NCBI RefSeq assembly: GCF_030818795.1
Contig: NZ_JAUTAY010000001.1
Location: 1,550,001 to 1,614,000 of the forward strand
Direction of reading: 5' to 3'
Length of the DNA stretch: 64,000 nucleotides
Source of the DNA: Microbacterium sp. SORGH_AS_0862
GTDB taxonomy: Bacteria; Actinomycetota; Actinomycetes; Actinomycetales; Microbacteriaceae
Positions 1-64,000 of the stretch are shown in pieces. Within the stretch, counting starts at the first letter, position 1; every line of letters starts with the position of its first letter. The notes below the pieces were generated by a model. The model had not been told where the DNA came from. It saw only the letters and a list, made by a program, of their open reading frames with translations, and did no database searches. Position numbers and translations under genes: made by a program.

Positions 1-70
1 GCGCCGCGATCTCCACGTTCGACCACATAGAGGACGCTTTCTGTCCGCTAGTCGATCGAGAATGGAGAAC

Positions 71-1015
71 ATGTCCGCGACGTCCTCCCGCATGTTGTCG
101 CTGCTGTCGCTGCTGCAGGCGCGGCGCGACTGGCCCGGCGGAGTGCTCGCCGAGCGCCTGGGCGTGACGCCGCGCACCGTGCGGCGCGACATCGAGCGCT
201 TGCGGGCGCTGGGATACGTGATCGACGCGGCGAAAGGTCCGGACGGCGGGTACCGACTCGCCGCGGGATCCGAGCTGCCGCCGCTGCTCTTCGACGACGA
301 GCAGGCAGTCGCCATCGCCGTCGCCCTGCAGAGCGCTCCCGCGACGGGTGTCGATGTGGCCGAGGCCGCCGCGCGCGCCCTCGCCACCGTGCGGCAGGTC
401 ATGCCGTCCCGGCTCCGGCACCGCATCGAGGGCATCCGCTTCACCGACGCCGCAGGCTCGGACACCGTCGACCCTGCCGTACTGGAGGCGGCGAGCGCCG
501 CGACCGAGAACCGCCGCGTCCTGCGTTTCGACTACCGCGACGACCTATCCCGCCACGCCGAGCCGCATGCCGTCATCGCCCGCGGCGGTCGGTGGTACCT
601 GGTCGCGTGGGATCTCGACGCCGCGGACTGGCGCATCTTCCGGCTCGACCGGATGGTGCCCCGCATCCCACTCGGAGCGCCGTTCGCACCGCGGCCGATT
701 CCCCACGGCGATGCCGTGGCGTTCCTCTCGGCGCGGATGAAGGGTTCCGACAGCCCGGAGACGTGGCCCGTCTACGGCGAGGTCCTGCTGGAGCTGCCAC
801 TTCGCGCTGCCACGCCGTGGCTCGGGGACGCGGAGGGAGTCGCCGTCTCCGAGGCGACGTGCCGCATCCGCGTCGGGTCGTGGTCGTGGGCCGGGGTACT
901 GTCGTGGATCCTGCGCTTCGATGCGCCGTTCACCGTGCTGGCTCCGCCGGAGTTCGCCGCCGCGGCGCGCTCACTCTCCGAACGGGTCGCGGATGCGGTG
1001 CCCGCCGGTCGTTGA
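71..1015 (+). CDS. YafY-type HTH/WYL-domain transcriptional regulator
   Basis: A DNA-binding regulator of the DeoR-like/WYL class, 314 aa. The N-terminus (about residues 5-60) is a winged helix-turn-helix with the pattern LAERLGVTPRTVRRDIERLR. The WYL core follows at about 140-200 and reads RWYLVAWDLDAADWRIFRLDR, which is the usual effector-sensing or nucleic-acid-binding fold, and a WCX-like C-terminal part follows. I chose the ATG at 71 because GGAG lies five bases upstream; an in-frame ATG at 62 has poorer spacing. The gene converges on the GyrI-like gene next door. Family members control nearby stress or metabolic genes. The target here is unknown, although adjacent GyrI-like and DoxX genes are common companions. 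Confidence 0.85.
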   Translation: MSATSSRMLSLLSLLQARRDWPGGVLAERLGVTPRTVRRDIERLRALGYVIDAAKGPDGGYRLAAGSELPPLLFDDEQAVAIAVALQSAPATGVDVAEAAARALATVRQVMPSRLRHRIEGIRFTDAAGSDTVDPAVLEAASAATENRRVLRFDYRDDLSRHAEPHAVIARGGRWYLVAWDLDAADWRIFRLDRMVPRIPLGAPFAPRPIPHGDAVAFLSARMKGSDSPETWPVYGEVLLELPLRAATPWLGDAEGVAVSEATCRIRVGSWSWAGVLSWILRFDAPFTVLAPPEFAAAARSLSERVADAVPAGR

Positions 1016-1045
1016 GCGAGCACCGCGAGTCGAAACGCCCGCGCG

Positions 1046-1660
1046 TCAGGCTGGGATGACCGGCTGGCGCAGAATGGTCCGCAGCTTTGCGGGCGCTGCA
1101 CGCCGCGGATCCCCCAGGTAGATCTCGTGGTGCCGGCCGTTCCACGTGAAACCGAGCTCCGGCATGAGCTCGTCGTGGAGGTGCGCCAGTACCGGCGCTT
1201 CGTCGTCGTAGAAGCCGACGTGCAGGGTCTGCAGACAGAGCCCCTCGGTCATCGTGAGGTGCGACACCTGCGCGATCGGTGCGCCGGGCTTCTTCGCGGA
1301 TGCGGCGGCGAGCCCCGCCGCGACGTCCTCCGCACTCACCGGGGCGGGCAGCGGGATCAGCATGGTCCAGTCCCAGTCGCTCTTCCTGCCCTGCACGAAA
1401 GTGGTGGGGTCGTCGCTCGACCACAGTCCTTCGAGGGGCCCCACGACGAAGTCTGAACCGGTGCGTGTCTTGAACGCGCTGCGGGCCTGATAGCCCGACA
1501 CGTACAGCGCCTCGACCGCGGCCCGGTACGCCGGTTCGGTGTTCGGGTCGCCGTGCCCGTCGATCGCGAGGTACTGCATCTCGGGCACGTCGACCCGGAC
1601 GAACCGACCGGACGGAGGCTTGTACAACGCCCCGAGATCTCGCTTGAGGTCGTACCGCAT
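1046..1660 (-). CDS. GyrI-like small-molecule-binding domain protein
   Basis: A 204-residue soluble protein whose whole length resembles the GyrI-like/effector-binding family (SOUL/BacC-like fold). It starts MRYDLKRDLGALY and contains the family pattern MQYLAIDGHGDPNTEPAYRAAVEALY near residue 25 and a C-terminal GRHHEIYLGDPRR-type segment typical of this group. Such proteins bind small hydrophobic ligands and some hydrolyse cyclopropanoids; no substrate can be inferred here. The start at 1660 is preferred over an upstream start at 1705 because GAGGGAG precedes it and the extra 15 residues are not protein-like. It converges on the WYL regulator gene. Confidence 0.75.
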   Translation of the reverse strand: MRYDLKRDLGALYKPPSGRFVRVDVPEMQYLAIDGHGDPNTEPAYRAAVEALYVSGYQARSAFKTRTGSDFVVGPLEGLWSSDDPTTFVQGRKSDWDWTMLIPLPAPVSAEDVAAGLAAASAKKPGAPIAQVSHLTMTEGLCLQTLHVGFYDDEAPVLAHLHDELMPELGFTWNGRHHEIYLGDPRRAAPAKLRTILRQPVIPA

Positions 1661-1765
1661 CCCTGCTCCCTCGCTTCGGCGTCTCGTCTCACCCCGCCCG
1701 GTCAACGTACAGACACCCCGGACGCCGAGCGAGTGACACGGGCGCAGGTGCCGGGGGTCCGAGGG

Positions 1766-2050
1766 TCAGTCGGCGAGCTGCTGGATCGAGTACTTCCGCT
1801 CGATCCCGGCGGTCGCGGTGCCCCAGTCGCTCGCCGCGACGCGCTCCTGGTGCGCGCGGAACGCCTCCTCCGTGGCGAACAGCTCGGCCACATCCCACAC
1901 CAGCGGGTCGGCCGTCGGTGTCACGTCGAACCGCGTGCATCCCGCCTCCGCTCGCGTGAGCTCGATGTGGCCCGGCAGGTGCATCGCGACGATCGCCGCC
2001 TGCTCTTCGTTCGCGCAGATCAGCGTTCCGGTCAGCTGGATGCGAGGCAT
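1766..2050 (-). CDS. putative quinol monooxygenase (ABM domain)
   Basis: A 94-residue protein with the antibiotic-biosynthesis-monooxygenase ferredoxin-like fold. It reads MPRIQLTGTLICANEEQ at the N-terminus, then HIELTRAEAGCTRFDV, and ends with a FRAHQERVAASDWG segment matching the usual 'F..H..S.H' region of YgiN/ABM proteins. Members act as cofactor-free quinol monooxygenases or heme-degrading enzymes; which applies is not visible. The reading frame runs open upstream to 2185, but that extension is low-complexity and the ATG at 2050 gives the normal family length. Confidence 0.75.
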   Translation of the reverse strand: MPRIQLTGTLICANEEQAAIVAMHLPGHIELTRAEAGCTRFDVTPTADPLVWDVAELFATEEAFRAHQERVAASDWGTATAGIERKYSIQQLAD

Positions 2051-2145
2051 CCGTCCATTGTGCCGATGGGCGGAGTCGGCGGCGAGTCGACGTGGGCTGC
2101 GGAGCTTCGCGCCCGATTCCGAGCGAACAGTCGGACAATGGCCTG

Positions 2146-2547
2146 ATGGCACGCCGCGCGAAGAAGCCCGCAACCCGCATCCCATGGATCGTGATGATCC
2201 CGTTCGCGGTGTCGGGCGTCATCCACCTCGTGCGACCGAGCGTCTTCACGCCGATCATCCCTCGCGCGCTTCGACGGTGGGACAAGGCGCTGGTGATCGT
2301 CTCGGGCGTCGCCGAATTGGCGTGCGCGGCCGGCCTGGCTGTGCCGTCGACACGCGTGGCCGCAGGCCGCGCGAGCGCGGTGGTGCTCGCCGCGGTCTGG
2401 CCCGCCAATGCGCAGATGAGCGTCGATCTCGGCCGCCGGGCCGCTCGCCGGCGCACCCTGAAAGCGTGGGCCGCGTTCGCGGCGTCGCTCGTCCGTCTGC
2501 CGCTTCAGGTGCCCCTGATCGAGCAGGCGCTCGGTCGTTCGCGCTGA
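2146..2547 (+). CDS. DoxX-like integral membrane protein
   Basis: A 133-residue membrane protein with about four hydrophobic segments. The second contains the DoxX-type pattern AVSGVIHLVRPSVFTPIIPRAL and the third is LVIVSGVAELACAAGLAV; the C-terminus carries a basic loop LGRRAARRRTLK. DoxX-family proteins sit in the inner membrane and have been linked to thiol or oxidative stress, but no enzymatic role is established for this subgroup. The ATG at 2146 is chosen because the 18 codons upstream (from 2092) are arginine/serine rich and unlike the family. It stands divergent from the ABM gene and is separated from it by about 95 bases. Confidence 0.7.
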   Translation: MARRAKKPATRIPWIVMIPFAVSGVIHLVRPSVFTPIIPRALRRWDKALVIVSGVAELACAAGLAVPSTRVAAGRASAVVLAAVWPANAQMSVDLGRRAARRRTLKAWAAFAASLVRLPLQVPLIEQALGRSR

Positions 2548-2647
2548 CCCCCCTCAGACGACGCGCCAGAGTGTCGTGTCACGCTTGCCGCCGGCGGACC
2601 AGAGAACCATACGATCGCGCAACCGGTATCCGTCTCCGTCACGCCGG

Positions 2648-2770
2648 TGATGATCGAGGAGATCGAAATGCGAATGCGTCGTGCTGTGAAGCTGCGACTT
2701 ACGGACGCAGACTAAGAGCGCTCACCGGCGAAGTGTCGGTGCGGCTCGGCTTTTAGCTGCATGAGCGGTC
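2648..2770 (+). other. possible gene remnant, unassigned
   Basis: A short open stretch beginning GTG ATG at 2648 encodes only about 22 residues (ending RAVKLRLTDAD) before a stop, and a different frame continues with RRLRALTGEVSVRLGF. The two pieces could be joined by one frameshift into a basic helix-like segment, as in the first residues of some integrases, but there is too little to name a family. It lies between DoxX and the SnoaL-like gene at the left edge of the accessory block. It may equally be non-coding. Confidence 0.2.
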
Positions 2771-2788
2771 CTGACTTCCGGGTTCGGG

Positions 2789-3205
2789 TCAGTCGGAGGT
2801 GCTGCTGAGTTTCTGCTGGGTTTCCCATGCCGCGCGGATCGGGTGGGTGTCGTAGACGATGTGCAGATGAGTGATGCGGCCGGTGGCGTCGAGCTCGGCG
2901 ACGTCGACTGCGGTGAAGGGGGCGGGCGTTCCGTCGGCAAGGGTCCAGGCGAAGTCGAACCAGAACGCGACGGTCGCGTCTGCCCCGTCGATGTCGTGAA
3001 GCGTCTTGCGCAAGGTGAGGGAGGACTGAGCGGTGTCCGCGAACAGCAGCGGGTAAAACTCGTTCGCGGCCAGGTCGCCGTACAGCGGGGAGCTGACAAC
3101 GCTGTCGTCTGCGAACAGACCCAGTACCGCCTTGATGTTGGCGGCAGCGAGAGCAGCGAGGTAGTTGTCGACAAGGTGGTTGGCGACGGCGCGGGAAAGA
3201 GGCAT
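2789..3205 (-). CDS. SnoaL/NTF2-like domain protein
   Basis: A 138-residue protein of the cystatin/NTF2-like (SnoaL) superfamily. The N-terminal helix reads AVANHLVDNYLAALAAANIKAVLGLFADDSVVSSPLYG, the usual 'helix then D..V' start of this fold. Later strands show KTLHDIDGADATVAFWFDFAW and FTAVDVAELDATGRITHLHIVYD, matching the typical ketosteroid-isomerase-like core. Members include isomerases, hydroxylases and orphan binding domains, so no reaction is claimed. The ATG at 3205 has AAGGAACAG in front; an earlier ATG at 3232 does not. It may respond to the inverted repeats upstream at 3276 and 3314. Confidence 0.75.
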   Translation of the reverse strand: MPLSRAVANHLVDNYLAALAAANIKAVLGLFADDSVVSSPLYGDLAANEFYPLLFADTAQSSLTLRKTLHDIDGADATVAFWFDFAWTLADGTPAPFTAVDVAELDATGRITHLHIVYDTHPIRAAWETQQKLSSTSD

Positions 3206-3275
3206 CGATCTGTTCCTTAGAAGCATTGACAAGGTGTGGCGAGTGGGTCCGCTGGTCAGACCATAAAAGATCTTT

Positions 3276-3293
3276 GTTCATTTTGTGATGAAC
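3276..3293. promoter_or_regulatory. inverted repeat, candidate operator
   Basis: GTTCAT-N6-ATGAAC, six-base perfect arms with a six-base loop, about 70 bases upstream of the SnoaL-like gene start. The position and symmetry suit a repressor site for that gene. No binding protein is identified. Confidence 0.35.
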
Positions 3294-3313
3294 GGCGCTC
3301 ATTTTCATTTCTA

Positions 3314-3331
3314 CGTTACGGCCTCGTAACG
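3314..3331. promoter_or_regulatory. inverted repeat, candidate operator
   Basis: CGTTACG-GCCT-CGTAACG, seven-base perfect arms around a four-base loop, in the 377-base divergent spacer (3206-3582) between the SnoaL-like gene and the ABC operon. TetR-type regulators often bind sites of this size and two TetR genes follow the operon, so this is a candidate operator by inference. The rest of the spacer shows no gene. A TACACT hexamer near 3553 could be a -10 element for the operon. Confidence 0.35.
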
Positions 3332-3582
3332 CAGTGCGGAGCCACAGCCAGTCGCCCGGGTCAGCGGCGTTCGAGGGCTGGGAGCATCACCGCGAGTCGT
3401 CCTGAATCGCGCCTCGGAGGGCGGTTCCGGCCAAGGTTCGGCGTGTTCTTGAGGAAGCGAATTTAACGGTGGACAACTGTTACATGAGACGCGACCCTCC
3501 GAAACTCCGGCGAAACAAAAGCACAGGACAGTCAGTTCACACAGCTTCTTTTACACTGTTCAACTAGACCTGGAGATATCGC

Positions 3583-4515
3583 ATGTCCACTCTGACTCGC
3601 GTGCGGCGGTTGGCTCCGGCCCTGGCCGCAGGCGCCCTGACCCTGTCCCTTCTTGCGGGCTGTTCGTCCGGCGTTTCTGACGCGGGCGCCGAAACCGAAA
3701 CGTCCGAACCGATCCCGACCGAGTCCGTCGATCAGGCTCTGCATGCCTTGCTTCCTGAAAGCGCCCAGTCGTCCGGCATCCTCAAGGTCGGGGCACCTTA
3801 CGCGCTCAAGCCGTCGATCTTCACGGACGACGCAGGTGAGCCCGAGGGCATCAGCGTCGATCTCAGCGCCGCCCTGGGCCAGGTGCTCGGTGTGCAGTTC
3901 GAGTGGGAGGAGACGGCCGACCCCGTGACCGCGATACAGTCTGGCAACCTCGATCTGTCGATGGGCTACCTGTCGGACAGCCCTGCTCGTGAGCAGGTGC
4001 TGACGATGGTGCCGCAGTTCCAGAACACATCCACGCTTCTGGTGCCGGCCGGGTCGACGATCACCGACATCACGAGCATGTGCGGCAAGGTCCTCGCCGT
4101 GGTGTCCGGGAGTCAGCAAGAGAAGCGCGCGAACACGGTCAGCTCGGAGTCGTGCGGGTCCGATCCCGTCCAGGTGACCGCGTTCCCCTCCCCCAAGGAC
4201 GCGCTCACGCAGGTGCAGTCCGGCCGTGCGGACGCATATGTCGCTCCCCGGATGATCTTGCAGGGGATCGTGGACACCTCCGGAGGAGCGTTTGCTGTGA
4301 CCGACGCGAACTATCCCGACTACCCATTCGCCATGGGCGTGACCAAGGACAACGTCGACCTCGCGAAGGCTCTCGCGGGCGCGCTTCAGAAGTTGTACGA
4401 CACCGGCACGTACACCCAGATCCTTCAGAAGTGGGATGTCGCCGACATAGCGCTGGAGACCGACCAGATCGGGGTGAACACCGGGTCGACCGCCGCGTTC
4501 CCCGTCAACCAGTAA
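3583..4515 (+). CDS. ABC transporter substrate-binding lipoprotein (polar amino-acid type)
   Basis: The extracytoplasmic receptor of an importer, 310 aa. A signal peptide ([22 protein letters not shown]) ends in the lipobox LAGC, so the protein should be lipid-anchored at the cysteine near residue 27. The mature part has the SBP_bac_3 layout: GILKVGAPYALKPSIFTDDAG, the hinge segment around EGISVDLSAALGQVLGVQFEW, a second lobe from about residue 160, and a C-terminal LYDTGTYTQILQKWDV helix typical of amino-acid receptors. GGAG lies upstream of the ATG. It is the first gene of a five-gene coupled operon with permease, ATPase, aminotransferase and a metallohydrolase, which implies an amine- or amino-acid-like ligand. 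Confidence 0.9.
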   Translation: MSTLTRVRRLAPALAAGALTLSLLAGCSSGVSDAGAETETSEPIPTESVDQALHALLPESAQSSGILKVGAPYALKPSIFTDDAGEPEGISVDLSAALGQVLGVQFEWEETADPVTAIQSGNLDLSMGYLSDSPAREQVLTMVPQFQNTSTLLVPAGSTITDITSMCGKVLAVVSGSQQEKRANTVSSESCGSDPVQVTAFPSPKDALTQVQSGRADAYVAPRMILQGIVDTSGGAFAVTDANYPDYPFAMGVTKDNVDLAKALAGALQKLYDTGTYTQILQKWDVADIALETDQIGVNTGSTAAFPVNQ

Positions 4516-4575
4516 CCGACAGATCCGGCCCGAGCGTCACCACCTGCTCGGGCCGGATCACAAGCGGAGAACTCC

Positions 4576-5460
4576 ATGACCACTCCCCCCGTGCGTTCGC
4601 CTCGCGCTCCAGTGACGGACCCCGCCACCCCCACACCTCCCCGTGTCATCCGACGCCGCGCAGTTTTGCCCTGGATCGTCGCGGCGGCCCTGTCCGCGCT
4701 GATGATCGCCGTCGTCACGGCCCTCGCCACCAACCCTCGCCTGGACTGGGGGGTGACCGGGCAATGGCTCTTCAACCCTCGCATCCTCAAGGGCGTGTGG
4801 GTCACCATCCAACTGTCGGTGCTCTCCATGGTGTTCGGCGTCCTGCTCGGCACCCTCATCGGCATTGCCCGTCTGTCTCACAACAGGGTCTTGCGTCTCA
4901 TCGCGTCGACGTACGTGACCATCTTCCGCTCCATTCCGGCGTTGCTGCAGCTCCTGCTGTGGGGCAACATCGGCCTCATCGTCCAGCAGGTGTCGATCGG
5001 TATCCCCTTCACCGATGTGCGGTTCTTCGCCCTCGACACGAACGACCTCATCGCACCATTCACCGCGGCCGTGATCGCGCTCGCCCTTCACGAGGCCGCA
5101 TACGTCGCTGAGATTGTCCGCGGCGGAGTTCTCGGCGTTGATGTCGGACAACGCGAGGCCGGGGCGGCCCTCGGGATGCCGCCCGGCTACATCATGCGCC
5201 GTGTACTTCTCCCTCAGGCCTTCCGTCTGATCATCCCACCGCTGGGTAACCAGTTCGTCACCCTCATCAAGGCCACCAGTCTCGTCGCCATCATCGCGGG
5301 CGGGGACGTACTCACTGAAGCGCAGAACATCGCCGCGTCCAACTACCGCGTCGTCGAGATGCTCGCCGTCGCCACGTTCTGGTACTTCCTCCTCGTCATT
5401 GCCGCGTCTATCTGCCAGTCGTTCCTTGAACGGGTCGCCACGAAGGGAGTCCGCCGATGA
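4576..5460 (+). CDS. ABC transporter permease (HisMQ/GlnP type)
   Basis: Membrane subunit of the importer, 294 aa. After a cytoplasmic N-terminus of about 35 residues and a first transmembrane helix ([21 protein letters not shown]), the BPD_transp_1 domain spans roughly 80-285. The EAA loop that contacts the ATPase is clear: [23 protein letters not shown]. The family pattern [14 protein letters not shown] precedes it. An extended first loop between helices 1 and 2 is seen in actinobacterial members. Its end overlaps the ATPase start by four bases (ATGA), indicating translational coupling. It probably works as a homodimer. Confidence 0.9.
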
Positions 5461-6236
5461 CAACGACCTCTCCTGCACGCCCACTCGTCTCAGCACTCGG
5501 AGTGCACAAGTCATACGGCCACAACCACGTCCTCCGTGGCGTTGACCTCGAGGTGTCGTCCGGCGAGGTGGTCTGCCTGATCGGCCCCAGCGGCTCGGGC
5601 AAGACCACCCTGTTGCGGACGCTCAACCACCTCGAGACCGTCGACGCCGGCAGCATAGAGGTTGACGGCGAACTGGTCGGTTACCGGGCAGCCGGTGGCC
5701 GAATGTACGAGCTGAAAGAGGCCGAGATCGCAACACAGCGCCGCCGCACCGGCATGGTGTTCCAGCACTTCAATCTCTTCCCGCACATGACCGTGTTGCA
5801 GAACATTGTCGAAGCGCCGATCGGCATAAAACGAATCCCGAAAGCGAAAGCCACTGCCCGGGCGCATGAGTTGCTGACGCTCGTGGGGCTCGCCGACAAG
5901 GCGAGCGCCTACCCGTCCGCGCTTTCCGGCGGGCAGAAGCAGAGGGTCGCCATCGCGCGCGCCCTTGCCATGGACCCCAAGGTCATGTTGTTCGACGAGC
6001 CGACCAGCGCGCTAGACCCGGAACTGGTTGGTGACGTCCTCGCCGTGATGCGGAATCTCGCCGCCTCGGGCATGACCATGATCGTCGTCACCCACGAGAT
6101 CGGCTTCGCCCGTCAAGTCGCCGACCGCATCGTCTTCATGGCGGACGGAGTGGTCGTCGAAGACGGCACTCCCGCCGAAGTCATCGATTCGCCCCAACAT
6201 GCCCGTACCCGAGAATTCCTGAAAGCCGTGTTGTGA
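5457..6236 (+). CDS. amino-acid ABC transporter ATP-binding protein
   Basis: The 259-aa ATPase of the importer, cytoplasmic. All nucleotide-binding motifs are intact: Walker [10 protein letters not shown] near residue 43, Q-loop in [20 protein letters not shown] signature LSGGQKQR near 160, Walker [13 protein letters not shown], and the H-loop [16 protein letters not shown] is characteristic of the GlnQ/HisP polar-amino-acid group. An insertion [20 protein letters not shown] before the Q-loop is normal for this subgroup. The gene is coupled at both ends, overlapping the permease by four bases and the aminotransferase start by four. Confidence 0.93.
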
Positions 6237-7576
6237 CTATGAGCTCCACACTGATCCACAACGCCCTCAACGCCCAGCTGCCCACCATCGATCACGGTGA
6301 TGGTGTCTGGCTGTGGGACGCCGACGGTACCCGATACCTGGACGGCTGCTCGGGCGCGGTCGTCACCGCCATCGGCCACGCCCACCCCGCCGTTCTCTCG
6401 GCGATCGCTGAGCAGTCGGGCCGTGTCACGTTCACGCATCGCGGGGCCTTCACGAGCGCCCCGCTCGTCGAGCTCGCTGACCACCTCGCCGAGCTCACCG
6501 GGTACGCAGGAATCTGGTTCGTCAACTCCGGCTCGGAGGCCGTCGAAGCCGCCATGCAATTCGCGTTGCAGTACTTCCAGGAGATCAACGCCGCCGAGCG
6601 GACCGTCTTTCTCTCCGCCCGGCGCGGCTACCACGGCAACACCCTCGGCGCGCTCTCCGCCTCCGGGCACGCCCGCCGCAAGGCCATCGCGGGCATCGCC
6701 CTCGACATCCCAGCCCTGCCTACCCCCTACGCATTCGCGGACCAGGGCGATCTGAGCGAAGACGAGTACTGCGCACAGCTCCTTACCGAGGCCCGTGCCG
6801 TGTTCGAGCGCTATGCCACCCAACTCGCAGGGATCATCATCGAGCCTGTTGGTGGCGCCACTCTCGCCGCCACCACTCCCCCGCGCGGGTACCTGCGGGG
6901 GTTGCGTGCGCTGTGCGACGAGTTCGACGCACTCTTCATCGCCGATGAAGTAATGTCGGGCCTCGGTAGGACGGGCGAGATCCTGGCCTCCTTCCAGGAC
7001 GACATCCGGGCTGACCTGGTGGCGGTGGGCAAGGCACTCGGTGCGGGGTACACGCCCATCGCGGCAACACTCGTGGACGCGCGCATCCTCCACACCATCG
7101 AGACCGGCAGCGGCCGTGTGCTGGGAGGTCACACCTACGGCGGCAATCCTCTCTCGGCAGCTGTGGCCGGCGCCGTCCTCGACGTCTTCCGTTCGGAGCA
7201 GCTCGTCACCCGTGCGCAAGCCATGGGAGCCACCCTCGCCGAGGGACTGCGCGATCTCGCCGACAAGCACCCCCTCATCGCTGACACGCGCGGACGCGGG
7301 ATGCTCCGTGGAGTCGAGTTCGTCGACAGAGCCGCCACGACCGCGCGGCCTCAAGGGGAGCTCGCGGCGCGCATCTTCAAAGCCGCCGTCGCGGAAGGCC
7401 TTCTCCTGTATCCGACCACCGGCGGCTACATCGAAGCAGTCCTTGTCGCCCCACCGCTGACCATCACCCCTCAGGAAATGAGCGATCTGATCAGCAGGTT
7501 CAACCGCGTCCTCACGCGGGTCGAAGCTGACCTGGCCTTCGAAGTGGGCCACGTTCTCGCCGAGTCGGCACGATGA
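6233..7576 (+). CDS. class III PLP-dependent aminotransferase
   Basis: A 447-aa cytoplasmic fold-type I aminotransferase of the ornithine/omega-amino acid group. Visible features are [18 protein letters not shown] near the N-terminus, the phosphate-binding [25 protein letters not shown], the cofactor-contact [13 protein letters not shown], and the Schiff-base lysine in [15 protein letters not shown]. Class III enzymes move amino groups from omega-amines, beta-alanine, GABA, taurine or similar compounds to pyruvate or 2-oxoglutarate; the exact donor is not readable. A GTG at 6233 overlaps the ATPase stop, and an ATG two codons later is an alternative start. Coupling to an importer and a metallohydrolase suggests catabolism of an imported amine. 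Confidence 0.88.
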
Positions 7577-8556
7577 GCACGGTCCCTACCGCAACCGGGG
7601 AGGAGGTCAACGTCGCTGACCTCGGCGTCACCCTGCCGCACGAGCACCTGTTCATCAACTTGATGCGCGAGCGCCGCGGCGACGGTCTCGTCACGGACGA
7701 GACGTTGCTTGTTGAGGAACTGTCGGTCTTTGCGAACCAGGGCGGCGGAACCATCTGGGATCTGACGACCGCAGAACTCACACCCGGCTCGACTCTCGCC
7801 GCGGACCCAGTGTTTACAGCGACCTTTCCTGGGCAGACCCGCGCGGCTGACAACGTCCTTGCTGTGGCTCGCGTCTCCCACGCGACCGGGGTCAAGGTAG
7901 TGCTCGGAACGGGGCACTACCGAGACCCCTTCATCGACCGAGCACTTTTCGACCGGCTCACTATCGACGATGTCGCCGATGACATCGTCCGCGACCTCAC
8001 GGCGGGAATCCCAGGCACGGGCGCGCGTGCCGGCATCATCGGCGAGATCGGCGCCGATCAATGGTTCGTTTCCGCTACCGAAGAACGCTCTTTCCGTGCG
8101 GCGGCGCGAGCAAGCCGCCGCACGAACGCGCTGCTGTACACCCATGCCGCACGGTGGCCTGTCGGGCACGCTCAGCTCGACATCCTCTCCCACGAAGGAG
8201 TAGACCCCACCCGCGTCGTCGTTGGCCACGTCGACACCGTGGCCGACCCGGATTACGCCCTCAGCCTCATCAGGAGAGGAGTCACGGTCGGCTTCGACAC
8301 CATCAACACCGCGGCGCCTTCGGCGGTGGACTTCCGCGTGACGCAGATTGTGAAGCTCATCCGCGCCGGCCATGTCGAACGCATCCTCCTCAGTCACGAC
8401 GTGTGCTTGACCTCGCACCTCCGCGCCTCAGGTGGGAACGGCTTCGGCTTCATCCTCGACGGCTTCCGCGCGGCGCTCAGCACAGCTGGAGTCACGGATG
8501 AAGAATTCGACACAATGACGGTCATCAACCCCGCTCGCCTGCTCACGGGGTTGTGA
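7573..8556 (+). CDS. phosphotriesterase-family metal-dependent hydrolase
   Basis: A 327-aa TIM-barrel amidohydrolase of the phosphotriesterase (PTE/PHP/PTER) family. The metal ligands can be read in order: HEH in LGVTLPHEHLFIN, a bridging glutamate in IIGEIGADQWF where many family members carry a carboxylated lysine, H in YTHAARWP, H in VVVGHVD and D in LLSHDVC. The Glu variant is known from the PHP branch. Family activities include lactonase, phosphotriesterase and N-acyl amide hydrolysis (PTER acts on N-acetyltaurine); none is assigned. The ATG overlaps the aminotransferase stop (ATGA), so the two enzymes are likely made together. Confidence 0.88.
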   Translation: MSTVPTATGEEVNVADLGVTLPHEHLFINLMRERRGDGLVTDETLLVEELSVFANQGGGTIWDLTTAELTPGSTLAADPVFTATFPGQTRAADNVLAVARVSHATGVKVVLGTGHYRDPFIDRALFDRLTIDDVADDIVRDLTAGIPGTGARAGIIGEIGADQWFVSATEERSFRAAARASRRTNALLYTHAARWPVGHAQLDILSHEGVDPTRVVVGHVDTVADPDYALSLIRRGVTVGFDTINTAAPSAVDFRVTQIVKLIRAGHVERILLSHDVCLTSHLRASGGNGFGFILDGFRAALSTAGVTDEEFDTMTVINPARLLTGL

Positions 8557-8579
8557 TGACTGGCATCGTTATCATCAAG
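8551..8579. promoter_or_regulatory. imperfect inverted repeat before TetR gene
   Basis: TTGTGATGAC and GTTATCATCAA form an imperfect dyad spanning the hydrolase stop codon and the region just before the TetR ATG at 8582. TetR repressors commonly bind such a site and control their own synthesis. This is inferred from position only. Confidence 0.3.
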
Positions 8580-8581
8580 GC

Positions 8582-9352
8582 ATGAGTGAGGAGACCACCG
8601 GGAAGGCGTCAACGTCGCGAGCTCTGACCACCCCGGATGAGATCGTCACGACGGCGCTTGACATCATCGACCGGTCGGGAATCGATGCTCTCACCATGCG
8701 TCGTCTCGGATCCGAGCTGGGGGTATTCCCGGCGTCGCTCTACTGGCACGTCGGCAACCGGTCCCAGCTCCTCGGTCTGGTCTGCGAGAAAGTGCTGTCG
8801 CGTATTGAGCTGCCACCTGCAGACCTCCCCTGGCGAGATTGGCTATTCGCCTTCGGCCTACGGACTCGGCAGGTGATCGGAAGCCACCCACGATTCGCCG
8901 CATACTTCGTCAGCAACATCCAGACCAGCCAGTCCTCCCTGGACATCGCCGAACACACGATCGCGGCGCTGCGGCGTGCAGGCTTCGCAGGGCACGACCT
9001 CGTGCGCGCATACAACGCAGTCACCGGAGCCGTCTTCGGATGGATCACAGGTGAGTTCGCCGCGAATCCTGAAGAGACCGGCGGAAGCGCCCGCTCCGCG
9101 ATCGAAGGGCTCACGGCCGACACTGACCGCTATCCCAACATCCGGGATCTCTGGCCGCTGGCGGCAAACCGGGCATACATGTTGCGGTGGGAATCGGGGG
9201 CCGGCTCGCCCCTTGGGTCCAGCTTCGAGACAATGCTCAACGCTCTCCTCAACGGTCTAGCCCGCTCACGTGAGATCGAAGAGATCGCCGCTCGGGAAGA
9301 AGCGCCCGCAACCAGCGCCGCCGCCGCGACAACACCGGGCCAACCCGAGTGA
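8582..9352 (+). CDS. TetR/AcrR family regulator (TetR_C type)
   Basis: A 256-aa one-component repressor. The N-terminal helix-turn-helix is at about 18-65, with IVTTALDIIDRSGIDALTMRRLGSELGVFPASLYWHVGNRSQLL. The C-terminal ligand-binding half resembles the tetracycline-repressor C domain and contains AYMLRWESGAGSPLGSSFETMLNALLNGL. It begins 25 bases after the hydrolase and on the same strand, so it may be co-transcribed and sense the operon's substrate. The tail is alanine/threonine rich. The same C-terminal signature occurs in the convergent TetR next door, which points to a shared ancestor. Confidence 0.88.
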   Translation: MSEETTGKASTSRALTTPDEIVTTALDIIDRSGIDALTMRRLGSELGVFPASLYWHVGNRSQLLGLVCEKVLSRIELPPADLPWRDWLFAFGLRTRQVIGSHPRFAAYFVSNIQTSQSSLDIAEHTIAALRRAGFAGHDLVRAYNAVTGAVFGWITGEFAANPEETGGSARSAIEGLTADTDRYPNIRDLWPLAANRAYMLRWESGAGSPLGSSFETMLNALLNGLARSREIEEIAAREEAPATSAAAATTPGQPE

Positions 9353-9367
9353 GAACAATGCGTCGCT

Positions 9368-10093
9368 TCAGCTCAAACGAACACGTAGCCCCGCAAATAC
9401 TGTTTCAAGCATCACTGTAAACGAGGAATCGAGTGGGTTTGCCTGCCCCGAGGTCCATCGCAACATGAACGCCTGGTCCTCGGCGACCGGCATCACTCGT
9501 GCGAGCGTGGGAAAAAGGGTGCTGTCCACAGCTCTCAGGTCAGCCGCGAGAGTTGCCTGCCAATCGTCATCACCCTGTGGAGGGGCTGAGAGTTCCATTG
9601 CCACCCAGCCGAGGACGACGCCGAAGAACACGTTGTAGACCTCAACCAGCTCGGTCGAGGAGAAACCAGCGCGATCAAGGACTCGGAAGATGCGTTCCGC
9701 CAAGGGCAGGCCGCGGTCGGTAACGAGCATCTGACCTGTCACGATCCCTGCCAAATGTGGATGCTCATGCATCGCACTGCGCATCTTCCGTGCCAGATCG
9801 GCGAGCCAGAGATCCCATTGTGTTCCCTGGTCGTCTGCCAGCTCTAGGTCGTCGAAGACCAACGCCGACACTTCCCCGACGAGCTGCTCCTTTGTCCGAA
9901 AATGCCAGTACAACGCGCTCGGCCGCACCCCCACAGCGGTAGCGAGAGAGCGCATCGTCATCCCCGACAAACCATCCCGATCAACGATCCCCAGCGCGAC
10001 CCTGAGCACCTCCTGGCGGTTCAACTCAGTACCGCCCACCGGGCGGCCGCGACGCGATCGAGGGTTGTCCTTCACCGCACCAGTCTTCCTCAC
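9368..10093 (-). CDS. TetR/AcrR family regulator (second, related copy)
   Basis: A TetR-type repressor of about 241 aa. The HTH reads LRVALGIVDRDGLSGMTMRSLATAVGVRPSALYWHFRTKEQLV, and the C-terminal domain has AFMLRWTSGQANPLDSSFTVMLETVFAGL, matching the pattern in the neighbouring TetR. The start is uncertain. A GTG at 10093 or 10075 leaves a short basic arm (RSRRGRPVGG) before the HTH, as is usual. The frame stays open to 10180, but those residues are not family-like. The gene converges on the first TetR with only 15 bases between stops. Its target could be its own promoter or the ABC operon. Confidence 0.82.
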   Translation of the reverse strand: MRKTGAVKDNPRSRRGRPVGGTELNRQEVLRVALGIVDRDGLSGMTMRSLATAVGVRPSALYWHFRTKEQLVGEVSALVFDDLELADDQGTQWDLWLADLARKMRSAMHEHPHLAGIVTGQMLVTDRGLPLAERIFRVLDRAGFSSTELVEVYNVFFGVVLGWVAMELSAPPQGDDDWQATLAADLRAVDSTLFPTLARVMPVAEDQAFMLRWTSGQANPLDSSFTVMLETVFAGLRVRLS

Positions 10094-10282
10094 AAGCTCA
10101 CCGGCTCCGAATCCGCCATACATCGGTCCCGAAGAATCCGTACGCGTCAAGCCAGCACGAGCTGTACACGGCGACGGCAACGCGTACTAAATCGATGTTG
10201 AGCTTACGTACCGCGCCTAGCCGCCCAAGGGAGGGTCCGAGAGCACCGAGAAACGAAGAGTTGCCGTCGTCGGTCCAGTAAA

Positions 10283-10583
10283 AGGCCTCCTTTGCCCCCA
10301 CCGTCGGGTCGCAGCGCCACGGAGTTGTCCTGACGACGACGATCAGGCGATGCCCGGTCGCGCGTCGATGGACTTCGCTTTCGACGAGGTTGAGCACGGT
10401 GGTCTTGCCGCTGCCTTAGTTTCCCGAGAGCCCCAGTGCCACCGGGTCAAGCTGCTGACCGAGTAGTGCATCGGTGATGGTCTGTGCGATGGCATCGAAC
10501 GACAGCAGATCGACAACCGCGGGGTCGTCTGGAATGTGACGTGCGGCAGGAGCGTTGACGTCAAGCATCTCGCGGCTTGTCAC
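10283..10583 (-). pseudogene. 5' remnant of a KAP-family P-loop NTPase gene
   Basis: From a GTG at 10583, with GAGGAAG upstream, the frame reads REMLDVNAPAARHIPDDPAV, then LLSFDAIAQTITDALLGQQL and DPVALGLSGN, then a TAA at 10416-10418, then GSGKTTVLNLVESE and LIVVVRTTPWRCDPTVGAKE. This matches the KAP NTPase N-terminus: the Walker A would be SGxWGSGKTT with the stop replacing the usual tryptophan, and the PWRxDP strand follows. Similarity ends near 10283, after which the frame continues with unrelated sequence to about 10098. So the gene has an inactivating stop in its P-loop and has lost at least two-thirds of its length. Intact KAP proteins are membrane-associated ATPases found in accessory and defence-linked loci. 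I first considered an IS21 IstB fragment, but the flanking motifs fit KAP better. Confidence 0.6.
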
Positions 10584-10620
10584 TTTCTCTTCCTCGCATC
10601 TTCGCGACCTCCCGAGGGGT

Positions 10621-10650
10621 AAATGTCCAATTGGACACTTCGGGACATTT
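10621..10650. promoter_or_regulatory. palindromic operator-like site upstream of KAP remnant
   Basis: A perfect 14-base palindrome TGTCCAATTGGACA at 10624-10637 is followed ten bases later (one helical turn) by another GGACA half-site within GGGACATTT. It lies about 40 bases upstream of the KAP remnant start and downstream of dnaB. The spacing of the three half-sites suggests a dimeric regulator bound cooperatively. The site may outlive the gene it once controlled. Confidence 0.45.
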
Positions 10651-10697
10651 GTACTCGGAATCGGACGTGATCAGCCGGAATCTGCAAGAACGCCCCG

Positions 10698-12062
10698 CTA
10701 CATCCCCGCGGCCATGTCGGTGAAGCGGGAGAAATGACCCTGGAAGGCGATCTCGATCGTCGCGGTCGGGCCGTTACGGTGCTTCGCGATGATGAGGTCG
10801 GCCTCGCCGGGGCGCACGTCCTTGTCGTACACCGAGTCGCGGTGCAGCAGCATGACCATGTCGGCGTCCTGCTCGATCGAGCCGGACTCACGCAGGTCGC
10901 TCACCTGCGGGCGCTTGTCCTGGCGCTGCTCGGACCCACGGTTGAGCTGCGAGAGCGCGATGACGGGAACCTGCAGCTCCTTCGCGAGCAGCTTGAGCGC
11001 ACGCGAGAACTCGCTGACCTCTTGCTGGCGGGACTCGACCTTCTTGCCGCTGGTCATCAGCTGCAGATAGTCGATGATCACCATCTTGAGTCCGACGCGC
11101 TGCTTCAGGCGGCGGCACTTCGCGCGGATCTCGACGAGCGTCATGTTGGGGCTGTCGTCGATGTACAGAGGCGCGTCGTTGATGCGGCCGCGGGTGGCGG
11201 CGACGGTGGTCCAGTCGCGCTGGTCGAGGGTTCCCTTGCGCATGTTCTGCAGCGGGATGGCACCCTCGGCGCTCATCAGACGCATCGCGATCTCGCTGCG
11301 GCCCATTTCGAGCGAGAAGAAGATCGCGGGCATGTTGTGCTTGATCGCGGCCGCACGGGCGAAGTCGAGCGCGAGGGTCGACTTACCCATGGCGGGGCGG
11401 GCGGCGACGACGATCATCTGACCGCCGTGCAGGCCGTTGGTCAGCTCGTCGAGCTGGGCGAAGCCCGTGGGCACACCGGTCATCGAACCATCGCGACCGC
11501 GGGCGGCCTCGATCTCCTCGACGGCCGCATCCACCGCCGTCGTCAGAGGAACGTAGTCCTCGGTGGTCTCGGTTCCGGTGACCGAGTAGATCTCGGCCTG
11601 AGCCGAGTTCACGATCTCAGTCGCCTCACCCTGACCGGCGTAGCCCATCTGCACGATGCGCGTGCCCGCCTCGACGAGGCGGCGCAGCAACGCCCGCTCG
11701 GAGACGATCGAGGCGTAGTAGCCGGCGTTCGCCGCCGTCGGAACGATCGAGGTGAGCGTGTGGAGGTAGTCGGCGCCGCCCGCGCGCTGCAGGTCGCCGG
11801 TCTTGATGAGCTCGTCGGTGACGGCGATGACGTCGGTCGGCTCGCCGTGCGAGTAGAGCGTGAGGATGGCCTCGAAGATCAGCTCGTGCTTCGGAACATA
11901 GAAGTCCGCGCCGCGCAGGCTCTCGATGACGTCGGCCACCGCATCCTTCGAGAGGAGCATGCCGCCCAGGGTGCTCTGCTCGGCGAGCACGTCATGCGGG
12001 GGCGTTCGTTCGTACTCGCGTCGGGGCTCGAGGCGGTCCGCTGGGATGTCGGCGATGGACAC
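10698..12062 (-). CDS. dnaB: replicative DNA helicase DnaB
   Basis: The 454-aa hexameric helicase that unwinds DNA at the fork. The N-terminal domain starts SIADIPADRLEPRREYERTPPHDVLAEQSTLGG, and the RecA-like core begins at about residue 180 with TGFAQLDELTNGLHGGQMIV. Walker A is AARPAMGKST, Walker B is MVIIDYLQLM, and the DnaB motif QRQDKRPQVSDLRESGSIEQDAD is complete. No intein is present. The GTG at 12062 gives the usual actinobacterial N-terminus and has GGGGAG upstream; the frame is open to 12185 but that part is arginine-rich noise. It lies near oriC on the strand co-directional with replication and is separated from rplI by two inserted surface-protein genes. Confidence 0.97.
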   Translation of the reverse strand: MSIADIPADRLEPRREYERTPPHDVLAEQSTLGGMLLSKDAVADVIESLRGADFYVPKHELIFEAILTLYSHGEPTDVIAVTDELIKTGDLQRAGGADYLHTLTSIVPTAANAGYYASIVSERALLRRLVEAGTRIVQMGYAGQGEATEIVNSAQAEIYSVTGTETTEDYVPLTTAVDAAVEEIEAARGRDGSMTGVPTGFAQLDELTNGLHGGQMIVVAARPAMGKSTLALDFARAAAIKHNMPAIFFSLEMGRSEIAMRLMSAEGAIPLQNMRKGTLDQRDWTTVAATRGRINDAPLYIDDSPNMTLVEIRAKCRRLKQRVGLKMVIIDYLQLMTSGKKVESRQQEVSEFSRALKLLAKELQVPVIALSQLNRGSEQRQDKRPQVSDLRESGSIEQDADMVMLLHRDSVYDKDVRPGEADLIIAKHRNGPTATIEIAFQGHFSRFTDMAAGM

Positions 12063-12278
12063 GAGTGCCCACACTCCCCTCTGGCGCCGGAAGGCGTCGC
12101 TGTTCGAACGTGATCGACCCGCGTTCCGCGCACCCGCGCACACAGAAACGGGACGATGCGTAAGCACATCACCCGCCTCCGACATCGCGTCTCCCCTGAC
12201 GCACGCGGGCCCTTTTCTCGGGCCGGCTCTGAAGCCTCCCCCACGCTAAAGTCGGCCCATTCTCCATGCAAACGGCCC

Positions 12279-12352
12279 TGTGGATAACCCTGTGGGGAAA
12301 TTGCGCGAAACGCCGCGCACCCTGTGGACGGATACTGTGGATAAGTGGATAA
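12279..12352. promoter_or_regulatory. DnaA-box cluster upstream of dnaB
   Basis: Two perfect DnaA boxes (TTATCCACA read on the minus strand) at 12279-12287 and 12336-12344, plus a one-mismatch copy overlapping at 12344-12352, lie in the 551-base spacer between dnaB and the gene at 12614. The spacer otherwise has no credible gene. The boxes could tie dnaB transcription to DnaA level or titrate DnaA. oriC itself is clearly elsewhere, near 49.2 kb. Confidence 0.6.
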
Positions 12353-12613
12353 CAGCCTCCCGTACACACCACTTTTCAGGCTCTTGATCTGGGATTTCGC
12401 GTTACCCACACCTGCGGAATGTCATGTGGTTGAAGTCCTGCTTTAAGGTTGCGAATCGACCTGAGTTGTGCACAGGTCCGGTCTTGGGATGAGGAGTTCG
12501 GCACGCTGGCGCCTGCCACGTTTCCCCCCATTGCGCAAGCCCCCTCACGTCAGACCCGCCTACCAGTAAATTGCCGGGCACAACTGGCCTGACGATGACG
12601 CACAGGGGGTGAC

Positions 12614-13645
12614 GTGGACGAGTCAGTGAACGGATCACCGCGACGCGTGGGCCGGATTCTCCTGCTCGCCGCCGGCGTCGGCCTGCTCTGGGCGGGCGTC
12701 TCCGTACTGACCTCCACCTCCTCCGCGCACGCGGACGACGACGATCGCGGCGGCCTGATCGGGCTCGTGGGCGGCGTCACAGGCGCGGCGTCAGACCTCG
12801 TCGGCGCGACCACGGGCGCGGTCGGCGACATCCTTCCGCCCGTCGCCCCCGTGACGGATGCGGCCTCGCAGACGGTCTCGACCGTGACGACCGCCGTGTC
12901 GGACACCGTCGCCTACGTGCCCGAGGTCGTCCCGGAGCTTCAGCCCGTCGTCGAGCCCGTCGTCACGGAGATCGTGCAACCCGTCGTCACAGAGATCGTG
13001 CAGCCGGTCGTCACCGACGTCGTGCAGCCGGTCGTCGACGGGGTGGGTGGGATCGTGGAGCCGGTTCCCGTCGTCTCCGACGTCGTCGGCGCGATCGACC
13101 TTCCGAGCGTGGTGGGCGTCGTTTCCGACGTGGTCGGCGCTGTTCCCGGTGTGGTCGGTTCGGTGGACGACACGGTCGGCACCGTCATCGGCACGCCCGG
13201 TCAGCCGACGAACGGGGGAGTCGTCCCGTCCGTTCCCATTCCGGGCACGGATCAGGTGTCCGAGCCCGGCGCGAGTCCTCACCCGACGCAGGAAGCGGCC
13301 ACCGCAGCCCTCGTGGCCGCGCTGACAGCAACGGTGGACGCGCGCCATGCGAGCGTCGCGGGAGCCGGCGGAGCCGCGTTCGCCACGCCGAGTGCGGCCG
13401 CGCCCGCCCGCAGCCTGGATCTCTTCGGCGCACCGCCGTTGCCTGGACACTCCGCTCCGTGGGAGGGCTCTGCGCCCTCCGGCTCGTCTTCCTCGGGCTC
13501 CTCGTCCGGCCCGCTGAGCTTCGCCCTCGGATGGGTGAACGGCTCCGCGTGGCCTGGTTCTGCAGGCTCGGCCGTCGCTCCCCGCGATGGCGACGATGAT
13601 CTTCCCTCCTCCCCGGTCTTCGACACCGACGTCGCCCCCGACTGA
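12614..13645 (+). CDS. secreted Val/Pro-rich repeat protein, function unknown
   Basis: A 343-aa exported protein with no recognised domain. A GTG start is preceded by AGGGGGTG. Residues 13-38 form a signal peptide ([20 protein letters not shown], with SSAHA at the likely cleavage site). The mature protein starts with an acidic DDDDRGG segment and then has a valine/proline repeat region at about 110-150 in which [24 protein letters not shown] recur, suggesting an extended rod. A Gly/Ser-rich part follows near 285-310 and the C-terminus is acidic. No sorting signal or C-terminal membrane helix is seen. It is followed 97 bases later by a cell-wall-anchored repeat protein and may be expressed with it. 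Both sit between conserved dnaB and rplI genes, so they look like a surface-protein insertion. Confidence 0.6.
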
Positions 13646-13742
13646 CCGATTCGGGTCGCGTCTCGCACGCGACACATCCCTGCACGCTCGCGTGCATCCG
13701 CGCTTCCGCGCGGTCCGAATCGATCAATCAGGAGACAGAATC

Positions 13743-15479
13743 ATGCGTACATTCGCAAAGCGAGTGCTCCTCGGAGCACTCATCGGCGGCGGCATCGCCA
13801 TCGCCGGAGCAACGGTCGCGAACGCGGCCGAGACAGACGGGCAGGACGGCCTGCTCTCGGGCGCCCAGGGCCTGATCAACGTGGCGGTCCCCGTCACGGT
13901 CAGCGGCAACGCCATCTCCCTGCTGGGAGACTCCGCGTCGCAGGATGCGGCGACCGAGGTGGCCGCGCCCACGGCCAGCACGGGCTCGAACGAGACATCA
14001 GGCACCGATGGGGTCGCCAGCGGCACCCAGGCGCTGGTCGATGTGACGATCCCCGTCACCGTCAGCGGCACGAGCATCTCGCTCACCGGCGACAGCACGT
14101 CGTCCGGCGCCGAGACGGCTCCCGCCGCGCCGACATCGGATGCGGGTTCGCCCGCCACCACCGACGGAACCGACAGCGTCGCCGGCGGTACCCAGGTGGT
14201 CGCACCCGTCACCGCCCCGGCCACCGTCAGCGGGAACGCCATCTCGCTGCTCGGTGACAGCGACACCACGGACGCCACCACCGCCACGGGAACCACCGGA
14301 TCCGGCAGCGCGGACGGCGCGATGACCGGCGGCTCCGACGGTGCCGTCAGCGGCACCCAGGTCGTCGCGCCCGTCACCGCTCCGGTGACGGTGGGCGGCA
14401 ACGCGATCTCGCTGCTCGGCGACAGCGCGACGAGCGACGCCGTCACGGCACCCGCATCCACCGGCTCGGGCAGCGCGGGCGGCGCGATGACGGACGGCAC
14501 CGACGGCATCCTCGGCGGCACGCAGGCGGTCGCCCCGATCGCGGCTCCCGTGACCGTGGGCGGCAACGCCATCTCCCTCATCGGAGACAGCACCACCACC
14601 GACGCCGCCACGGCGTCCGGCACCACCGGCACCGGCAGCACCAACGGCGCGATGACCGGCGGCTCCGACGGTGCCGTCAGCGGCACCCAGGTCGTCGCAC
14701 CCGTCACCGCACCGGTCACGGTCGGCGGCAACGCCATCTCCCTCACCGGAGACAGCACCACGACCGACGCCGCCACGGCGTCCGGCACCACCGGCACCGG
14801 CAGCGCGGGCGGCGCGATGACGGACGGCACCGACGGCATCCTCGGCGGCACGCAGGTGCTCGCACCGATCACCGCTCCCGTGACCGTGGGCGGCAACGCC
14901 ATCTCGCTGACGGGCGACAGCACCTCCACCGACGCTGAGACGGCCGCTCCGACCGGCAACGGCACGGTCCCGGCGCTCACCTCGGGTGAGGACGGGATCC
15001 TCGGCGGGACGCAGCTGGGTCTTCCCATCACGGCGCCGATCACGCTGGGCGGCAACGCCATCTCGGTGACCGGCGACGCGACCACCGAGAACCCGGGTAC
15101 CACCCCGGGAACCCCTGGTGAGCCCGGTACCCCTGGTGAGCCCGGAACGCCCGGTGAGCCGGGTACCCCCGGCGAGCCCGGCACGCCCGGTGAGCCCGGT
15201 ACCCCCGGCGAGCCCGGCACGCCCGGTGAGCCCGGCACTCCCGGAACGCCTGGTACCCCCGGAACGCCTGGTACCCCCGGCACCCCGGGAACGCCCGGTG
15301 CGAACGGGAGCCCCGCTGCCGTGACCGGCGTCGTGAGCGCAGACGCACGGGCTGCTGACGGATCGCTCGCGATGACCGGCGGAGCGGATGTGGCGGGCCT
15401 CGCGCTCGGCGCCTTCCTCCTGGCAGGGTTCGGCGCGCTCATCGCGCTGATCGCCCGCCGCCGTCACGCTCAGATCTGA
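13743..15479 (+). CDS. chaplin-like repeat surface protein with collagen-like stalk and LAXTG-type sorting signal
   Basis: A 578-aa exported protein. The signal peptide is [23 protein letters not shown]. Eight repeats follow, each centred on a segment such as [20 protein letters not shown] followed by LxGDS, and separated by Thr/Ala/Gly linkers to a period near 57 residues. The repeat core resembles the chaplin motif (Q-V-x-x-P-V-x-x-P-V-x-V-x-G-N-x-I) but lacks both cysteines. A collagen-like GTPGEP tract covers about residues 455-520. The end has LAMTGG, a hydrophobic helix ([21 protein letters not shown]) and RRRH, the layout of a class E sortase substrate. AGGAGA precedes the ATG at 13743. 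It is probably attached to peptidoglycan and may form a hydrophobic or adhesive surface layer; the sortase is not in this window. Confidence 0.75.
14318..14880 (+). repeat. near-identical DNA repeats within the chaplin-like gene
   Basis: A block containing GCGATGACCGGCGGCTCCGA occurs at about 14318 and again at about 14648. A second block containing GGCGGCGCGATGACGGACGG occurs at about 14476 and about 14809. Both pairs are about 330 bases apart, equal to two protein repeats, so the gene has a doublet higher-order repeat. The near-identity suggests recent duplication or recombination and makes copy number prone to change or misassembly. Confidence 0.7.
15109..15300 (+). repeat. collagen-like GGTACCCCTGGTGAGCCC-type tandem repeat
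   Basis: An 18-base unit encoding GTPGEP is repeated about eight times with silent variation, then a nine-base GTP-type unit about six times, within the stalk of the surface protein. It is typical of length-variable collagen-like tracts. Confidence 0.8.
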
Positions 15480-15491
15480 GGGTGGAAACGG

Positions 15492-15528
15492 CGGATGGCG
15501 GGGAGTCTCATCGACTCCCCGCCATCCG
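15492..15528. terminator. bidirectional hairpin between surface gene and rplI
   Basis: GGATGGCGGGGAGTC and GACTCCCCGCCATCC form a perfect 15-bp stem with a five-base loop, lying between the stop of the plus-strand surface gene (15479) and the stop of rplI (15544, minus). The location between convergent genes supports a terminator for both. Confidence 0.75.
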
Positions 15529-15543
15529 GCATGCCCGAAGGCG

Positions 15544-15996
15544 TTACTTCGCGGCGACCACCTGGAGGGAGATCACGGCGGTCACGTCGTCGCGAAGACG
15601 AACCGTGGCCTCGTGCACACCCACCGACTTGATCGGCGACGTGAACTGCACCTTGCGCTTGTCGATCTCGCCGATGCCGGCGGTCTTGACGGCGTTGGCG
15701 ACGTCCTCGGTCTTGACCGAGCCGAAGAGACGACCCTCAGCGCCCGCCTTGACGGTGAGCTTGACCTTGTCGGCCTCGAGAGCGTTCTTCAGTGCGACGG
15801 CGTCCTCGTGGTCGTGGATCGCGCGAGCCTCGCGGGCGGCGCGGATCGACGCGACCTGCTTCTCGCCACCACGGGTCCACGCGACAGCGAAGCCCTGGGG
15901 GATGAGGTAGTTGCGGGCGTACCCGTTCTTGACCTCGACCACGTCACCGGCGCTACCGAGCCCGGTGACCTCGTTCGTGAGAATCAGCTTTGCCAT
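15544..15996 (-). CDS. rplI: 50S ribosomal protein bL9
   Basis: A 150-aa component of the large ribosomal subunit that binds 23S rRNA. The N-terminal domain is canonical: [36 protein letters not shown] long connecting helix follows (residues about 40-75) and the C-terminal domain ends in [15 protein letters not shown]. The length is normal. It is the last gene of the rpsF-ssb-rpsR-rplI operon and begins 11 bases after the rpsR stop. A strong hairpin follows it. Confidence 0.97.
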
Positions 15997-16007
15997 GTCG
16001 GTACCCC

Positions 16008-16262
16008 TTACCGGCCTGCGCCAGCGTAGGGCAGGAGCGCCATTTCACGGGCGTTCTTGATCGCGCGGGCGATCAGACGCTGCTCCTGCACCGAGACACC
16101 GGTGATACGACGGGCGCGGATCTTTCCACGCTCCGAGATGAACTTGCGAAGCGTGGCGACGTCCTTGTAGTCAATGACGCCGACGCGGATCGCCTTCGCG
16201 GGAGCAGCGTTCTTCGCGCCCTTCCGCGGCTTGCGGCGGTCGCCGCTCGACTTTCCAGCCAT
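16008..16262 (-). CDS. rpsR: 30S ribosomal protein bS18
   Basis: An 84-aa small-subunit protein that pairs with bS6 at the platform. The diagnostic core is [50 protein letters not shown]. The basic N-terminal arm [13 protein letters not shown] is usual for Actinobacteria. There are no CXXC motifs, so this is the zinc-independent (C-minus) form. Third gene of the rpsF operon. Confidence 0.97.
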
Positions 16263-16289
16263 GTTGTTTCCTTAAGAAGAAGTGTGTTG

Positions 16290-16808
16290 TCAGAACGGGG
16301 TGTCGTCGCCGTAGGCGCCGGGGGCGCCCCATGCGTCGGCACCGTTCGCCGTGTTGTTGCCGCCGGCAGGCGAGCCGGGGGTCGCCCACGGCTCGTCGGC
16401 GACCTGGGCACGCGACTGTCCGCCGCCACCACCACTGTTGCCACCGGCTGCGCGCGTCACCTGAGCGGTGGCGTAGCGCAGGCTCGGGCCGATCTCGTCG
16501 ACCTCGAGCTCGATGGAGGTGCGGTTGTTGCCCTCACGGTCCTGGTAGGAGCGCTGCTTCAGGCGGCCGGTCGCGATGACACGGCTTCCCTTCGTCAGCG
16601 AACCCGCAACGTGCTCGGCGAACTCACGCCACACCGATGCACGAAGGAACAGCGCTTCGCCGTCCTTCCATTCACCCGACGCGCGATCGAAGTTGCGCGG
16701 CGTGGAGGCGATCGTGAAGTTCGCGACGGGGAGCCCGTTCTGCGTGTAACGCAGTTCGGGATCGGCCGTGAGGTTACCCACGACGGTGATGACGGTTTCG
16801 CCGGCCAT
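16290..16808 (-). CDS. ssb: single-stranded DNA-binding protein SSB
   Basis: A 172-aa protein that coats single-stranded DNA during replication and repair. The OB fold covers residues 1-110 ([34 protein letters not shown], later [15 protein letters not shown] and [17 protein letters not shown]). A glycine-rich disordered linker follows and the C-terminus is the acidic interaction tip DDTPF. The frame is open far upstream, but the ATG at 16808 gives the exact family start and lies five bases after the rpsF stop. It belongs to the rpsF operon, the standard place for the housekeeping SSB. Confidence 0.97.
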
Positions 16809-16813
16809 GAGCC

Positions 16814-17197
16814 TTAGGCCTTCGCTGCCTTCGCGGGAGCGGCGGCCTTGCGGGCTGCCTTCTCCTCGGAGCGCTTGGCTTCGGCGGCGACCTGAGCGAT
16901 CGCCTCTTCGGCACGGAGGACCTTGGTGCGAAGGATCGACTCGTTCAGCTTCAGCTGACGGTCGAGCTCCTGCGTGGCCTCGCTGGTGGCGACGAAGTTG
17001 ACGACGGCGTAGATGCCCTCGGACTTCTTCTGGATCTCGTACGCGAGACGACGACGGCCCCAGACATCGACCTTGTCCACCGAACCGCCATCGTTGGTGA
17101 TGACCTTCAGGAACTTGTCGAGGTTGGGGGCAACCTGACGCTCGTCGATCTCGGGGTCGAAGATGACCATGAGCTCGTACTGGTGCGAGTGCGTCAC
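16814..17197 (-). CDS. rpsF: 30S ribosomal protein bS6
   Basis: A 127-aa small-subunit protein and bS18 partner, first gene of the operon. The text [24 protein letters not shown] opens a normal S6 ferredoxin-like fold, and [26 protein letters not shown] is diagnostic. An Ala/Lys-rich tail ([19 protein letters not shown]) extends the C-terminus, as in many Actinobacteria. The GTG at 17197 has a strong GGAGGT seven bases upstream. Confidence 0.97.
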
Positions 17198-17359
17198 TAA
17201 CCCACCTCCTTCGGACTAGAACGGCTACCGGGCACTTCCCGGCAGCAGGAGGGTGTAATGCACGTGTCGGGACACAGACGTGTCCAGACAACCTCAGAAG
17301 TCTAGCGGATGCGGCCCGCCGCCGCATCCAGGCCTGATCGCGGCCGGTAGCGTGGCCGC

Positions 17360-18349
17360 ATGGAGTGGACCCCGGACGTCTCTGTCGGCGATTGGCTGCG
17401 CGAGCGGACGGACGATCCCTGGCAGGGGACCGTGCACGATGTCGTTCCCCGCGGCTTCGCGGCCTATGCCCGTGTGTTCCATCCGACGACCCGGTCGCGG
17501 CCGGTCGGGATGGCGTGGCCGCCTCTTCCGCAGGACGAGCACCGCCGCGCGTGGGACGCCTTCGCCGACGCGCAGCCCGAGATCGACACCGAGGCCGCCC
17601 GATGGCGGGACGCGGCCGCATCCTTCGGCACCGAGCTTCACGCCACGGCACAGTGGGGCGCGCTGGTCGGCCGCGCGCCGGTGGACGGCCCTGTCTACGG
17701 CGCACGCTCGCGCTCCGACGACGGGTGGGAGTACGACGCCCCGCGCGAGGGCGAGTTGGATGCGGCGACTCTCGCCGCAATCGGTCAGCACCTCGCCGCC
17801 CGCGGCACTGCCGTCGGCTACGCCGCCGTGTGGGAGGGCTGGGGCGGACTGGTCGGCCATCTCGGGATCGCGCCGACGCGGGCGTTCCTCTCCTCCTCGT
17901 CCGACGAGCCGGACCTCGAGCGCCACCAGGAGATGCTCGCCCACGCGATGCACGACCCCTTCAACCGCCCGTATGCGAAGGAGAGCTGGCAGTCCGGCAT
18001 CCTTGACGACGCCGTCTCGCGGGGACCGCGGCTGTCGCTGCCCGGCCGCGACTACGTGCTGTTCTGGGGACCGCTGGACGTCTTCGCCGATCCGATGTGG
18101 CCGCACGAGGTCCCGTGGCGCGACCAAGAGATGGAGCGCGCCGGATTCGCCCAGTTCGCCGCATCCCCGTCGCTCGTGTGGCCCTCGGACCGATCCTGGG
18201 TGCTGGCGACCGAGGTGGACTTCGACTCCACCATCGTCGGCGGCGACGCGGAGCTGATCGAAGCCCTGTGCGCAGACCCCGCGCTCGAGGCCCTCCCGCT
18301 GCCCGCGGGTTCGTCGCTGCAATGGGACGCGGACGCGGTGAACCGATGA
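17360..18349 (+). CDS. conserved actinobacterial protein of unknown function
   Basis: A 329-aa soluble protein that I do not recognise as a named family. It is rich in aromatic and acidic residues, with [21 protein letters not shown] at the start and repeated Trp-containing segments ([25 protein letters not shown]). No signal peptide, membrane segment or catalytic motif is apparent. Near the end, [23 protein letters not shown] reads like the 'write-back' part of uncharacterised proteins found beside ribosomal operons in Microbacteriaceae. Its stop overlaps the next ATG (ATGA), so the two are coupled. Confidence 0.6.
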
Positions 18350-19407
18350 CGCTCGACACGACGCCGCTCACCGCTCCGGTCGACCCGGCCGAGCTGAAGG
18401 AGTTCACCCGCAGGAATCCCACCAGGACGGGACCCGACGACGGGGCCCTCGGCAACGCGATGCTGCTGCTCGGGGTGGGCGGGACCGCCTTCGCGCTCTT
18501 CGCGGTCTTCGTCGGTCTCGTGGGCGAATCCCTCGAGGTCACGCTTCTTTGGGGAGTGCTGCCGTTGCTCGGCGCCCTGCTGCTCGCTGCCGGCGGATGG
18601 AGGTTGTCGGGCGAGGCTGTCGAACGGCATCACGTTTTCAAGTACCGGACCGACATGTTCGCGCGGGCCAACGGGCTCGCCAACGAGTGGAAGGAGATCG
18701 ACCGCGATCTGCCGGGTGTCATCTTCCACCGCGGCAAGTTCCGCGCAGCTTTCCCCGTCCTGCGCCGCGAAAGCGGCCGCTTCGTCGAGTTCGCGAACTA
18801 CCGCTACTCGAACCAACGGGGTGCGAAGTACCACTGGGGCTACGTGGCGATCAAGCTCGATACCGCGTTGCCGAACATCGTGCTCGACGCTCTGGGCAAC
18901 AACGGCCTGTGGGGACAGTCCAACCTGCCCGTCACGCTCGGCCCTGGACAGCGCCTGAGCCTCGAGGGCGAGTTCGACCAGTACTTCGCGCTGTACTGCC
19001 CCGAAGGTTACGAACGCGACGCGCTCTACCTCTTCACGCCGGACATCATGGCGCGGCTCATCGACAACGCCGCCCAGCTGGATGTCGAGATCGTCGACGA
19101 CTGGTTGTTCCTGTACGCGAAGCGTCCTCTGGTCACCACGGACCCCGCGACCTGGACGTGGCTCATGACCACCGTCGATGCCGTCACTCAGAAGCTCGAC
19201 CGATGGACGCGTTGGCGCGATGACAAGCTGCCGGAGACCGCATCCGACGAGCCGCTGCCTCCGCTGATCACCCCACCGCCCGCCGTCGCCGCCGGCGGTC
19301 GGCGTCTGCGCCAGAAGCGGGAGCTGCTCAAGGGCCTGCTCATCCTGGCGGCTTTCGTCGGCGCCTACGTGCTGGCGCTCGTCTTCCTGTTCTCCCTCCC
19401 CCGCTAA
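18346..19407 (+). CDS. membrane protein of unknown function
   Basis: A 353-aa protein with two hydrophobic helices near the N-terminus (about residues 38-60, ALLLGVGGTAF-type, and 66-84, WGVLPLLGALLLAAGGW), a cytoplasmic domain of about 230 residues, and a C-terminal helix (LLILAAFVGAYVLALVFLF). The domain contains FKYRTDMFARANGLANEW, RGAKYHWGYVAIKLDTALPN and FALYCPEGYERDALYLFTPD, resembling uncharacterised DUF3137-like proteins, but this is not certain. It begins inside the stop of the preceding gene (ATGA), which makes a two-gene unit. Confidence 0.6.
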   Translation: MTLDTTPLTAPVDPAELKEFTRRNPTRTGPDDGALGNAMLLLGVGGTAFALFAVFVGLVGESLEVTLLWGVLPLLGALLLAAGGWRLSGEAVERHHVFKYRTDMFARANGLANEWKEIDRDLPGVIFHRGKFRAAFPVLRRESGRFVEFANYRYSNQRGAKYHWGYVAIKLDTALPNIVLDALGNNGLWGQSNLPVTLGPGQRLSLEGEFDQYFALYCPEGYERDALYLFTPDIMARLIDNAAQLDVEIVDDWLFLYAKRPLVTTDPATWTWLMTTVDAVTQKLDRWTRWRDDKLPETASDEPLPPLITPPPAVAAGGRRLRQKRELLKGLLILAAFVGAYVLALVFLFSLPR

Positions 19408-19425
19408 ACCCAGCGCTGCACGGGC

Positions 19426-20172
19426 TCAGGCGAGGGCGCCGCCGCGACGTTCGCGCTCGAGGAACCGGATCGTCTCGGGATGCTGCGGCGCGTCGAAGAC
19501 CTGCGCGGGTGTCCCCTGCTCGATGATCGTGCCGCCCTGCATGAACACGATGCGGTCGGCCACCTCCCGCGCGAACGACATCTCGTGCGTCGCCATCAGG
19601 ATGGTGGAGCCGCGGGTCTTGAGCTCGCGCACCAGATCGAGCACCTCGCCCACGAGCTGCGGGTCGAGCGCGCTGGTGATCTCGTCCAGCAGGAGGAGCT
19701 CGGGATCCGTCATGATCGCGCGCACGATGGCGACGCGCTGCTGCTGCCCGCCCGAGAGGCGGTCGGGGAACTCACGAGCCTTCGCCCCGAGGCCCAGCGT
19801 CTCGAGCAGCTCCATGCCGCGGGCACGCGCCTGCTCGCGCGGCACGCCGTGTACGCGCCGCGCCGCCAGGGTGACGTTGTCGATCACGCGCAGATGCGGG
19901 AAGAGATTGAAGTGCTGGAACACGACGCCGATGCGGGCGCGCACCGCATCCTGATCGACCGTGGGATCGGTGATGTCGTCGCCGCTGAGCAGGATGCGGC
20001 CGTCGTCGACCTGCTCGATGAGGTTGATCGTGCGCAGCAGCGTCGACTTGCCGGAGCCCGAGGCTCCGATCAGCACCACGACCTCGTGCTGGGCGAGAGT
20101 CAGGTCGATGCCGCGCAGCACCTGGTGGTCGCCGAAGTCCTTGCGCACGCCGATGACGTCGAGAACGCTCAC
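19426..20172 (-). CDS. amino-acid ABC transporter ATP-binding protein
   Basis: A 248-aa cytoplasmic ATPase with Walker A GASGSGKST, Q-loop [14 protein letters not shown], signature LSGGQQQR, Walker B LLLLDEITSALD and H-loop ATHEMSF. The FNLFPH pattern places it with polar-amino-acid importers. The GTG at 20172 overlaps the permease stop (GTGA). It is the last gene in a minus-strand run made of a SAHH-like gene, a deaminase, a cupin, a receptor, a permease and this ATPase. The reading frame stays open to 21009, but that part is a shadow of the permease. Confidence 0.92.
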   Translation of the reverse strand: MSVLDVIGVRKDFGDHQVLRGIDLTLAQHEVVVLIGASGSGKSTLLRTINLIEQVDDGRILLSGDDITDPTVDQDAVRARIGVVFQHFNLFPHLRVIDNVTLAARRVHGVPREQARARGMELLETLGLGAKAREFPDRLSGGQQQRVAIVRAIMTDPELLLLDEITSALDPQLVGEVLDLVRELKTRGSTILMATHEMSFAREVADRIVFMQGGTIIEQGTPAQVFDAPQHPETIRFLERERRGGALA

Positions 20173-21029
20173 ACGACACCCCCGGTCTGCTCGCGGCGGG
20201 CGAGACGTGCCGAGACCCAGTCGGTGAGACGGATCATCGGCAGGCTCATGGCCACGAAGAGAAGCCCCGCCACGATGTACGGGGTGAAGTTGTAGGTCGC
20301 GGCCACCTGGATCTGGGCGGCGCGCACGGCGTCGACGGCACCGAGGACGGAGATGAGTCCCACATCCTTCTGCATCGACACGAAGTCGTTCATGAGAGCG
20401 GGCACGACCTTGCGCACGCCCTGCGGGATGACGACGATGCGCAGGGTCTGCGCGTGGCTGAGTCCGAGCGACCGGGCGGCGATCCGCTGCGAGGGATGCA
20501 CCGCCTCCATGCCCGCGCGCAGCACCTCGGCGACGTACGCCGAGTAGGTGAGCACGATCGCGATCGTGCCCCAGAGCACCACCGGCACGCGGCCGAAGAT
20601 GCCGAGCGCGGGGATGCCGAACCCGACGAGGTACAGCACGATCAGCAGCGGCATCCCGCGGAAGAGGTCGGTGTAGACGGTGGCGAGGGCACGGAGCGGG
20701 AAGAACACCGGGCCGCGCAGCGAGCGCATCACGGCGAGCAGCGTGCCGATCACAGCGACGGCGAGGGCAGCCACCAGCAGCACCTGGATGTTGACCCACA
20801 GCCCGGCGAGCACCGAGGGGAAGGCGGCGAGCGCGATGTCGACGTCGAAGAAGCTCCGGCGCACGTCCTCCCAGCCGGGGCTGGAGACGATCGCGTAGCC
20901 GATGACGGCGACGAAGACGACGGTGCTGGCGAGGGCGATCAGCACCGATCTCGTGGACTGCCGGCGCCGCGTGGCGCGCCGGGCGAGCTCGAGCTCGCTC
21001 GGCTGCCACGCGGCGTCGGTCGTGGTCAT
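20169..21029 (-). CDS. amino-acid ABC transporter permease
   Basis: A 286-aa membrane subunit. A first helix at about 28-48 (SVLIALASTVVFVAVIGYAIV) precedes the BPD_transp_1 domain at about 75-280. Recognisable patterns are LFRGMPLLIVLYLVGFGIP and the EAA loop QRIAARSLGLSHAQTLRIVVIPQGVRKVVPAL. Compared with typical GlnP, the first periplasmic loop is extended. The start at 21029 (MTTTDAAWQ) lies three bases after the receptor stop and the end is coupled to the ATPase. Confidence 0.9.
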   Translation of the reverse strand: MTTTDAAWQPSELELARRATRRRQSTRSVLIALASTVVFVAVIGYAIVSSPGWEDVRRSFFDVDIALAAFPSVLAGLWVNIQVLLVAALAVAVIGTLLAVMRSLRGPVFFPLRALATVYTDLFRGMPLLIVLYLVGFGIPALGIFGRVPVVLWGTIAIVLTYSAYVAEVLRAGMEAVHPSQRIAARSLGLSHAQTLRIVVIPQGVRKVVPALMNDFVSMQKDVGLISVLGAVDAVRAAQIQVAATYNFTPYIVAGLLFVAMSLPMIRLTDWVSARLARREQTGGVV

Positions 21030-21031
21030 GT

Positions 21032-21886
21032 TCAGCCGAGGACCGGAACGTCGACGGCTTCGCTGAGCCAGGTCTTCTGCAGCTCGTCGAGCGTGCCGTC
21101 CGCGCGGAGCTCGTCGAGCGCCTTCGACACGGGGTCGGTCAGCTCCGAGCCCTTGGGCAGCACGTAGGCGAGCTGGTCGCCGCCGGTCGTGTCGGCGAAC
21201 TGACCGAGGATCTTGCCGCCGTCGAGCTCGGCGTTCGCGAGGTAAAAAGCGGTGGGCAGGTCGATCACGAACGCGTCGATCTGGCCGGACTGGAAGGCGA
21301 GCACGACGTCGTCGTTGTTGTTGAAGACGCTGAGTTTGTCGGTGCCGAGCTCCTCGGCGGCGACGGTGTAACTGGTCGTGCCGCTCATAACGCCGACCGT
21401 GTAGCCCTTGAGCTGGTCGATCGTCGTCGCGTTCGCCGCGGCCGAGCTGTCGGAGGTGACGACGGCCTGCGAGGTCGTGTAGTACGGCGACGAGAAGTCG
21501 ACGGCCTGCTTGCGCTCGTCGGTCACCGAGAACTGCTGGATGTTGAGGTCCCAGTCCTTGGGCCCCGGCGCGATGGCGCTGTCGAACGTGGAACGCACCC
21601 ACACGACGTCGTCGGCCGAGAAGCCGAGCTTCTCCGCCAGCGCGTATGAGACGGCCGACTCGAAACCCTTCTGGTTGGAGGGGTCGTTGTCGACGATCCA
21701 GGGGTCGTACGCCGGCTCGCCGGTGGCGATGGTCAGCTTGCCCGCGGTGAGGGTCGGAAGCGACCCGTCCTCGGATGCGGCGGGGGCGGACTCCCCCGCG
21801 AAGGCACAGGCGGTCAGGGCGAGCGCTGCGACGGCGCCGAGGGCGGCACCGGCGGTCAGGCGCCGGAGGCGGGAGGTCGTGATCAC
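21032..21886 (-). CDS. ABC transporter substrate-binding lipoprotein (SBP_bac_3)
   Basis: A 284-aa receptor with a signal peptide and lipobox LTAC at about residue 26, so it is lipid-anchored outside the membrane. The SBP_bac_3 fold shows KLTIATGEPAYDPWIVDNDPSNQKGFESAVSYALAEKLG, WDLNIQQFSVTDERKQAVDFSSPYY and a C-terminal LDELRADGTLDELQKTW helix. A GTG starts it. The gene follows the cupin by 68 bases and leads directly into permease and ATPase. In the context of a deaminase and a SAHH-like enzyme its ligand may be an amino-acid-bearing nucleoside or a related thioether; that is inference. Confidence 0.88.
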   Translation of the reverse strand: MITTSRLRRLTAGAALGAVAALALTACAFAGESAPAASEDGSLPTLTAGKLTIATGEPAYDPWIVDNDPSNQKGFESAVSYALAEKLGFSADDVVWVRSTFDSAIAPGPKDWDLNIQQFSVTDERKQAVDFSSPYYTTSQAVVTSDSSAAANATTIDQLKGYTVGVMSGTTSYTVAAEELGTDKLSVFNNNDDVVLAFQSGQIDAFVIDLPTAFYLANAELDGGKILGQFADTTGGDQLAYVLPKGSELTDPVSKALDELRADGTLDELQKTWLSEAVDVPVLG

Positions 21887-21954
21887 GGGGACTCCAAGCA
21901 GGAAGAGGGGGTGTCGGGTCGGGCGTCGGCGGGTTGCTGTGGCCGACGCCGCGC

Positions 21955-22392
21955 TCAGCCTAGATCACGCGCGAGTCGCCAGTCCTCGAAGCTGAAACCT
22001 GGCGAAACGACACAGCTGACGAGCGCTTCGACCTCGCCGCCCAGCCGGGCGGACTGCCACACGCCTGCCGGCACCGTCACCTGCGCGAGGTGTCCGGCGG
22101 CGAGGTCCGGCCCGAGGGTCACGGTGCGTTCGGCGACCGGCTCGTCGCCCTCGCCCCCGAAGCTCAGCTCGAGGGTTCCCGGTCCGTGCCAAAGCCAGAT
22201 CTCGTCGCTCGTGACGACGTGCCACGCGCTGTGCTCGCCGGGTGTGAGTAGGTAGTGGATGCAGGTGGCCGCCGGCCGAGGGCCCGTCGGCGTCTCCACC
22301 CCTGCGGTCGCGGTCCACATCCGGCGGAACCAACCGCCCTCGGGATGCGGAGCGAGATCGAGGGTGACGGCGGTGGCGGGACGGGTGCTCAT
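21955..22392 (-). CDS. DUF985 cupin-fold protein
   Basis: A 145-aa single-domain cupin of the DUF985 (YML079-like) family. The diagnostic segments are LAPHPEGGWFRRMW, TCIHYLLTPGEHSAWHVVTSDEIWLWHGPG and LVSCVVSPGFSFEDWRLA. These proteins form a beta-barrel that binds a small molecule, possibly a sugar or nucleotide; no activity is settled. Its ATG overlaps the deaminase stop (ATGA), so it is translated with that gene and probably shares a pathway. Confidence 0.85.
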   Translation of the reverse strand: MSTRPATAVTLDLAPHPEGGWFRRMWTATAGVETPTGPRPAATCIHYLLTPGEHSAWHVVTSDEIWLWHGPGTLELSFGGEGDEPVAERTVTLGPDLAAGHLAQVTVPAGVWQSARLGGEVEALVSCVVSPGFSFEDWRLARDLG

Positions 22393-23690
22393 GCGCTGAC
22401 TCCGGTGTGCTCGGTGAAGGAGGGTGTCGTGTGTCGGAACCCGCCGCTGATCACGGTGGCCGCCGCGTGGCCCGCGCCGTCGGTGGCGAGGTGCTCGATC
22501 GTGTCGTCGATCGTCGTGACGGGGATGTCGAGGAAGGCGAGGTCGGCGAGGGCTCCGACCGCGAGGTAGCCGGTGCGATCGGGGCCCGTGTCGATGCCCA
22601 TCGCGTGCGCGCCGCCGAGGGTCGCGGCCCGCAGCAGCTGAGCCGCGAGAGCTCGGTCGGAGTAGCCCTGCGCCCTGGCGATGCGGTGCAGCGCCGCCAC
22701 ATCCGCGAGCAGGTCCAGCGACGGACTCGAGGAGAGGGAGTCCGTGCCGACGGCGATGCCGTTGCCCTCGGCGAGGTAGGCGGCGACGGGCGGTTCGTCG
22801 AGGCCGATGACGGCGTTGGAGCGGGGGCAGAGCGCCACGGAGGTGCCGCGGGCGCGCAGCAGGGCGCGATCGCGTGCGGTCATGTAGACGCCGTGCGCGA
22901 TGTGGCAGTCGGGTCCGAGCACGCCGAGCTGATCGACGAACTCGGTCGCCCCCGTGCCGAAACCGTCGCCGCGCAGCTCGCGGAAGCTGCCGGCGCGACG
23001 CTCCTGCCACGGCGTCGGATGCGGGCCGCCCGACTCGCGCTCGAACGCGGCCTCACCGAGGTGCAGATGGATGCGGCCGCCGCGCTCGCGCACGATGTCG
23101 GGGATCTCCAGCAGCGGCTCGACGTCCAGCGAGTACGGCGCGTGGGGCGAGAGCCCGGTGCCGGGTGGGGACGGCAGCGCGTCCAGCGCCGCCTCGACCT
23201 GCGCTCTGCCGGTCGCCGCCCAGTCGGCGTTGGTCCAGCTCATCACCTCCCAGTAGGTGATGCCGTGAAGGCCCGCGTCGTGCAGCACACCGGCTGCGGG
23301 TGCATCGGTGACGATGTCGGCGACAGCGGTGGTGCCCGCCTCGATCACCGCGCGTGCTCCGGCGTCCGCATCCGCCTTCCAGTCGTGTCCGCGCTCGTAC
23401 ACCGGGTCGAACGCTGCCGCCCAGTCCTCGAAGCCGCGGTAGCTGCCGCGACCGACCTCGGCCATGCCCGTGTACTGCAGGTGCGAGTGGGCGTTGACGA
23501 GCCCCGGCAGGAGGACCCCCGGCCAGTGCACCTCGGTGAACGAGGCGCCGCGGGCTGTGAGCTCGCGGCGCACCCAGTCGCGATCGCCGACGTGGCGGAT
23601 GCGGCCGCCGCTGACGGCGATCGCTCCCTGCGGGATCGGCGGTGCGGTGATGGGCAGCACCAGATCGGCCGAGTACAGCACCACGCTCAT
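22389..23690 (-). CDS. COG0402 amidohydrolase, probable purine-nucleoside-type deaminase
   Basis: A 433-aa metal-dependent amidohydrolase of the MTA/SAH deaminase - chlorohydrolase branch. Metal and catalytic residues can be read: HxH in NAHSHLQYTGM, LSPHAPYSL, the His/Glu strand in HLHLGEAAFERE, IAHGVYM, and the Asp in VGTDSLSSS. A C-terminal composite beta-sandwich completes the family layout. Relatives deaminate S-adenosylhomocysteine, methylthioadenosine, guanine or aminofutalosine, so the substrate is open. The ATG at 23690 overlaps the SAHH-like stop. Pairing with that gene favours a ring-deaminated homocysteine nucleoside as an intermediate, by inference. Confidence 0.85.
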   Translation of the reverse strand: MSVVLYSADLVLPITAPPIPQGAIAVSGGRIRHVGDRDWVRRELTARGASFTEVHWPGVLLPGLVNAHSHLQYTGMAEVGRGSYRGFEDWAAAFDPVYERGHDWKADADAGARAVIEAGTTAVADIVTDAPAAGVLHDAGLHGITYWEVMSWTNADWAATGRAQVEAALDALPSPPGTGLSPHAPYSLDVEPLLEIPDIVRERGGRIHLHLGEAAFERESGGPHPTPWQERRAGSFRELRGDGFGTGATEFVDQLGVLGPDCHIAHGVYMTARDRALLRARGTSVALCPRSNAVIGLDEPPVAAYLAEGNGIAVGTDSLSSSPSLDLLADVAALHRIARAQGYSDRALAAQLLRAATLGGAHAMGIDTGPDRTGYLAVGALADLAFLDIPVTTIDDTIEHLATDGAGHAAATVISGGFRHTTPSFTEHTGVSA

Positions 23691-25117
23691 CCGCGGGTCT
23701 CCTCGTAGCGGGCCGAGCGCCAGTCGCCGTCCGAACCGGCGGTCGCGGAACGCTCGTCGATCCGCACGCCGCGGGCGGCGAGCGCCGCACGGCCGACACG
23801 GTCGTCGATCTCGGACGGGAGCGCGTGCACGCCGACACCCGGGCGGGTGCGCAGCAGGTGGTCGAGGGCGGCGAGCTGCACCGCGAACGACAGGTCCATG
23901 ATCTCGATCGGGTTGCCCTCGGCGGCGGTGATGTTCACCGCTCCGCCGGCACCGAGCAGGAGAGTTGCGGATGTGGCGGCCGCCGCCGTCACCTCTCCCG
24001 GCACGCCGCCTGCGACGGCGATCGCCACGGCGCGCTCGGCGAGGGCCGCGTCGATCGTGCCGGCGACGCCGGTGGCCGAGACGACGAGCGCGCCGTCCGC
24101 CAATGCGGATGCGGGGCCGACCGCATAGCCGTCGTGGCGCGCGGTGAGAGCCCGCACCGGGTCGACCTCGGCCACGGAGACGGCCGCACCCAGGGCGCGC
24201 AGGTATGCCGCGACGCCTTCGCCGACGGGGCCGTAGCCGATGACGAGCGCGGGTTGGTCGCGGACGGTCAGCCCGTGCTGATCGAGGAGGTCCGCGATCG
24301 CCAGAACGCAGGAGAAGCCGGTGCCATAGCGGTTGTCGAACCGAGTCTTGGCGGCGGCGTCGTTGACGGCCATGACCGGGGTGCGCAGCAGCCCCGCCGC
24401 ATCCATCCGCCGCAGCGGCGTGAGACCCGAAGTGGTCTCCTCGTTCGCACCGATCCAGGATGCGGCGATCGCGGGGTCGATCTCGTGGGCCAGGCGGATG
24501 AGGTGCGAGCCGTCGTCGATGAGAATGTCGAAGCCCCGGCGCAGGAAACTCTCGGCCGCCGCGCGCTCCTCGAGACCCGACAGGTCGGCGCCGCCGTCGA
24601 CGGGGATCCCCCGCTGCGCGAGCGCCGCGGCGACGGCCGCATCCGTCTCGTCGGGGTGACCGTAGACCGCGACGTCGGCGCCGCGAGAGCGCAGCAGGAG
24701 CGCCAGCTGGGCGGTCTTCGGCTCGAGCACCATGCACACGCCGATGCGCAGACCCCGCACGTCGATGTCCTCGGCGAGGGTCGCCGAGACCGGCATGTGA
24801 GAGGCGGCGAAGGCGATGCGTGCCGCGGCGTCGGGCCGCTCGGGCAGCGGCGCGCCGCCGAGGAGGACAGGCACATCCGTGGGATCCGCGCCGGCGGGAA
24901 GAGCCGTGAAGTCGAAGCGCAGCATCCCCGCATCCGAGGCCGCCCCGGTCGTGAGGACCGCACCCAGATCGTGCAGCAGAGCCGTGAGTCGCTCGGCGAC
25001 GACGCGGTGGGCGGGCGCGGTGTCGACCCGCACTGTGCGCGAGGCGATCATGAGATTCGTGCGGCGGGCGAAGCGACGCACGATCGCCTCCGCGATGCGC
25101 GTCGTATCCACCGGCAT
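23687..25117 (-). CDS. divergent adenosylhomocysteinase (SAHH) homologue with altered base pocket
   Basis: A 476-aa NAD-dependent enzyme homologous to S-adenosylhomocysteine hydrolase. The NAD fold has GYGPVGEGVA. The catalytic segments are kept: LIDDGSHL (Asp131 region of human SAHH), NEETTSG (Glu156), and VNDAAAKTRFDNRYG (Lys186, Asp190). NITAAEGNPIEIMDLSF matches the C-terminal signature. However, the adenine-binding stretch, normally CLHMTVETAVL, reads CMVLEPKTAQL here, so His55, Thr57 and Glu59 are replaced by Val, Glu and Lys. The GHFD motif is absent and the usual KPDHYRY tail is missing. It probably cleaves a related substrate rather than ordinary SAH. First gene of a six-gene run with a deaminase, a cupin and an importer. 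Confidence 0.8.
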   Translation of the reverse strand: MPVDTTRIAEAIVRRFARRTNLMIASRTVRVDTAPAHRVVAERLTALLHDLGAVLTTGAASDAGMLRFDFTALPAGADPTDVPVLLGGAPLPERPDAAARIAFAASHMPVSATLAEDIDVRGLRIGVCMVLEPKTAQLALLLRSRGADVAVYGHPDETDAAVAAALAQRGIPVDGGADLSGLEERAAAESFLRRGFDILIDDGSHLIRLAHEIDPAIAASWIGANEETTSGLTPLRRMDAAGLLRTPVMAVNDAAAKTRFDNRYGTGFSCVLAIADLLDQHGLTVRDQPALVIGYGPVGEGVAAYLRALGAAVSVAEVDPVRALTARHDGYAVGPASALADGALVVSATGVAGTIDAALAERAVAIAVAGGVPGEVTAAAATSATLLLGAGGAVNITAAEGNPIEIMDLSFAVQLAALDHLLRTRPGVGVHALPSEIDDRVGRAALAARGVRIDERSATAGSDGDWRSARYEETRG

Positions 25118-25261
25118 AGCCTACGTCGATCCTTAGTACAGAATGAGATCCCTCTCACGGGGGGACGACGGGCCGCGGCGGCCCTCTAGCGTGAAGAGCG
25201 GGGGCGTCTTCCGTGACGGGGGCGGACCCATGTCCGCACACGCAGCACACGGAGGATTCTC

Positions 25262-25726
25262 ATGCGCAAACTCGCACCCCTCGCCCTTTCGGCCATCGCC
25301 CTGTTCGCCCTCGCCGGTTGCGCAGGCGGCGGAGACAACGGCGGCGGCGACGCGGCCGCCTCGTCGCAGTCCGTCCAGGAGGCGTGCTCCATCGCCCAGG
25401 ACAAGCTCAGCGACGCCCAGAGCAAGCTGACCGACTCGATGTCGGCGGCCGCCTCGGGCGACAGCGAGGCCACGACCGACCTGTTCGAGACGGTGCAGAA
25501 GGGACTCGACGACGCCCTCGCCGAGGTCACGAACCCCGACGTGAAGAAGCCGCTGCAGGCCGTCTCCGACGAGTACAAGACGATCGGCGAGTCGATGTCG
25601 GCTCTCGCCGCCGCGGGCTCCGACCCCTCCAAGCTCGAGGAACTCACCAAGATCAACGACGACGTGCAGGCCTCGAGCGAGCGCCTCAAGACGGCGTCCG
25701 ACGAGCTCACGAAGCTCTGCGCCTGA
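25262..25726 (+). CDS. small secreted lipoprotein, helical, function unknown
   Basis: A 154-aa lipoprotein. The signal peptide LAPLALSAIALFALAGC ends in lipobox LAGC. After a Gly/Asp linker the mature part is a long amphipathic helical stretch (QDKLSDAQSKLTDSMSAAAS, VSDEYKTIGESMSALAAAG, LKTASDELTKLC) that looks like a coiled-coil or helical bundle. AGGAT precedes the ATG. It stands alone, with a strong terminator after it. I do not recognise the family. Confidence 0.7.
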   Translation: MRKLAPLALSAIALFALAGCAGGGDNGGGDAAASSQSVQEACSIAQDKLSDAQSKLTDSMSAAASGDSEATTDLFETVQKGLDDALAEVTNPDVKKPLQAVSDEYKTIGESMSALAAAGSDPSKLEELTKINDDVQASSERLKTASDELTKLCA

Positions 25727-25743
25727 GTCCCACGACTCACACG

Positions 25744-25783
25744 GACGAAGGGATGCGGCCCGCAGGGGTCGCATCCCTTCGTC
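25744..25783 (+). terminator. intrinsic hairpin after lipoprotein gene
   Basis: GACGAAGGGATGCG and CGCATCCCTTCGTC make a perfect 14-bp stem 18 bases after the lipoprotein stop. The T-tract after it is weak, which is common in high-GC Actinobacteria. Confidence 0.65.
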
Positions 25784-25931
25784 GTTCTCGTCGGTGACCG
25801 TTCGTGCGGCGGAACCGACAGATTCTGCGGGCGTCGACGTCGGAGGCTCCTACGCCTGATGGACTCGCTGCGGCTTCGTCGCGCGGGACCGGGATGCAGG
25901 TGCCCGGCGGAGCCCTCGGAAGGAGCCACGG

Positions 25932-26555
25932 ATGTTCGCAGGAATCCGACGGGGATGGACCCGTTTCGCCGACGCCCGCCCCACGTGGGCGCAGCTGATC
26001 GTGTTCTCGCTGCTCAACGTCGGGATGACGGTGCTCCAGCTCGTACTGATGCCGGTGTTCAAGGCCGTCTTCGCCCTCACGCCGCTCGTGGACACCGGCT
26101 TCCAGGCCCTGCCCATCGGCTCGGACTACTTCATCTTCGACTACGCGGCCGGCGCTCTTCCGGCGGGCGGGGGCGGGCTCGCCTACTTCCTCGCCGTGCA
26201 GCTCACTCTCGCCATCGCGCAGGTCGTGAACTTCTTCGCGCAGCGCAACATCACCTTCAAGTCCAACAGCAACCCGTGGTGGGCGGCGCTCTGGTACACG
26301 CTCGCCTACGTCGTGATCACGTTCGGTGCGGCAGCGCTGCAGGGCTTCTACAAGGCGCCCGTGTACGACCTGTTCATCACGGTCTGGGCGATGGGCGCCA
26401 CCGGCGAGACCCTGGCCGACGTCGTCACGATGCTCATCAACGCCCTCATCTCGTGCGCCGTGTTCTTCCCGATCTTCAAGATCATCTTCCGCCGCGACCC
26501 CGACCCGGAGGTCGTCGTCGCGCCCGCTCCCGCGCGCGAGCGCGTCGGCGTCTGA
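25932..26555 (+). CDS. four-helix membrane protein, GtrA-like
   Basis: A 207-aa integral membrane protein. Four hydrophobic segments are visible: around residues 22-45 (LIVFSLLNVGMTVLQLVLM), 85-105 (AYFLAVQLTLAIAQVVNFF), 118-140 (ALWYTLAYVVITFGAAALQG) and 165-187 (VTMLINALISCAVFFPIFKI). The segment VVNFFAQRNITFKS resembles the GtrA-family pattern 'NFxxxRxxTF', so it may be a lipid-linked-sugar translocation helper, but the match is partial. GGAAGGAGCC precedes the ATG. A short RRDPDPEVVVAPAPARERVGV tail is cytoplasmic. Confidence 0.55.
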   Translation: MFAGIRRGWTRFADARPTWAQLIVFSLLNVGMTVLQLVLMPVFKAVFALTPLVDTGFQALPIGSDYFIFDYAAGALPAGGGGLAYFLAVQLTLAIAQVVNFFAQRNITFKSNSNPWWAALWYTLAYVVITFGAAALQGFYKAPVYDLFITVWAMGATGETLADVVTMLINALISCAVFFPIFKIIFRRDPDPEVVVAPAPARERVGV

Positions 26556-26960
26556 TCAGCCCGCCGCGAGGCCGAACGCCTCGAGCTCCGCGGGCTCCAG
26601 CATCCGGGACCGGATAAGAAACCGCATCCCCGTCGGCGCCTCCACGCTGAACCCCGCGCCGCGCCCCGGTACGGCGTCGATCGTCAGGTGCGTGTACTTC
26701 CAGTATTCGAACTGCGATTCGGACATGAAGACCTCGATGGGCGCGAGATCGGCGACGCGCAGCGCGCCGAGTCGCACGTCGCTCGGTCCGGTGAGGAACA
26801 TGCCGACGGGGTAGCACATGGGTGCGGAGCCGTCGCAGCATCCGCCCGACTGGTGGAACATGAGCGGGCCGTGCTGCGCGGTGAGCTCCACGAGCAGGGA
26901 TGCGGCCGCATCCGTCACCGCGACCCGTTCCGCCGTCCGCTCGATCGGTTCCTCGTCCAT
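26556..26960 (-). CDS. DUF779 family protein
   Basis: A 134-aa soluble protein of the DUF779 family. The family core is intact: LMFHQSGGCCDGSAPMCYP near residue 35, a cysteine-rich pattern that could bind metal, then VFMSESQFEYWKYTHLTIDAVPGRGAGFSVE and RFLIRSR. DUF779 genes usually sit next to AldB/ExaC-type aldehyde dehydrogenases and GAF regulators, as here, but their role is unknown. The ATG at 26960 has AGGAAGG upstream; a longer frame to 27029 would run through the repeat units and is rejected. Confidence 0.88.
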   Translation of the reverse strand: MDEEPIERTAERVAVTDAAASLLVELTAQHGPLMFHQSGGCCDGSAPMCYPVGMFLTGPSDVRLGALRVADLAPIEVFMSESQFEYWKYTHLTIDAVPGRGAGFSVEAPTGMRFLIRSRMLEPAELEAFGLAAG

Positions 26961-26978
26961 CCCTTTTTCCTTCCTCCC

Positions 26979-27072
26979 GTGTCCCACTTGCCGCATCCCG
27001 TGTCCCACTTGCCGCATCCCGTGTCCCACTTGCCGCAGGTTTCACCCCTGATTCCTGCGGAAAGTGGGACAC
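26979..27072. repeat. three tandem GTGTCCCACTTGCCGCATCCC units plus inverted copy
   Basis: The 21-base unit occurs at 26979-26999 and 27000-27020, with a 17-base partial copy at 27021-27037. An inverted copy, TGCGGAAAGTGGGACAC, lies at 27056-27072. The third unit and the inverted copy (27021-27039 with 27054-27072) can pair over 19 bases with one mismatch around a 14-base loop. It lies between aldD-like and DUF779 genes on the same strand. The same TGTCCCACTT word recurs near 32.1 kb. Confidence 0.8.
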
Positions 27073-27090
27073 GGATGCGGCGGGCGTGAC

Positions 27091-28638
27091 TCAGAAGAAG
27101 CCCATCGGCCCGTCGGCGTAGGAGACGAGCAGGTTCTTCGTCTGCTGGTAGTGATCGAGCATCTTCAGGTGGTTCTCGCGTCCGATGCCCGACTGCTTGT
27201 ATCCGCCGAAGGCCGCGTGCGCCGGGTACTGGTGGTACGTGTTCGTCCACACCCGCCCCGCTTCGATGCCGCGCCCGGCGCGGTACATCGTGTCGGCCGA
27301 TCGGCTCCACACCCCGGCGCCCAGACCGTAGAGGGTGTCGTTCGCGGTGTGGATGGCGTCGTCGAAGCCCTCGAAGCTCGTGACCGAGACGACCGGACCG
27401 AAGATCTCCTCCTGGAAGATGCGCATGCTGTTCTGACCCTCGAACACCGTGGGTGCCACGTAGTAGCCCTCGGACAGGTCGCCTCCGAGGTCGACGCGCT
27501 CCCCTCCCGCGAGCAGCTTCGCGCCCTCCGCCTTGCCGATCTCGATGTAGGACAGGATCTTCTCGAGCTGGTCGTTCGAAGCCTGCGCGCCGATCATGGT
27601 CGCGGGATCCAGCGGGTTTCCCTGCACGATCTTGCCGACCCGCTCCAGGCCGTCCCCGAGGAACCGGTCGTAGATCGAGCGCTGGATGAGGGCACGACTC
27701 GGACAGGTGCAGACCTCGCCCTGGTTCAGCGCGAAGAACGTGAAGCCCTCCAGCGCCTTGTCGTAGTAGGCGTCGCGCTCGCGGGCCACATCCTCGAAGA
27801 AGATGTTCGCGCTCTTGCCGCCGAGCTCCAGCGTCACCGGGATGAGGTTCTGCGAGGCGTACTGCATGATGAGCCGGCCGGTCGTGGTCTCGCCCGTGAA
27901 GGCGACCTTGCGGATGCGCTTGTGCTGCGCGAGCGGCGCCCCCGCCTCGATGCCGAAGCCGTTGACGATGTTCACGACGCCGGCCGGCAGCAGGTCACCG
28001 ATGAGATCGAAGAGGAAGAGGATGGATGCTGGTGTCTGCTCGGCGGGCTTGAGCACGACGCAGTTGCCGGCGGCGAGGGCGGGCGCGAGCTTCCACGTGG
28101 CCATGAGGATCGGGAAGTTCCACGGGATGATCTGGCCGACCACGCCCAGCGGCTCGTGGAAGTGGTAGGCGACGGTGTCCTCGTCGATCTGGCTGAGCGA
28201 GCCCTCCTGCGCCCGCAGGACCCCCGCGAAGTAGCGGAAGTGGTCGACCGCGAGCGGGATGTCGGCGGCGAGCGTCTCGCGCACCGGCTTGCCGTTCTCC
28301 CACGTCTCTGCGACGGCGATCTTCTCGAGGTTCGCCTCGATGCGGCCGGCGATCTTGTTGAGGATGTTCGCACGATCGGCGGGCGTCGTCTTCTTCCAGC
28401 TCTCGAACGCCTGCCACGCCACATCCACGGCGCGGTCGATGTCCTCACTCGTACCCCGACCGACCTCGCAGAACGGCTTGCCCGTGACCGGGGTGATGTT
28501 CTCGAAGTACTGGCCCTTGATCGGCTCGACGAACTCGCCGCCGATGTAGTGGCCGTAGCGGCTGCGGTACTCGGCGACCGATCCGCGGGACCCGGGGGCG
28601 GCGTAGACGCTCGAGACGCCGTCTTCAACGATGGTCAT
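27091..28638 (-). CDS. NAD-dependent aldehyde dehydrogenase (AldB/ExaC-like)
   Basis: A 515-aa cytoplasmic enzyme oxidising an aldehyde to its acid. The fold landmarks are [23 protein letters not shown] (cofactor site), FTGETTTGR, catalytic Glu in [12 protein letters not shown], and catalytic Cys in [13 protein letters not shown], followed by [13 protein letters not shown]. The NQGEVCTCP form is typical of the acetaldehyde/chloroacetaldehyde (AcoD/ExaC) group. The ATG at 28638 has AAGGAGA upstream; the longer frame to 28707 is unlikely. Its neighbours are a GAF-domain regulator upstream and DUF779 downstream, the standard inducible aldehyde-oxidation module. Confidence 0.93.
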
Positions 28639-28710
28639 GTCATCTCCTTCGACGATCAGGACGGAGGCGGCATCGGCGCCGCGCTCGTTGCCCGACACCG
28701 TAAGCACCCC

Positions 28711-28728
28711 CGGGTTGCATCGGGTTGC
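28711..28728. promoter_or_regulatory. direct repeat CGGGTTGC x2 upstream of aldehyde dehydrogenase
   Basis: CGGGTTGC occurs at 28711-28718 and 28721-28728, ten bases apart (one helical turn), in the 102-base spacer between the dehydrogenase start and the stop of its regulator. It is a plausible activator site for the GAF regulator, by position only. Confidence 0.3.
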
Positions 28729-28740
28729 GCGTCGAGACGA

Positions 28741-30066
28741 CTAGGCGCCGAGCTGCTCCAAGCGCGCGACGATCGGCCCGCGACGCGGCGAACGCGGAGC
28801 GAGCATCCCGAGGCAGAGGCGCAGCGCATCCGCATCCTCGCGTCCCTCATCCGTGTCGACATAGGCCAGCAGCACATCGAGCCCCGCCCCGGCGAGGAGG
28901 GATTCGCGCAGCGCCGCCTGCACGCTCTGCCGCAGCTCCTCCACCCCCGGCGCGCGGGAGTCCGGGAGGACGGGACCGCGATACGCGGTGAGGGCCACGC
29001 GGTGCGCGCCGCGATCGAGCAGCGACACGACATGGTCGGCGTCGGTCTGGAGAGGGCTCGTCAGCCGATAGGGACGGGATGCGGGGATCAGCGCGGGGGC
29101 GACGGCGTCGAGTACCCGGCGCAGTCGCACCATCTCCGGGCGCAGGGTCTCCACTGGCGCGGCTTCGCCGTACACGAGGGCGGCCAGTCGCTCCGCCGAG
29201 AGCCCCTGCTGGTGCACCGCCAGCATGAGCAGGATCTCCGCGTGCCGTGCGCTCAGCTCGGTCACAGTGGTGCCCCGGTCGTCGACGACGTCGAGCACGG
29301 CGAGGTCGCGCCCGAGCACGCGGAGGGTGGCGTGCTCGGTGGCGCCGCGTGTACGACGCGGGGGCCGGCTCTTCACGGGCGGTTCGGCGCGCGCCCGCAG
29401 CCTGGCCACCAGCAGCTCCCCCTCGATCGCCCGCGCCGTCGCGTCGACGAGCAACTGCGCCTGCGGCGTGGTGACCTCGGCGCCCCCGGTCACATCGATG
29501 ACCCCGAGCACGCGTCGGCTCTCCGGGTCGCGCACCGGCGCCGCCGTGCACGACCACGGTTGGACGAGCCGGTTGAAGTGCTCGGCTCCGCGGATCTGGA
29601 CGGACGTGTCGAGGGCGAGGGCCGTGCCGGGCGCCGAGGTGCCGACGGCCTGCTCCGACCAGTTCGCCCCCGCGACGAAACCCATGTCGCCCGTGAGGTC
29701 GCGGATGCGGCGATCCCCCTCGACCCACAGCAGACGGCCCGCCGCATCCCCCACCGCGACGACGACGCCCGACTCGTCCTCATCGCCCGGCAACAGCAGC
29801 TGGCGGATCATGTCCATGACGCTCGCGAGGGGATGTGTGCGGCGGTAGGCGTCGAGTTCGTCCGAGATGAGATCCAGGGGCGGCACGGCCTCCACGCCGA
29901 CGAGGCTTCGGGCCGAGCGCTGCCAGCTCTCGCGGACGAGACCGCGCACGGCGGTGACCCGCGGATCCTGCGCGTTGCCGCCGACGAACTCCTCGTGCGC
30001 GCGCTCGATCAGCAGGCGCGAGCTCTCGGCCGACGCCTCGCGACGCAGAGACCAGGGCGAGGGCAC
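28741..30066 (-). CDS. GAF-domain transcriptional regulator (AcoR-like sensory half, no AAA+ domain)
   Basis: A 441-aa regulator. Residues 1-230 match the AcoR sensory region: RESWQRSARSLVGVEAVPP, then a GAF domain with DAAGRLLWVEGDRRIRDLTGDMGFVAGANWSEQAVGTSAPGTAL and HFNRLVQPWSCTAAPVRDP. The sigma-54 AAA+ domain of classical AcoR is missing. The C-terminal 180 residues instead look like a winged-helix/BTAD-type output (LSARHAEILLMLAVHQQGLSAERLAALVYG). This layout is normal in Actinobacteria lacking sigma-54. A GTG starts it. It lies directly upstream of the aldehyde dehydrogenase on the same strand and is likely its activator. Confidence 0.82.
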   Translation of the reverse strand: MPSPWSLRREASAESSRLLIERAHEEFVGGNAQDPRVTAVRGLVRESWQRSARSLVGVEAVPPLDLISDELDAYRRTHPLASVMDMIRQLLLPGDEDESGVVVAVGDAAGRLLWVEGDRRIRDLTGDMGFVAGANWSEQAVGTSAPGTALALDTSVQIRGAEHFNRLVQPWSCTAAPVRDPESRRVLGVIDVTGGAEVTTPQAQLLVDATARAIEGELLVARLRARAEPPVKSRPPRRTRGATEHATLRVLGRDLAVLDVVDDRGTTVTELSARHAEILLMLAVHQQGLSAERLAALVYGEAAPVETLRPEMVRLRRVLDAVAPALIPASRPYRLTSPLQTDADHVVSLLDRGAHRVALTAYRGPVLPDSRAPGVEELRQSVQAALRESLLAGAGLDVLLAYVDTDEGREDADALRLCLGMLAPRSPRRGPIVARLEQLGA

Positions 30067-30120
30067 AACGACTCCGATCGACGGTGATCAGGTGGCTTCA
30101 GTGTAGGCACGCGGCACGCG

Positions 30121-30145
30121 GTGCGACAGGGTCGTTGTGCGACAC
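30121..30145. promoter_or_regulatory. GTGCGACA direct repeat in divergent promoter region
   Basis: GTGCGACA at 30121-30128 and 30137-30144, sixteen bases apart, lies between the divergent GAF regulator (start 30066) and PadR gene (start 30216). It could be a binding site for either regulator; no evidence beyond position. Confidence 0.25.
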
Positions 30146-30215
30146 ACGGTACTGCACTGCTCGCACTACTGCGCACTGCGTGGTAGCTTGCTTCGCAGAG
30201 GAGAGAGGAGCGCGG

Positions 30216-31673
30216 ATGGACACCACGCAGCTGTTGAAGGGGGTGTTGGACGCCGCCGTGCTGGCGGTCGTGCAGCACGAGGACGCCTACGGGTACGACA
30301 TCGTGCGACGCCTGCGCGACGCCGGCCTCGGCGAGGTGGGCGACGCATCCGTCTACGGGACGCTTCGCCGGCTCTACAGCGCCGGGTCGCTCTCGAGCTA
30401 TGTGGTGCCCTCGGACGGCGGTCCGCACCGCAAGTACTACGCGATCAACCCGCAGGGGCGCGCGGCACTCGACGCGCAGCGCGAGGACTGGGCCTCGTTC
30501 TCGCTCGCGCTGAGCACGCTGCTCGACGCCTCTCGTAAAACCCGCCGCGCTGCGCACGATCGGAGAAGGACGATGAACGCCACGACTCAGCCCCGAGCCG
30601 ACATCCCGGCCTTCGCCGCCGCCGTCCGCGCGGAACTGAACGACCTGCCCGCCGACGAGGTCGACGACCTGCTCGACGGTCTGGAAGCCGACCTGTCCGA
30701 ACAGGCCGAAGACAGCGGCGAGGCGTTCTCCCTCCCGGATGCGGCGACCTACGCCGCGGAGCTCCGCGCTGCCGCGGGACTTCCCGAGCGCAACGGTCGA
30801 GCCGTCAAGGTGCCGGTGCGCGAGCAGCTGGAGCGCGCCCGGCAGGCGGCAGCCACCCGCATCCGCTCATCCCGGTTCGGCTCCGCCACGCTCGATCTGC
30901 TCGTGTCGCTGCGCCCGGTCTGGTGGATCGCGCGCGGGGTGGCGTTCTACCTCATGCTGGTGTTCCTGACCATTCCGTTCATCGGCAGGGCGGACTACGT
31001 GCCCACGAACATCGTGGCGTGGGCGATCCTGGCGGCTCTGGTGCTCCTCAGCATCCAGTGGGGGCGCGGGAAGTGGCTGCCTCACCGCTGGGTGCGGGGC
31101 CTGCGGAGCGCGCTCAACGTGGCGGCGACGATCGTCGCGGCGATCGCGCTGATCGCGGCGCCCACGGTGCTGCCGCAATACTTCGCCTCGCAGTCGGCGT
31201 ATGCGAACTACGTCCCGATGGACACGACTCAGCCCGGTCTCGTGCTGGACGGGGAGCGCGTGCGCAACGTGTTCGCCTACGACGCCGAGGGCAACCCGCT
31301 CGAGAACGTGCAGCTGTACACCGACCAGGGAACCCCGCTGACGACCGTCGGCACCGAGGGTGTCATGAACGGATGGTGGTGGGACGAGTACTTCCTGGGC
31401 GGCGGGGGTCCAGTCACGACGGCCTACGAGGGCACGGGGCGCTCCCCGCTGTGGAACGTGTTCCCGCTGCGCGAGGCGACGGGCGTGAGCGAGTGGGATG
31501 CGGACACCGCCATCGGGACCCTGCCCCGCGCACCGTTCGCACAGGTTCCGGCCGTGCCCGCGCAGCCGGACGCCGGCACGGAACCGACGCCGAGTCCGAC
31601 GCTCGGGCCCAGTACGGGGACGGATACGGCGCCTCTTCCTGAGCCCGCACCCGAGGTGGAGGCGACGCCATGA
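30216..31673 (+). CDS. PadR regulator fused in frame to a HAAS/DUF1700-like membrane protein
   Basis: A single 485-codon frame joins two proteins that are normally separate overlapping genes. Residues 1-108 are a complete PadR winged helix: LKGVLDAAVLAVVQHEDAYGYDIVRRL, ASVYGTLRRLYSAGSL and HRKYYAINPQGRAAL. From residue 120 (ATG at 30573 with its own GGAGAAGGA upstream) comes a HAAS-like helical segment (VRAELNDLPADEVDDLLDGLEADL), then membrane helices at about 235-255, 265-283 and 298-318, and an extracytoplasmic domain with a Pro/Thr tail. In the adjacent frame a TAA at 30536 would end PadR in the usual place, so one lost base could explain the fusion. It may be a true fusion or a frameshift artefact. 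The pair resembles PadR-controlled envelope-stress modules. Confidence 0.75.
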   Translation: MDTTQLLKGVLDAAVLAVVQHEDAYGYDIVRRLRDAGLGEVGDASVYGTLRRLYSAGSLSSYVVPSDGGPHRKYYAINPQGRAALDAQREDWASFSLALSTLLDASRKTRRAAHDRRRTMNATTQPRADIPAFAAAVRAELNDLPADEVDDLLDGLEADLSEQAEDSGEAFSLPDAATYAAELRAAAGLPERNGRAVKVPVREQLERARQAAATRIRSSRFGSATLDLLVSLRPVWWIARGVAFYLMLVFLTIPFIGRADYVPTNIVAWAILAALVLLSIQWGRGKWLPHRWVRGLRSALNVAATIVAAIALIAAPTVLPQYFASQSAYANYVPMDTTQPGLVLDGERVRNVFAYDAEGNPLENVQLYTDQGTPLTTVGTEGVMNGWWWDEYFLGGGGPVTTAYEGTGRSPLWNVFPLREATGVSEWDADTAIGTLPRAPFAQVPAVPAQPDAGTEPTPSPTLGPSTGTDTAPLPEPAPEVEATP

Positions 31674-31822
31674 GCATGATCGGTCAGGGTCGCCCGGATG
31701 CGTCCGCCAACGGTGACGCCCCCGCGGCTCCGCCGCCCCCACCCGCCGGACCGGCGCGGATCGTGAGCATCGACATCAGCCACCTGGTGCGCGAGGCCCT
31801 CGACTCCGACCCTCGCGACTGA
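31670..31822 (+). CDS. small proline-rich protein, 50 aa, unknown
   Basis: An ATG at 31670 overlaps the stop of the PadR-membrane gene (ATGA) and has GGAGG eight bases upstream. It encodes a 50-residue protein with a proline/alanine stretch (DAPAAPPPPPAGPARIV) and a helical end (IDISHLVREALDSDPRD). No family is recognised. Coupling and the good ribosome site support it as a real small gene, perhaps an accessory of the preceding membrane protein. Confidence 0.5.
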   Translation: MSMIGQGRPDASANGDAPAAPPPPPAGPARIVSIDISHLVREALDSDPRD

Positions 31823-31960
31823 GGAGCCTTCGTCCCGAGGTACCCCTGTTGAGGAACCTCCGCGCCGAGGGGCCCCTTGAGGAACCTCCGTCCGGTGGGA
31901 CCCCTTGAGGAACCTCCGCGCCGAGGGGCCCCGGTTGAGGAACCTCCCCCTGAGGGTGCT
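31821..31960. repeat. tandem minisatellite, GAGGAACCTCCG-type 28-30-base unit
   Basis: Units start at 31821, 31851, 31879, 31907 and 31937; the last is degenerate. The unit is GAGGAACCTCC, then CGCGCCGAGGGGCCCC or a variant, then TT. Each contains two small dyads (GAGGAACCTC and GAGGGGCCCC). The period is not a multiple of three. It starts at the stop codon of the small gene at 31670 and lies in the 440-base non-coding spacer 31823-32262. Confidence 0.8.
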
Positions 31961-32000
31961 CCTCCCCCTGACGCCCTCACTTCGTGGACCCACACCCCCT

Positions 32001-32050
32001 GTTCCCCTGTCACAGATCGACGTCCGGACGTCGATCTGTGACAGGGGAAC
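32001..32050. repeat. perfect 50-bp palindrome
   Basis: GTTCCCCTGTCACAGATCGA plus CGTCC (32001-32025) is followed with no spacer by its exact reverse complement (32026-32050). CACACC at 31991 and GGTGTG at 32054 can extend the pairing after a small bulge. It lies in the convergent spacer between the PadR unit and the HxlR gene, together with two other repeat types. It could form a cruciform or a long RNA hairpin acting as a terminator. Confidence 0.9.
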
Positions 32051-32078
32051 GTTGGTGTGTGCGGGGTCATCGACATCC

Positions 32079-32151
32079 ATGTCCCACTTTTCGCAGTTCC
32101 GGGCCCACTTTCTTGCGCCAAGTGGGACATGCACTGCAGGAAGTGGGACAT
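32079..32151. repeat. inverted TGTCCCACTT repeat cluster
   Basis: ATGTCCCACTTTTCGCAG (32079-32096) pairs with CTGCAGGAAGTGGGACAT (32134-32151) at 16 of 18 positions. Inside lies another pair, CCCACTT (32104-32110) and AAGTGGG (32120-32126). The word TGTCCCACTT with GCA a few bases on is shared with the cluster at 26979-27072, so this is a dispersed intergenic element. Confidence 0.75.
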
Positions 32152-32262
32152 GCTGACGGCGGGGCGGGCGCACCGGCGCACCGGCGGACGGGCGCGCGCG
32201 GGGCGGGGCGGGCGCACCGGCGAACGGGCGCGCGCCGGCGGGCGGAGGCGGGGACGCGGGGG

Positions 32263-32628
32263 TCAGCGGGTGGCGGAGAGGTTGCCGTCGGCCCAGGCGC
32301 CCAGCTGGGCGAGGATCGGGACGAGGCGGGCGCCCGCATCCGTCAGCGCGTAGGAGACCGCGACCGGAGGACCTGCATCCACATCGCGCACGACCAGGCC
32401 GGCGTCGGCGAGTTCGACGAGGCGATCCGAGAGCACGGCGTCGCTGATGCCGGTGACGGCCCGGCGCAGCCCCACGAACGACAGGGGCCCCTCGCCGAGC
32501 ACGTCGAGGATCATGCCGTTCCAGCGCTTGCCGAGAACCGAGAAGGCGCGCGACACGGCGGCGTCACACTGACGCTCGTCGTGCTGCTCTGCGGCCACGC
32601 ACCCCAGTCTAGCCGTGCTAGCGTTCAC
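32263..32628 (-). CDS. HxlR-family winged-helix regulator
   Basis: A 121-aa MarR-like DNA-binding protein of the HxlR group. It has CDAAVSRAFSVLGKRWNGMILDVL, then GLRRAVTGISDAVLSDRLVELADAGLV and a beta-wing AVSYALTDAGARLVP. The upstream cysteine in RQC is the residue used for redox sensing in relatives such as YodB/QorR. It is divergent from an azoreductase-like gene 44 bases away, the standard arrangement for quinone or electrophile sensing. A GTG start at 32628 is used; GTG ten codons later is possible. Confidence 0.88.
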   Translation of the reverse strand: MNASTARLGCVAAEQHDERQCDAAVSRAFSVLGKRWNGMILDVLGEGPLSFVGLRRAVTGISDAVLSDRLVELADAGLVVRDVDAGPPVAVSYALTDAGARLVPILAQLGAWADGNLSATR

Positions 32629-32672
32629 GGAGTCACTCTCTTTTTACTAGCCGCTAGGTCGATTGGAGCACA
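32629..32672. promoter_or_regulatory. shared divergent promoter of hxlR-like and azoreductase genes
   Basis: Only 44 bases separate the two starts, so both promoters and the operator must overlap or enter the genes. CTTTTTACTAGCCGCTAGG contains a short dyad CTAGCCGCTAG that is a candidate HxlR site. Confidence 0.4.
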
Positions 32673-33326
32673 ATGTCCCTCTTCCGTCTGGATGCGAGCA
32701 TCCTTCCCCCCACCTCCGCCAGCCGCGCCCTCGGCGACATCGTCGAGACCGAGTGGCTCGCCACCCACGCCGACCAGACGGTCGTCCGTCGCGACCTCGC
32801 CGCCGAGCCGGTCCCGGCCACAGCGTGGGCGGCCGCCGTCACCGGGAGGAACCTGCCCGACGCCGACCGCACCGCCGAGCAGCGCGAGGCCCTCGCCCTG
32901 GCGACGCGCCTCGCCGACGAGCTCATCGACGCCGACGCCCTCCTGCTCACGGTCCCGCTCTACAACTACGGCGTCTCGCAGCACGCGAAGACCTGGTTCG
33001 ACCTGGCCTACACCGACCCGCGCATCGATCCGCAGGGCACGGCGCTGCGCGGCAAGCCCGCCGTGCTGGTCACGGTGCTCGGCGGCAACTACGACGCCGG
33101 CACGCCCAAGGAGGGCTGGGACCATTCGACTGCATGGCTGCGTCGCGTGCTCGAGGACGTGTGGGGCCTCGACCTCCGCGTCGTGCAGCGCTCGTTCACC
33201 CTCGTGGGTGTGAACCCCGCGCTGGATCAGTTCTCCGAGATCGCCGCCGACATCAAGTCCGCCGCCGAGGACGCCGCGCGCGATGGCGGTCGCTCGATCG
33301 CAGAGGCCGCGTCCGCCACAGTCTGA
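32673..33326 (+). CDS. FMN-dependent NADH-azoreductase / quinone reductase
   Basis: A 217-aa flavodoxin-like-fold reductase. Signature parts are an N-terminal LDASILPPTSASRALGD (phosphate-binding loop region of AzoR-type proteins), LTVPLYNYGVSQHAKTWFDLA (FMN ring contact), and LVTVLGGNY. It would reduce quinones or azo compounds by two electrons using NAD(P)H, protecting against electrophiles. It is divergent from and probably controlled by the HxlR regulator. A strong terminator follows. Confidence 0.88.
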   Translation: MSLFRLDASILPPTSASRALGDIVETEWLATHADQTVVRRDLAAEPVPATAWAAAVTGRNLPDADRTAEQREALALATRLADELIDADALLLTVPLYNYGVSQHAKTWFDLAYTDPRIDPQGTALRGKPAVLVTVLGGNYDAGTPKEGWDHSTAWLRRVLEDVWGLDLRVVQRSFTLVGVNPALDQFSEIAADIKSAAEDAARDGGRSIAEAASATV

Positions 33327-33357
33327 GCCGGCGCCGCATCCCTCCCGCAGGAGATGT

Positions 33358-33405
33358 CCGCCCATCAGGACGATTCGCGTCAGAGCGTCCTGATGGGCGG
33401 TTTTT
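33358..33405 (+). terminator. intrinsic terminator after azoreductase gene
   Basis: CCGCCCATCAGGACG and CGTCCTGATGGGCGG form a perfect 15-bp stem followed by TTTTT at 33401-33405. It is the clearest rho-independent terminator in the window. Confidence 0.9.
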
Positions 33406-33461
33406 CCTGTCGGGCGGATGCGGCCGAGCACCGGATGCGGCCACGCACCGGTCGGCGGGCA

Positions 33462-34889
33462 TCAGCCCCGCGCCGCCCACCATTCGCGCAGGCGGCGCTC
33501 GCTCTCCTCGGGCCCGAGGACGCCCTCATCCAGCCGCAGATCGAGCAGGAACCGGTACGCCTCGCCCACCTCTCGCCCGGGCGAGATGCCGAGGATCTGC
33601 TGGATCTGGTTGCCGTCGAGCTCCGGACGGATGGCGTCCAACTCCTCCTGCGCACGCAACTCGTCGATGCGCCGCTCGATGTCGTCGTAGGCCAGACGCA
33701 GCCGCGTGGCCTTGCGCTTGTTCCGCGTGGTCACGTCGGCGCGGGTCAGGATGTGCAGGCGCTCCAGCTCGTCGCCGGCATCCCGCACGTAGCGGCGCAC
33801 CGCCGCATCCGTCCACGCTCCCTCGGCGTACCCGAAGAAGCGCAGGTGCAACTCGATGAGCAGCGCGACGGACTCGATCGTGGCCGAGTCGAACCGCAGC
33901 TCACGCAGGCGCTTGCGCGCCATCCGCGATCCCTTCACGTCGTGGTGGTGGAAGGTGACCGCGCCGCCGGGCTCGAGCCGGCGCGTCGCGGGCTTGCCGA
34001 TGTCGTGGAGGAGCGCCGCGAGGCGCAGCGGCACGTCGGGAGCGGCGTCCGGATGCCGCGTGCGCTCGAGCTCGATCGTCTGCCGCAGCACGGTGAGCGA
34101 GTGCTCGTAGACGTCCTTGTGGTGGTGGTGCTCATCGACCTCGAGGCGCAGCGCCGGCACCTCGGGGAGGAACAGGTCGATCAGCCCCGTGTCGACAAGC
34201 AGACGCAGACCGCGCACGGGGTCATCGGTCTGCAACAGACGCACGAGCTCGCCCTGGATGCGCTCCGGGCTCACGATCCCGAGCGTCTCACGCAGCTCGG
34301 AGATCGCCGCGACCGCATCGGCGTCGACCGTGAAGCCGAGCTGAGACGAGAAGCGCGCTGCGCGGAGCATCCGCAGGGGGTCGTCGCCGAAACTGATCCG
34401 CGCATCGGTGGGGGTGCGCAGCACGCCCGCGACGAGATCCTCGATGCCGCCGTGCGGATCGACGAGCTGCGGGCCCGGCACACGGAGCGCCATCGCGTTG
34501 ACGGTGAAGTCGCGACGCACGAGGTCGGACTCGAGCGAGTCGCCGAACGCGACGACGGGTTTGCGGGTCTCGCCGTCGTAGGCGTCGGCCCGGTACGTGG
34601 TGATCTCGACCTGCTCGCCGCGGATGCGGGCGCCGATCGTGCCGAATGCCCGGCCGATGTCCCACTGCGCGGTGGAGATCGGCGTGACGATGCGCAGGAT
34701 CTCGTCGGGATCCGCATCCGTCGTGAAGTCCAGGTCGTGCGTCGTCCGCCCCAGCAGCGCGTCGCGCACCGGGCCGCCGACGACGGCCAGTTCGTGTCCC
34801 GCGTCCGCGAAGGCGTCCGCGAGCACGACCACGACGGGTGAGGAGGCGAGGGTGCCCAGGCGCGAGAGACCTTCGGCCATGTTGAGCAT
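33462..34889 (-). CDS. cca: CCA tRNA nucleotidyltransferase
   Basis: A 475-aa class II nucleotidyltransferase that adds or repairs the CCA end of tRNAs. The head contains [23 protein letters not shown] with the catalytic DxD, and [11 protein letters not shown]. The central RNA-binding region has [17 protein letters not shown], and a C-terminal HD domain is present ([15 protein letters not shown]), as usual for actinobacterial enzymes. It starts next to a methyltransferase gene and lies in the conserved cca-DUF6049-murJ-trxB-trxA neighbourhood. Confidence 0.95.
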
Positions 34890-34898
34890 GCAACGAGC

Positions 34899-36392
34899 CT
34901 AATCGGCCGCGCGGTGCGGCACCTCCAGCATCCCGGTCAGCACGAGCTCCCGGACCTTCGGAAGCAGGTCGGTTCGCAGCGCTCCGGCATCGACCTCGAG
35001 CAGGTCCGCGATGGCGTCGATGAGCACGCCGACGGGCAGCTCCCCGTCGCTCGCGCCCACGAGCGCGGCGAGCGCCGGGTCCGCGGACACCGTGCGGGCG
35101 AGTCCGCCTCCCTGGCGCAGCTCGATCACGCTGGGCGCCTCCGCACCGGGAAGGTGGTGCCGGGCCTCGGTGACGTCGGCGGCGACGCGCAGCACGGATG
35201 CGGCGAGCACCATGTCATCGGTGCGATCCAGCCACGCCGCTGCCCGCCACACGGCGGCGGTGTGCGCGGCGAGCACGGCGGTGTCGACCCCCTGCGCGAC
35301 CCGCTCGAAGCGGCGCAGTCCCGAACCGCGCATGAGCTGCACCCAGCCGAGCCCGACGCCCGCGACACCGCGGGTCTCGAAGTCGTCGAGCCAGGCACCG
35401 ATCAGCGCCTCGTGCTCGTCGCTGCCGGGCCTGGTGCCGCCGTCGCGGACCCAGAGCTCCGCGTACCGGGCCGGATCGAGCTGCTCGCGCTCGATCACCC
35501 ACGCGCCGACGCCCTCCGTCCACGCGCGCACCCGCTCCAGCCCCGCCAGGCCGTCAGGGTCCTCCCAGTTGCCCAGCATGATCGCACGCCCCCCGTCGAC
35601 GAGATGGGATGCGGCACCGGCGACGACCTCGCGCATGAGTTCATCCCCGGCCCGACCGCCGTCCCGGTACTCGTAGGCGGGCACGCCGGCGACCCTGGGG
35701 GTGATGACGAACGGCGGGTTCGAGGCGATCAGTTCGAAGCGCTCGTCGCCGACGGGTTCGTACAGACTGCCCTCGCGGACGTCGATGCCCTCCAGCCGGT
35801 TCAGCGCAGAACCCAGCCGCGTGAACCACAGCGCCCGGGGCGAGATGTCGGTCGCGACGACCTCGAACCCCCTCCGGCGCAACTCGAACGCCACCAGCCC
35901 GCACCCGCATCCGAGGTCGAGGGCGCGGCCGTTCCCGGTTGCCGGCAGCAGGGAGACGAGCGTCCTGCCGGCGCCGCCGACGCCGAGCACGTGGTCCGCG
36001 CGCAGCGGGAAGACACCGGCGAGCTCGTCCAGATCGCTCGCGATCCATCCGTCGCCGCCGTCGGCGAAGACGTGCGGGCGCAGCGCCACGGCGGGCACCA
36101 CACGCTGCCCGCGGCGTTCGATCACGCCGAGCCGTTCCGCATCCTCGAGTCCCGTCATGGGCAGCGCCGCGGCGACGGATGCGGCGTCGACGGCGTCCCC
36201 CAGCACGAACAGGCGCGCGAGCACGGCGACCGCCTCATGCGGATGCCGAGCGAGCACCCGTCGGGCCGGCACGGCGACGGCCCGCGTGAGCGCCGACTCG
36301 GCGGCGACGCCGATGAACGACTGAAGAACCGCGGTCGTGAAACCCGCCGCGTGCAGATCGTCGGCGAGGCGGTGGGCGATGGCGGTGTGCAT
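34899..36392 (-). CDS. class I SAM-dependent methyltransferase
   Basis: A 497-aa protein. The N-terminal 130 residues are a helical domain seen in actinobacterial methyltransferases (MHTAIAHRLADDLHAAGFTT). The SAM fold is in the middle with motif I LDLGCGCGLVAFELRRRGF, then VATDISPRALWFTR and the catalytic NPPF in IASNPPFVI, which marks enzymes acting on an amino group of a base or glutamine (RsmC/HemK-like). The C-terminal 160 residues have no clear family. The ATG at 36392 is preferred; the frame is open to 36533. It ends nine bases before cca and may be co-transcribed with it. Confidence 0.82.
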   Translation of the reverse strand: MHTAIAHRLADDLHAAGFTTAVLQSFIGVAAESALTRAVAVPARRVLARHPHEAVAVLARLFVLGDAVDAASVAAALPMTGLEDAERLGVIERRGQRVVPAVALRPHVFADGGDGWIASDLDELAGVFPLRADHVLGVGGAGRTLVSLLPATGNGRALDLGCGCGLVAFELRRRGFEVVATDISPRALWFTRLGSALNRLEGIDVREGSLYEPVGDERFELIASNPPFVITPRVAGVPAYEYRDGGRAGDELMREVVAGAASHLVDGGRAIMLGNWEDPDGLAGLERVRAWTEGVGAWVIEREQLDPARYAELWVRDGGTRPGSDEHEALIGAWLDDFETRGVAGVGLGWVQLMRGSGLRRFERVAQGVDTAVLAAHTAAVWRAAAWLDRTDDMVLAASVLRVAADVTEARHHLPGAEAPSVIELRQGGGLARTVSADPALAALVGASDGELPVGVLIDAIADLLEVDAGALRTDLLPKVRELVLTGMLEVPHRAAD

Positions 36393-36496
36393 GAGTCCAT
36401 TCAACCCGGGCGTGCGCTCGGTGAATCCCAGGCCGGGGCCCGTAGACTCGCTCCCGACCCTGCGGATTCTCCGCACAGGATCCTGCTCAGCTACGA

Positions 36497-38563
36497 ATGA
36501 TTCCGACTTCGGCCCGCACGGGCACCCCCGCATTCCGGCGGCGACGACTTCTGCTCGCGCCGCTCATCGCCGTCGCGATCGTGCTGGGGATCGCCACCCC
36601 CGCGACCGCCGCCACCCCGACGCCCTCGCCGTCCGAGACGAGAACCGTAGAGGTGTCGGTGGCGCCCTTGTCCGGTGGCGTGCTGGCGACGGGCGAGGCG
36701 CTCACCGCACTCGTCTCCCTCGAGAACAGCACGACAGCGAGAACCCCCGGTTCGACGGCGGAGCTGCTGCTCGCGGACGCACCGCTGGACGGGTCCGCCG
36801 CCCTCGACGCCTGGCTGTCCGGGTCGTCCGATGCCCCCGCGGGGCGCGTCGTCGGATCCAGCGCGATCGAGGAGACGCAACCCGGGCAGTCGAGCTCGGC
36901 GAGTGTTGTCGTCGCGGCCGACGACCCCGCACTCGCGGGCCGCGGCGCGGGTGTCTACCCGCTATGGGTCAGCGTCGCCGGAGAGACGGCGCGCTCCGTG
37001 GTCACGATCGGCACCGGCCCCACGGGCACCGTCGCGGTCATCGTGCCCATCACCGCGCCTGCCCTGACGACGGGGATGCTGTCGACCGACCAGCTGGCCT
37101 CACTCACCGCGGCCGACGGCGCTTTGACCGCGCAGCTCGACGCCGTCTCGGGAACCTCCGCGATCCTCGCCGTCGACCCCGCGATCGTGGCCTCGATCCG
37201 GGCGCGCGGCACCTCCGCTCCGGAGTCCGCGCAGGCGTGGCTCCAGCGGCTGATGGATCTGCCCAACCCGCGATTCGCGCTGCAGTACGGCGACGCCGAC
37301 GTGAGCACGCAGTTCGCGGCGGGACTCGGCGCGCCGCTGACGCCGACATCGCTGAACGCGTACGTGGATCTGAAGGCGCAGCCGAGCGCGCCCACGCCGG
37401 CTCCGACGGACACGCAGCAGTCCGACCCCACGCCGCCGACCCTCGACGCGCTCCTGGACGTGGGCGCCGATGGCGCCTCCACGATCTACTGGCCGCCGTC
37501 GGGCACCGCCTCACCTGAGCTCATCGGGTGGCTCACCGCGGCGACGCCGGGCGCGATCACGATCGTCGACAGCGCGCAGGTGGCCGCCGCATCCACCTCG
37601 CACGCGCGGGCCGGTGGCGGTGAGCTGCTGGTCGCGTCGGCGGGCGCATCCGCGGCACTGCAGGCCGCGTCCACCGCCACTCAGCCCACGACCCGCGCGG
37701 CGGATGCGGCTGCCGCTGCTGCGCATCTGACCTTCGCGTCCGCGACGGCGCAGGGCTCCCCGATCCTCGTCACGCTGGGACGATCGGCCGTCCGCGACCC
37801 GCAGGGGTTGCGCGGAGCGATCTCCGCGGCGACCACGGGCATGACCGCCGTGGGTCTGTCGAGCCTGCTCGGCGCCTCCCCGACAGAGCTCCAGGTCTCG
37901 GCGGGATCGGTCGATCCCTCACGTCCGGCGGCACTCACGAGCATGCTCGCCGGCGCCGCGCAGATCGAGAGCTTCGCCACGATCCTCGACGACCCCTCAC
38001 TGCTCACAGGACGCGAGCGCGCCGCCATCCTCCAGGTGCTGGGCGGCGCATGGCTCGGCGATCCGTCGGGCTGGCAGGGCGCCGTCACGGCACACGCGGA
38101 AGCGACCACGGCGACCCTCGACTCGGTGTCGATCGTCCCCTCGACGGCGCTCAACCTGCTGACGGCGGGAACCAACCTGCGCTTCTGGGTACGCAACGAC
38201 CTGCCCTACCCGGTGAACGTGGTGCTCGTCGCCTCCCCGGATGATCTGCGCGTCGACGTCGAACGCGAGAATGCCGTGGTCGCCGCCGCATCCGCCAACA
38301 CGCTCGTCGAGGTCCCCGTGAACGCACGGATCGGCAACGGCGACGTCAGGATCGACCTCAGCCTGCGCAGCCCCGCGTACGTGCCCATCGGCCAGACGCA
38401 GACGGTCGACGTCAACGTCCGAGCCGACTGGGAGGGAATCGGCCTTGCCGCGCTCGTCGTGGTGGCGGCCGCGTTCCTCACCATCGGCGTGGTCCGCACC
38501 GTCCGGCGCCGCAGACGCGACAAGGCGGATGCGAGCCGCACCGACGACGAGGAGAACGCGTGA
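36497..38563 (+). CDS. DUF6049 family envelope protein
   Basis: A 688-aa secreted, C-terminally anchored protein found upstream of murJ in Actinobacteria. A signal peptide (LLLAPLIAVAIVLGIATPATA) is followed by a large extracytoplasmic part. A late segment FWVRNDLPYPVNVVLVASPDDLRVDVER looks like a beta-sandwich, and the protein ends with one membrane helix (GIGLAALVVVAAAFLTIGVV) and a basic cytoplasmic tail RRRRRDKADASR. Its stop overlaps the murJ GTG (GTGA), so the two are coupled. That position suggests a role in cell-wall assembly, though none is proven. Confidence 0.85.
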   Translation: MIPTSARTGTPAFRRRRLLLAPLIAVAIVLGIATPATAATPTPSPSETRTVEVSVAPLSGGVLATGEALTALVSLENSTTARTPGSTAELLLADAPLDGSAALDAWLSGSSDAPAGRVVGSSAIEETQPGQSSSASVVVAADDPALAGRGAGVYPLWVSVAGETARSVVTIGTGPTGTVAVIVPITAPALTTGMLSTDQLASLTAADGALTAQLDAVSGTSAILAVDPAIVASIRARGTSAPESAQAWLQRLMDLPNPRFALQYGDADVSTQFAAGLGAPLTPTSLNAYVDLKAQPSAPTPAPTDTQQSDPTPPTLDALLDVGADGASTIYWPPSGTASPELIGWLTAATPGAITIVDSAQVAAASTSHARAGGGELLVASAGASAALQAASTATQPTTRAADAAAAAAHLTFASATAQGSPILVTLGRSAVRDPQGLRGAISAATTGMTAVGLSSLLGASPTELQVSAGSVDPSRPAALTSMLAGAAQIESFATILDDPSLLTGRERAAILQVLGGAWLGDPSGWQGAVTAHAEATTATLDSVSIVPSTALNLLTAGTNLRFWVRNDLPYPVNVVLVASPDDLRVDVERENAVVAAASANTLVEVPVNARIGNGDVRIDLSLRSPAYVPIGQTQTVDVNVRADWEGIGLAALVVVAAAFLTIGVVRTVRRRRRDKADASRTDDEENA

Positions 38564-40161
38564 GCGGACTGGGCCGGGCGAGCGTGCTGCTGGGAGCGGG
38601 AACACTCGTCTCCCGGATCACGGGCCTCATCCGCACCATCGTGCTGGTGGCGGTCCTCGGCACGATGTCCTCCCGCGCGGGGGATGCCTTCGCGCAGGCC
38701 AACCAGCTGCCGAACAACGTCTACGCGATCATCTCGGCGGGTGTGCTCACGGCGGTCATCGTTCCGCAGATCGTGCGGACAAGCGCGAGGGAGGATCGCG
38801 GCCAGCGCTTCATCTCCGCGCTGTTCACCGCGGGAATCGTCGTCCTGCTCGCCGTGACGGCTGTGGCGATGCTGCTCGCACCGGTGCTGATCACGCTCTA
38901 CGCGCCCGCCTACAGCCCCGAGCAGCACGCCCTGGCGACCGCGTTCGCCTACTGGTGCCTGCCGCAGATCTTCTTCTACGGCCTGTACTCCCTCCTGGGA
39001 GAGACGCTCAATGCCCGACGCATCTTCGGGCCGTTCACCTGGGCCCCGGTCCTCAACAACGTCATCTCCATCGCCGGTTTCCTGCTTCTGATGCTCGTCA
39101 TCGGTGGTGATCGCTCCGCGGTGTCGGACTGGGGCGCCGCATCCATCGCGGCCCTGGGCGGCACCGCCACTTTCGGCATCGCGGTGCAGGCACTGATCCT
39201 GCTCGTGTCCTGGCGACGCACGGGGCTCCGGTTGCGCCCCGACTTCCACTGGCGCGGACTGGGCTTTCGCAACATGGGCCGCTTGGCGGGCTGGACCGCC
39301 GCGATGGTCGTCGTCGGGCAGGTCGCGGGGCTCATTCAGAGCCGGGTCATCTCCGAGGCGACCGGCGACGGCGCCTCGACGCTCGCGACACAGACCGCCT
39401 GGCTCATCTTCATGCTCCCCTACTCGGTGATCGTGCTCTCGATCGGGACGCCGTACTTCACGCAGATCAGCGAGCACGCCTCGGCGGGCCGCGACGATGA
39501 GGTGCGCGGCGACGTGTCGCGCAGCATCCGCATCATCAGCCTGCTGATCGTCGTGGCGACGGCTGCGCTCGTGGTCGCGTCGGTCCCGGCCTCGCGCATC
39601 ATCGTGAACAACGCGGTGGATGCGGCCGAGCTCGCCCCCGTACTCATCGCGTACCTCGTGAGCCTGCTGCCGCTCTCGGTGCTCTTCGTCCTGCAGCGCA
39701 CGTTCTACGCCTACGACGACACGCGCACACCGTTCGTCTTCACGACCGTGCAAGCGGTTCTGGTGATCGCCACCGCCCTCGCCGCGGCCTGGCTCGCGCC
39801 GACGCCATGGCTCGCGGCCGCCGTCGCGCTCGGTCAGTCGATCGCCATCACCGTACAAGCGGTGCTCGCCGCCATCCTGCTGCGCCGCCGGATCGGTTCG
39901 CTCGGCATCCGTTCGTGGTTCGTCGCGATCGCGCGCTACACCGTCGCCGCGCTGCCGGCGGCCGCGGCCGGATGGGGGGTCTACCTCCTCCTCGGAGGTG
40001 ACACCGGGTGGACGACCTCCGACAAGATCTTCGGCGCCATCGGCACCGGCATCATCGGCGCGGTCACCCTGATCGTGTACCTGGGAGTGCTTGCGGCGCT
40101 GCGCACCCCTGAACTCGCCCCGGCGCTGCGACCGCTTCGCCGCATCCTTTCCAGACGCTGA
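38560..40161 (+). CDS. murJ: lipid II flippase MurJ
   Basis: A 533-aa multi-pass protein of the MviN/MurJ family that moves lipid II across the membrane. The opening GLGRASVLLGAGTLVSRITGLIRTIVLVAVLG is diagnostic, as is NQLPNNVYAIISAGVLTAVIVPQIV. About 14 hydrophobic helices are visible, which is the usual number. A GTG start overlaps DUF6049. The protein lacks the long pseudokinase extension seen in mycobacterial MviN. The trxB gene follows after 70 bases. Confidence 0.94.
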   Translation: MSGLGRASVLLGAGTLVSRITGLIRTIVLVAVLGTMSSRAGDAFAQANQLPNNVYAIISAGVLTAVIVPQIVRTSAREDRGQRFISALFTAGIVVLLAVTAVAMLLAPVLITLYAPAYSPEQHALATAFAYWCLPQIFFYGLYSLLGETLNARRIFGPFTWAPVLNNVISIAGFLLLMLVIGGDRSAVSDWGAASIAALGGTATFGIAVQALILLVSWRRTGLRLRPDFHWRGLGFRNMGRLAGWTAAMVVVGQVAGLIQSRVISEATGDGASTLATQTAWLIFMLPYSVIVLSIGTPYFTQISEHASAGRDDEVRGDVSRSIRIISLLIVVATAALVVASVPASRIIVNNAVDAAELAPVLIAYLVSLLPLSVLFVLQRTFYAYDDTRTPFVFTTVQAVLVIATALAAAWLAPTPWLAAAVALGQSIAITVQAVLAAILLRRRIGSLGIRSWFVAIARYTVAALPAAAAGWGVYLLLGGDTGWTTSDKIFGAIGTGIIGAVTLIVYLGVLAALRTPELAPALRPLRRILSRR

Positions 40162-40231
40162 CAAAGGGACCGCGGGAATGTCCCGCGGATACCATATGTT
40201 GGGCACTTTGAAACCACGAGGGAGAACGCAC

Positions 40232-41209
40232 GTGCGTCAGCTCATCATCATCGGCTCCGGCCCCGCAGGCTACACCGCCGCCATCTACGCGGCCCGGGCC
40301 AACCTCAAGCCGCTGGTCATCGCCAGCTCCGTCGAGGTCGGCGGTGAGCTCATGAACACCACCGAGGTGGAGAACTTCCCCGGCTTCCCCGAGGGGATCC
40401 AGGGTCCCGAGCTCATGACCAAGATGGAGGAGCAGGCCCGCAAGTTCGGCGCCGAGATCCTCTACCAGGACGTCACCGAGCTCGACCTCGCAGGCCCCGT
40501 CAAGCGTGTCCAGCTGGGCTCCGGCGCGGTCGAGGAGGCCGCGGCCGTGATCTTCGCGACCGGCTCCGCCTACCGCAAGATCGGCCTGCCGAAGGAAGAG
40601 CACCTCTCCGGCCGAGGCGTCTCGTGGTGCGCGACCTGTGACGGTTTCTTCTTCCGCGAGCGCACGATCGCCGTCGTCGGCGGCGGCGACTCCGCGATGG
40701 AGGAGGCCACCTTCCTGACGCGTTTCGCCACGAAGGTGTACGTGATCCACCGCCGCGACGAGCTTCGCGCGTCCAAGATCATGCAGGAGCGCGCGATCGC
40801 GAACGAGAAGATCGAGTTCGTGTGGAACAGCGAGGTGGTCGACATCCTCGGTGACGAGGCGGTCACCGGTGTCGTGCTGAAGGATACGGTCGACGGTTCG
40901 ACGCGCGAGCTCGACCTGCAGGGCGTGTTCGTCGCGATCGGCAACGACCCTCGCACGAAGCTCGTCCACGGCCAGCTGGACCTGACCCCCGAGGGAACGA
41001 TCTGGGTCGACGGACGGTCGTCGCGTACCTCGGTGCCCGGTGTCTTCGCCGCGGGCGACGTCATCGATCCGACCTACCGCCAGGCGGTCACCGCGGCCGC
41101 ATCCGGGACGATCGCCGCGCTGGACGCGGAGCACTTCCTCGCCGCGCTGGACGAGGCGGGCGCACCGCAGCCCGACGCCGATCAGATCGAGGGTCTGCCG
41201 GTCGTCTGA
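40232..41209 (+). CDS. trxB: thioredoxin-disulfide reductase
   Basis: A 325-aa FAD/NADPH enzyme that reduces thioredoxin. FAD-binding GSGPAGYTAAIYAARA, redox-active CATC in WCATCDGFFF, NADPH-binding GGGDSAMEEA, and C-terminal GVFAAGDVIDPTYRQAVTAAASG are all present. A GTG at 40232 with GAGGGAG upstream gives the standard start; the frame is open to 40091 inside the end of murJ. It is followed 60 bases later by trxA. Confidence 0.96.
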   Translation: MRQLIIIGSGPAGYTAAIYAARANLKPLVIASSVEVGGELMNTTEVENFPGFPEGIQGPELMTKMEEQARKFGAEILYQDVTELDLAGPVKRVQLGSGAVEEAAAVIFATGSAYRKIGLPKEEHLSGRGVSWCATCDGFFFRERTIAVVGGGDSAMEEATFLTRFATKVYVIHRRDELRASKIMQERAIANEKIEFVWNSEVVDILGDEAVTGVVLKDTVDGSTRELDLQGVFVAIGNDPRTKLVHGQLDLTPEGTIWVDGRSSRTSVPGVFAAGDVIDPTYRQAVTAAASGTIAALDAEHFLAALDEAGAPQPDADQIEGLPVV

Positions 41210-41269
41210 GGGAACATCCGGACCCCGTCGGGTGTTCGGTACGAGTAAGGCTTACGAAGGGAAATGACA

Positions 41270-41593
41270 ATGAGCGCGAAGGCGACCAGCTCGAGCACCT
41301 GGAACCAGGATGTCCTCGAAGCAGACGGTCCTGTCCTGGTGGACTTCTGGGCGGAATGGTGCGGTCCGTGTCGCATGGTCGCCCCGGTTCTCGATGAGAT
41401 CCAGGCGGAGAACCCCGAGAAGATCACGGTCCTCAAGCTCAACGTGGACGAGAACCCGGATCTCGCGATGAAGTACCAGATCACCTCGATCCCGGCGATG
41501 AAGGTGTTCCAGGGCGGCGAGGTCAAGACCACGATCATCGGCGCCAAGCCGAAGTTCGCGCTCGAGCAGGATCTGGCCGCGTTCATCGGCTGA
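41270..41593 (+). CDS. trxA: thioredoxin
   Basis: A 107-aa thiol-disulfide carrier. The active site is FWAEWCGPCRMVAPVLDEI, the cis-Pro loop is TSIPAMKVF, and the size is normal. An ATG at 41264 is in frame, but the AAGGGA ribosome site is too near it; the ATG at 41270 has correct spacing. It is the last gene of the DUF6049-murJ-trxB-trxA series, and a strong terminator follows. Confidence 0.96.
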   Translation: MSAKATSSSTWNQDVLEADGPVLVDFWAEWCGPCRMVAPVLDEIQAENPEKITVLKLNVDENPDLAMKYQITSIPAMKVFQGGEVKTTIIGAKPKFALEQDLAAFIG

Positions 41594-41606
41594 TCCGCTT
41601 CCCAGA

Positions 41607-41645
41607 CGGAAGAAGCCCCCGGAGAATCTCCGGGGGCTTCTTCCG
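41607..41645 (+). terminator. hairpin after trxA
   Basis: CGGAAGAAGCCCCCGGAGA and its reverse complement form a perfect stem of about 18 bp with a tiny loop, 14 bases after the trxA stop. The right arm contains CTTCTTCC rather than a T-run. It also faces the convergent gene at 41654. Confidence 0.85.
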
Positions 41646-41653
41646 TGCGAGGT

Positions 41654-41995
41654 TCAGGATGCTTCGGGCCGCACGGTGGCGTCCCACCGGCGTGAGGTAT
41701 TCGTGTCGCCGAGCAGACGCCAGACGGCACGGGTCAGCGGCGGATAGTCCAGGGCGATCTGACGGAGCACGCGATAGTGGCGCGCCTGTGACGGCTTGCT
41801 GCCGCCGGCTTCGGCGATGTTCTCGGCGCGCAGGAGGAACACGACGAGCTCATCGACCGTGGGGAGGTCTTCCATGAAGTCCCACGGGTCCTCCCCCTCA
41901 CGGAGTCGCTCATGGATGAGGGCGGCCAGTTCGTCCGCGGCTTCCGCCCGCAGCAGTTCGAGACTGGCTCGACGGCGTGGGGATTCGGAGGTCAT
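41654..41995 (-). CDS. conserved small protein near parB, unknown
   Basis: A 113-aa acidic/helical protein: SPRRRASLELLRAEAADELAALIHERLREGEDPWDFMEDLP, then VDELVVFLLRAENIAEAGG and a basic YRVLRQIALDYPPLTRAVWRLL. No catalytic motif, signal or membrane segment. It is not a family I can name. It lies between trxA and parB on the parB strand, separated from parB by about 200 bases in which I see no gene. Confidence 0.55.
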   Translation of the reverse strand: MTSESPRRRASLELLRAEAADELAALIHERLREGEDPWDFMEDLPTVDELVVFLLRAENIAEAGGSKPSQARHYRVLRQIALDYPPLTRAVWRLLGDTNTSRRWDATVRPEAS

Positions 41996-42192
41996 GATTC
42001 CAGCCTACGTTTCGTGCGAGGGGACGGGGTCCCCGAGGGCATCGCCGTCGTCCGATGCCCTCGGGTCCTCGCCCACGGCCTCTTGACCGAGCGAACCGAT
42101 TCGAGACGCAAAGTCACGGCGCCGCGTCGAACGTGGTTCTACCACGTCAGAGCGCCCCGTTTCAGTTCGTCAGGAGCGATTCTCCGCTCACG

Positions 42193-43155
42193 TCAGCGAG
42201 ATGAGCCGAGCTCTTCCTCGCCAAGCTCACTGAGGATGCGGTTCAAGTCCTGGATGGTGGCGAAATCGATCGCGATCTGGCCTTTTCGTGCGGAGATGGA
42301 GATCTTCACACGTGTATTGAGGCGGTCCCCCAACCGCTCTGCGATCTCATCGAGATGTGCGCGGCGCGCCCCCGCCTTCGGCGCCGGGCGCTTGACTGAG
42401 GCGGCGCCCTTGGCCGCGGCTTCCGCCGCACGGACGGACAGGTCTTCGTTCACGATCTTGTCCGCGAGACGCTGCATGCTCTCACCGTCTTCAACGGACA
42501 GGATCGCACGGGCGTGCCCCGCCGAGAGCACGCCGGCGGCGACACGCTGCTGCACCGGAACCGGCAAGCGCAGCAGGCGGATGGTGTTGGAGATCTGGGG
42601 GCGCGACCGTCCGATCCGCGTCGCCAGCTGTTCCTGGGTGATACCGAAGTCCTCGAGCAGCTGCTGATACGCCGACGCTTCCTCGAGCGGGTTCAGCTGC
42701 GACCGGTGGAGGTTCTCGAGGAGGGCGTCGCGGAGCAGGTCCTCGTCGGCGGTCTCACGGAGAATGGCGGGGATCGTCTCCAGCCCCGCTTCGCGCGCGG
42801 CGCGGGTACGCCGCTCGCCCATGATGAGTTCGTAGGTTCCGTCGCCGGTATCGCGCACGACGACCGGCTGCAGCACACCGAACTCGCGCACGGAGTGCAC
42901 CAACTCCGCGAGGTCGTCCGGATCGAAGTTCGTCCGCGGCTGACGAGGGTTGGGGACGATCGCGTGCGGATCCACCTGGATCAAGCGGGCGCCGGGCACG
43001 GCGAGCAGATCCTCCTGCGGAGCGTCTTCCTTCGCCGCATCCTTCGTCGGGGCGGGCGCACCGGGGAAGAACACGTCGACCGGACGCGCCTCAGAAGCCT
43101 CCGATGTCGGAATGAGAGCCCCGATCCCCCGACCGAGTCCCGTTCGCTTGGCCAT
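42193..43155 (-). CDS. parB: chromosome partitioning protein ParB
   Basis: A 320-aa CTP-dependent DNA clamp that loads at parS and organises the origin. It begins MAKRTGLGRGIGALIP, a standard ParA-interacting tail. The CTP-binding domain has VPNPRQPRTNFDPDDLAELV and the arginine patch GERRTRAAREAG. The HTH domain shows YQQLLEDFGITQEQLATRIGRSRPQISNTIRLL. The C-terminal dimerisation part ends EEELGSSR. Its ATG overlaps the parA stop. Three perfect parS sites lie within 1.7 kb. Confidence 0.96.
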   Translation of the reverse strand: MAKRTGLGRGIGALIPTSEASEARPVDVFFPGAPAPTKDAAKEDAPQEDLLAVPGARLIQVDPHAIVPNPRQPRTNFDPDDLAELVHSVREFGVLQPVVVRDTGDGTYELIMGERRTRAAREAGLETIPAILRETADEDLLRDALLENLHRSQLNPLEEASAYQQLLEDFGITQEQLATRIGRSRPQISNTIRLLRLPVPVQQRVAAGVLSAGHARAILSVEDGESMQRLADKIVNEDLSVRAAEAAAKGAASVKRPAPKAGARRAHLDEIAERLGDRLNTRVKISISARKGQIAIDFATIQDLNRILSELGEEELGSSR

Positions 43156-44118
43156 CAGTGTTCTCCTTCGTTCGTGCTCGACGCAGCCTCATCGGCCTCG
43201 CGAGCCAGCAGTTCGACAGCAGCTTCACGGTAGGCGACGGCGCCCGCCGACTGGCCGTCGTACGCGATGACGGTCTGACCGAAGCTCGGCGCCTCGGATA
43301 CCCGCACGGAGCGGGGGATCACCGTGTTCAAGACTTCCTTCGGGAAGTGAGCGCGCACTTCCTCGGCGACCTGCTGCGCGAGCCGGGTACGCCCGTCGTA
43401 CATCGTCAGCAGGATCGACGATACGTGGAGCGGCGGATTCAGGTGCTTCTGGATCATCTGCACACTGCCGAGCAGTTGGCTCAGGCCCTCGAGGGCGTAG
43501 TACTCGCACTGAATGGGAATGAGAACCTCGTCCGCCGCGGGTGAAGGCGTTGATGGTGAGCAATCCCAGCGAGGGCGGACAGTCGATGAGGACGACATGC
43601 GGCGGCTCCTCGGCGGCGGCCAGATACTCCTCGAGCGCGCGGCGCAGCCTGTGCTCGCGTGCGACCTGCGAGACCAACTCGATCTCCGCGCCGGCGAGGT
43701 GGATGGTGCTCGGCGCACAGGTCAGCAACGGAGACTCAGGGCTCGTCTGGACGATGTCGGCGAGCGGGAACTCGTCGATCAGCACGTCATAGACACTCGG
43801 GATGTCGGCGGTGTGCGGCACGCCCAGTGCAGTGGATGCGTTCCCCTGTGGATCGAGGTCGATCACCAGCACGCGAGCACCGACGCTCGCGAGCGCGGCC
43901 GCAAGATTCACGGTCGTCGTCGTCTTGCCGACACCGCCCTTCTGATTGGACACAGTCAGGGTACGGGTACCGGTCGGAAGCGTCACGGCCGAGTCCTCGA
44001 GGGCGCGACGTCGCGCGCGCAGATCCGCGAGTTCGCGAGCAAGAGGGGTGTCGTCGCCGAAGTCCGTCGTGGTGTCGTCGGATTGTTTCACGTGAAACAC
44101 TTCGCCTTTCGCCAGCAT
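43155..44118 (-). pseudogene. parA: ParA chromosome partitioning ATPase, frameshifted
   Basis: Deviant Walker-type ATPase that drives origin segregation with ParB. The first part (start 44118) has [38 protein letters not shown] and [19 protein letters not shown] and is normal. It then runs out of frame. The rest, [22 protein letters not shown] to the end, is in another frame ending at 43155. Removing one G from the GGG at 43539-43541 (CCC on the coding strand) restores an unbroken ParA of about 320 aa. Because parA is normally needed and everything else is intact, a base-calling error is more likely than decay, but a real mutation is possible. The N-terminal codons overlap parS at 44084. Confidence 0.88.
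44084..44099. promoter_or_regulatory. parS: parS site 1
   Basis: Perfect TGTTTCACGTGAAACA palindrome, the ParB-binding centromere sequence. It lies inside the first codons of parA (…VFHVKQ…). Confidence 0.97.
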
Positions 44119-44164
44119 CGAACTCTGTCCACTCTAATCGCCGCCATCGACAGCCACGTCGTGA

Positions 44165-44180
44165 TGTTTCACGTGAAACA
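44165..44180. promoter_or_regulatory. parS: parS site 2
   Basis: Perfect TGTTTCACGTGAAACA in the 67-base spacer between parA and rsmG, 81 bases from site 1. Confidence 0.97.
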
Positions 44181-44185
44181 TCGCC

Positions 44186-44842
44186 TCAGGATCTCTGCAC
44201 CCGCCCCCGGACGACCCGAGTCGGAACGTCCAGAAGGCCCTCCCCCACGACCTCGACGCGCAGATCGACGACCCGGTGAGTGCGAGCCTGCTTGGCGGCC
44301 TTCTCGATCTCCGCGTCTGCAGCGGCACCCTTGAGGAGGACGAGCTCACCGCCATCGCGCACGAGGGGTGCAGTGATCGGAAGAAGCGTGCGCAGCGCAC
44401 TCACCGCGCGCGCGGTCACGGCATCGAGGACGGCGCCCCGGGTCCAGTCCTGCGACCGACCACGGAAGACCTCCACGTTCTCCAGCGCGAGTTCGTCCAC
44501 CTGCTCCTGCAGCCACTGGGTGCGTCGCTCCATCGGCTCGATGAGCACCCACCGGACGTCGGGGCGTGCGATCGCCCCGACGATACCCGGGAGACCCGCA
44601 CCGGAACCGACGTCACCGATGAGACCGACCGGAACGAGCGGCGCCATGACCGCGCTGTTCAGGATGTGGCGTGTCCACAGCCGTGGCAGCTCCAACGGAC
44701 CGATCAGTCCGCGCAACTCACCTTCCTTGGCGAGATTGTGCGTGAAGGCGCGGGCGCGATCGATCCCGTCTCCGAAGATCGCGGACGCCGCATCCGGTTC
44801 CGGCTCGAGTTCTTCCATCAATGTTTCACGTGAAACACTCAC
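44186..44842 (-). CDS. rsmG: 16S rRNA (guanine527-N7)-methyltransferase RsmG
   Basis: A 218-aa SAM-dependent enzyme that methylates 16S rRNA. The SAM site is GDVGSGAGLPGIVGAI, followed by VLIEPMERRTQWLQE and VEVFRGRSQDW; the helical N-terminus has FTHNLAKEGELRGLIGPLELPRLWTRHILNS. The start codon (GTG 44842) overlaps the jag stop. Its first codons, SVSRET, are encoded by a parS site, a known quirk of this locus. Confidence 0.95.
   Translation of the reverse strand: MSVSRETLMEELEPEPDAASAIFGDGIDRARAFTHNLAKEGELRGLIGPLELPRLWTRHILNSAVMAPLVPVGLIGDVGSGAGLPGIVGAIARPDVRWVLIEPMERRTQWLQEQVDELALENVEVFRGRSQDWTRGAVLDAVTARAVSALRTLLPITAPLVRDGGELVLLKGAAADAEIEKAAKQARTHRVVDLRVEVVGEGLLDVPTRVVRGRVQRS
44822..44837. 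promoter_or_regulatory. parS: parS site 3
   Basis: Perfect TGTTTCACGTGAAACA inside the 5' coding end of rsmG, about 640 bases from site 2. Confidence 0.97.
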
Positions 44843-45333
44843 GCGCGACGGAGCACAGTGTGGCGCTGAGAGCCCTCACCGTAGGACTCGGAGACGAGCC
44901 CGCGCTCGGCCGCGATGTCGTGGACGACCTTGCGCTCATAGCTCGACATCGCCGGGAGTGACGCCTGTGACGCGCCGTCTTCCAGACGTGAGGCGGCACG
45001 GTCGACCAAGGCCTCGAGCTCCCGGCGACGCGCGTCGCGCGACCCACTGACGTCGAGGATGAGGCGGGAAAACCGACCGGTACGGTTCTGCACGGCGAGA
45101 CGGGTCAGGTCCTGCAGCGCACTGACCGTGTCAGGGTCGGAAAACACACGAAGCGAGTCGTCACCATCCGACTCGATCGACACGTACGCACGATCGTTGC
45201 GGACATCCAGCGCGAGATCGCCGCCGATGTCGGCGATGTCGAGGAGTCCCTCGAGGAAATCGGCGGCGACATCGCCTTCCTGCTCGAGCTGCTCGACGGT
45301 GTCGGTCGTGGTGGGGGAGAGTTCAGAGGTCAT
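44839..45333 (-). CDS. jag: Jag/KhpB-type RNA-binding protein (KH and R3H domains)
   Basis: A 164-aa RNA-binding protein. After an acidic N-terminus, the KH-like part includes ADFLEGLLDIADIGGDLALD, DPDTVSALQDLTRLAVQNRTG and RLILDVSGSRDARRRELEAL. The R3H domain ends the protein: MSSYERKVVHDIAAERGLVSESYGEG. It lies between yidC and rsmG as in most Actinobacteria. The ATG at 45333 has GGAG upstream; a longer frame to 45561 is a shadow of yidC. Confidence 0.92.
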   Translation of the reverse strand: MTSELSPTTTDTVEQLEQEGDVAADFLEGLLDIADIGGDLALDVRNDRAYVSIESDGDDSLRVFSDPDTVSALQDLTRLAVQNRTGRFSRLILDVSGSRDARRRELEALVDRAASRLEDGASQASLPAMSSYERKVVHDIAAERGLVSESYGEGSQRHTVLRRA

Positions 45334-45343
45334 AACGGTCTCC

Positions 45344-46441
45344 TCAGCTGGAGGGTTCGGAGTCGGAGGCGCCACTCTTGGCGGCGGGCGGCTGCTTGCC
45401 GGACTGCTTCTTGGCGCGCTGCTTACCCACGGGCTGCTGGCGCTTCGGGGCAGCGGCGCGCTTGCGCTCGGCCTCCTCGAGCAGACGCTGCTGCTCGGCC
45501 TGGTACTTCTCGATCGGGACGACCTTGCCGCTGCTGTCGATGGCCTTGCCACGGCGGGCAAGACGCTCTTCGCGGGCCTTGGCGGCCTCGGACCCCGGGG
45601 TCGGCAGGTTCCGGATGACGAGGAACTGCTGCACCATCGTCCAGATGTTGCTGATGAACCAGTACACCACGACGCCGAGCGGGAAGAAGATGCCGGAGAA
45701 GACGAACGCCAGCGGCAGGATGTAGAGCATGATGCGCTGCATCTGGTACGCCTGGCCGGTCTTGGCCTCGGGGGAGAGGTTCTTCGAGATGATCTGCAGC
45801 TGCGTGAAGAACTGCGATGCGATCATCAGGACGACGAGGACGAGCAGGATGATGACAGTGACCGTGCCGTCCGGCCGACCCCAGGCGCCGACGAGGGTGT
45901 CGTGAAGAGACGCACCGAAGAGGTTGGCGTTGTAGAACTCGGACGTCAGGTTCGCATCGAGGAACCCGACACCACCGATCCCGGCCGCCGCGTGCTTCGC
46001 GACGTCGTTCAGCACGCTGTACAGAGAGAAGAAGATCGGCATCTGCACGAGAAGCGGCAGACATCCCGAGATCGGCGTGGTGCCGTGCTTTTTGTACAGC
46101 GCCATGGTCTCGCGGCTCATGGCCTCGCGTGAGAGCTGGTCGCGCTTGCCCCGGTACTTCTCCTGCACCTTGCGCAGCTCCGGAGCGATCTCCATCATCT
46201 TGCGCTGGCTCTTGATCTGCTTGACGAAGAGCGGGATGAGAGCCGCACGCACGACGATCACGAGGCCGACGATCGAGAGGACCCAGGCGAGACCCGAATC
46301 GCCGGGCAGACCGAGGAACGTCCAGATCGCGTGCCAGGCGACGAGCACCATCTCGACGACCCACTTGAGCGGCCACAGGATCGTCCCGATCAGGTCGAAG
46401 CCGCCCGATGATTGCGTCGCGGTCGCAAGTACCAGATCCAC
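45344..46441 (-). CDS. yidC: membrane protein insertase YidC
   Basis: A 365-aa insertase/chaperone of the Oxa1 family. Hydrophobic helices and family segments include VVEMVLVAWHAIWTFLG, RAALIPLFVKQIKSQRKMMEIAPELRKVQEKYRGKRDQ with the positively charged groove arginine, GCLPLLVQMPIFFSLYSVLN and GVVVYWFISNIWTMVQQFLVIRN. A long basic C-terminal tail (RKRAAAPKRQQPVGKQRAKK) probably contacts the ribosome. GTG start. It follows yidD by five bases. Confidence 0.95.
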   Translation of the reverse strand: MDLVLATATQSSGGFDLIGTILWPLKWVVEMVLVAWHAIWTFLGLPGDSGLAWVLSIVGLVIVVRAALIPLFVKQIKSQRKMMEIAPELRKVQEKYRGKRDQLSREAMSRETMALYKKHGTTPISGCLPLLVQMPIFFSLYSVLNDVAKHAAAGIGGVGFLDANLTSEFYNANLFGASLHDTLVGAWGRPDGTVTVIILLVLVVLMIASQFFTQLQIISKNLSPEAKTGQAYQMQRIMLYILPLAFVFSGIFFPLGVVVYWFISNIWTMVQQFLVIRNLPTPGSEAAKAREERLARRGKAIDSSGKVVPIEKYQAEQQRLLEEAERKRAAAPKRQQPVGKQRAKKQSGKQPPAAKSGASDSEPSS

Positions 46442-46446
46442 GGGGA

Positions 46447-46803
46447 TCAGTCCTTTCTCAGTGGCACGACGAATCCGTGCCGGGTCAGTGCGTGGGAGAA
46501 GTGCGTGTGGCCAGGCGGATCATCGATCCCGCCCTCGGCCCAGGGGTGGCACCGAGCGATTCGAGCCGCGGTCAGCGCCGCGCCCTTCACCGCACCGTGC
46601 TGCTGAACCGCCCCCACCGCATAGGCGGAGCAGGACGGGTAGTACTTGCAGACATCGCCGTACGTATGCGAGATCGTCGCACGGTAACCATGGAGAAGAC
46701 CGAGCATGATGTTCCGCGGCAGCAGCGGAATCGCGCGGAGCCAGCCGTGCTCAGGCATCGTCGCCTCGCCGACCGACGCCATCGGCAGCGTCGAGGTGCT
46801 CAC
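46447..46803 (-). CDS. yidD: membrane protein insertion efficiency factor YidD
   Basis: A small amphipathic membrane-associated protein of about 118 aa that helps YidC. The family signature is complete: RNIMLGLLHGYRATISHTYGDVCKYYPSCSAYAVGAVQQHGAVKG and RIARCHPWAEGGIDDPP. The GTG at 46803 overlaps the rnpA stop, indicating coupling. An ATG at 46758 (MPEHGWLRAIP) is the other possible start. The C-terminus is slightly longer than in E. coli. Confidence 0.92.
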   Translation of the reverse strand: MSTSTLPMASVGEATMPEHGWLRAIPLLPRNIMLGLLHGYRATISHTYGDVCKYYPSCSAYAVGAVQQHGAVKGAALTAARIARCHPWAEGGIDDPPGHTHFSHALTRHGFVVPLRKD

Positions 46804-47135
46804 GACGCCCTCCGCGCCAGGCATCGCTTCACTTCGGCGTCGAGCTCGGCGAACGAGGCATCCGCTCCGCCAGGCAGCACGCGCACGACAACGTCCGCGC
46901 CCCTGACCACAGTCGGGAGCGCGGACGCGCAGATTGCTTTGAGCCGCCGGCGGAGACGATTGCGAACGACCGCCGTGCCGACCTTCTTGCTCACGATGAA
47001 TCCGAACCGAGCGGCGCGATCGTCACCGGATGCCACCACGTACGTCACGGTGTGGGGACCGGAACATCGCACGCCGCGACGGACGACAGCCTTGTACTCG
47101 GCGCCGTCGGTCAGTCGGTTCGGCCGCGAGAGCAA
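46800..47135 (-). CDS. rnpA: ribonuclease P protein component
   Basis: A 111-aa basic protein that helps RNase P RNA mature tRNA 5' ends. The diagnostic motif is [25 protein letters not shown]; the N-terminus [21 protein letters not shown] is typical. The start is TTG at 47135, eight bases after the rpmH stop, with no clear ribosome site, which fits coupling to rpmH. Confidence 0.94.
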
Positions 47136-47143
47136 CGGAAGGG

Positions 47144-47281
47144 TCAGGCCGAGAGCTCGGTGCGGCCCTTGGCGCGGCGTGCCGAAAGGATGGCGCGGCC
47201 GGCGCGGGTGCGCATGCGAGCGCGGAAGCCGTGCTTCTTGGCGCGACGGCGGTTGTTGGGCTGGAACGTACGCTTGCTCAT
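47144..47281 (-). CDS. rpmH: 50S ribosomal protein bL34
   Basis: A 45-residue ribosomal protein. It reads [20 protein letters not shown] followed by [20 protein letters not shown] and ends TELSA, an exact L34 layout. The ATG is at 47281 with GGAGAGATCCC upstream. First gene of the rpmH-rnpA-yidD-yidC-jag-rsmG series, transcribed away from dnaA. Confidence 0.98.
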
Positions 47282-47369
47282 GGGATCTCTCCGGGAAACG
47301 GTTGCCACCCGAAGGCGAAGCCTTCAGACGTGGTCGGGGACTGCCTCGAGGGCATAAGTCAACCGACTA

Positions 47370-47398
47370 AGACTAAGGCGCGAACCCCGAGAACTCAA
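47370..47398 (-). promoter_or_regulatory. candidate rpmH promoter
   Basis: On the minus strand TTGAGT (47398-47393) and TAGTCT (47375-47370) are separated by 17 bases, close to a housekeeping sigma promoter, and lie about 90 bases upstream of rpmH. Confidence 0.4.
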
Positions 47399-47419
47399 AC
47401 CGTGGAGGTCAACCCGCCA

Positions 47420-47428
47420 TTATCCACA
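47420..47428 (+). promoter_or_regulatory. DnaA box upstream of dnaA (1)
   Basis: Perfect TTATCCACA, between rpmH and dnaA, with a second copy 100 bases on. It probably serves DnaA autoregulation. Confidence 0.8.
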
Positions 47429-47479
47429 GCGCTGTCCCCGACCCCCCGAATCGACACACCCCCGGAACGACGCCGGAGT

Positions 47480-47508
47480 TTGCTCTCTGGAGCCTCGCTG
47501 ACTAGCGT
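47480..47508 (+). promoter_or_regulatory. candidate dnaA promoter
   Basis: TTGCTC (47480-47485) and TAGCGT (47503-47508) with a 17-base spacer, about 65 bases before the dnaA ATG and between the two DnaA boxes. Confidence 0.4.
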
Positions 47509-47519
47509 GGCTCGCGCAG

Positions 47520-47528
47520 TTATCCACA
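47520..47528 (+). promoter_or_regulatory. DnaA box upstream of dnaA (2)
   Basis: Perfect TTATCCACA, 45 bases before the dnaA start and just downstream of the candidate promoter, suited to repression by DnaA. Confidence 0.8.
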
Positions 47529-47572
47529 GGTGTCGCGCACCGGCGCGTTCTCGCCGGGCCAAGAAGGGGATC

Positions 47573-48985
47573 ATGACCGCGCAAGACACTCCCGACGTCC
47601 CGGTGTGGTCGGCGGCCCTCGAGATCCTCGGCGCTGACGCCCGGGTCTCGCCGCAGATGCACGGGTTCCTCAACCTCGCGGTCGCTCAGGGCGTGATGTC
47701 GGGATTCCTGTACCTCGACGTTCCCAACGATCTCACGGCCGCCCAGCTCAACAAGCGGCTTCGTCCCATGATCCTGGAAGCGCTCGCGCAGGCGTCGACG
47801 AACGACGTCACCGGTTTCAGGGTCGTCGTCAATCCGGAGCTGATCGACGCGCACCTCACGGCAGAAGTGCCGGTGCAGACCATGGTGATCGAGCAGCCCG
47901 TCGCCGCACCCGCACCTGCCGCGGAAACCGCGGATCCCGCATCCGCGCGCGCCGACACACGTCTGAACCCGAAGTACACCTTCGATCGGTTCGTCATCGG
48001 CCAGTCAAACCGCTTCGCCCACGCGGCCGCGGTCGCCGTCGCCGAGGCACCCGCCAAGGCGTACAACCCGCTCTTCATCTACGGGGACTCGGGTCTGGGT
48101 AAGACACACCTGCTGCATGCCATCGGCGACTACGCCCTGAGCCTGTATCCCGGCATCCGCGTGCGTTATGTCTCCAGCGAAGAGTTCACGAACGACTTCA
48201 TCAACTCGATCGCCAACAACCGGGGCTCCGCCTTCCAGGCGCGCTACCGCGACGTCGACATCCTCCTGATCGACGACATCCAGTTCCTTCAGGGACGCGC
48301 CGAGACCCAGGAAGCCTTCTTCCACACCTTCAACACGCTCCACGACCACGACAAGCAGGTCGTGATCACCAGCGACGTGCCGCCGAAGCACCTCACGGGT
48401 TTCGAGGATCGGATGCGGAGCCGCTTCGAGTGGGGTCTGATCACCGACGTCCAAGCGCCGGACCTCGAGACGCGCATCGCCATCCTTCGCAAGAAGGCGC
48501 AGAACGAGCGTCTCCAGATCCCGCCGGAAGTCATGGAGTACATCGCCACCGTCGTCTCCAGCAACATCCGCGAACTCGAAGGCGCCCTCATCCGCGTCTC
48601 CGCCTTCGCCAGCCTGAACCGATCGACGCTCGACATGTCGCTGGCGCAGCAGGTGCTGCGGGACATCGTCGACCAGGACGACACCAACGTCATCTCACCG
48701 ACCGACATCATCACGGCCACGGCGCAGTACTTCAAGCTCTCGGTCGACGACCTCTACGGGTCGAGCCGTTCGCAGGCGATCGCGACCGCACGTCAGATCG
48801 CGATGTATCTGTGCCGCGAACGCACCAACCTCTCGCTCCCGAAGATCGGTCAGCTGTTCGGCAACCGCGACCACACGACGGTGATGTACGCGTACAAGAA
48901 GATCAGCGACCTCATGAAGGAGCGCCGGTCCATCTACAACCAGGTGTCCGAGATCACCACCCAGCTCGGCAGAGCAGGTCGCTGA
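47573..48985 (+). CDS. dnaA: chromosomal replication initiator protein DnaA
   Basis: A 470-aa AAA+ initiator that binds DnaA boxes and opens oriC. Domain I starts [28 protein letters not shown]; a short domain II linker ([14 protein letters not shown]) follows. The AAA+ core begins [23 protein letters not shown], with Walker [16 protein letters not shown] and Walker [10 protein letters not shown]. Domain IV carries the DNA-binding signature [32 protein letters not shown]. The ATG at 47573 has GAAGGGGA upstream. The frame is open from 47030, but that part is a shadow of rnpA/rpmH. Confidence 0.98.
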
Positions 48986-48993
48986 GCTCCCGC

Positions 48994-49021
48994 GAACCCC
49001 ACGGCACAGGCCGTGGGGTTC
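48994..49021 (+). terminator. hairpin after dnaA
   Basis: GAACCCCACGGC and GCCGTGGGGTTC form a perfect 12-bp stem with a four-base loop, nine bases after the dnaA stop, followed by a mixed GTCGTTTCC stretch. Confidence 0.8.
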
Positions 49022-49422
49022 GTCGTTTCCTGTCCGCGAAGACTCTCATTTGACAATCGCCGCGCGCGGCCTCATCCTGCGCTTTCACACATGTGGACAA
49101 GTTGTGGATAACTGTGCGAAACGCCGACGGGTCATGTGAACGACACGGCGATCGCGTGTGGAGAACGTCCGGACCCCACGAATGACACGGTCCGCGTTCG
49201 ACAGCTCCATCCGCAGCGCGTCCACATCTCACACGTGTGTAGTTCCCATGCGCCGAGAGTCATCCACCGACTTATCCACAGTTTGCACAGTTGTTAACAA
49301 GATGACTCTCACTTCACTCTTCATGGACGTGCGATCACCTCTGGGGGCGGGAAGCGTGTTCTTCGTCTGGGCCATTCGCAGCACTAGCATGGGTAAGCCC
49401 AGCCCGCCGGAGAGGGAGCACT
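49022..49422. other. oriC: oriC, chromosomal replication origin
   Basis: The dnaA-dnaN spacer (437 bases in all) holds DnaA boxes TGTGGACAA (49092-49100), TGTGGATAA (49103-49111) and TTATCCACA (49272-49280), plus weaker variants such as TCATCCACC. An AT-richer patch, TTTGCACAGTTGTTAACAAG (49282-49301), follows the last box and is the best unwinding candidate. It is enclosed by a perfect ten-base inverted repeat GAGAGTCATC (49255-49264) and GATGACTCTC (49301-49310). No gene is seen in the spacer. Confidence 0.9.
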
Positions 49423-50571
49423 GTGAAGTTCCAGGTCAATCGCGACGTTTTCAGCGAAGCCGTATCGTTCGTCGTCAAGCTCCTGCCCCAGCGCAACCCG
49501 CAGCCGATCCTGGCGGGCGTGCTCATCGAAGCCGGTTCCGAGGGACTCTCCCTGTCGGCCTTCGACTACGAGGCATCCGCCCGCACCACGATCGAGGCCT
49601 CCGTGGAAGCGCCGGGCACGATCCTCGTCCACGGTCGTCTGCTCTCCGACATCGCCAGCCGCCTGCCCAACGCCCCCATTCAGATCGAGGTGGACGACGA
49701 CGGCATCCTGCTCACCTGCGGGTCGGCGCGATTCACGCTGGCCTCGATGCCGGTGCAGGAATACCCGGCCATCCCGGAGGTGACGGGCGAGTCCGGTCTC
49801 GTTCCTGCCGAGGAGTTCGCGACCGCGATCGCGCAGGTCGCCTTCGCCGCGTCCCGTGACGATGTGACCCCCGTGCTCACCGGTGTCCAGCTCGAAGTGA
49901 GCGGAACACAGCTCAGTCTCGTGGCGACGGACCGCTACCGCGTCGCGCTGCGAGAGATCCCCTGGGACGGTCCCGCGACCACCGACGGCGAGACCACCAC
50001 GGCTCTCGTGCCGGCGCGCACGCTGCAGGAGGTCGGCAAGACCTTCTCGCACGGCGAGAACATCTCGATCGCGTTCTCCGGTTCGGGCGACCGCGAGATC
50101 ATCGCCTTCACCTCCGGCAACAAGACGGTGACCTCGTTGCTCATCAAGGGCAACTTCCCTCCTGTGCGTCGCCTCTTCCCCGAGCAGACCGCACATCACG
50201 CCGTCGTGAACACCGCGGAGCTCGCCGAGGCGGTGCGACGTGTCGCGCTCGTGCTCGACCGCTCCGCGCCGCTGCGTTTCACGTTCACCGCAGAGGGTGT
50301 CGCGATGGAGGCATCGGGAACCGAGCAGGCGCGCGCGTCCGAGTCCGTCGACGCGACGCTGACAGGCGACGATGTGACCCTCGGGCTCAACCCGCAGTAC
50401 CTGCTCGAGTCGCTTTCGGCCGTGCGCAGCGAGTTCTCCCGCATCACCTTCACCTCCAGCGACAACGCGAACAAGCTCAGCCCGATCCTGGTGACGCCGC
50501 AGACGTCGGTCGAGCGCGCCGGCGAGGGCGAGTTCAAGTACCTGCTGCAGCCGAACCTGTTGCTGCGCTGA
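49423..50571 (+). CDS. dnaN: DNA polymerase III beta sliding clamp
   Basis: A 382-aa clamp that holds the polymerase on DNA as a ring dimer. The three-domain repeat is visible: MKFQVNRDVFSEAVSFVVKLLPQRNPQPILAGVLIEA, then VTPVLTGVQLEVSGTQLSLVATDRYRVALRE, and a third domain ending FKYLLQPNLLLR. A GTG start has GAGAGGGAG upstream. It is directly followed by recF. Confidence 0.97.
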   Translation: MKFQVNRDVFSEAVSFVVKLLPQRNPQPILAGVLIEAGSEGLSLSAFDYEASARTTIEASVEAPGTILVHGRLLSDIASRLPNAPIQIEVDDDGILLTCGSARFTLASMPVQEYPAIPEVTGESGLVPAEEFATAIAQVAFAASRDDVTPVLTGVQLEVSGTQLSLVATDRYRVALREIPWDGPATTDGETTTALVPARTLQEVGKTFSHGENISIAFSGSGDREIIAFTSGNKTVTSLLIKGNFPPVRRLFPEQTAHHAVVNTAELAEAVRRVALVLDRSAPLRFTFTAEGVAMEASGTEQARASESVDATLTGDDVTLGLNPQYLLESLSAVRSEFSRITFTSSDNANKLSPILVTPQTSVERAGEGEFKYLLQPNLLLR

Positions 50572-50602
50572 TCGCGTCGCACCGTCGCCGTAGGGTTGTC
50601 CG

Positions 50603-51757
50603 GTGATCGTGGAACGCCTGAGTCTCGTCGACTTCCGTAACTACGAACACGCCGATCTCGAGTTCACGCGTGGCGCGAACCTGCTCGTCGGTCGCAACGG
50701 CCAGGGCAAGACCAACCTCGCCGAGGCCGTGACGTATCTCGCGACCCTCGGCTCGCACCGCGTGTCGGCCGACGCGCCCCTGGTGCGTTCGGGAGCGGAT
50801 GCAGCGTTCGTCCGCGCCCGACTCGGCCACGGCGAACGCCACATCCAGCTCGAGATCCAGATCAACAAGCAGGGATCGAACAAGGCACGTGTCGGTGGCG
50901 CTCCGGTGCGCTCCGCGGAACTGCCGCGCTACGCGCAGGTCGTGCTGTTCGCTCCCGAGGATCTGCAGATCGTGCGGGGAGACCCCTCCGCTCGGCGGCG
51001 GTTCGCCGACCAGTTGCTCGTTCAGCTGTCCCCCCGCCTCGCCGGGGTCATCGCGGACTACGACCGCGTGCTCAAGCAGCGCACCGCACTGCTGAAATCC
51101 GCCCGCGCCCGAGGTTTGCGCGGCGACGCGCTCCCGACCCTGGACGTCTGGGACGACAAGCTCATCGCCCTCGGTACCGAGATCATCGAGGCACGCGCTC
51201 GGCTCGCCGCCGACCTGCATCCGCACCTCGTCGCCGCTTACGCCGCGATCGCCGGCGCGGATCACTCCCCCGAGCTGGAGTGGGCCAACTCCATCGCCGG
51301 CTTCGATCCGGAGGAAGGCGACGATCAGCGCGTCGCCTCCGGCGCGGTGACCGCCGAGGCCTTCCGTGCCGCGCTCGCGGCGAAGCGCTCCGCGGAGTTC
51401 GACCGCGGTGTGACGCTGGTCGGTCCGCACCGTGACGACCTCATGCTCCGCATCCGCTCGCTCCCCGTGAAGGGATACGCCTCGCACGGCGAGTCCTGGT
51501 CCGTGGCGCTGGCGCTGCGTCTCGCCTCCGCACAGCTGCTGCGCGCGGACTCGCTGCTGGGAGATCCCATCGTGATCCTCGATGACGTCTTCGCCGAGCT
51601 CGATGCCGACAGACGGATGCGGCTCGCATCCCTCGTCGCGGACTTCGAGCAGGTCGTGGTGACCGCCGCGGTCGAGGCGGATGTTCCCGAAGAACTCCGC
51701 GGACGCACGGTGCGCGTCGAGGCCGGCCGCATCCTCGAGGTCAGTGACGATGAGTGA
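50603..51757 (+). CDS. recF: DNA replication and repair protein RecF
   Basis: A 384-aa SMC-like ATPase acting at gaps during recombinational repair. Walker A GRNGQGKTNLAEAVTYLATLGSHR, the D/E-rich middle GPHRDDLMLRI, signature region SVALALRLASAQLLR, and Walker B PIVILDDVFAELDADRR. A GTG start is used. The DUF721 gene begins inside its last codons (eight-base overlap). Confidence 0.96.
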   Translation: MIVERLSLVDFRNYEHADLEFTRGANLLVGRNGQGKTNLAEAVTYLATLGSHRVSADAPLVRSGADAAFVRARLGHGERHIQLEIQINKQGSNKARVGGAPVRSAELPRYAQVVLFAPEDLQIVRGDPSARRRFADQLLVQLSPRLAGVIADYDRVLKQRTALLKSARARGLRGDALPTLDVWDDKLIALGTEIIEARARLAADLHPHLVAAYAAIAGADHSPELEWANSIAGFDPEEGDDQRVASGAVTAEAFRAALAAKRSAEFDRGVTLVGPHRDDLMLRIRSLPVKGYASHGESWSVALALRLASAQLLRADSLLGDPIVILDDVFAELDADRRMRLASLVADFEQVVVTAAVEADVPEELRGRTVRVEAGRILEVSDDE

Positions 51758-52241
51758 CGAGGACGAGGTCCCCGAGACCCTCGCCACCTACCTGCGGCTG
51801 CGCGGACTCGAGCCGACGACGCGTCGCGGTGCGAAGAAGCGCACACGTCGCGGGAACGGAGACGAGGACGCGCCGTTCACACCCGGTCGCGACCCGCACG
51901 GGGTCGGCGACGTGCTCGCACACTGGACCAAACAGGCCGGATGGGACCCGCTTCTCGCACGCGCGGACCTCGTGCGGCAGTGGGAGCTCGTCGCCGGCGA
52001 GGAGACCGCCAGGCACACCCGCCCTGTGGGACTGGATGCGGGAGTGCTCACCGTGCAGTGCGACTCGACCGCCTGGGCGAAACAGCTGCGCCTCATGCGC
52101 ACGCACATCGTGACGACCATCGCGCAGCGGTTCCCGGATGCGGGTGTCCAGAACGTCCGCTTCGTCGGCCCGGACGTCCCCTCCTGGAAATGGGGTCCCA
52201 GAGCCGTTCCAGGGCGCGGTCCCCGGGATACCTACGGATGA
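51750..52241 (+). CDS. DUF721 (DciA-like) protein
   Basis: A 163-aa protein of the DUF721/DciA group. The core is GVGDVLAHWTKQAGWDPLLARADLVRQWELVAGEETARHTRP, then LTVQCDSTAWAKQLRLMRTHIVTTIAQRF, a KH-like fold. DciA relatives load or recruit DnaB, so this gene between recF and gyrB is a good candidate for the helicase operator of this organism, though that is inferred from family. The ATG at 51750 overlaps recF; the open frame from 51681 is a shadow. Confidence 0.9.
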   Translation: MSDEDEVPETLATYLRLRGLEPTTRRGAKKRTRRGNGDEDAPFTPGRDPHGVGDVLAHWTKQAGWDPLLARADLVRQWELVAGEETARHTRPVGLDAGVLTVQCDSTAWAKQLRLMRTHIVTTIAQRFPDAGVQNVRFVGPDVPSWKWGPRAVPGRGPRDTYG

Positions 52242-52320
52242 GACACGTACGGACGTATCCCGCGTCCGTTTACGACGCCACACGGGCGTACACGCCCCGT
52301 GAGGAGCCTCCGCTTGATAG

Positions 52321-54396
<2,076 letters not shown>

Positions 54397-54464
54397 TGGC
54401 ACGGGATGCGGCGCGAGCCGCATCGATCAGATGACACGACACCGACGCAGAGAAGAAGAGACGA

Positions 54465-57019
<2,555 letters not shown>

Positions 57020-57023
<4 letters not shown>

Positions 57024-57424
57024 GCACGGTAGCCGACAAGCTCGCCAAGAAGTCGAGCAGCAAGACGAGCGCCAAGCAGGTTCGTCTCCGCCTCGTCTAC
57101 GTCGACTTCTGGTCGGCCGTGAAGCTGTCGTTCCTGGCGGCCGTCGCCCTGGCGATCGTCACGGTCGTGTCGTTCCTGCTGGTCTACCTGGTCGTGCAGA
57201 CGACTGGTCTGATCGGTCAGGCCGACGAGTTCTTCAAGTCGTTCTCGGACGGTTCGCTCTCGCTCAGCCAGTTCGTCGGGCTCCCGCAGGTCATGGCCTT
57301 CGCGGCCGTGGTTGCGATCCTGAACCTCATCGTCGTGACGGTGCTCGGTGCCGTCGTCGCAGGCATCTACAACCTCGCGGTCAAGGTCACCGGCGGTCTG
57401 CTGGTGGGCTTCACCTCCAACTGA
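57020..57424 (+). CDS. DUF3566 transmembrane protein
   Basis: A 134-aa membrane protein always found after gyrA in Actinobacteria. The N-terminus is basic ([19 protein letters not shown]), then two helices, [24 protein letters not shown] and [28 protein letters not shown], flank a short extracytoplasmic loop. The C-terminus [15 protein letters not shown] is conserved. Function unknown. Confidence 0.92.
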
Positions 57425-57430
57425 CCGCGA

Positions 57431-57460
57431 TTGGTCAAACCGGTCCGCATCCGGTAAAGT
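57431..57460 (+). promoter_or_regulatory. candidate promoter of tRNA-Ile/Ala
   Basis: TTGGTC (57431-57436) and TAAAGT (57455-57460) with an 18-base spacer, thirty bases before tRNA-Ile. Confidence 0.45.
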
Positions 57461-57490
57461 CTTGGAGGTTGGCGCCGCGAGGCGCCGAAC

Positions 57491-57564
57491 GGGGCTATAG
57501 CTCAGGCGGTTAGAGCGCTTCACTGATAATGAAGAGGTCCCAGGTTCAAGTCCTGGTAGCCCCA
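57491..57564 (+). tRNA. tRNA-Ile (GAT anticodon)
   Basis: A complete cloverleaf: acceptor GGGGCTA pairs with TAGCCCC, the T arm contains GGTTCAAGTCC, and the anticodon loop CTGATAA has GAT. Discriminator A is followed by an encoded CCA (57565-57567). No rRNA genes surround it. Confidence 0.97.
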
Positions 57565-57577
57565 CCACCCTTCTCAC

Positions 57578-57650
57578 GGGGCCTTAGCTCAGTTGGTAGA
57601 GCGCCTGCTTTGCAAGCAGGATGTCAGGAGTTCGAATCTCCTAGGCTCCA
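57578..57650 (+). tRNA. tRNA-Ala (TGC anticodon)
   Basis: Acceptor GGGGCCT pairs with AGGCTCC (one G-U), D arm TAGCTCAGTTGGTAGAGC, anticodon TGC in CTTTGCAAG, T loop GTTCGAATC. CCA is not encoded, unlike tRNA-Ile 13 bases upstream. The pair is probably co-transcribed. Confidence 0.97.
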
Positions 57651-57743
57651 CAGTTTGTCTTTCCTCCGGATCCTCGGATCGCGATCGGATCCCGATCGTT
57701 CCTCGGTTCGCGGCTCGTCCGACGACGCAGTAGCGTCGAGCGT

Positions 57744-58130
57744 ATGCCCGACGCACCCCCTCCCGTCCGCGCGGAACGCCTGACGTGGCCGGACGCGGCA
57801 CGCGGGCTACCTCTGGGCGCTCGTCGTGCTCTTCATCGCCGTCTGGCCCACCCGGCGGGTCCCGGCGTGGATCGTCGTCTCGGTGGGTGCGGTCATCAGC
57901 ATCGCCGCTCCCTTCGTCCTCGACCAGCCGTCGTCGGCTCCGTGCTTCTCGGACCGACCGGTCCCTATGGACTCGCCGATCCGCTCACCTCGACGGTGGG
58001 TGTCGCGGCGATGGTCGCCATCATCAGCACCGTCGCCTACCAGCGGTGGATCGTGGTCTTCCGTCGGATCGGGATGCGGTGGCTGTTCAGCATGCCCGCG
58101 CGCTGGTTCCACGCGCCTGTGCGCAGCTGA
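57744..58130 (+). pseudogene. small membrane protein broken by two compensating frameshifts
   Basis: Frame one starts MPDAPPPVRAERLTWPDAARG, then the sequence makes sense one frame over as YLWALVVLFIAVWPTRRVPAW and IVVSVGAVISIAAPFVLDQ, then frame one resumes as VVGSVLLGPTGPYGLADPLT and ends VFRRIGMRWLFSMPARWFHA plus PVRS. An extra G in GGG (57804-57806) and a missing G near 57931 would repair it to about 128 aa with two or three helices. Each repair is at a G-run, so a sequencing artefact is likely. The family is not recognised. Confidence 0.6.
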
Positions 58131-58146
58131 ACGTGACGCCGATCGC

Positions 58147-58185
58147 ACGCGAGAGCCCCGCGCCTCACGTGCGGGGCTCTCGCGT
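58147..58185. terminator. hairpin between membrane gene and ESX-type cassette
   Basis: ACGCGAGAGCCCCGC and GCGGGGCTCTCGCGT form a perfect 15-bp stem, 16 bases after one stop and seven bases before the other on the opposite strand, so it can serve both. Confidence 0.8.
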
Positions 58186-58191
58186 CATCCT

Positions 58192-59509
58192 TCAGTCGCG
58201 TTCAGCGCTCGCGAGCTCATCCTCGCCCGCATCCGCCTCGATGACGATCTCGCGAACCACCTGACGGACGCCGAGACCGCTGCGCTGCCCACCGTCGCGG
58301 CTCGCGGCGCCCATCATGCCGCCGGGCGTCATCATGCGGGAGCCGGCTGCCGCGGCATGGGAGCTGCCGACGCTCGCCGCCGTCGCGGCGGATGCTGCGG
58401 CACCCGTGCCCATGATCGACGACGGGCTGCCCGTGCCGCCTCCGGCGCCGGCGACGGCCGCGCCGCCGGTTCCGTACGCCCCGCCTGATCCGATGCCGCC
58501 GCCGTCGACGGAACCGTGGACCGCACCGGCGGAGACGGTTTCCGAGGCCCGCAGACCCGAGCGTCGACCCGTCAGCCGTCAGAGTGCCTTCCGCCCCGAC
58601 GCCCGTGGAGACGACCGCGGTCGGCGTGAAGTGCCAGTCGTCGGCCTTCTGACCGGCGCTGACGAGATTCGCCTGCGCGGTGTTGCCGAGTCGAGTGGCG
58701 CCGGAGGCATCGACGACGTCGCCCGCGGTGATCGTTGCGGACGTGGCCCCGCCACCGAGGATGGTCGAGCTCAGCCGCTCGGTGCTCTTGAACAGTGAGC
58801 CGAGCTGCTGCACGAAGCCCACGAGGGACTTCACCGAGCGCACGACCTGCGTGAGGGGGCGCACCACCTTGTTGACCAGCTGGTTGACCTTGGTGACGAC
58901 GCGGGCGATCGCGTAGCCGATGCCGAGGCCGAAGGATGCGGCGACGACCGCCATGGCTTCGATCGCCGTGGCGACGACCTGCGAGATGGCGTTCTTCACG
59001 ACGCCCTGCATCTTGGCGACGAGCGATGAGGCGTTGCGCAGACCACCGGCCGCGGCATCCGCCCAGTCGCCGGATGCGGCGATGTGCTGGGCGGTGTCCT
59101 GCGCGAAGCGCACGTAGGTGCGCACCGTGTCGCCGCTGAGGCCGTCGAGATCCGACAGCCGGGTCACGAGCGTGTTGCCGGTCTCGCGCAGCGCGCTGCC
59201 GGCGTTCGTCCACTGCTGCGCGACGGCGGCGACGTTGGCCTCACTGCCGGCCAGCTGGTCGAGCCAGGTGCTCAGCGGCTTGAGATACTTCATCACCCAG
59301 CCGAGGCCGATGCTCGCGAGCGTTCCGATGGGATCCGCGAGAGCGGCCGCGGCGTTGCCCAGTGTGTCGAGGAAGGCGAGTCCTCCCTCGAGCCAATCGC
59401 CGTTGCGCACGGCCTGCGAGAGGGCGTGGCCGGAATCGAGGAGCTTGCTGCCGGAGTACGGCGAGGCGAAGGAGGAGCCGGATGCGGCGAGGGCGGCGGG
59501 AGTGGTCAT
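58192..59509 (-). pseudogene. large ESX/type VII secretion substrate-like protein (EspA/EspB-like), frameshifted
   Basis: An alanine-rich helical protein of about 438 aa if repaired. The N-terminus MTTPAALAASGSSFASPYSG leads to a WXG-like helical bundle (GSEANVAAVAQQWTNAGSALRETGNTL, VRTYVRFAQDTAQHIAASGDWADAAAGG). A hydrophobic stretch (AIEAMAVVAASFGLGIGYAIA) and a KVNQLVNKVVRPLTQVVRSVKSLV helix follow. After about residue 316 the frame degrades into arginine repeats; skipping one base of the CCC at 58556-58558 switches to a Gly/Ala-rich tail ending VVREIVIEADAGEDELASAE. It is coupled to the EspC-like gene (ATGA), as espA is with espC in mycobacteria. Confidence 0.6.
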
Positions 59510-59829
59510 GACAGGCCCAGCGCATTCTCGAGGTCGCGGAGGGTGGTGACCGTGTCGTCCTCGAACTGCTCCCACTGCGCGGCGGTGCTGCGCAGCTCCC
59601 CCGCGGTGCGAAGGAGTAGCGACTGATCGGCGCCGAAGAGGCCGGTGGCCGCCGCGGACATCGCCATCGAGGGGGGAACGAGGAAGGCGCACAGGATGCC
59701 GAACGCGTTGGAGGCCAGATCGCCTCCCTTCAGCATCGAGATGGCGCCGGTGACGTCATCGGCGAGCGAGGTGACCAGCGCGGCATGTTGCCGGAGCCGA
59801 TCGAAATCAAGCGTGATGTTCTCGGTCAT
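59506..59829 (-). CDS. EspC-like ESX secretion-associated small protein
   Basis: A 107-aa helical protein matching the T7SS EspC family pattern: ITLDFDRLRQHAALVTSLADDVTGAIS, then SNAFGILCAFLVPP, and a second long helix LRTAGELRSTAAQWEQFEDDTVTTLRDLE. Such proteins are co-secreted with larger ESX substrates. The end overlaps the following EspA/B-like gene, and a YbaB-like gene lies 20 bases upstream. No secretion ATPase is in this window. Confidence 0.75.
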   Translation of the reverse strand: MTENITLDFDRLRQHAALVTSLADDVTGAISMLKGGDLASNAFGILCAFLVPPSMAMSAAATGLFGADQSLLLRTAGELRSTAAQWEQFEDDTVTTLRDLENALGLS

Positions 59830-59849
59830 TCGAGGCTCTTTCGGACGTA

Positions 59850-60203
59850 TCAGGGGGTGTCGGTGGAGCGGAGCTGTTCGGTGACGGGGTCGTCGTCTCC
59901 GAGGAGTTCGGCGACGGCGTCGATCGTGGCTGCGTGAGCGTTCTTCTCCGCGGACACGATGGTGGCGAGGATGTCGGAGGCGAGTCGTTGCGCGCCTCGG
60001 GCGAGGGCCGTCTCGCCCAGGCGGAGGGTCTGGACGCGGCCCGTCGAGTCGACCTGCACGTACACGTCGCGCGCGGTGGACCAGGCGGAGCCCCGGATCG
60101 CGGAAACCGTGGCTTCGAAGGCGGGCATCTTCGCGGCGCGCTCAGCGCTCTGACGGACGTCGCGCTCGATCTGCGCAAGAGATTCATCGGGGTCCAGAGG
60201 CAC
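59850..60203 (-). CDS. YbaB/EbfC-like protein of an ESX cassette (EspL-like)
   Basis: A 117-aa protein with the YbaB fold: a long N-terminal helix (ESLAQIERDVRQSAERAAKMPAFEATVSAI), strands VYVQVDSTGRVQTLRLG, and a C-terminal helix. Most YbaB proteins are nucleoid-associated, but one branch, including mycobacterial EspL, belongs to type VII secretion loci and acts as an accessory. The context supports the second role. GTG start. Confidence 0.7.
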   Translation of the reverse strand: MPLDPDESLAQIERDVRQSAERAAKMPAFEATVSAIRGSAWSTARDVYVQVDSTGRVQTLRLGETALARGAQRLASDILATIVSAEKNAHAATIDAVAELLGDDDPVTEQLRSTDTP

Positions 60204-60242
60204 GCGGTCACGCTAGCGAAGCGTGGTGAACGGCAGCGCGAG

Positions 60243-60251
60243 TTATCCACA
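60243..60251 (+). promoter_or_regulatory. isolated DnaA box
   Basis: Perfect TTATCCACA between the YbaB-like gene and the divergent NUDIX gene, ahead of a GGTAAAGT -10-like element. It could modulate the NUDIX promoter or titrate DnaA about 11 kb from oriC. Confidence 0.5.
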
Positions 60252-60269
60252 CCCCGGTAAAGTCACGTC

Positions 60270-60710
60270 ATGGATATGCGTGTCGCCGCCTACGCGATCA
60301 TCACCGACGACGCCGGACGCATTCTGCTGGCTCACTGGAACGAGGGCCGGCGGAGTGCCTGGGCGCTGCCGGGCGGGGGTCTCGAGGACGGGGAGGACCC
60401 CGAACGGGCCGTGCGGCGCGAGGTGCGCGAAGAGACCGGCTACCGTGTCGCCGTCGACGAGCTGCTCGGCATCGATTCGCGGGTCATCCCCGCCGCGAAG
60501 CGCCTCTCCGAGACTGCGTCCGCGTTGCATACCCTGCGCATCGTGTACCGCGCACACATCACGGGCGGACGCCTGCGCAACGAGGTGGGCGGGTCCACCG
60601 ATCGCGCGGAGTGGTTCACGCCGGAGGAGGCCGACGCTCTCCGCCGCGTGCGGCTCGTCGACATCGGACGTCGGATGGCCGGAGGGGACGCGGCGCCGAC
60701 GCAGCCGTGA
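60270..60710 (+). CDS. NUDIX hydrolase
   Basis: A 146-aa pyrophosphohydrolase. The Nudix box is complete: GGGLEDGEDPERAVRREVREETGYRV near residues 38-63. The opening MRVAAYAIITDDAGRILLAHWNE and the later TPEEADALRRV are typical of the MutT/ADP-ribose group. The substrate is not determined. An ATG two codons later is an alternative start. Confidence 0.92.
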   Translation: MDMRVAAYAIITDDAGRILLAHWNEGRRSAWALPGGGLEDGEDPERAVRREVREETGYRVAVDELLGIDSRVIPAAKRLSETASALHTLRIVYRAHITGGRLRNEVGGSTDRAEWFTPEEADALRRVRLVDIGRRMAGGDAAPTQP

Positions 60711-60753
60711 CCTTCGGCACGTATGATCGCCGGACGTGCAGTGAGGATGATCA

Positions 60754-61920
60754 GTGGTGCGATGGCGTGTTCTGTCCGCGGCGGCCGTGATGGTCGCAGC
60801 TCTCGGAATCGGCGGGTGCGCGGCGAGCGAGCCGCAGCCGTCCGCCTCGAACGGTGAGACCGCGGTCCCGACTGCTCCGCCCAACACCCTCGCCGCGGAG
60901 GATGTCCAGACCGTCGTCGATCGCTGTGCGACAGCGCTGGCGACCGACACCGCGTCCCTCAGCGCCGAACTCTCGGCGGCGAGCCAGCCGGCGGCCGAGG
61001 CCGCGCTCTTCTTCGCGACGTCGAACCAGTGCATGGATATCCCCGCGGCTCTGCCGCGGACGGACGTCGCATCCTTCGCCTCACCTCTGAGTTTCATCGA
61101 GCAGCCCTGCGAGGGTCGCACAGTGGTCTCCTTCTGGGCCCACTACGACGATGACCTGATCTTCGGCAACCCGGTGATCGACGATGAGCTGGGCAGCGGC
61201 GCCTGCGTTCGCACCTTCTTCTTCACGTACTCGGATGCGGGGGAAGGGGAATCCACGTACGCGAGCGAACGCGAGAAGGGCATCCGAGCCGCGTACGACG
61301 CGATGCTGGGGCGCAGCGGGGCGTGGGTCGACCGGTCGGTGACGCTGGTCAGCGGCATGACGGTCACGATGACAAAGCCGAGCGACGATGACCGCGTCTC
61401 GCTCCTCTTCCTGCGTCTTCCGGATGGCGGGCTCAGCGGTACGACGTTCATCTACACCGGGCAGCAGACGCTCGAGAAGCTCCTGAGCGGAGAGCTCCCT
61501 TCGTTGCGCACGATCGACGCGGGGAGATCGGTGTCGGTCTCAACGTTGGAGAAGTCGGTCTCCGAGATCCTCACGGGCTACGCGCCGGAACGTGTACTCA
61601 CGCACCTGCCCAAGGCGGCGGCCGAGTCGGCCGGCGACCACCCCGATCACTCCTCGGTCGGCACGCTCGTCTCGAGCGCCGTGGATGCCGGAGCCGCGGG
61701 CAACGCGCAGGTCGAGTACGCAGTCGGCTATCCGTCGGCCGAGAGACCCGCGAACATCGCCGGGACGGAACTGGACCGCAAGGCGGCGCTGTTCGCCGTG
61801 TATGCGGCACACGATCCCGTGATCGGTTGCTCGTCGGCCCAGACATGCCTCGCGCGGGCGCACTTCGGCGACTGGCTGCAGCGCGAGTATCTGATCACGC
61901 AGGCGGATCTGCGCCGATGA
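60754..61920 (+). CDS. PIG-L/LmbE-family deacetylase-like lipoprotein
   Basis: A 388-aa exported lipoprotein. Signal peptide LSAAAVMVAALGIGGC with lipobox IGGC. The catalytic domain has AHYDDDLIFGNP, in place of the usual AHPDDE metal motif, and GDHPDHSSVGTLV, which supplies the second metal His. The family deacetylates N-acetyl-glucosaminyl compounds; a secreted member might act on cell-wall or polysaccharide GlcNAc. The Pro-to-Tyr and Glu-to-Asp changes in the first motif make activity uncertain. GTG start. Confidence 0.82.
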   Translation: MVRWRVLSAAAVMVAALGIGGCAASEPQPSASNGETAVPTAPPNTLAAEDVQTVVDRCATALATDTASLSAELSAASQPAAEAALFFATSNQCMDIPAALPRTDVASFASPLSFIEQPCEGRTVVSFWAHYDDDLIFGNPVIDDELGSGACVRTFFFTYSDAGEGESTYASEREKGIRAAYDAMLGRSGAWVDRSVTLVSGMTVTMTKPSDDDRVSLLFLRLPDGGLSGTTFIYTGQQTLEKLLSGELPSLRTIDAGRSVSVSTLEKSVSEILTGYAPERVLTHLPKAAAESAGDHPDHSSVGTLVSSAVDAGAAGNAQVEYAVGYPSAERPANIAGTELDRKAALFAVYAAHDPVIGCSSAQTCLARAHFGDWLQREYLITQADLRR

Positions 61921-61936
61921 GGGACGCTGCGGCCGC

Positions 61937-62410
61937 TCAGAGAGGCTGGGAGATATCCGCCACGGTCGCGTCGAGCGCCTGAAGCAGGTCGTCGGCATCC
62001 ACGAAGAGACTGAACCCGTGGGCGCCGGCGCCGAGCGCGATGCGGCGTCCACGGATCGATTCGTCGGCGAACACCGGCCAGGCGGTCGTGCTGCCGAGGG
62101 GCACGATGGTGCCGCGCTCGTAACCGGTTGCGGCCAGAGCGACATCGGCATCCGGCAGCTTCAGCTTGTTGACGCCCACGAGCTGGCGCAGTTTGGGCCA
62201 GGCGATGGCCCGGTCGCCCGGAATCAGGGCGAAGAGGAAAGTGTCGTCACTGCGTTTGACGACGAGCGTCTTGACGATGTCGACAGGCGAGATCCCCAGC
62301 AGGTCTGCCGCCTCGGGGAGGCTTCGTGCTTCGGGGCGCTCGCGTACCTCCACCGAAAGACCGAGGGCGGATGCGGCTTCCCGCACCCGCCTCGTCGGAT
62401 CCTCGTTCAC
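61937..62410 (-). CDS. YbaK/EbsC (Cys-tRNAPro deacylase-like) protein
   Basis: A 157-aa trans-editing-domain protein related to YbaK and the ProRS insertion domain. The core is PVDIVKTLVVKRSDDTFLFALIPGDRAIAWPKLRQLVG, then TGYERGTIVPLG and GRRIALGAGAHGFSLFVDADDLL. It would hydrolyse mischarged aminoacyl-tRNA. The GTG at 62410 overlaps the upstream gene stop (GTGA); the open frame to 62926 is a shadow of that gene. Confidence 0.88.
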   Translation of the reverse strand: MNEDPTRRVREAASALGLSVEVRERPEARSLPEAADLLGISPVDIVKTLVVKRSDDTFLFALIPGDRAIAWPKLRQLVGVNKLKLPDADVALAATGYERGTIVPLGSTTAWPVFADESIRGRRIALGAGAHGFSLFVDADDLLQALDATVADISQPL

Positions 62411-62988
62411 GCGTCGGGCGCGCTCAGCGGGTCGTCCGCGACCCACAACTCGTCGTCGGCCCGCAGCGTCTGCCAGGCGGCGTAGAGCACACCAGCCGCC
62501 GCGGCGACACCGAAGATGAGCGCGATCACGCCTCCGGCACCGATACCCCGCTTCTTCGGGGACTCGACGGCGAGGCGCTTGGCCAGCTTCTTCGAGGCCT
62601 GGGCGCCGTACTTGGCGGCCTTCTTCTTGTACGTGGCGGGGTCGAGGTCGATGCCGCGTCCGGCAGCGATGCGCGCGCGGGTGTCGCCCGCCGCATCCCA
62701 CACCGAAAGGGCGCCGCCCACGAGCGCACCGGCGGCCGGAACGACCTTGTCGCTCAGCACGTGCTTCGAGATGTTGACACCGCGGTCCACGTACGGTGCC
62801 GCGTAGCGGTCGTACCCTTCGCGCACCGCGGGCACCAGGTGCTCGCGGTTGTAGTTGCCGAGCTGGCGGCCGGCTTCGCGGGCGATGTCCGCCGCTTCGC
62901 CGACGAGCACCTGCTGCGATTCCCACACCTTGTTGGCGTGGCCCTGGAGCTTCCGGAGCTCCTTCTTACGCTTGCGGCTGAGGCTCAT
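62407..62988 (-). CDS. basic membrane-anchored protein, unknown
   Basis: A 193-aa protein with a strongly basic N-terminus (SLSRKRKKELRKLQGHANKVWE), helical middle segments rich in Ala/Arg, one membrane helix near residues 150-172 (IGAGGVIALIFGVAAAAGVLYAAW) and an acidic C-terminus (ADDELWVADDPLSAPDA). Proteins of this kind sit beside ppiA in Microbacteriaceae without known function. The ATG at 62988 has GGGGGAT upstream; the open frame to 63513 is antisense to ppiA. It is coupled to ybaK. Confidence 0.6.
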   Translation of the reverse strand: MSLSRKRKKELRKLQGHANKVWESQQVLVGEAADIAREAGRQLGNYNREHLVPAVREGYDRYAAPYVDRGVNISKHVLSDKVVPAAGALVGGALSVWDAAGDTRARIAAGRGIDLDPATYKKKAAKYGAQASKKLAKRLAVESPKKRGIGAGGVIALIFGVAAAAGVLYAAWQTLRADDELWVADDPLSAPDA

Positions 62989-63087
62989 GCGAGATCCCCC
63001 TAATCCGTGGGTAGTCGTGAGCCCATCTTGCCAGAGTGATCCGCTGTGCGCGGCAGGGCTTGCAGCGAACTCTGAGACAATGACAAC

Positions 63088-63645
63088 ATGCCTCAGCACA
63101 CCGCCGTCGCCACCATTCACACCAACCACGGCGACATCGTCGTCAACCTGTTCGGGGACCACGCGCCCCGCACCGTGCAGAACTTCGTCGGCCTGGCCGA
63201 CGGCACCGGGGAGTGGACCGACCCGTCCACCGGTCAGCCCGGTTCCGGCCCCCTCTACAACGGGGTCATCTTCCACCGCATCATCCCCGGTTTCATGATC
63301 CAGGGCGGCGACCCGCTCGGTCAGGGCGTGGGCGGTCCCGGCTACACGTTCAACGACGAGATCAACCCGGAGCTCACCTTCCAGAAGCCTTACCTGCTGG
63401 CCATGGCCAACGCCGGTCAGCGCCGCAACGCCATCACGGGCGCCGTCGAGGGCACGAACGGGTCGCAGTTCTTCATCACGACCGATCCCACTCCGTGGCT
63501 CCAGGGCAAGCACTCGATCTTCGGCGAGGTCGCGGACGACGCATCGCGCCAGGTCGTCGACGCGATCGCTCAGGTTCCCACCGGCGCCGGCGACCGCCCG
63601 GTCGAGCCCGTCGTGATCGAGTCGATCGACATCGCGCAGGTCTGA
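63088..63645 (+). CDS. ppiA: peptidyl-prolyl cis-trans isomerase, cyclophilin type
   Basis: A 185-aa cytoplasmic cyclophilin. Catalytic and binding motifs are VIFHRIIPGFMIQGGDP, FNDEIN, LLAMANAG and NGSQFFITTDPTPWLQGKHSIFGEV. It matches actinobacterial PpiA in length and position near the rhomboid gene and in the oriC neighbourhood. Confidence 0.95.
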   Translation: MPQHTAVATIHTNHGDIVVNLFGDHAPRTVQNFVGLADGTGEWTDPSTGQPGSGPLYNGVIFHRIIPGFMIQGGDPLGQGVGGPGYTFNDEINPELTFQKPYLLAMANAGQRRNAITGAVEGTNGSQFFITTDPTPWLQGKHSIFGEVADDASRQVVDAIAQVPTGAGDRPVEPVVIESIDIAQV

Positions 63646-63658
63646 CCACCCGCATCCC

Positions 63659-64000
63659 GTGACGAGCGAGAGCTTCGCGAGTAACCGCGAGAACTTCTGC
63701 TACCGGCATCCCGACCGTCAGAGCTTCGTGCTCTGTCAACGGTGCCTGCGAACCATCTGCCCCGAGTGTCAGACGCAGGCACCGGTCGGGGTGATCTGTC
63801 CGGAGTGCATGGCCGAGCAGCGGCGTGCCGCCACGCCCGCGCAGAAGAAGGCGCAGCGACGATGGGGCCGGTCGGCCCCCGTGGCGCTCGCCGGGGGCGG
63901 CGGTCGGCCGATCGTGACGTACACGATCATCGCCCTGTGCGCCGCCGTCTTCGTCCTCTCGTTCGGACTCCCGCTCACCCAGTGGCTCGGCTTCAGCGCC
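63659..64000 (+). CDS. rhomboid-family intramembrane serine protease (5' part)
   Basis: A GTG at 63659 opens a frame that runs off the window end, 114 codons seen. The N-terminus is a cysteine-rich zinc-binding element (FCYRHPDRQSFVLCQRCLRT, then CPECQ and CPECM), followed by a basic linker and the first membrane helix PIVTYTIIALCAAVFVLSFG. This is the normal start of the rhomboid protein that follows ppiA in Actinobacteria. The catalytic Ser/His lie beyond the window. Confidence 0.85.
   Translation, partial: MTSESFASNRENFCYRHPDRQSFVLCQRCLRTICPECQTQAPVGVICPECMAEQRRAATPAQKKAQRRWGRSAPVALAGGGGRPIVTYTIIALCAAVFVLSFGLPLTQWLGFSA

Follow-up and report, generated by a model that had tools for sequence, protein, structure and literature searches.

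A conserved operon joins a histidine-less SAHH homologue to a deaminase, a cupin and an importer

A six-gene operon around an SAHH homologue

An operon in the window (the whole 64,000-nucleotide stretch of DNA analysed here, taken from a genome assembled as a single contig of 3.5 Mb) sets a homologue of adenosylhomocysteinase (SAHH) beside a deaminase, a cupin and an importer, and raises the question of what an SAHH-like protein does in such company. Its database name, adenosylhomocysteinase, places the clade in methionine recycling, whereas the active site reads otherwise. If the interpretation developed below is true, a breakdown pathway for modified adenosine nucleosides has been overlooked in many Actinomycetota, and the well-known SAHH scaffold has gained new chemistry. 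In the literature searched, which covered few subscription papers, we found no account of this operon or of a histidine-less SAHH.

All six genes lie on the minus strand, at the coordinates assigned to them in a preliminary description of the locus. They encode the SAHH homologue, hereafter SAHH-B (476 aa; 23687..25117), a COG0402 deaminase (433 aa; 22389..23690), a DUF985 (Cupin_5) protein (145 aa; 21955..22392), a family-3 solute-binding protein (21032..21886), an amino-acid-type ABC permease (286 aa; 20169..21029) and an amino-acid-type ABC ATPase (248 aa; 19426..20172). Their families were assigned with Pfam and NCBIfam. Three of the five junctions are 4-base overlaps, with ATGA shared at SAHH-B/deaminase and deaminase/cupin and GTGA at permease/ATPase. 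Overlaps had also been claimed within the transporter part, but 2 bases separate the binding protein and permease genes; the remaining junction is the 68-base gap already reported between the enzyme part (cupin) and the transporter part (binding protein).

The gene order recurs in other genomes. A scan of species genomes returned 146 relatives of SAHH-B, the best 80 of which were taken as named loci, and tblastn placed all six genes on one strand and in one order in 70 of these 80, within a span of 5.6-7.1 kb. Among the ten exceptions, three (L063, L066, L067) reach the end of the contig or locus, two (L098, L099) carry the transporter inverted, divergent beside the enzymes, two (L044, L047) have no tblastn match to the cupin, two (L102, L106) have no tblastn match to the transporter within the locus, and L111 has the enzyme pair only. 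The flanking genes beyond the six vary between groups. Among the best 80 of the 146 relatives, Microbacteriaceae bacterium PS02066 comes nearest, its six proteins being 91-99% identical, and the genera named include Microbacterium, Demequina, Agromyces, Salinibacterium, Frigoribacterium, Leifsonia, Frondihabitans, Curtobacterium, Humibacter, Schaalia and Rarobacter. Within the order, 32 of 297 genomes (the window's included) hold a match at E <=1e-60, and in all 29 loci retrieved from them (L003-L031) the deaminase is on the same strand.

SAHH-B lacks the catalytic histidines

SAHH-B has both sequence homology to SAHH and its predicted fold. In alignments, His55, Thr57 and Glu59 of SAHH correspond to Val, Glu and Lys, within a segment (V130-L-E-P-K134; 24716..24730, minus strand) at the position of the SAHH HxTxE or S-inosylhomocysteine hydrolase (SIHH) HxExK motif. 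Likewise, GHFD becomes GGVP, within G370-G-V-P-G-E375 (23993..24010, minus strand) at the position of the His301-Phe302 gate (GHFDVE). Both substitutions agree with the preliminary description. His353 is also gone, with Asn in its place in G401-N-P403 (23909..23917, minus strand), at the position of GHP. The Glu and Lys at 57 and 59 and the short C-terminus, which had been counted as alterations too, are normal for the archaeal/Thermotoga type, according to our alignments and the accessible text of PMC10978960.

The same pattern extends across 309 aligned rows, which were drawn from capped lists of best hits and from loci that the query had retrieved, and are therefore selected by likeness. 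Neither the catalytic His55 nor the gate His301 is His in any row (0/309; Val and Gly in the window), and Lys186 (307/309), Asp190 (308/309), Asn191 (309/309) and Asp131 (308/309) are kept. The HxExK motif is incomplete, with Glu in 308/309 rows, Lys in 308/309 and His in 0/309. SAHH-B scores below the cut-offs of all five NCBIfam adenosylhomocysteinase models (224.8 vs 497.6 for TIGR00936, 258.6 vs 275 for NF004005, and three further models), and the SAHH-B proteins form one clade with support of 100/99 in a tree from which can_L128 was left out for its suspect reading frame. With the loss of the histidines responsible for activating water and holding the 5' group, the canonical cycle is not expected, and, as judged from sequence, SAHH-B probably does not run ordinary SAH hydrolysis.

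Known relatives help to place these losses. Compared with S-inosyl-L-homocysteine hydrolase and archaeal-type SAHH (P. furiosus 7r37, M. maripaludis 7r3a, T. maritima 5tov), SAHH-B lacks His55 and His301, has Asn for His353, carries an extra N-terminal domain and is encoded in an operon with an importer. AgmF, the angustmycin C dehydratase, is an SAHH homologue that catalyses NAD-dependent oxidation of a nucleoside sugar, a reaction other than that of SAHH, and by analogy it sets a precedent for the scaffold taking on a new reaction; unlike SAHH-B, it retains both histidines and depends on them, its substrate is an adenine nucleoside, and it belongs to a biosynthesis cluster (accessible text of PMC8599513).

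SAHH-B relatives outside the six-gene form

Three kinds of importer occur beside SAHH-B and the deaminase. Nonomuraea endophytica has ECF genes whose S component is of the riboflavin type (PF07155). Sugar-type ABC importer genes are found on a plasmid labelled Roseateles sp. XES5, together with a LacI regulator and a nucleoside hydrolase, and in G205 and G703, related clusters from the window's genus in which a nucleoside hydrolase lies on the other strand (that of G703 scores below its family cut-offs). An amino-acid-type importer accompanies the pair in G538. In G538 and on the Roseateles plasmid, SAHH-B forms a tandem with a further SAHH, termed SAHH-A, which does bear the His and shows HxExK and GHH motifs. 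A distant homologue, type C, is encoded on a Vibrio nigripulchritudo plasmid between a nucleoside hydrolase and an adenosine deaminase, though the position of the type-C homologues in the tree is unsure because of long branches.

Several further observations were made around these relatives. The Vibrio cluster (L145:4013-11089) continues after these genes with a ribokinase and a nucleoside transporter, and also holds a DeoR regulator. The window genome has a type-C copy of its own (L118:8650-9762; 730,670-731,734) beside another COG0402 deaminase; it passes NF004005 (298.4 vs 275), keeps His55 and GHH, and has Glu for Asp190, and by eye a CodA-like deaminase also lies beside it. After the split SAHH-B cluster of G703 comes an NtaA/DmoA-family monooxygenase (L149:6822-8375) that matches alkane monooxygenase, dimethyl sulfide monooxygenase and riboflavin lyase chains, and G205 has a reading frame (L130:6365-7930) that looks similar by eye. 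A second His-less SAHH clade, Rubrobacter-like, has Pro or Ala at position 55 and a GGV gate. Its members adjoin ECF genes in 4/7 loci (L121, L123, L124, L127), with QueT as the S component in both loci scanned (L121, L127), and a match to the window deaminase was found nearby in 0/7; the L121 protein reaches an NCBIfam score of 599.9 as adenosylhomocysteinase.

The N-terminal extension is probably an SAHH vestige

Absent from the preliminary description is an N-terminal extension of about 97 residues on SAHH-B (residues 1-97; 24827..25117, minus strand), which profile comparison marks as a probable vestige of the SAHH cofactor domain; the SAHH match of the window protein leaves residues 1-93 outside. 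A family profile built from 107 fused extensions and 3 split proteins was compared with SAHH by hhalign and aligned over 47 columns with a probability of 94.2 and an E of 1.1e-7 (one comparison), the region matched being the helix-strand-helix that opens the NAD domain. In the split form, found in G205, G703 and Nonomuraea, the piece is a separate protein encoded upstream, its gene sharing a few bases with that of SAHH-B. Scored against a 74-row SAHH profile, the three proteins gave E values of 5.5e-10, 2.2e-7 and 2.3e-4, while the best of 900 shuffled controls on the same profile reached 4.9 bits. Precomputed PF00670 annotation is present on 11/35 database relatives of the G703 split protein, and the Pfam cut-off for PF00670 was passed by 5/9 scanned relatives, 6/9 having been picked for that mark. 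Of six fused extensions scored singly, L003 alone is clear of the shuffles, L070 barely so, and L001 (the window), L048, L098 and L103 are not; the window's own extension alone gave no SAHH or PF00670 match by profile scoring or Pfam scan.

On this sequence evidence the extension is probably a decayed SAHH-like partner that was later fused. As to its origin from SAHH-A or SAHH-B, the profiles point both ways, the SAHH-A profile scoring higher for the Nonomuraea split protein and the SAHH-B profile for those of G205 and G703. A fuller proposal, which we hold tentatively and would place somewhat below even, is that SAHH-B is a new type of NAD-dependent enzyme, built on the SAHH scaffold, that works through a 3'-keto nucleoside and adds no water at C5' (it might be a 5' eliminase, C4' epimerase or NAD-dependent nucleosidase). 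The same proposal derives it from a tandem SAHH-A/SAHH-B pair whose A member would have dwindled to a vestigial cofactor domain and, in the window's clade, become joined to B.

Deaminase and importer

In the deaminase, His68, His70, His210, Glu213, His266 and Asp317 are invariant (18 rows); we take these to be the COG0402 metal site (HxH, second His/Glu, His, Asp). The protein matches many COG0402 families of differing substrates, falls far short of NF012037 (MTA/SAH deaminase; 50.1 vs a cut-off of 779) and is 18-26% identical to COG0402 MTA/adenosine and aminofutalosine deaminases (4f0s, 4gbd, 7lkj, TM0936 1p1m). By eye, the loop after HxH is presumably more like that of the aminofutalosine enzyme.

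The binding protein keeps Arg125 and Asp209 in 75/75 close relatives, whereas in a set of nine that includes the window's and diverged proteins, Arg125 is present in 9/9 and Asp209 in 7/9. We take these to occupy the positions of GlnBP Arg75 and Asp157, the alpha-carboxylate Arg and alpha-amino Asp. The substrate imported in the window's clade probably carries an alpha-amino acid end.

A proposed nucleoside salvage module and its alternatives

Nucleoside uptake and deaminate-first processing are argued chiefly from the variety of importers and deaminases found around SAHH homologues. On balance we lean towards the operon being a module, complete in itself, that takes up and salvages or catabolises an adenosine-type nucleoside with a side group. 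In such a module, the importer would take up the nucleoside, the deaminase would convert adenine to hypoxanthine, and SAHH-B would bind the hypoxanthine nucleoside via its ExK motif, oxidise the ribose 3'-OH with bound NAD and deprotonate C4'. It would then most likely eliminate a better 5' leaving group, or carry out another 3'-keto nucleoside reaction. The DUF985 cupin may act on a product, and the nucleoside hydrolase near some sister clusters could end the route with base and ribose. As to the substrate, our leading guess, which is nonetheless rather unlikely to be right, is 5'-thio-linked adenosines such as SAH, with or without hydrolysis. Uptake and salvage through a deaminated intermediate had been proposed in the preliminary description and gain support from the conserved operon and from the varied importers and deaminases around SAHH homologues, but the likeness it drew to the S-inosylhomocysteine route of methanogens runs against the loss of both histidines in 309/309 rows.

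An SAHH above the TIGR00936 cut-off is present in 19 and absent from 13 of the 32 genomes of the order with a match at E <=1e-60. In those 19 the operon adds to the methyl-cycle enzyme, and its candidacy as a general SAHH replacement was accordingly ruled out. In the window genome no SAHH exceeds this cut-off, LuxS has no match, and the matches to MTA/SAH nucleosidase all fall below cut-off.

We regard plain SAH salvage as unlikely. Here imported SAH would be deaminated to S-inosylhomocysteine, which SAHH-B would split into inosine and homocysteine as in Methanocaldococcus, with other residues or water replacing the histidines. A Glu/Lys motif identical to that of SIH-preferring enzymes (accessible text of PMC10978960), the amino-acid headgroup Arg and Asp of all 75 close binding proteins, and the lack in the window genome of a LuxS match and of any SAHH above the TIGR00936 cut-off all speak for such a route. 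It has to contend with the two missing histidines, whose substitution in AgmF (H56A, H299A) abolishes activity in an SAHH homologue (accessible text of PMC8599513), with the loss of Asp209 in 2/9 diverged binding proteins, and with the 19 genomes in which another SAHH is present and SAHH-B is not the housekeeping enzyme. The DadD and SIHH route of Methanocaldococcus jannaschii likewise puts a deaminase first and an SAHH-fold enzyme second, but it is described as the cell's methyl-cycle route, its enzyme keeps the histidine, and the accessible text of PMC10978960 mentions no dedicated importer.

The deaminase and SAHH-B might instead act on another N-heterocycle glycoside or an amino-acid compound, as the breadth of COG0402 families matched and the differing importer types would allow. 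We find this very unlikely given the kept ExK and ribose-binding residues, the three loci where a nucleoside hydrolase lies close to the pair (two being related clusters from one genus) and the Vibrio relative, which adjoins a nucleoside hydrolase, an adenosine deaminase and a ribokinase. More doubtful still is that SAHH-B is a pseudoenzyme, which would bind NAD and a nucleoside without catalysis and, as a partner or sensor, regulate or stabilise other proteins. The lost catalytic histidines and the attached vestigial SAHH domain would fit that role, but Lys186, Asp190, Asn191 and Asp131 are near invariant, unlike a decaying active site, and the six genes include no other SAHH-fold enzyme. A merely divergent ordinary SAHH in a chance neighbourhood, as the public naming of close relatives would have it, is scarcely credible, being contradicted by the NCBIfam scores, the separate clade and the conserved neighbourhood.

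A riboswitch clue to the substrate of the preferred nucleoside module was sought with Rfam: at gathering scores, six loci gave two tRNAs only, and the window region gave one match, far below the gathering score. No link to 2'-O-methyl nucleoside breakdown was found in the accessible text of PMC12709175.

Elsewhere in the window, inspection by eye indicated a repeat-rich, probably exported protein at 13587-15479, whose repeats read PGTPGE and whose C-terminal part has a hydrophobic stretch, and near it an apparent rplI at 15544-15996.
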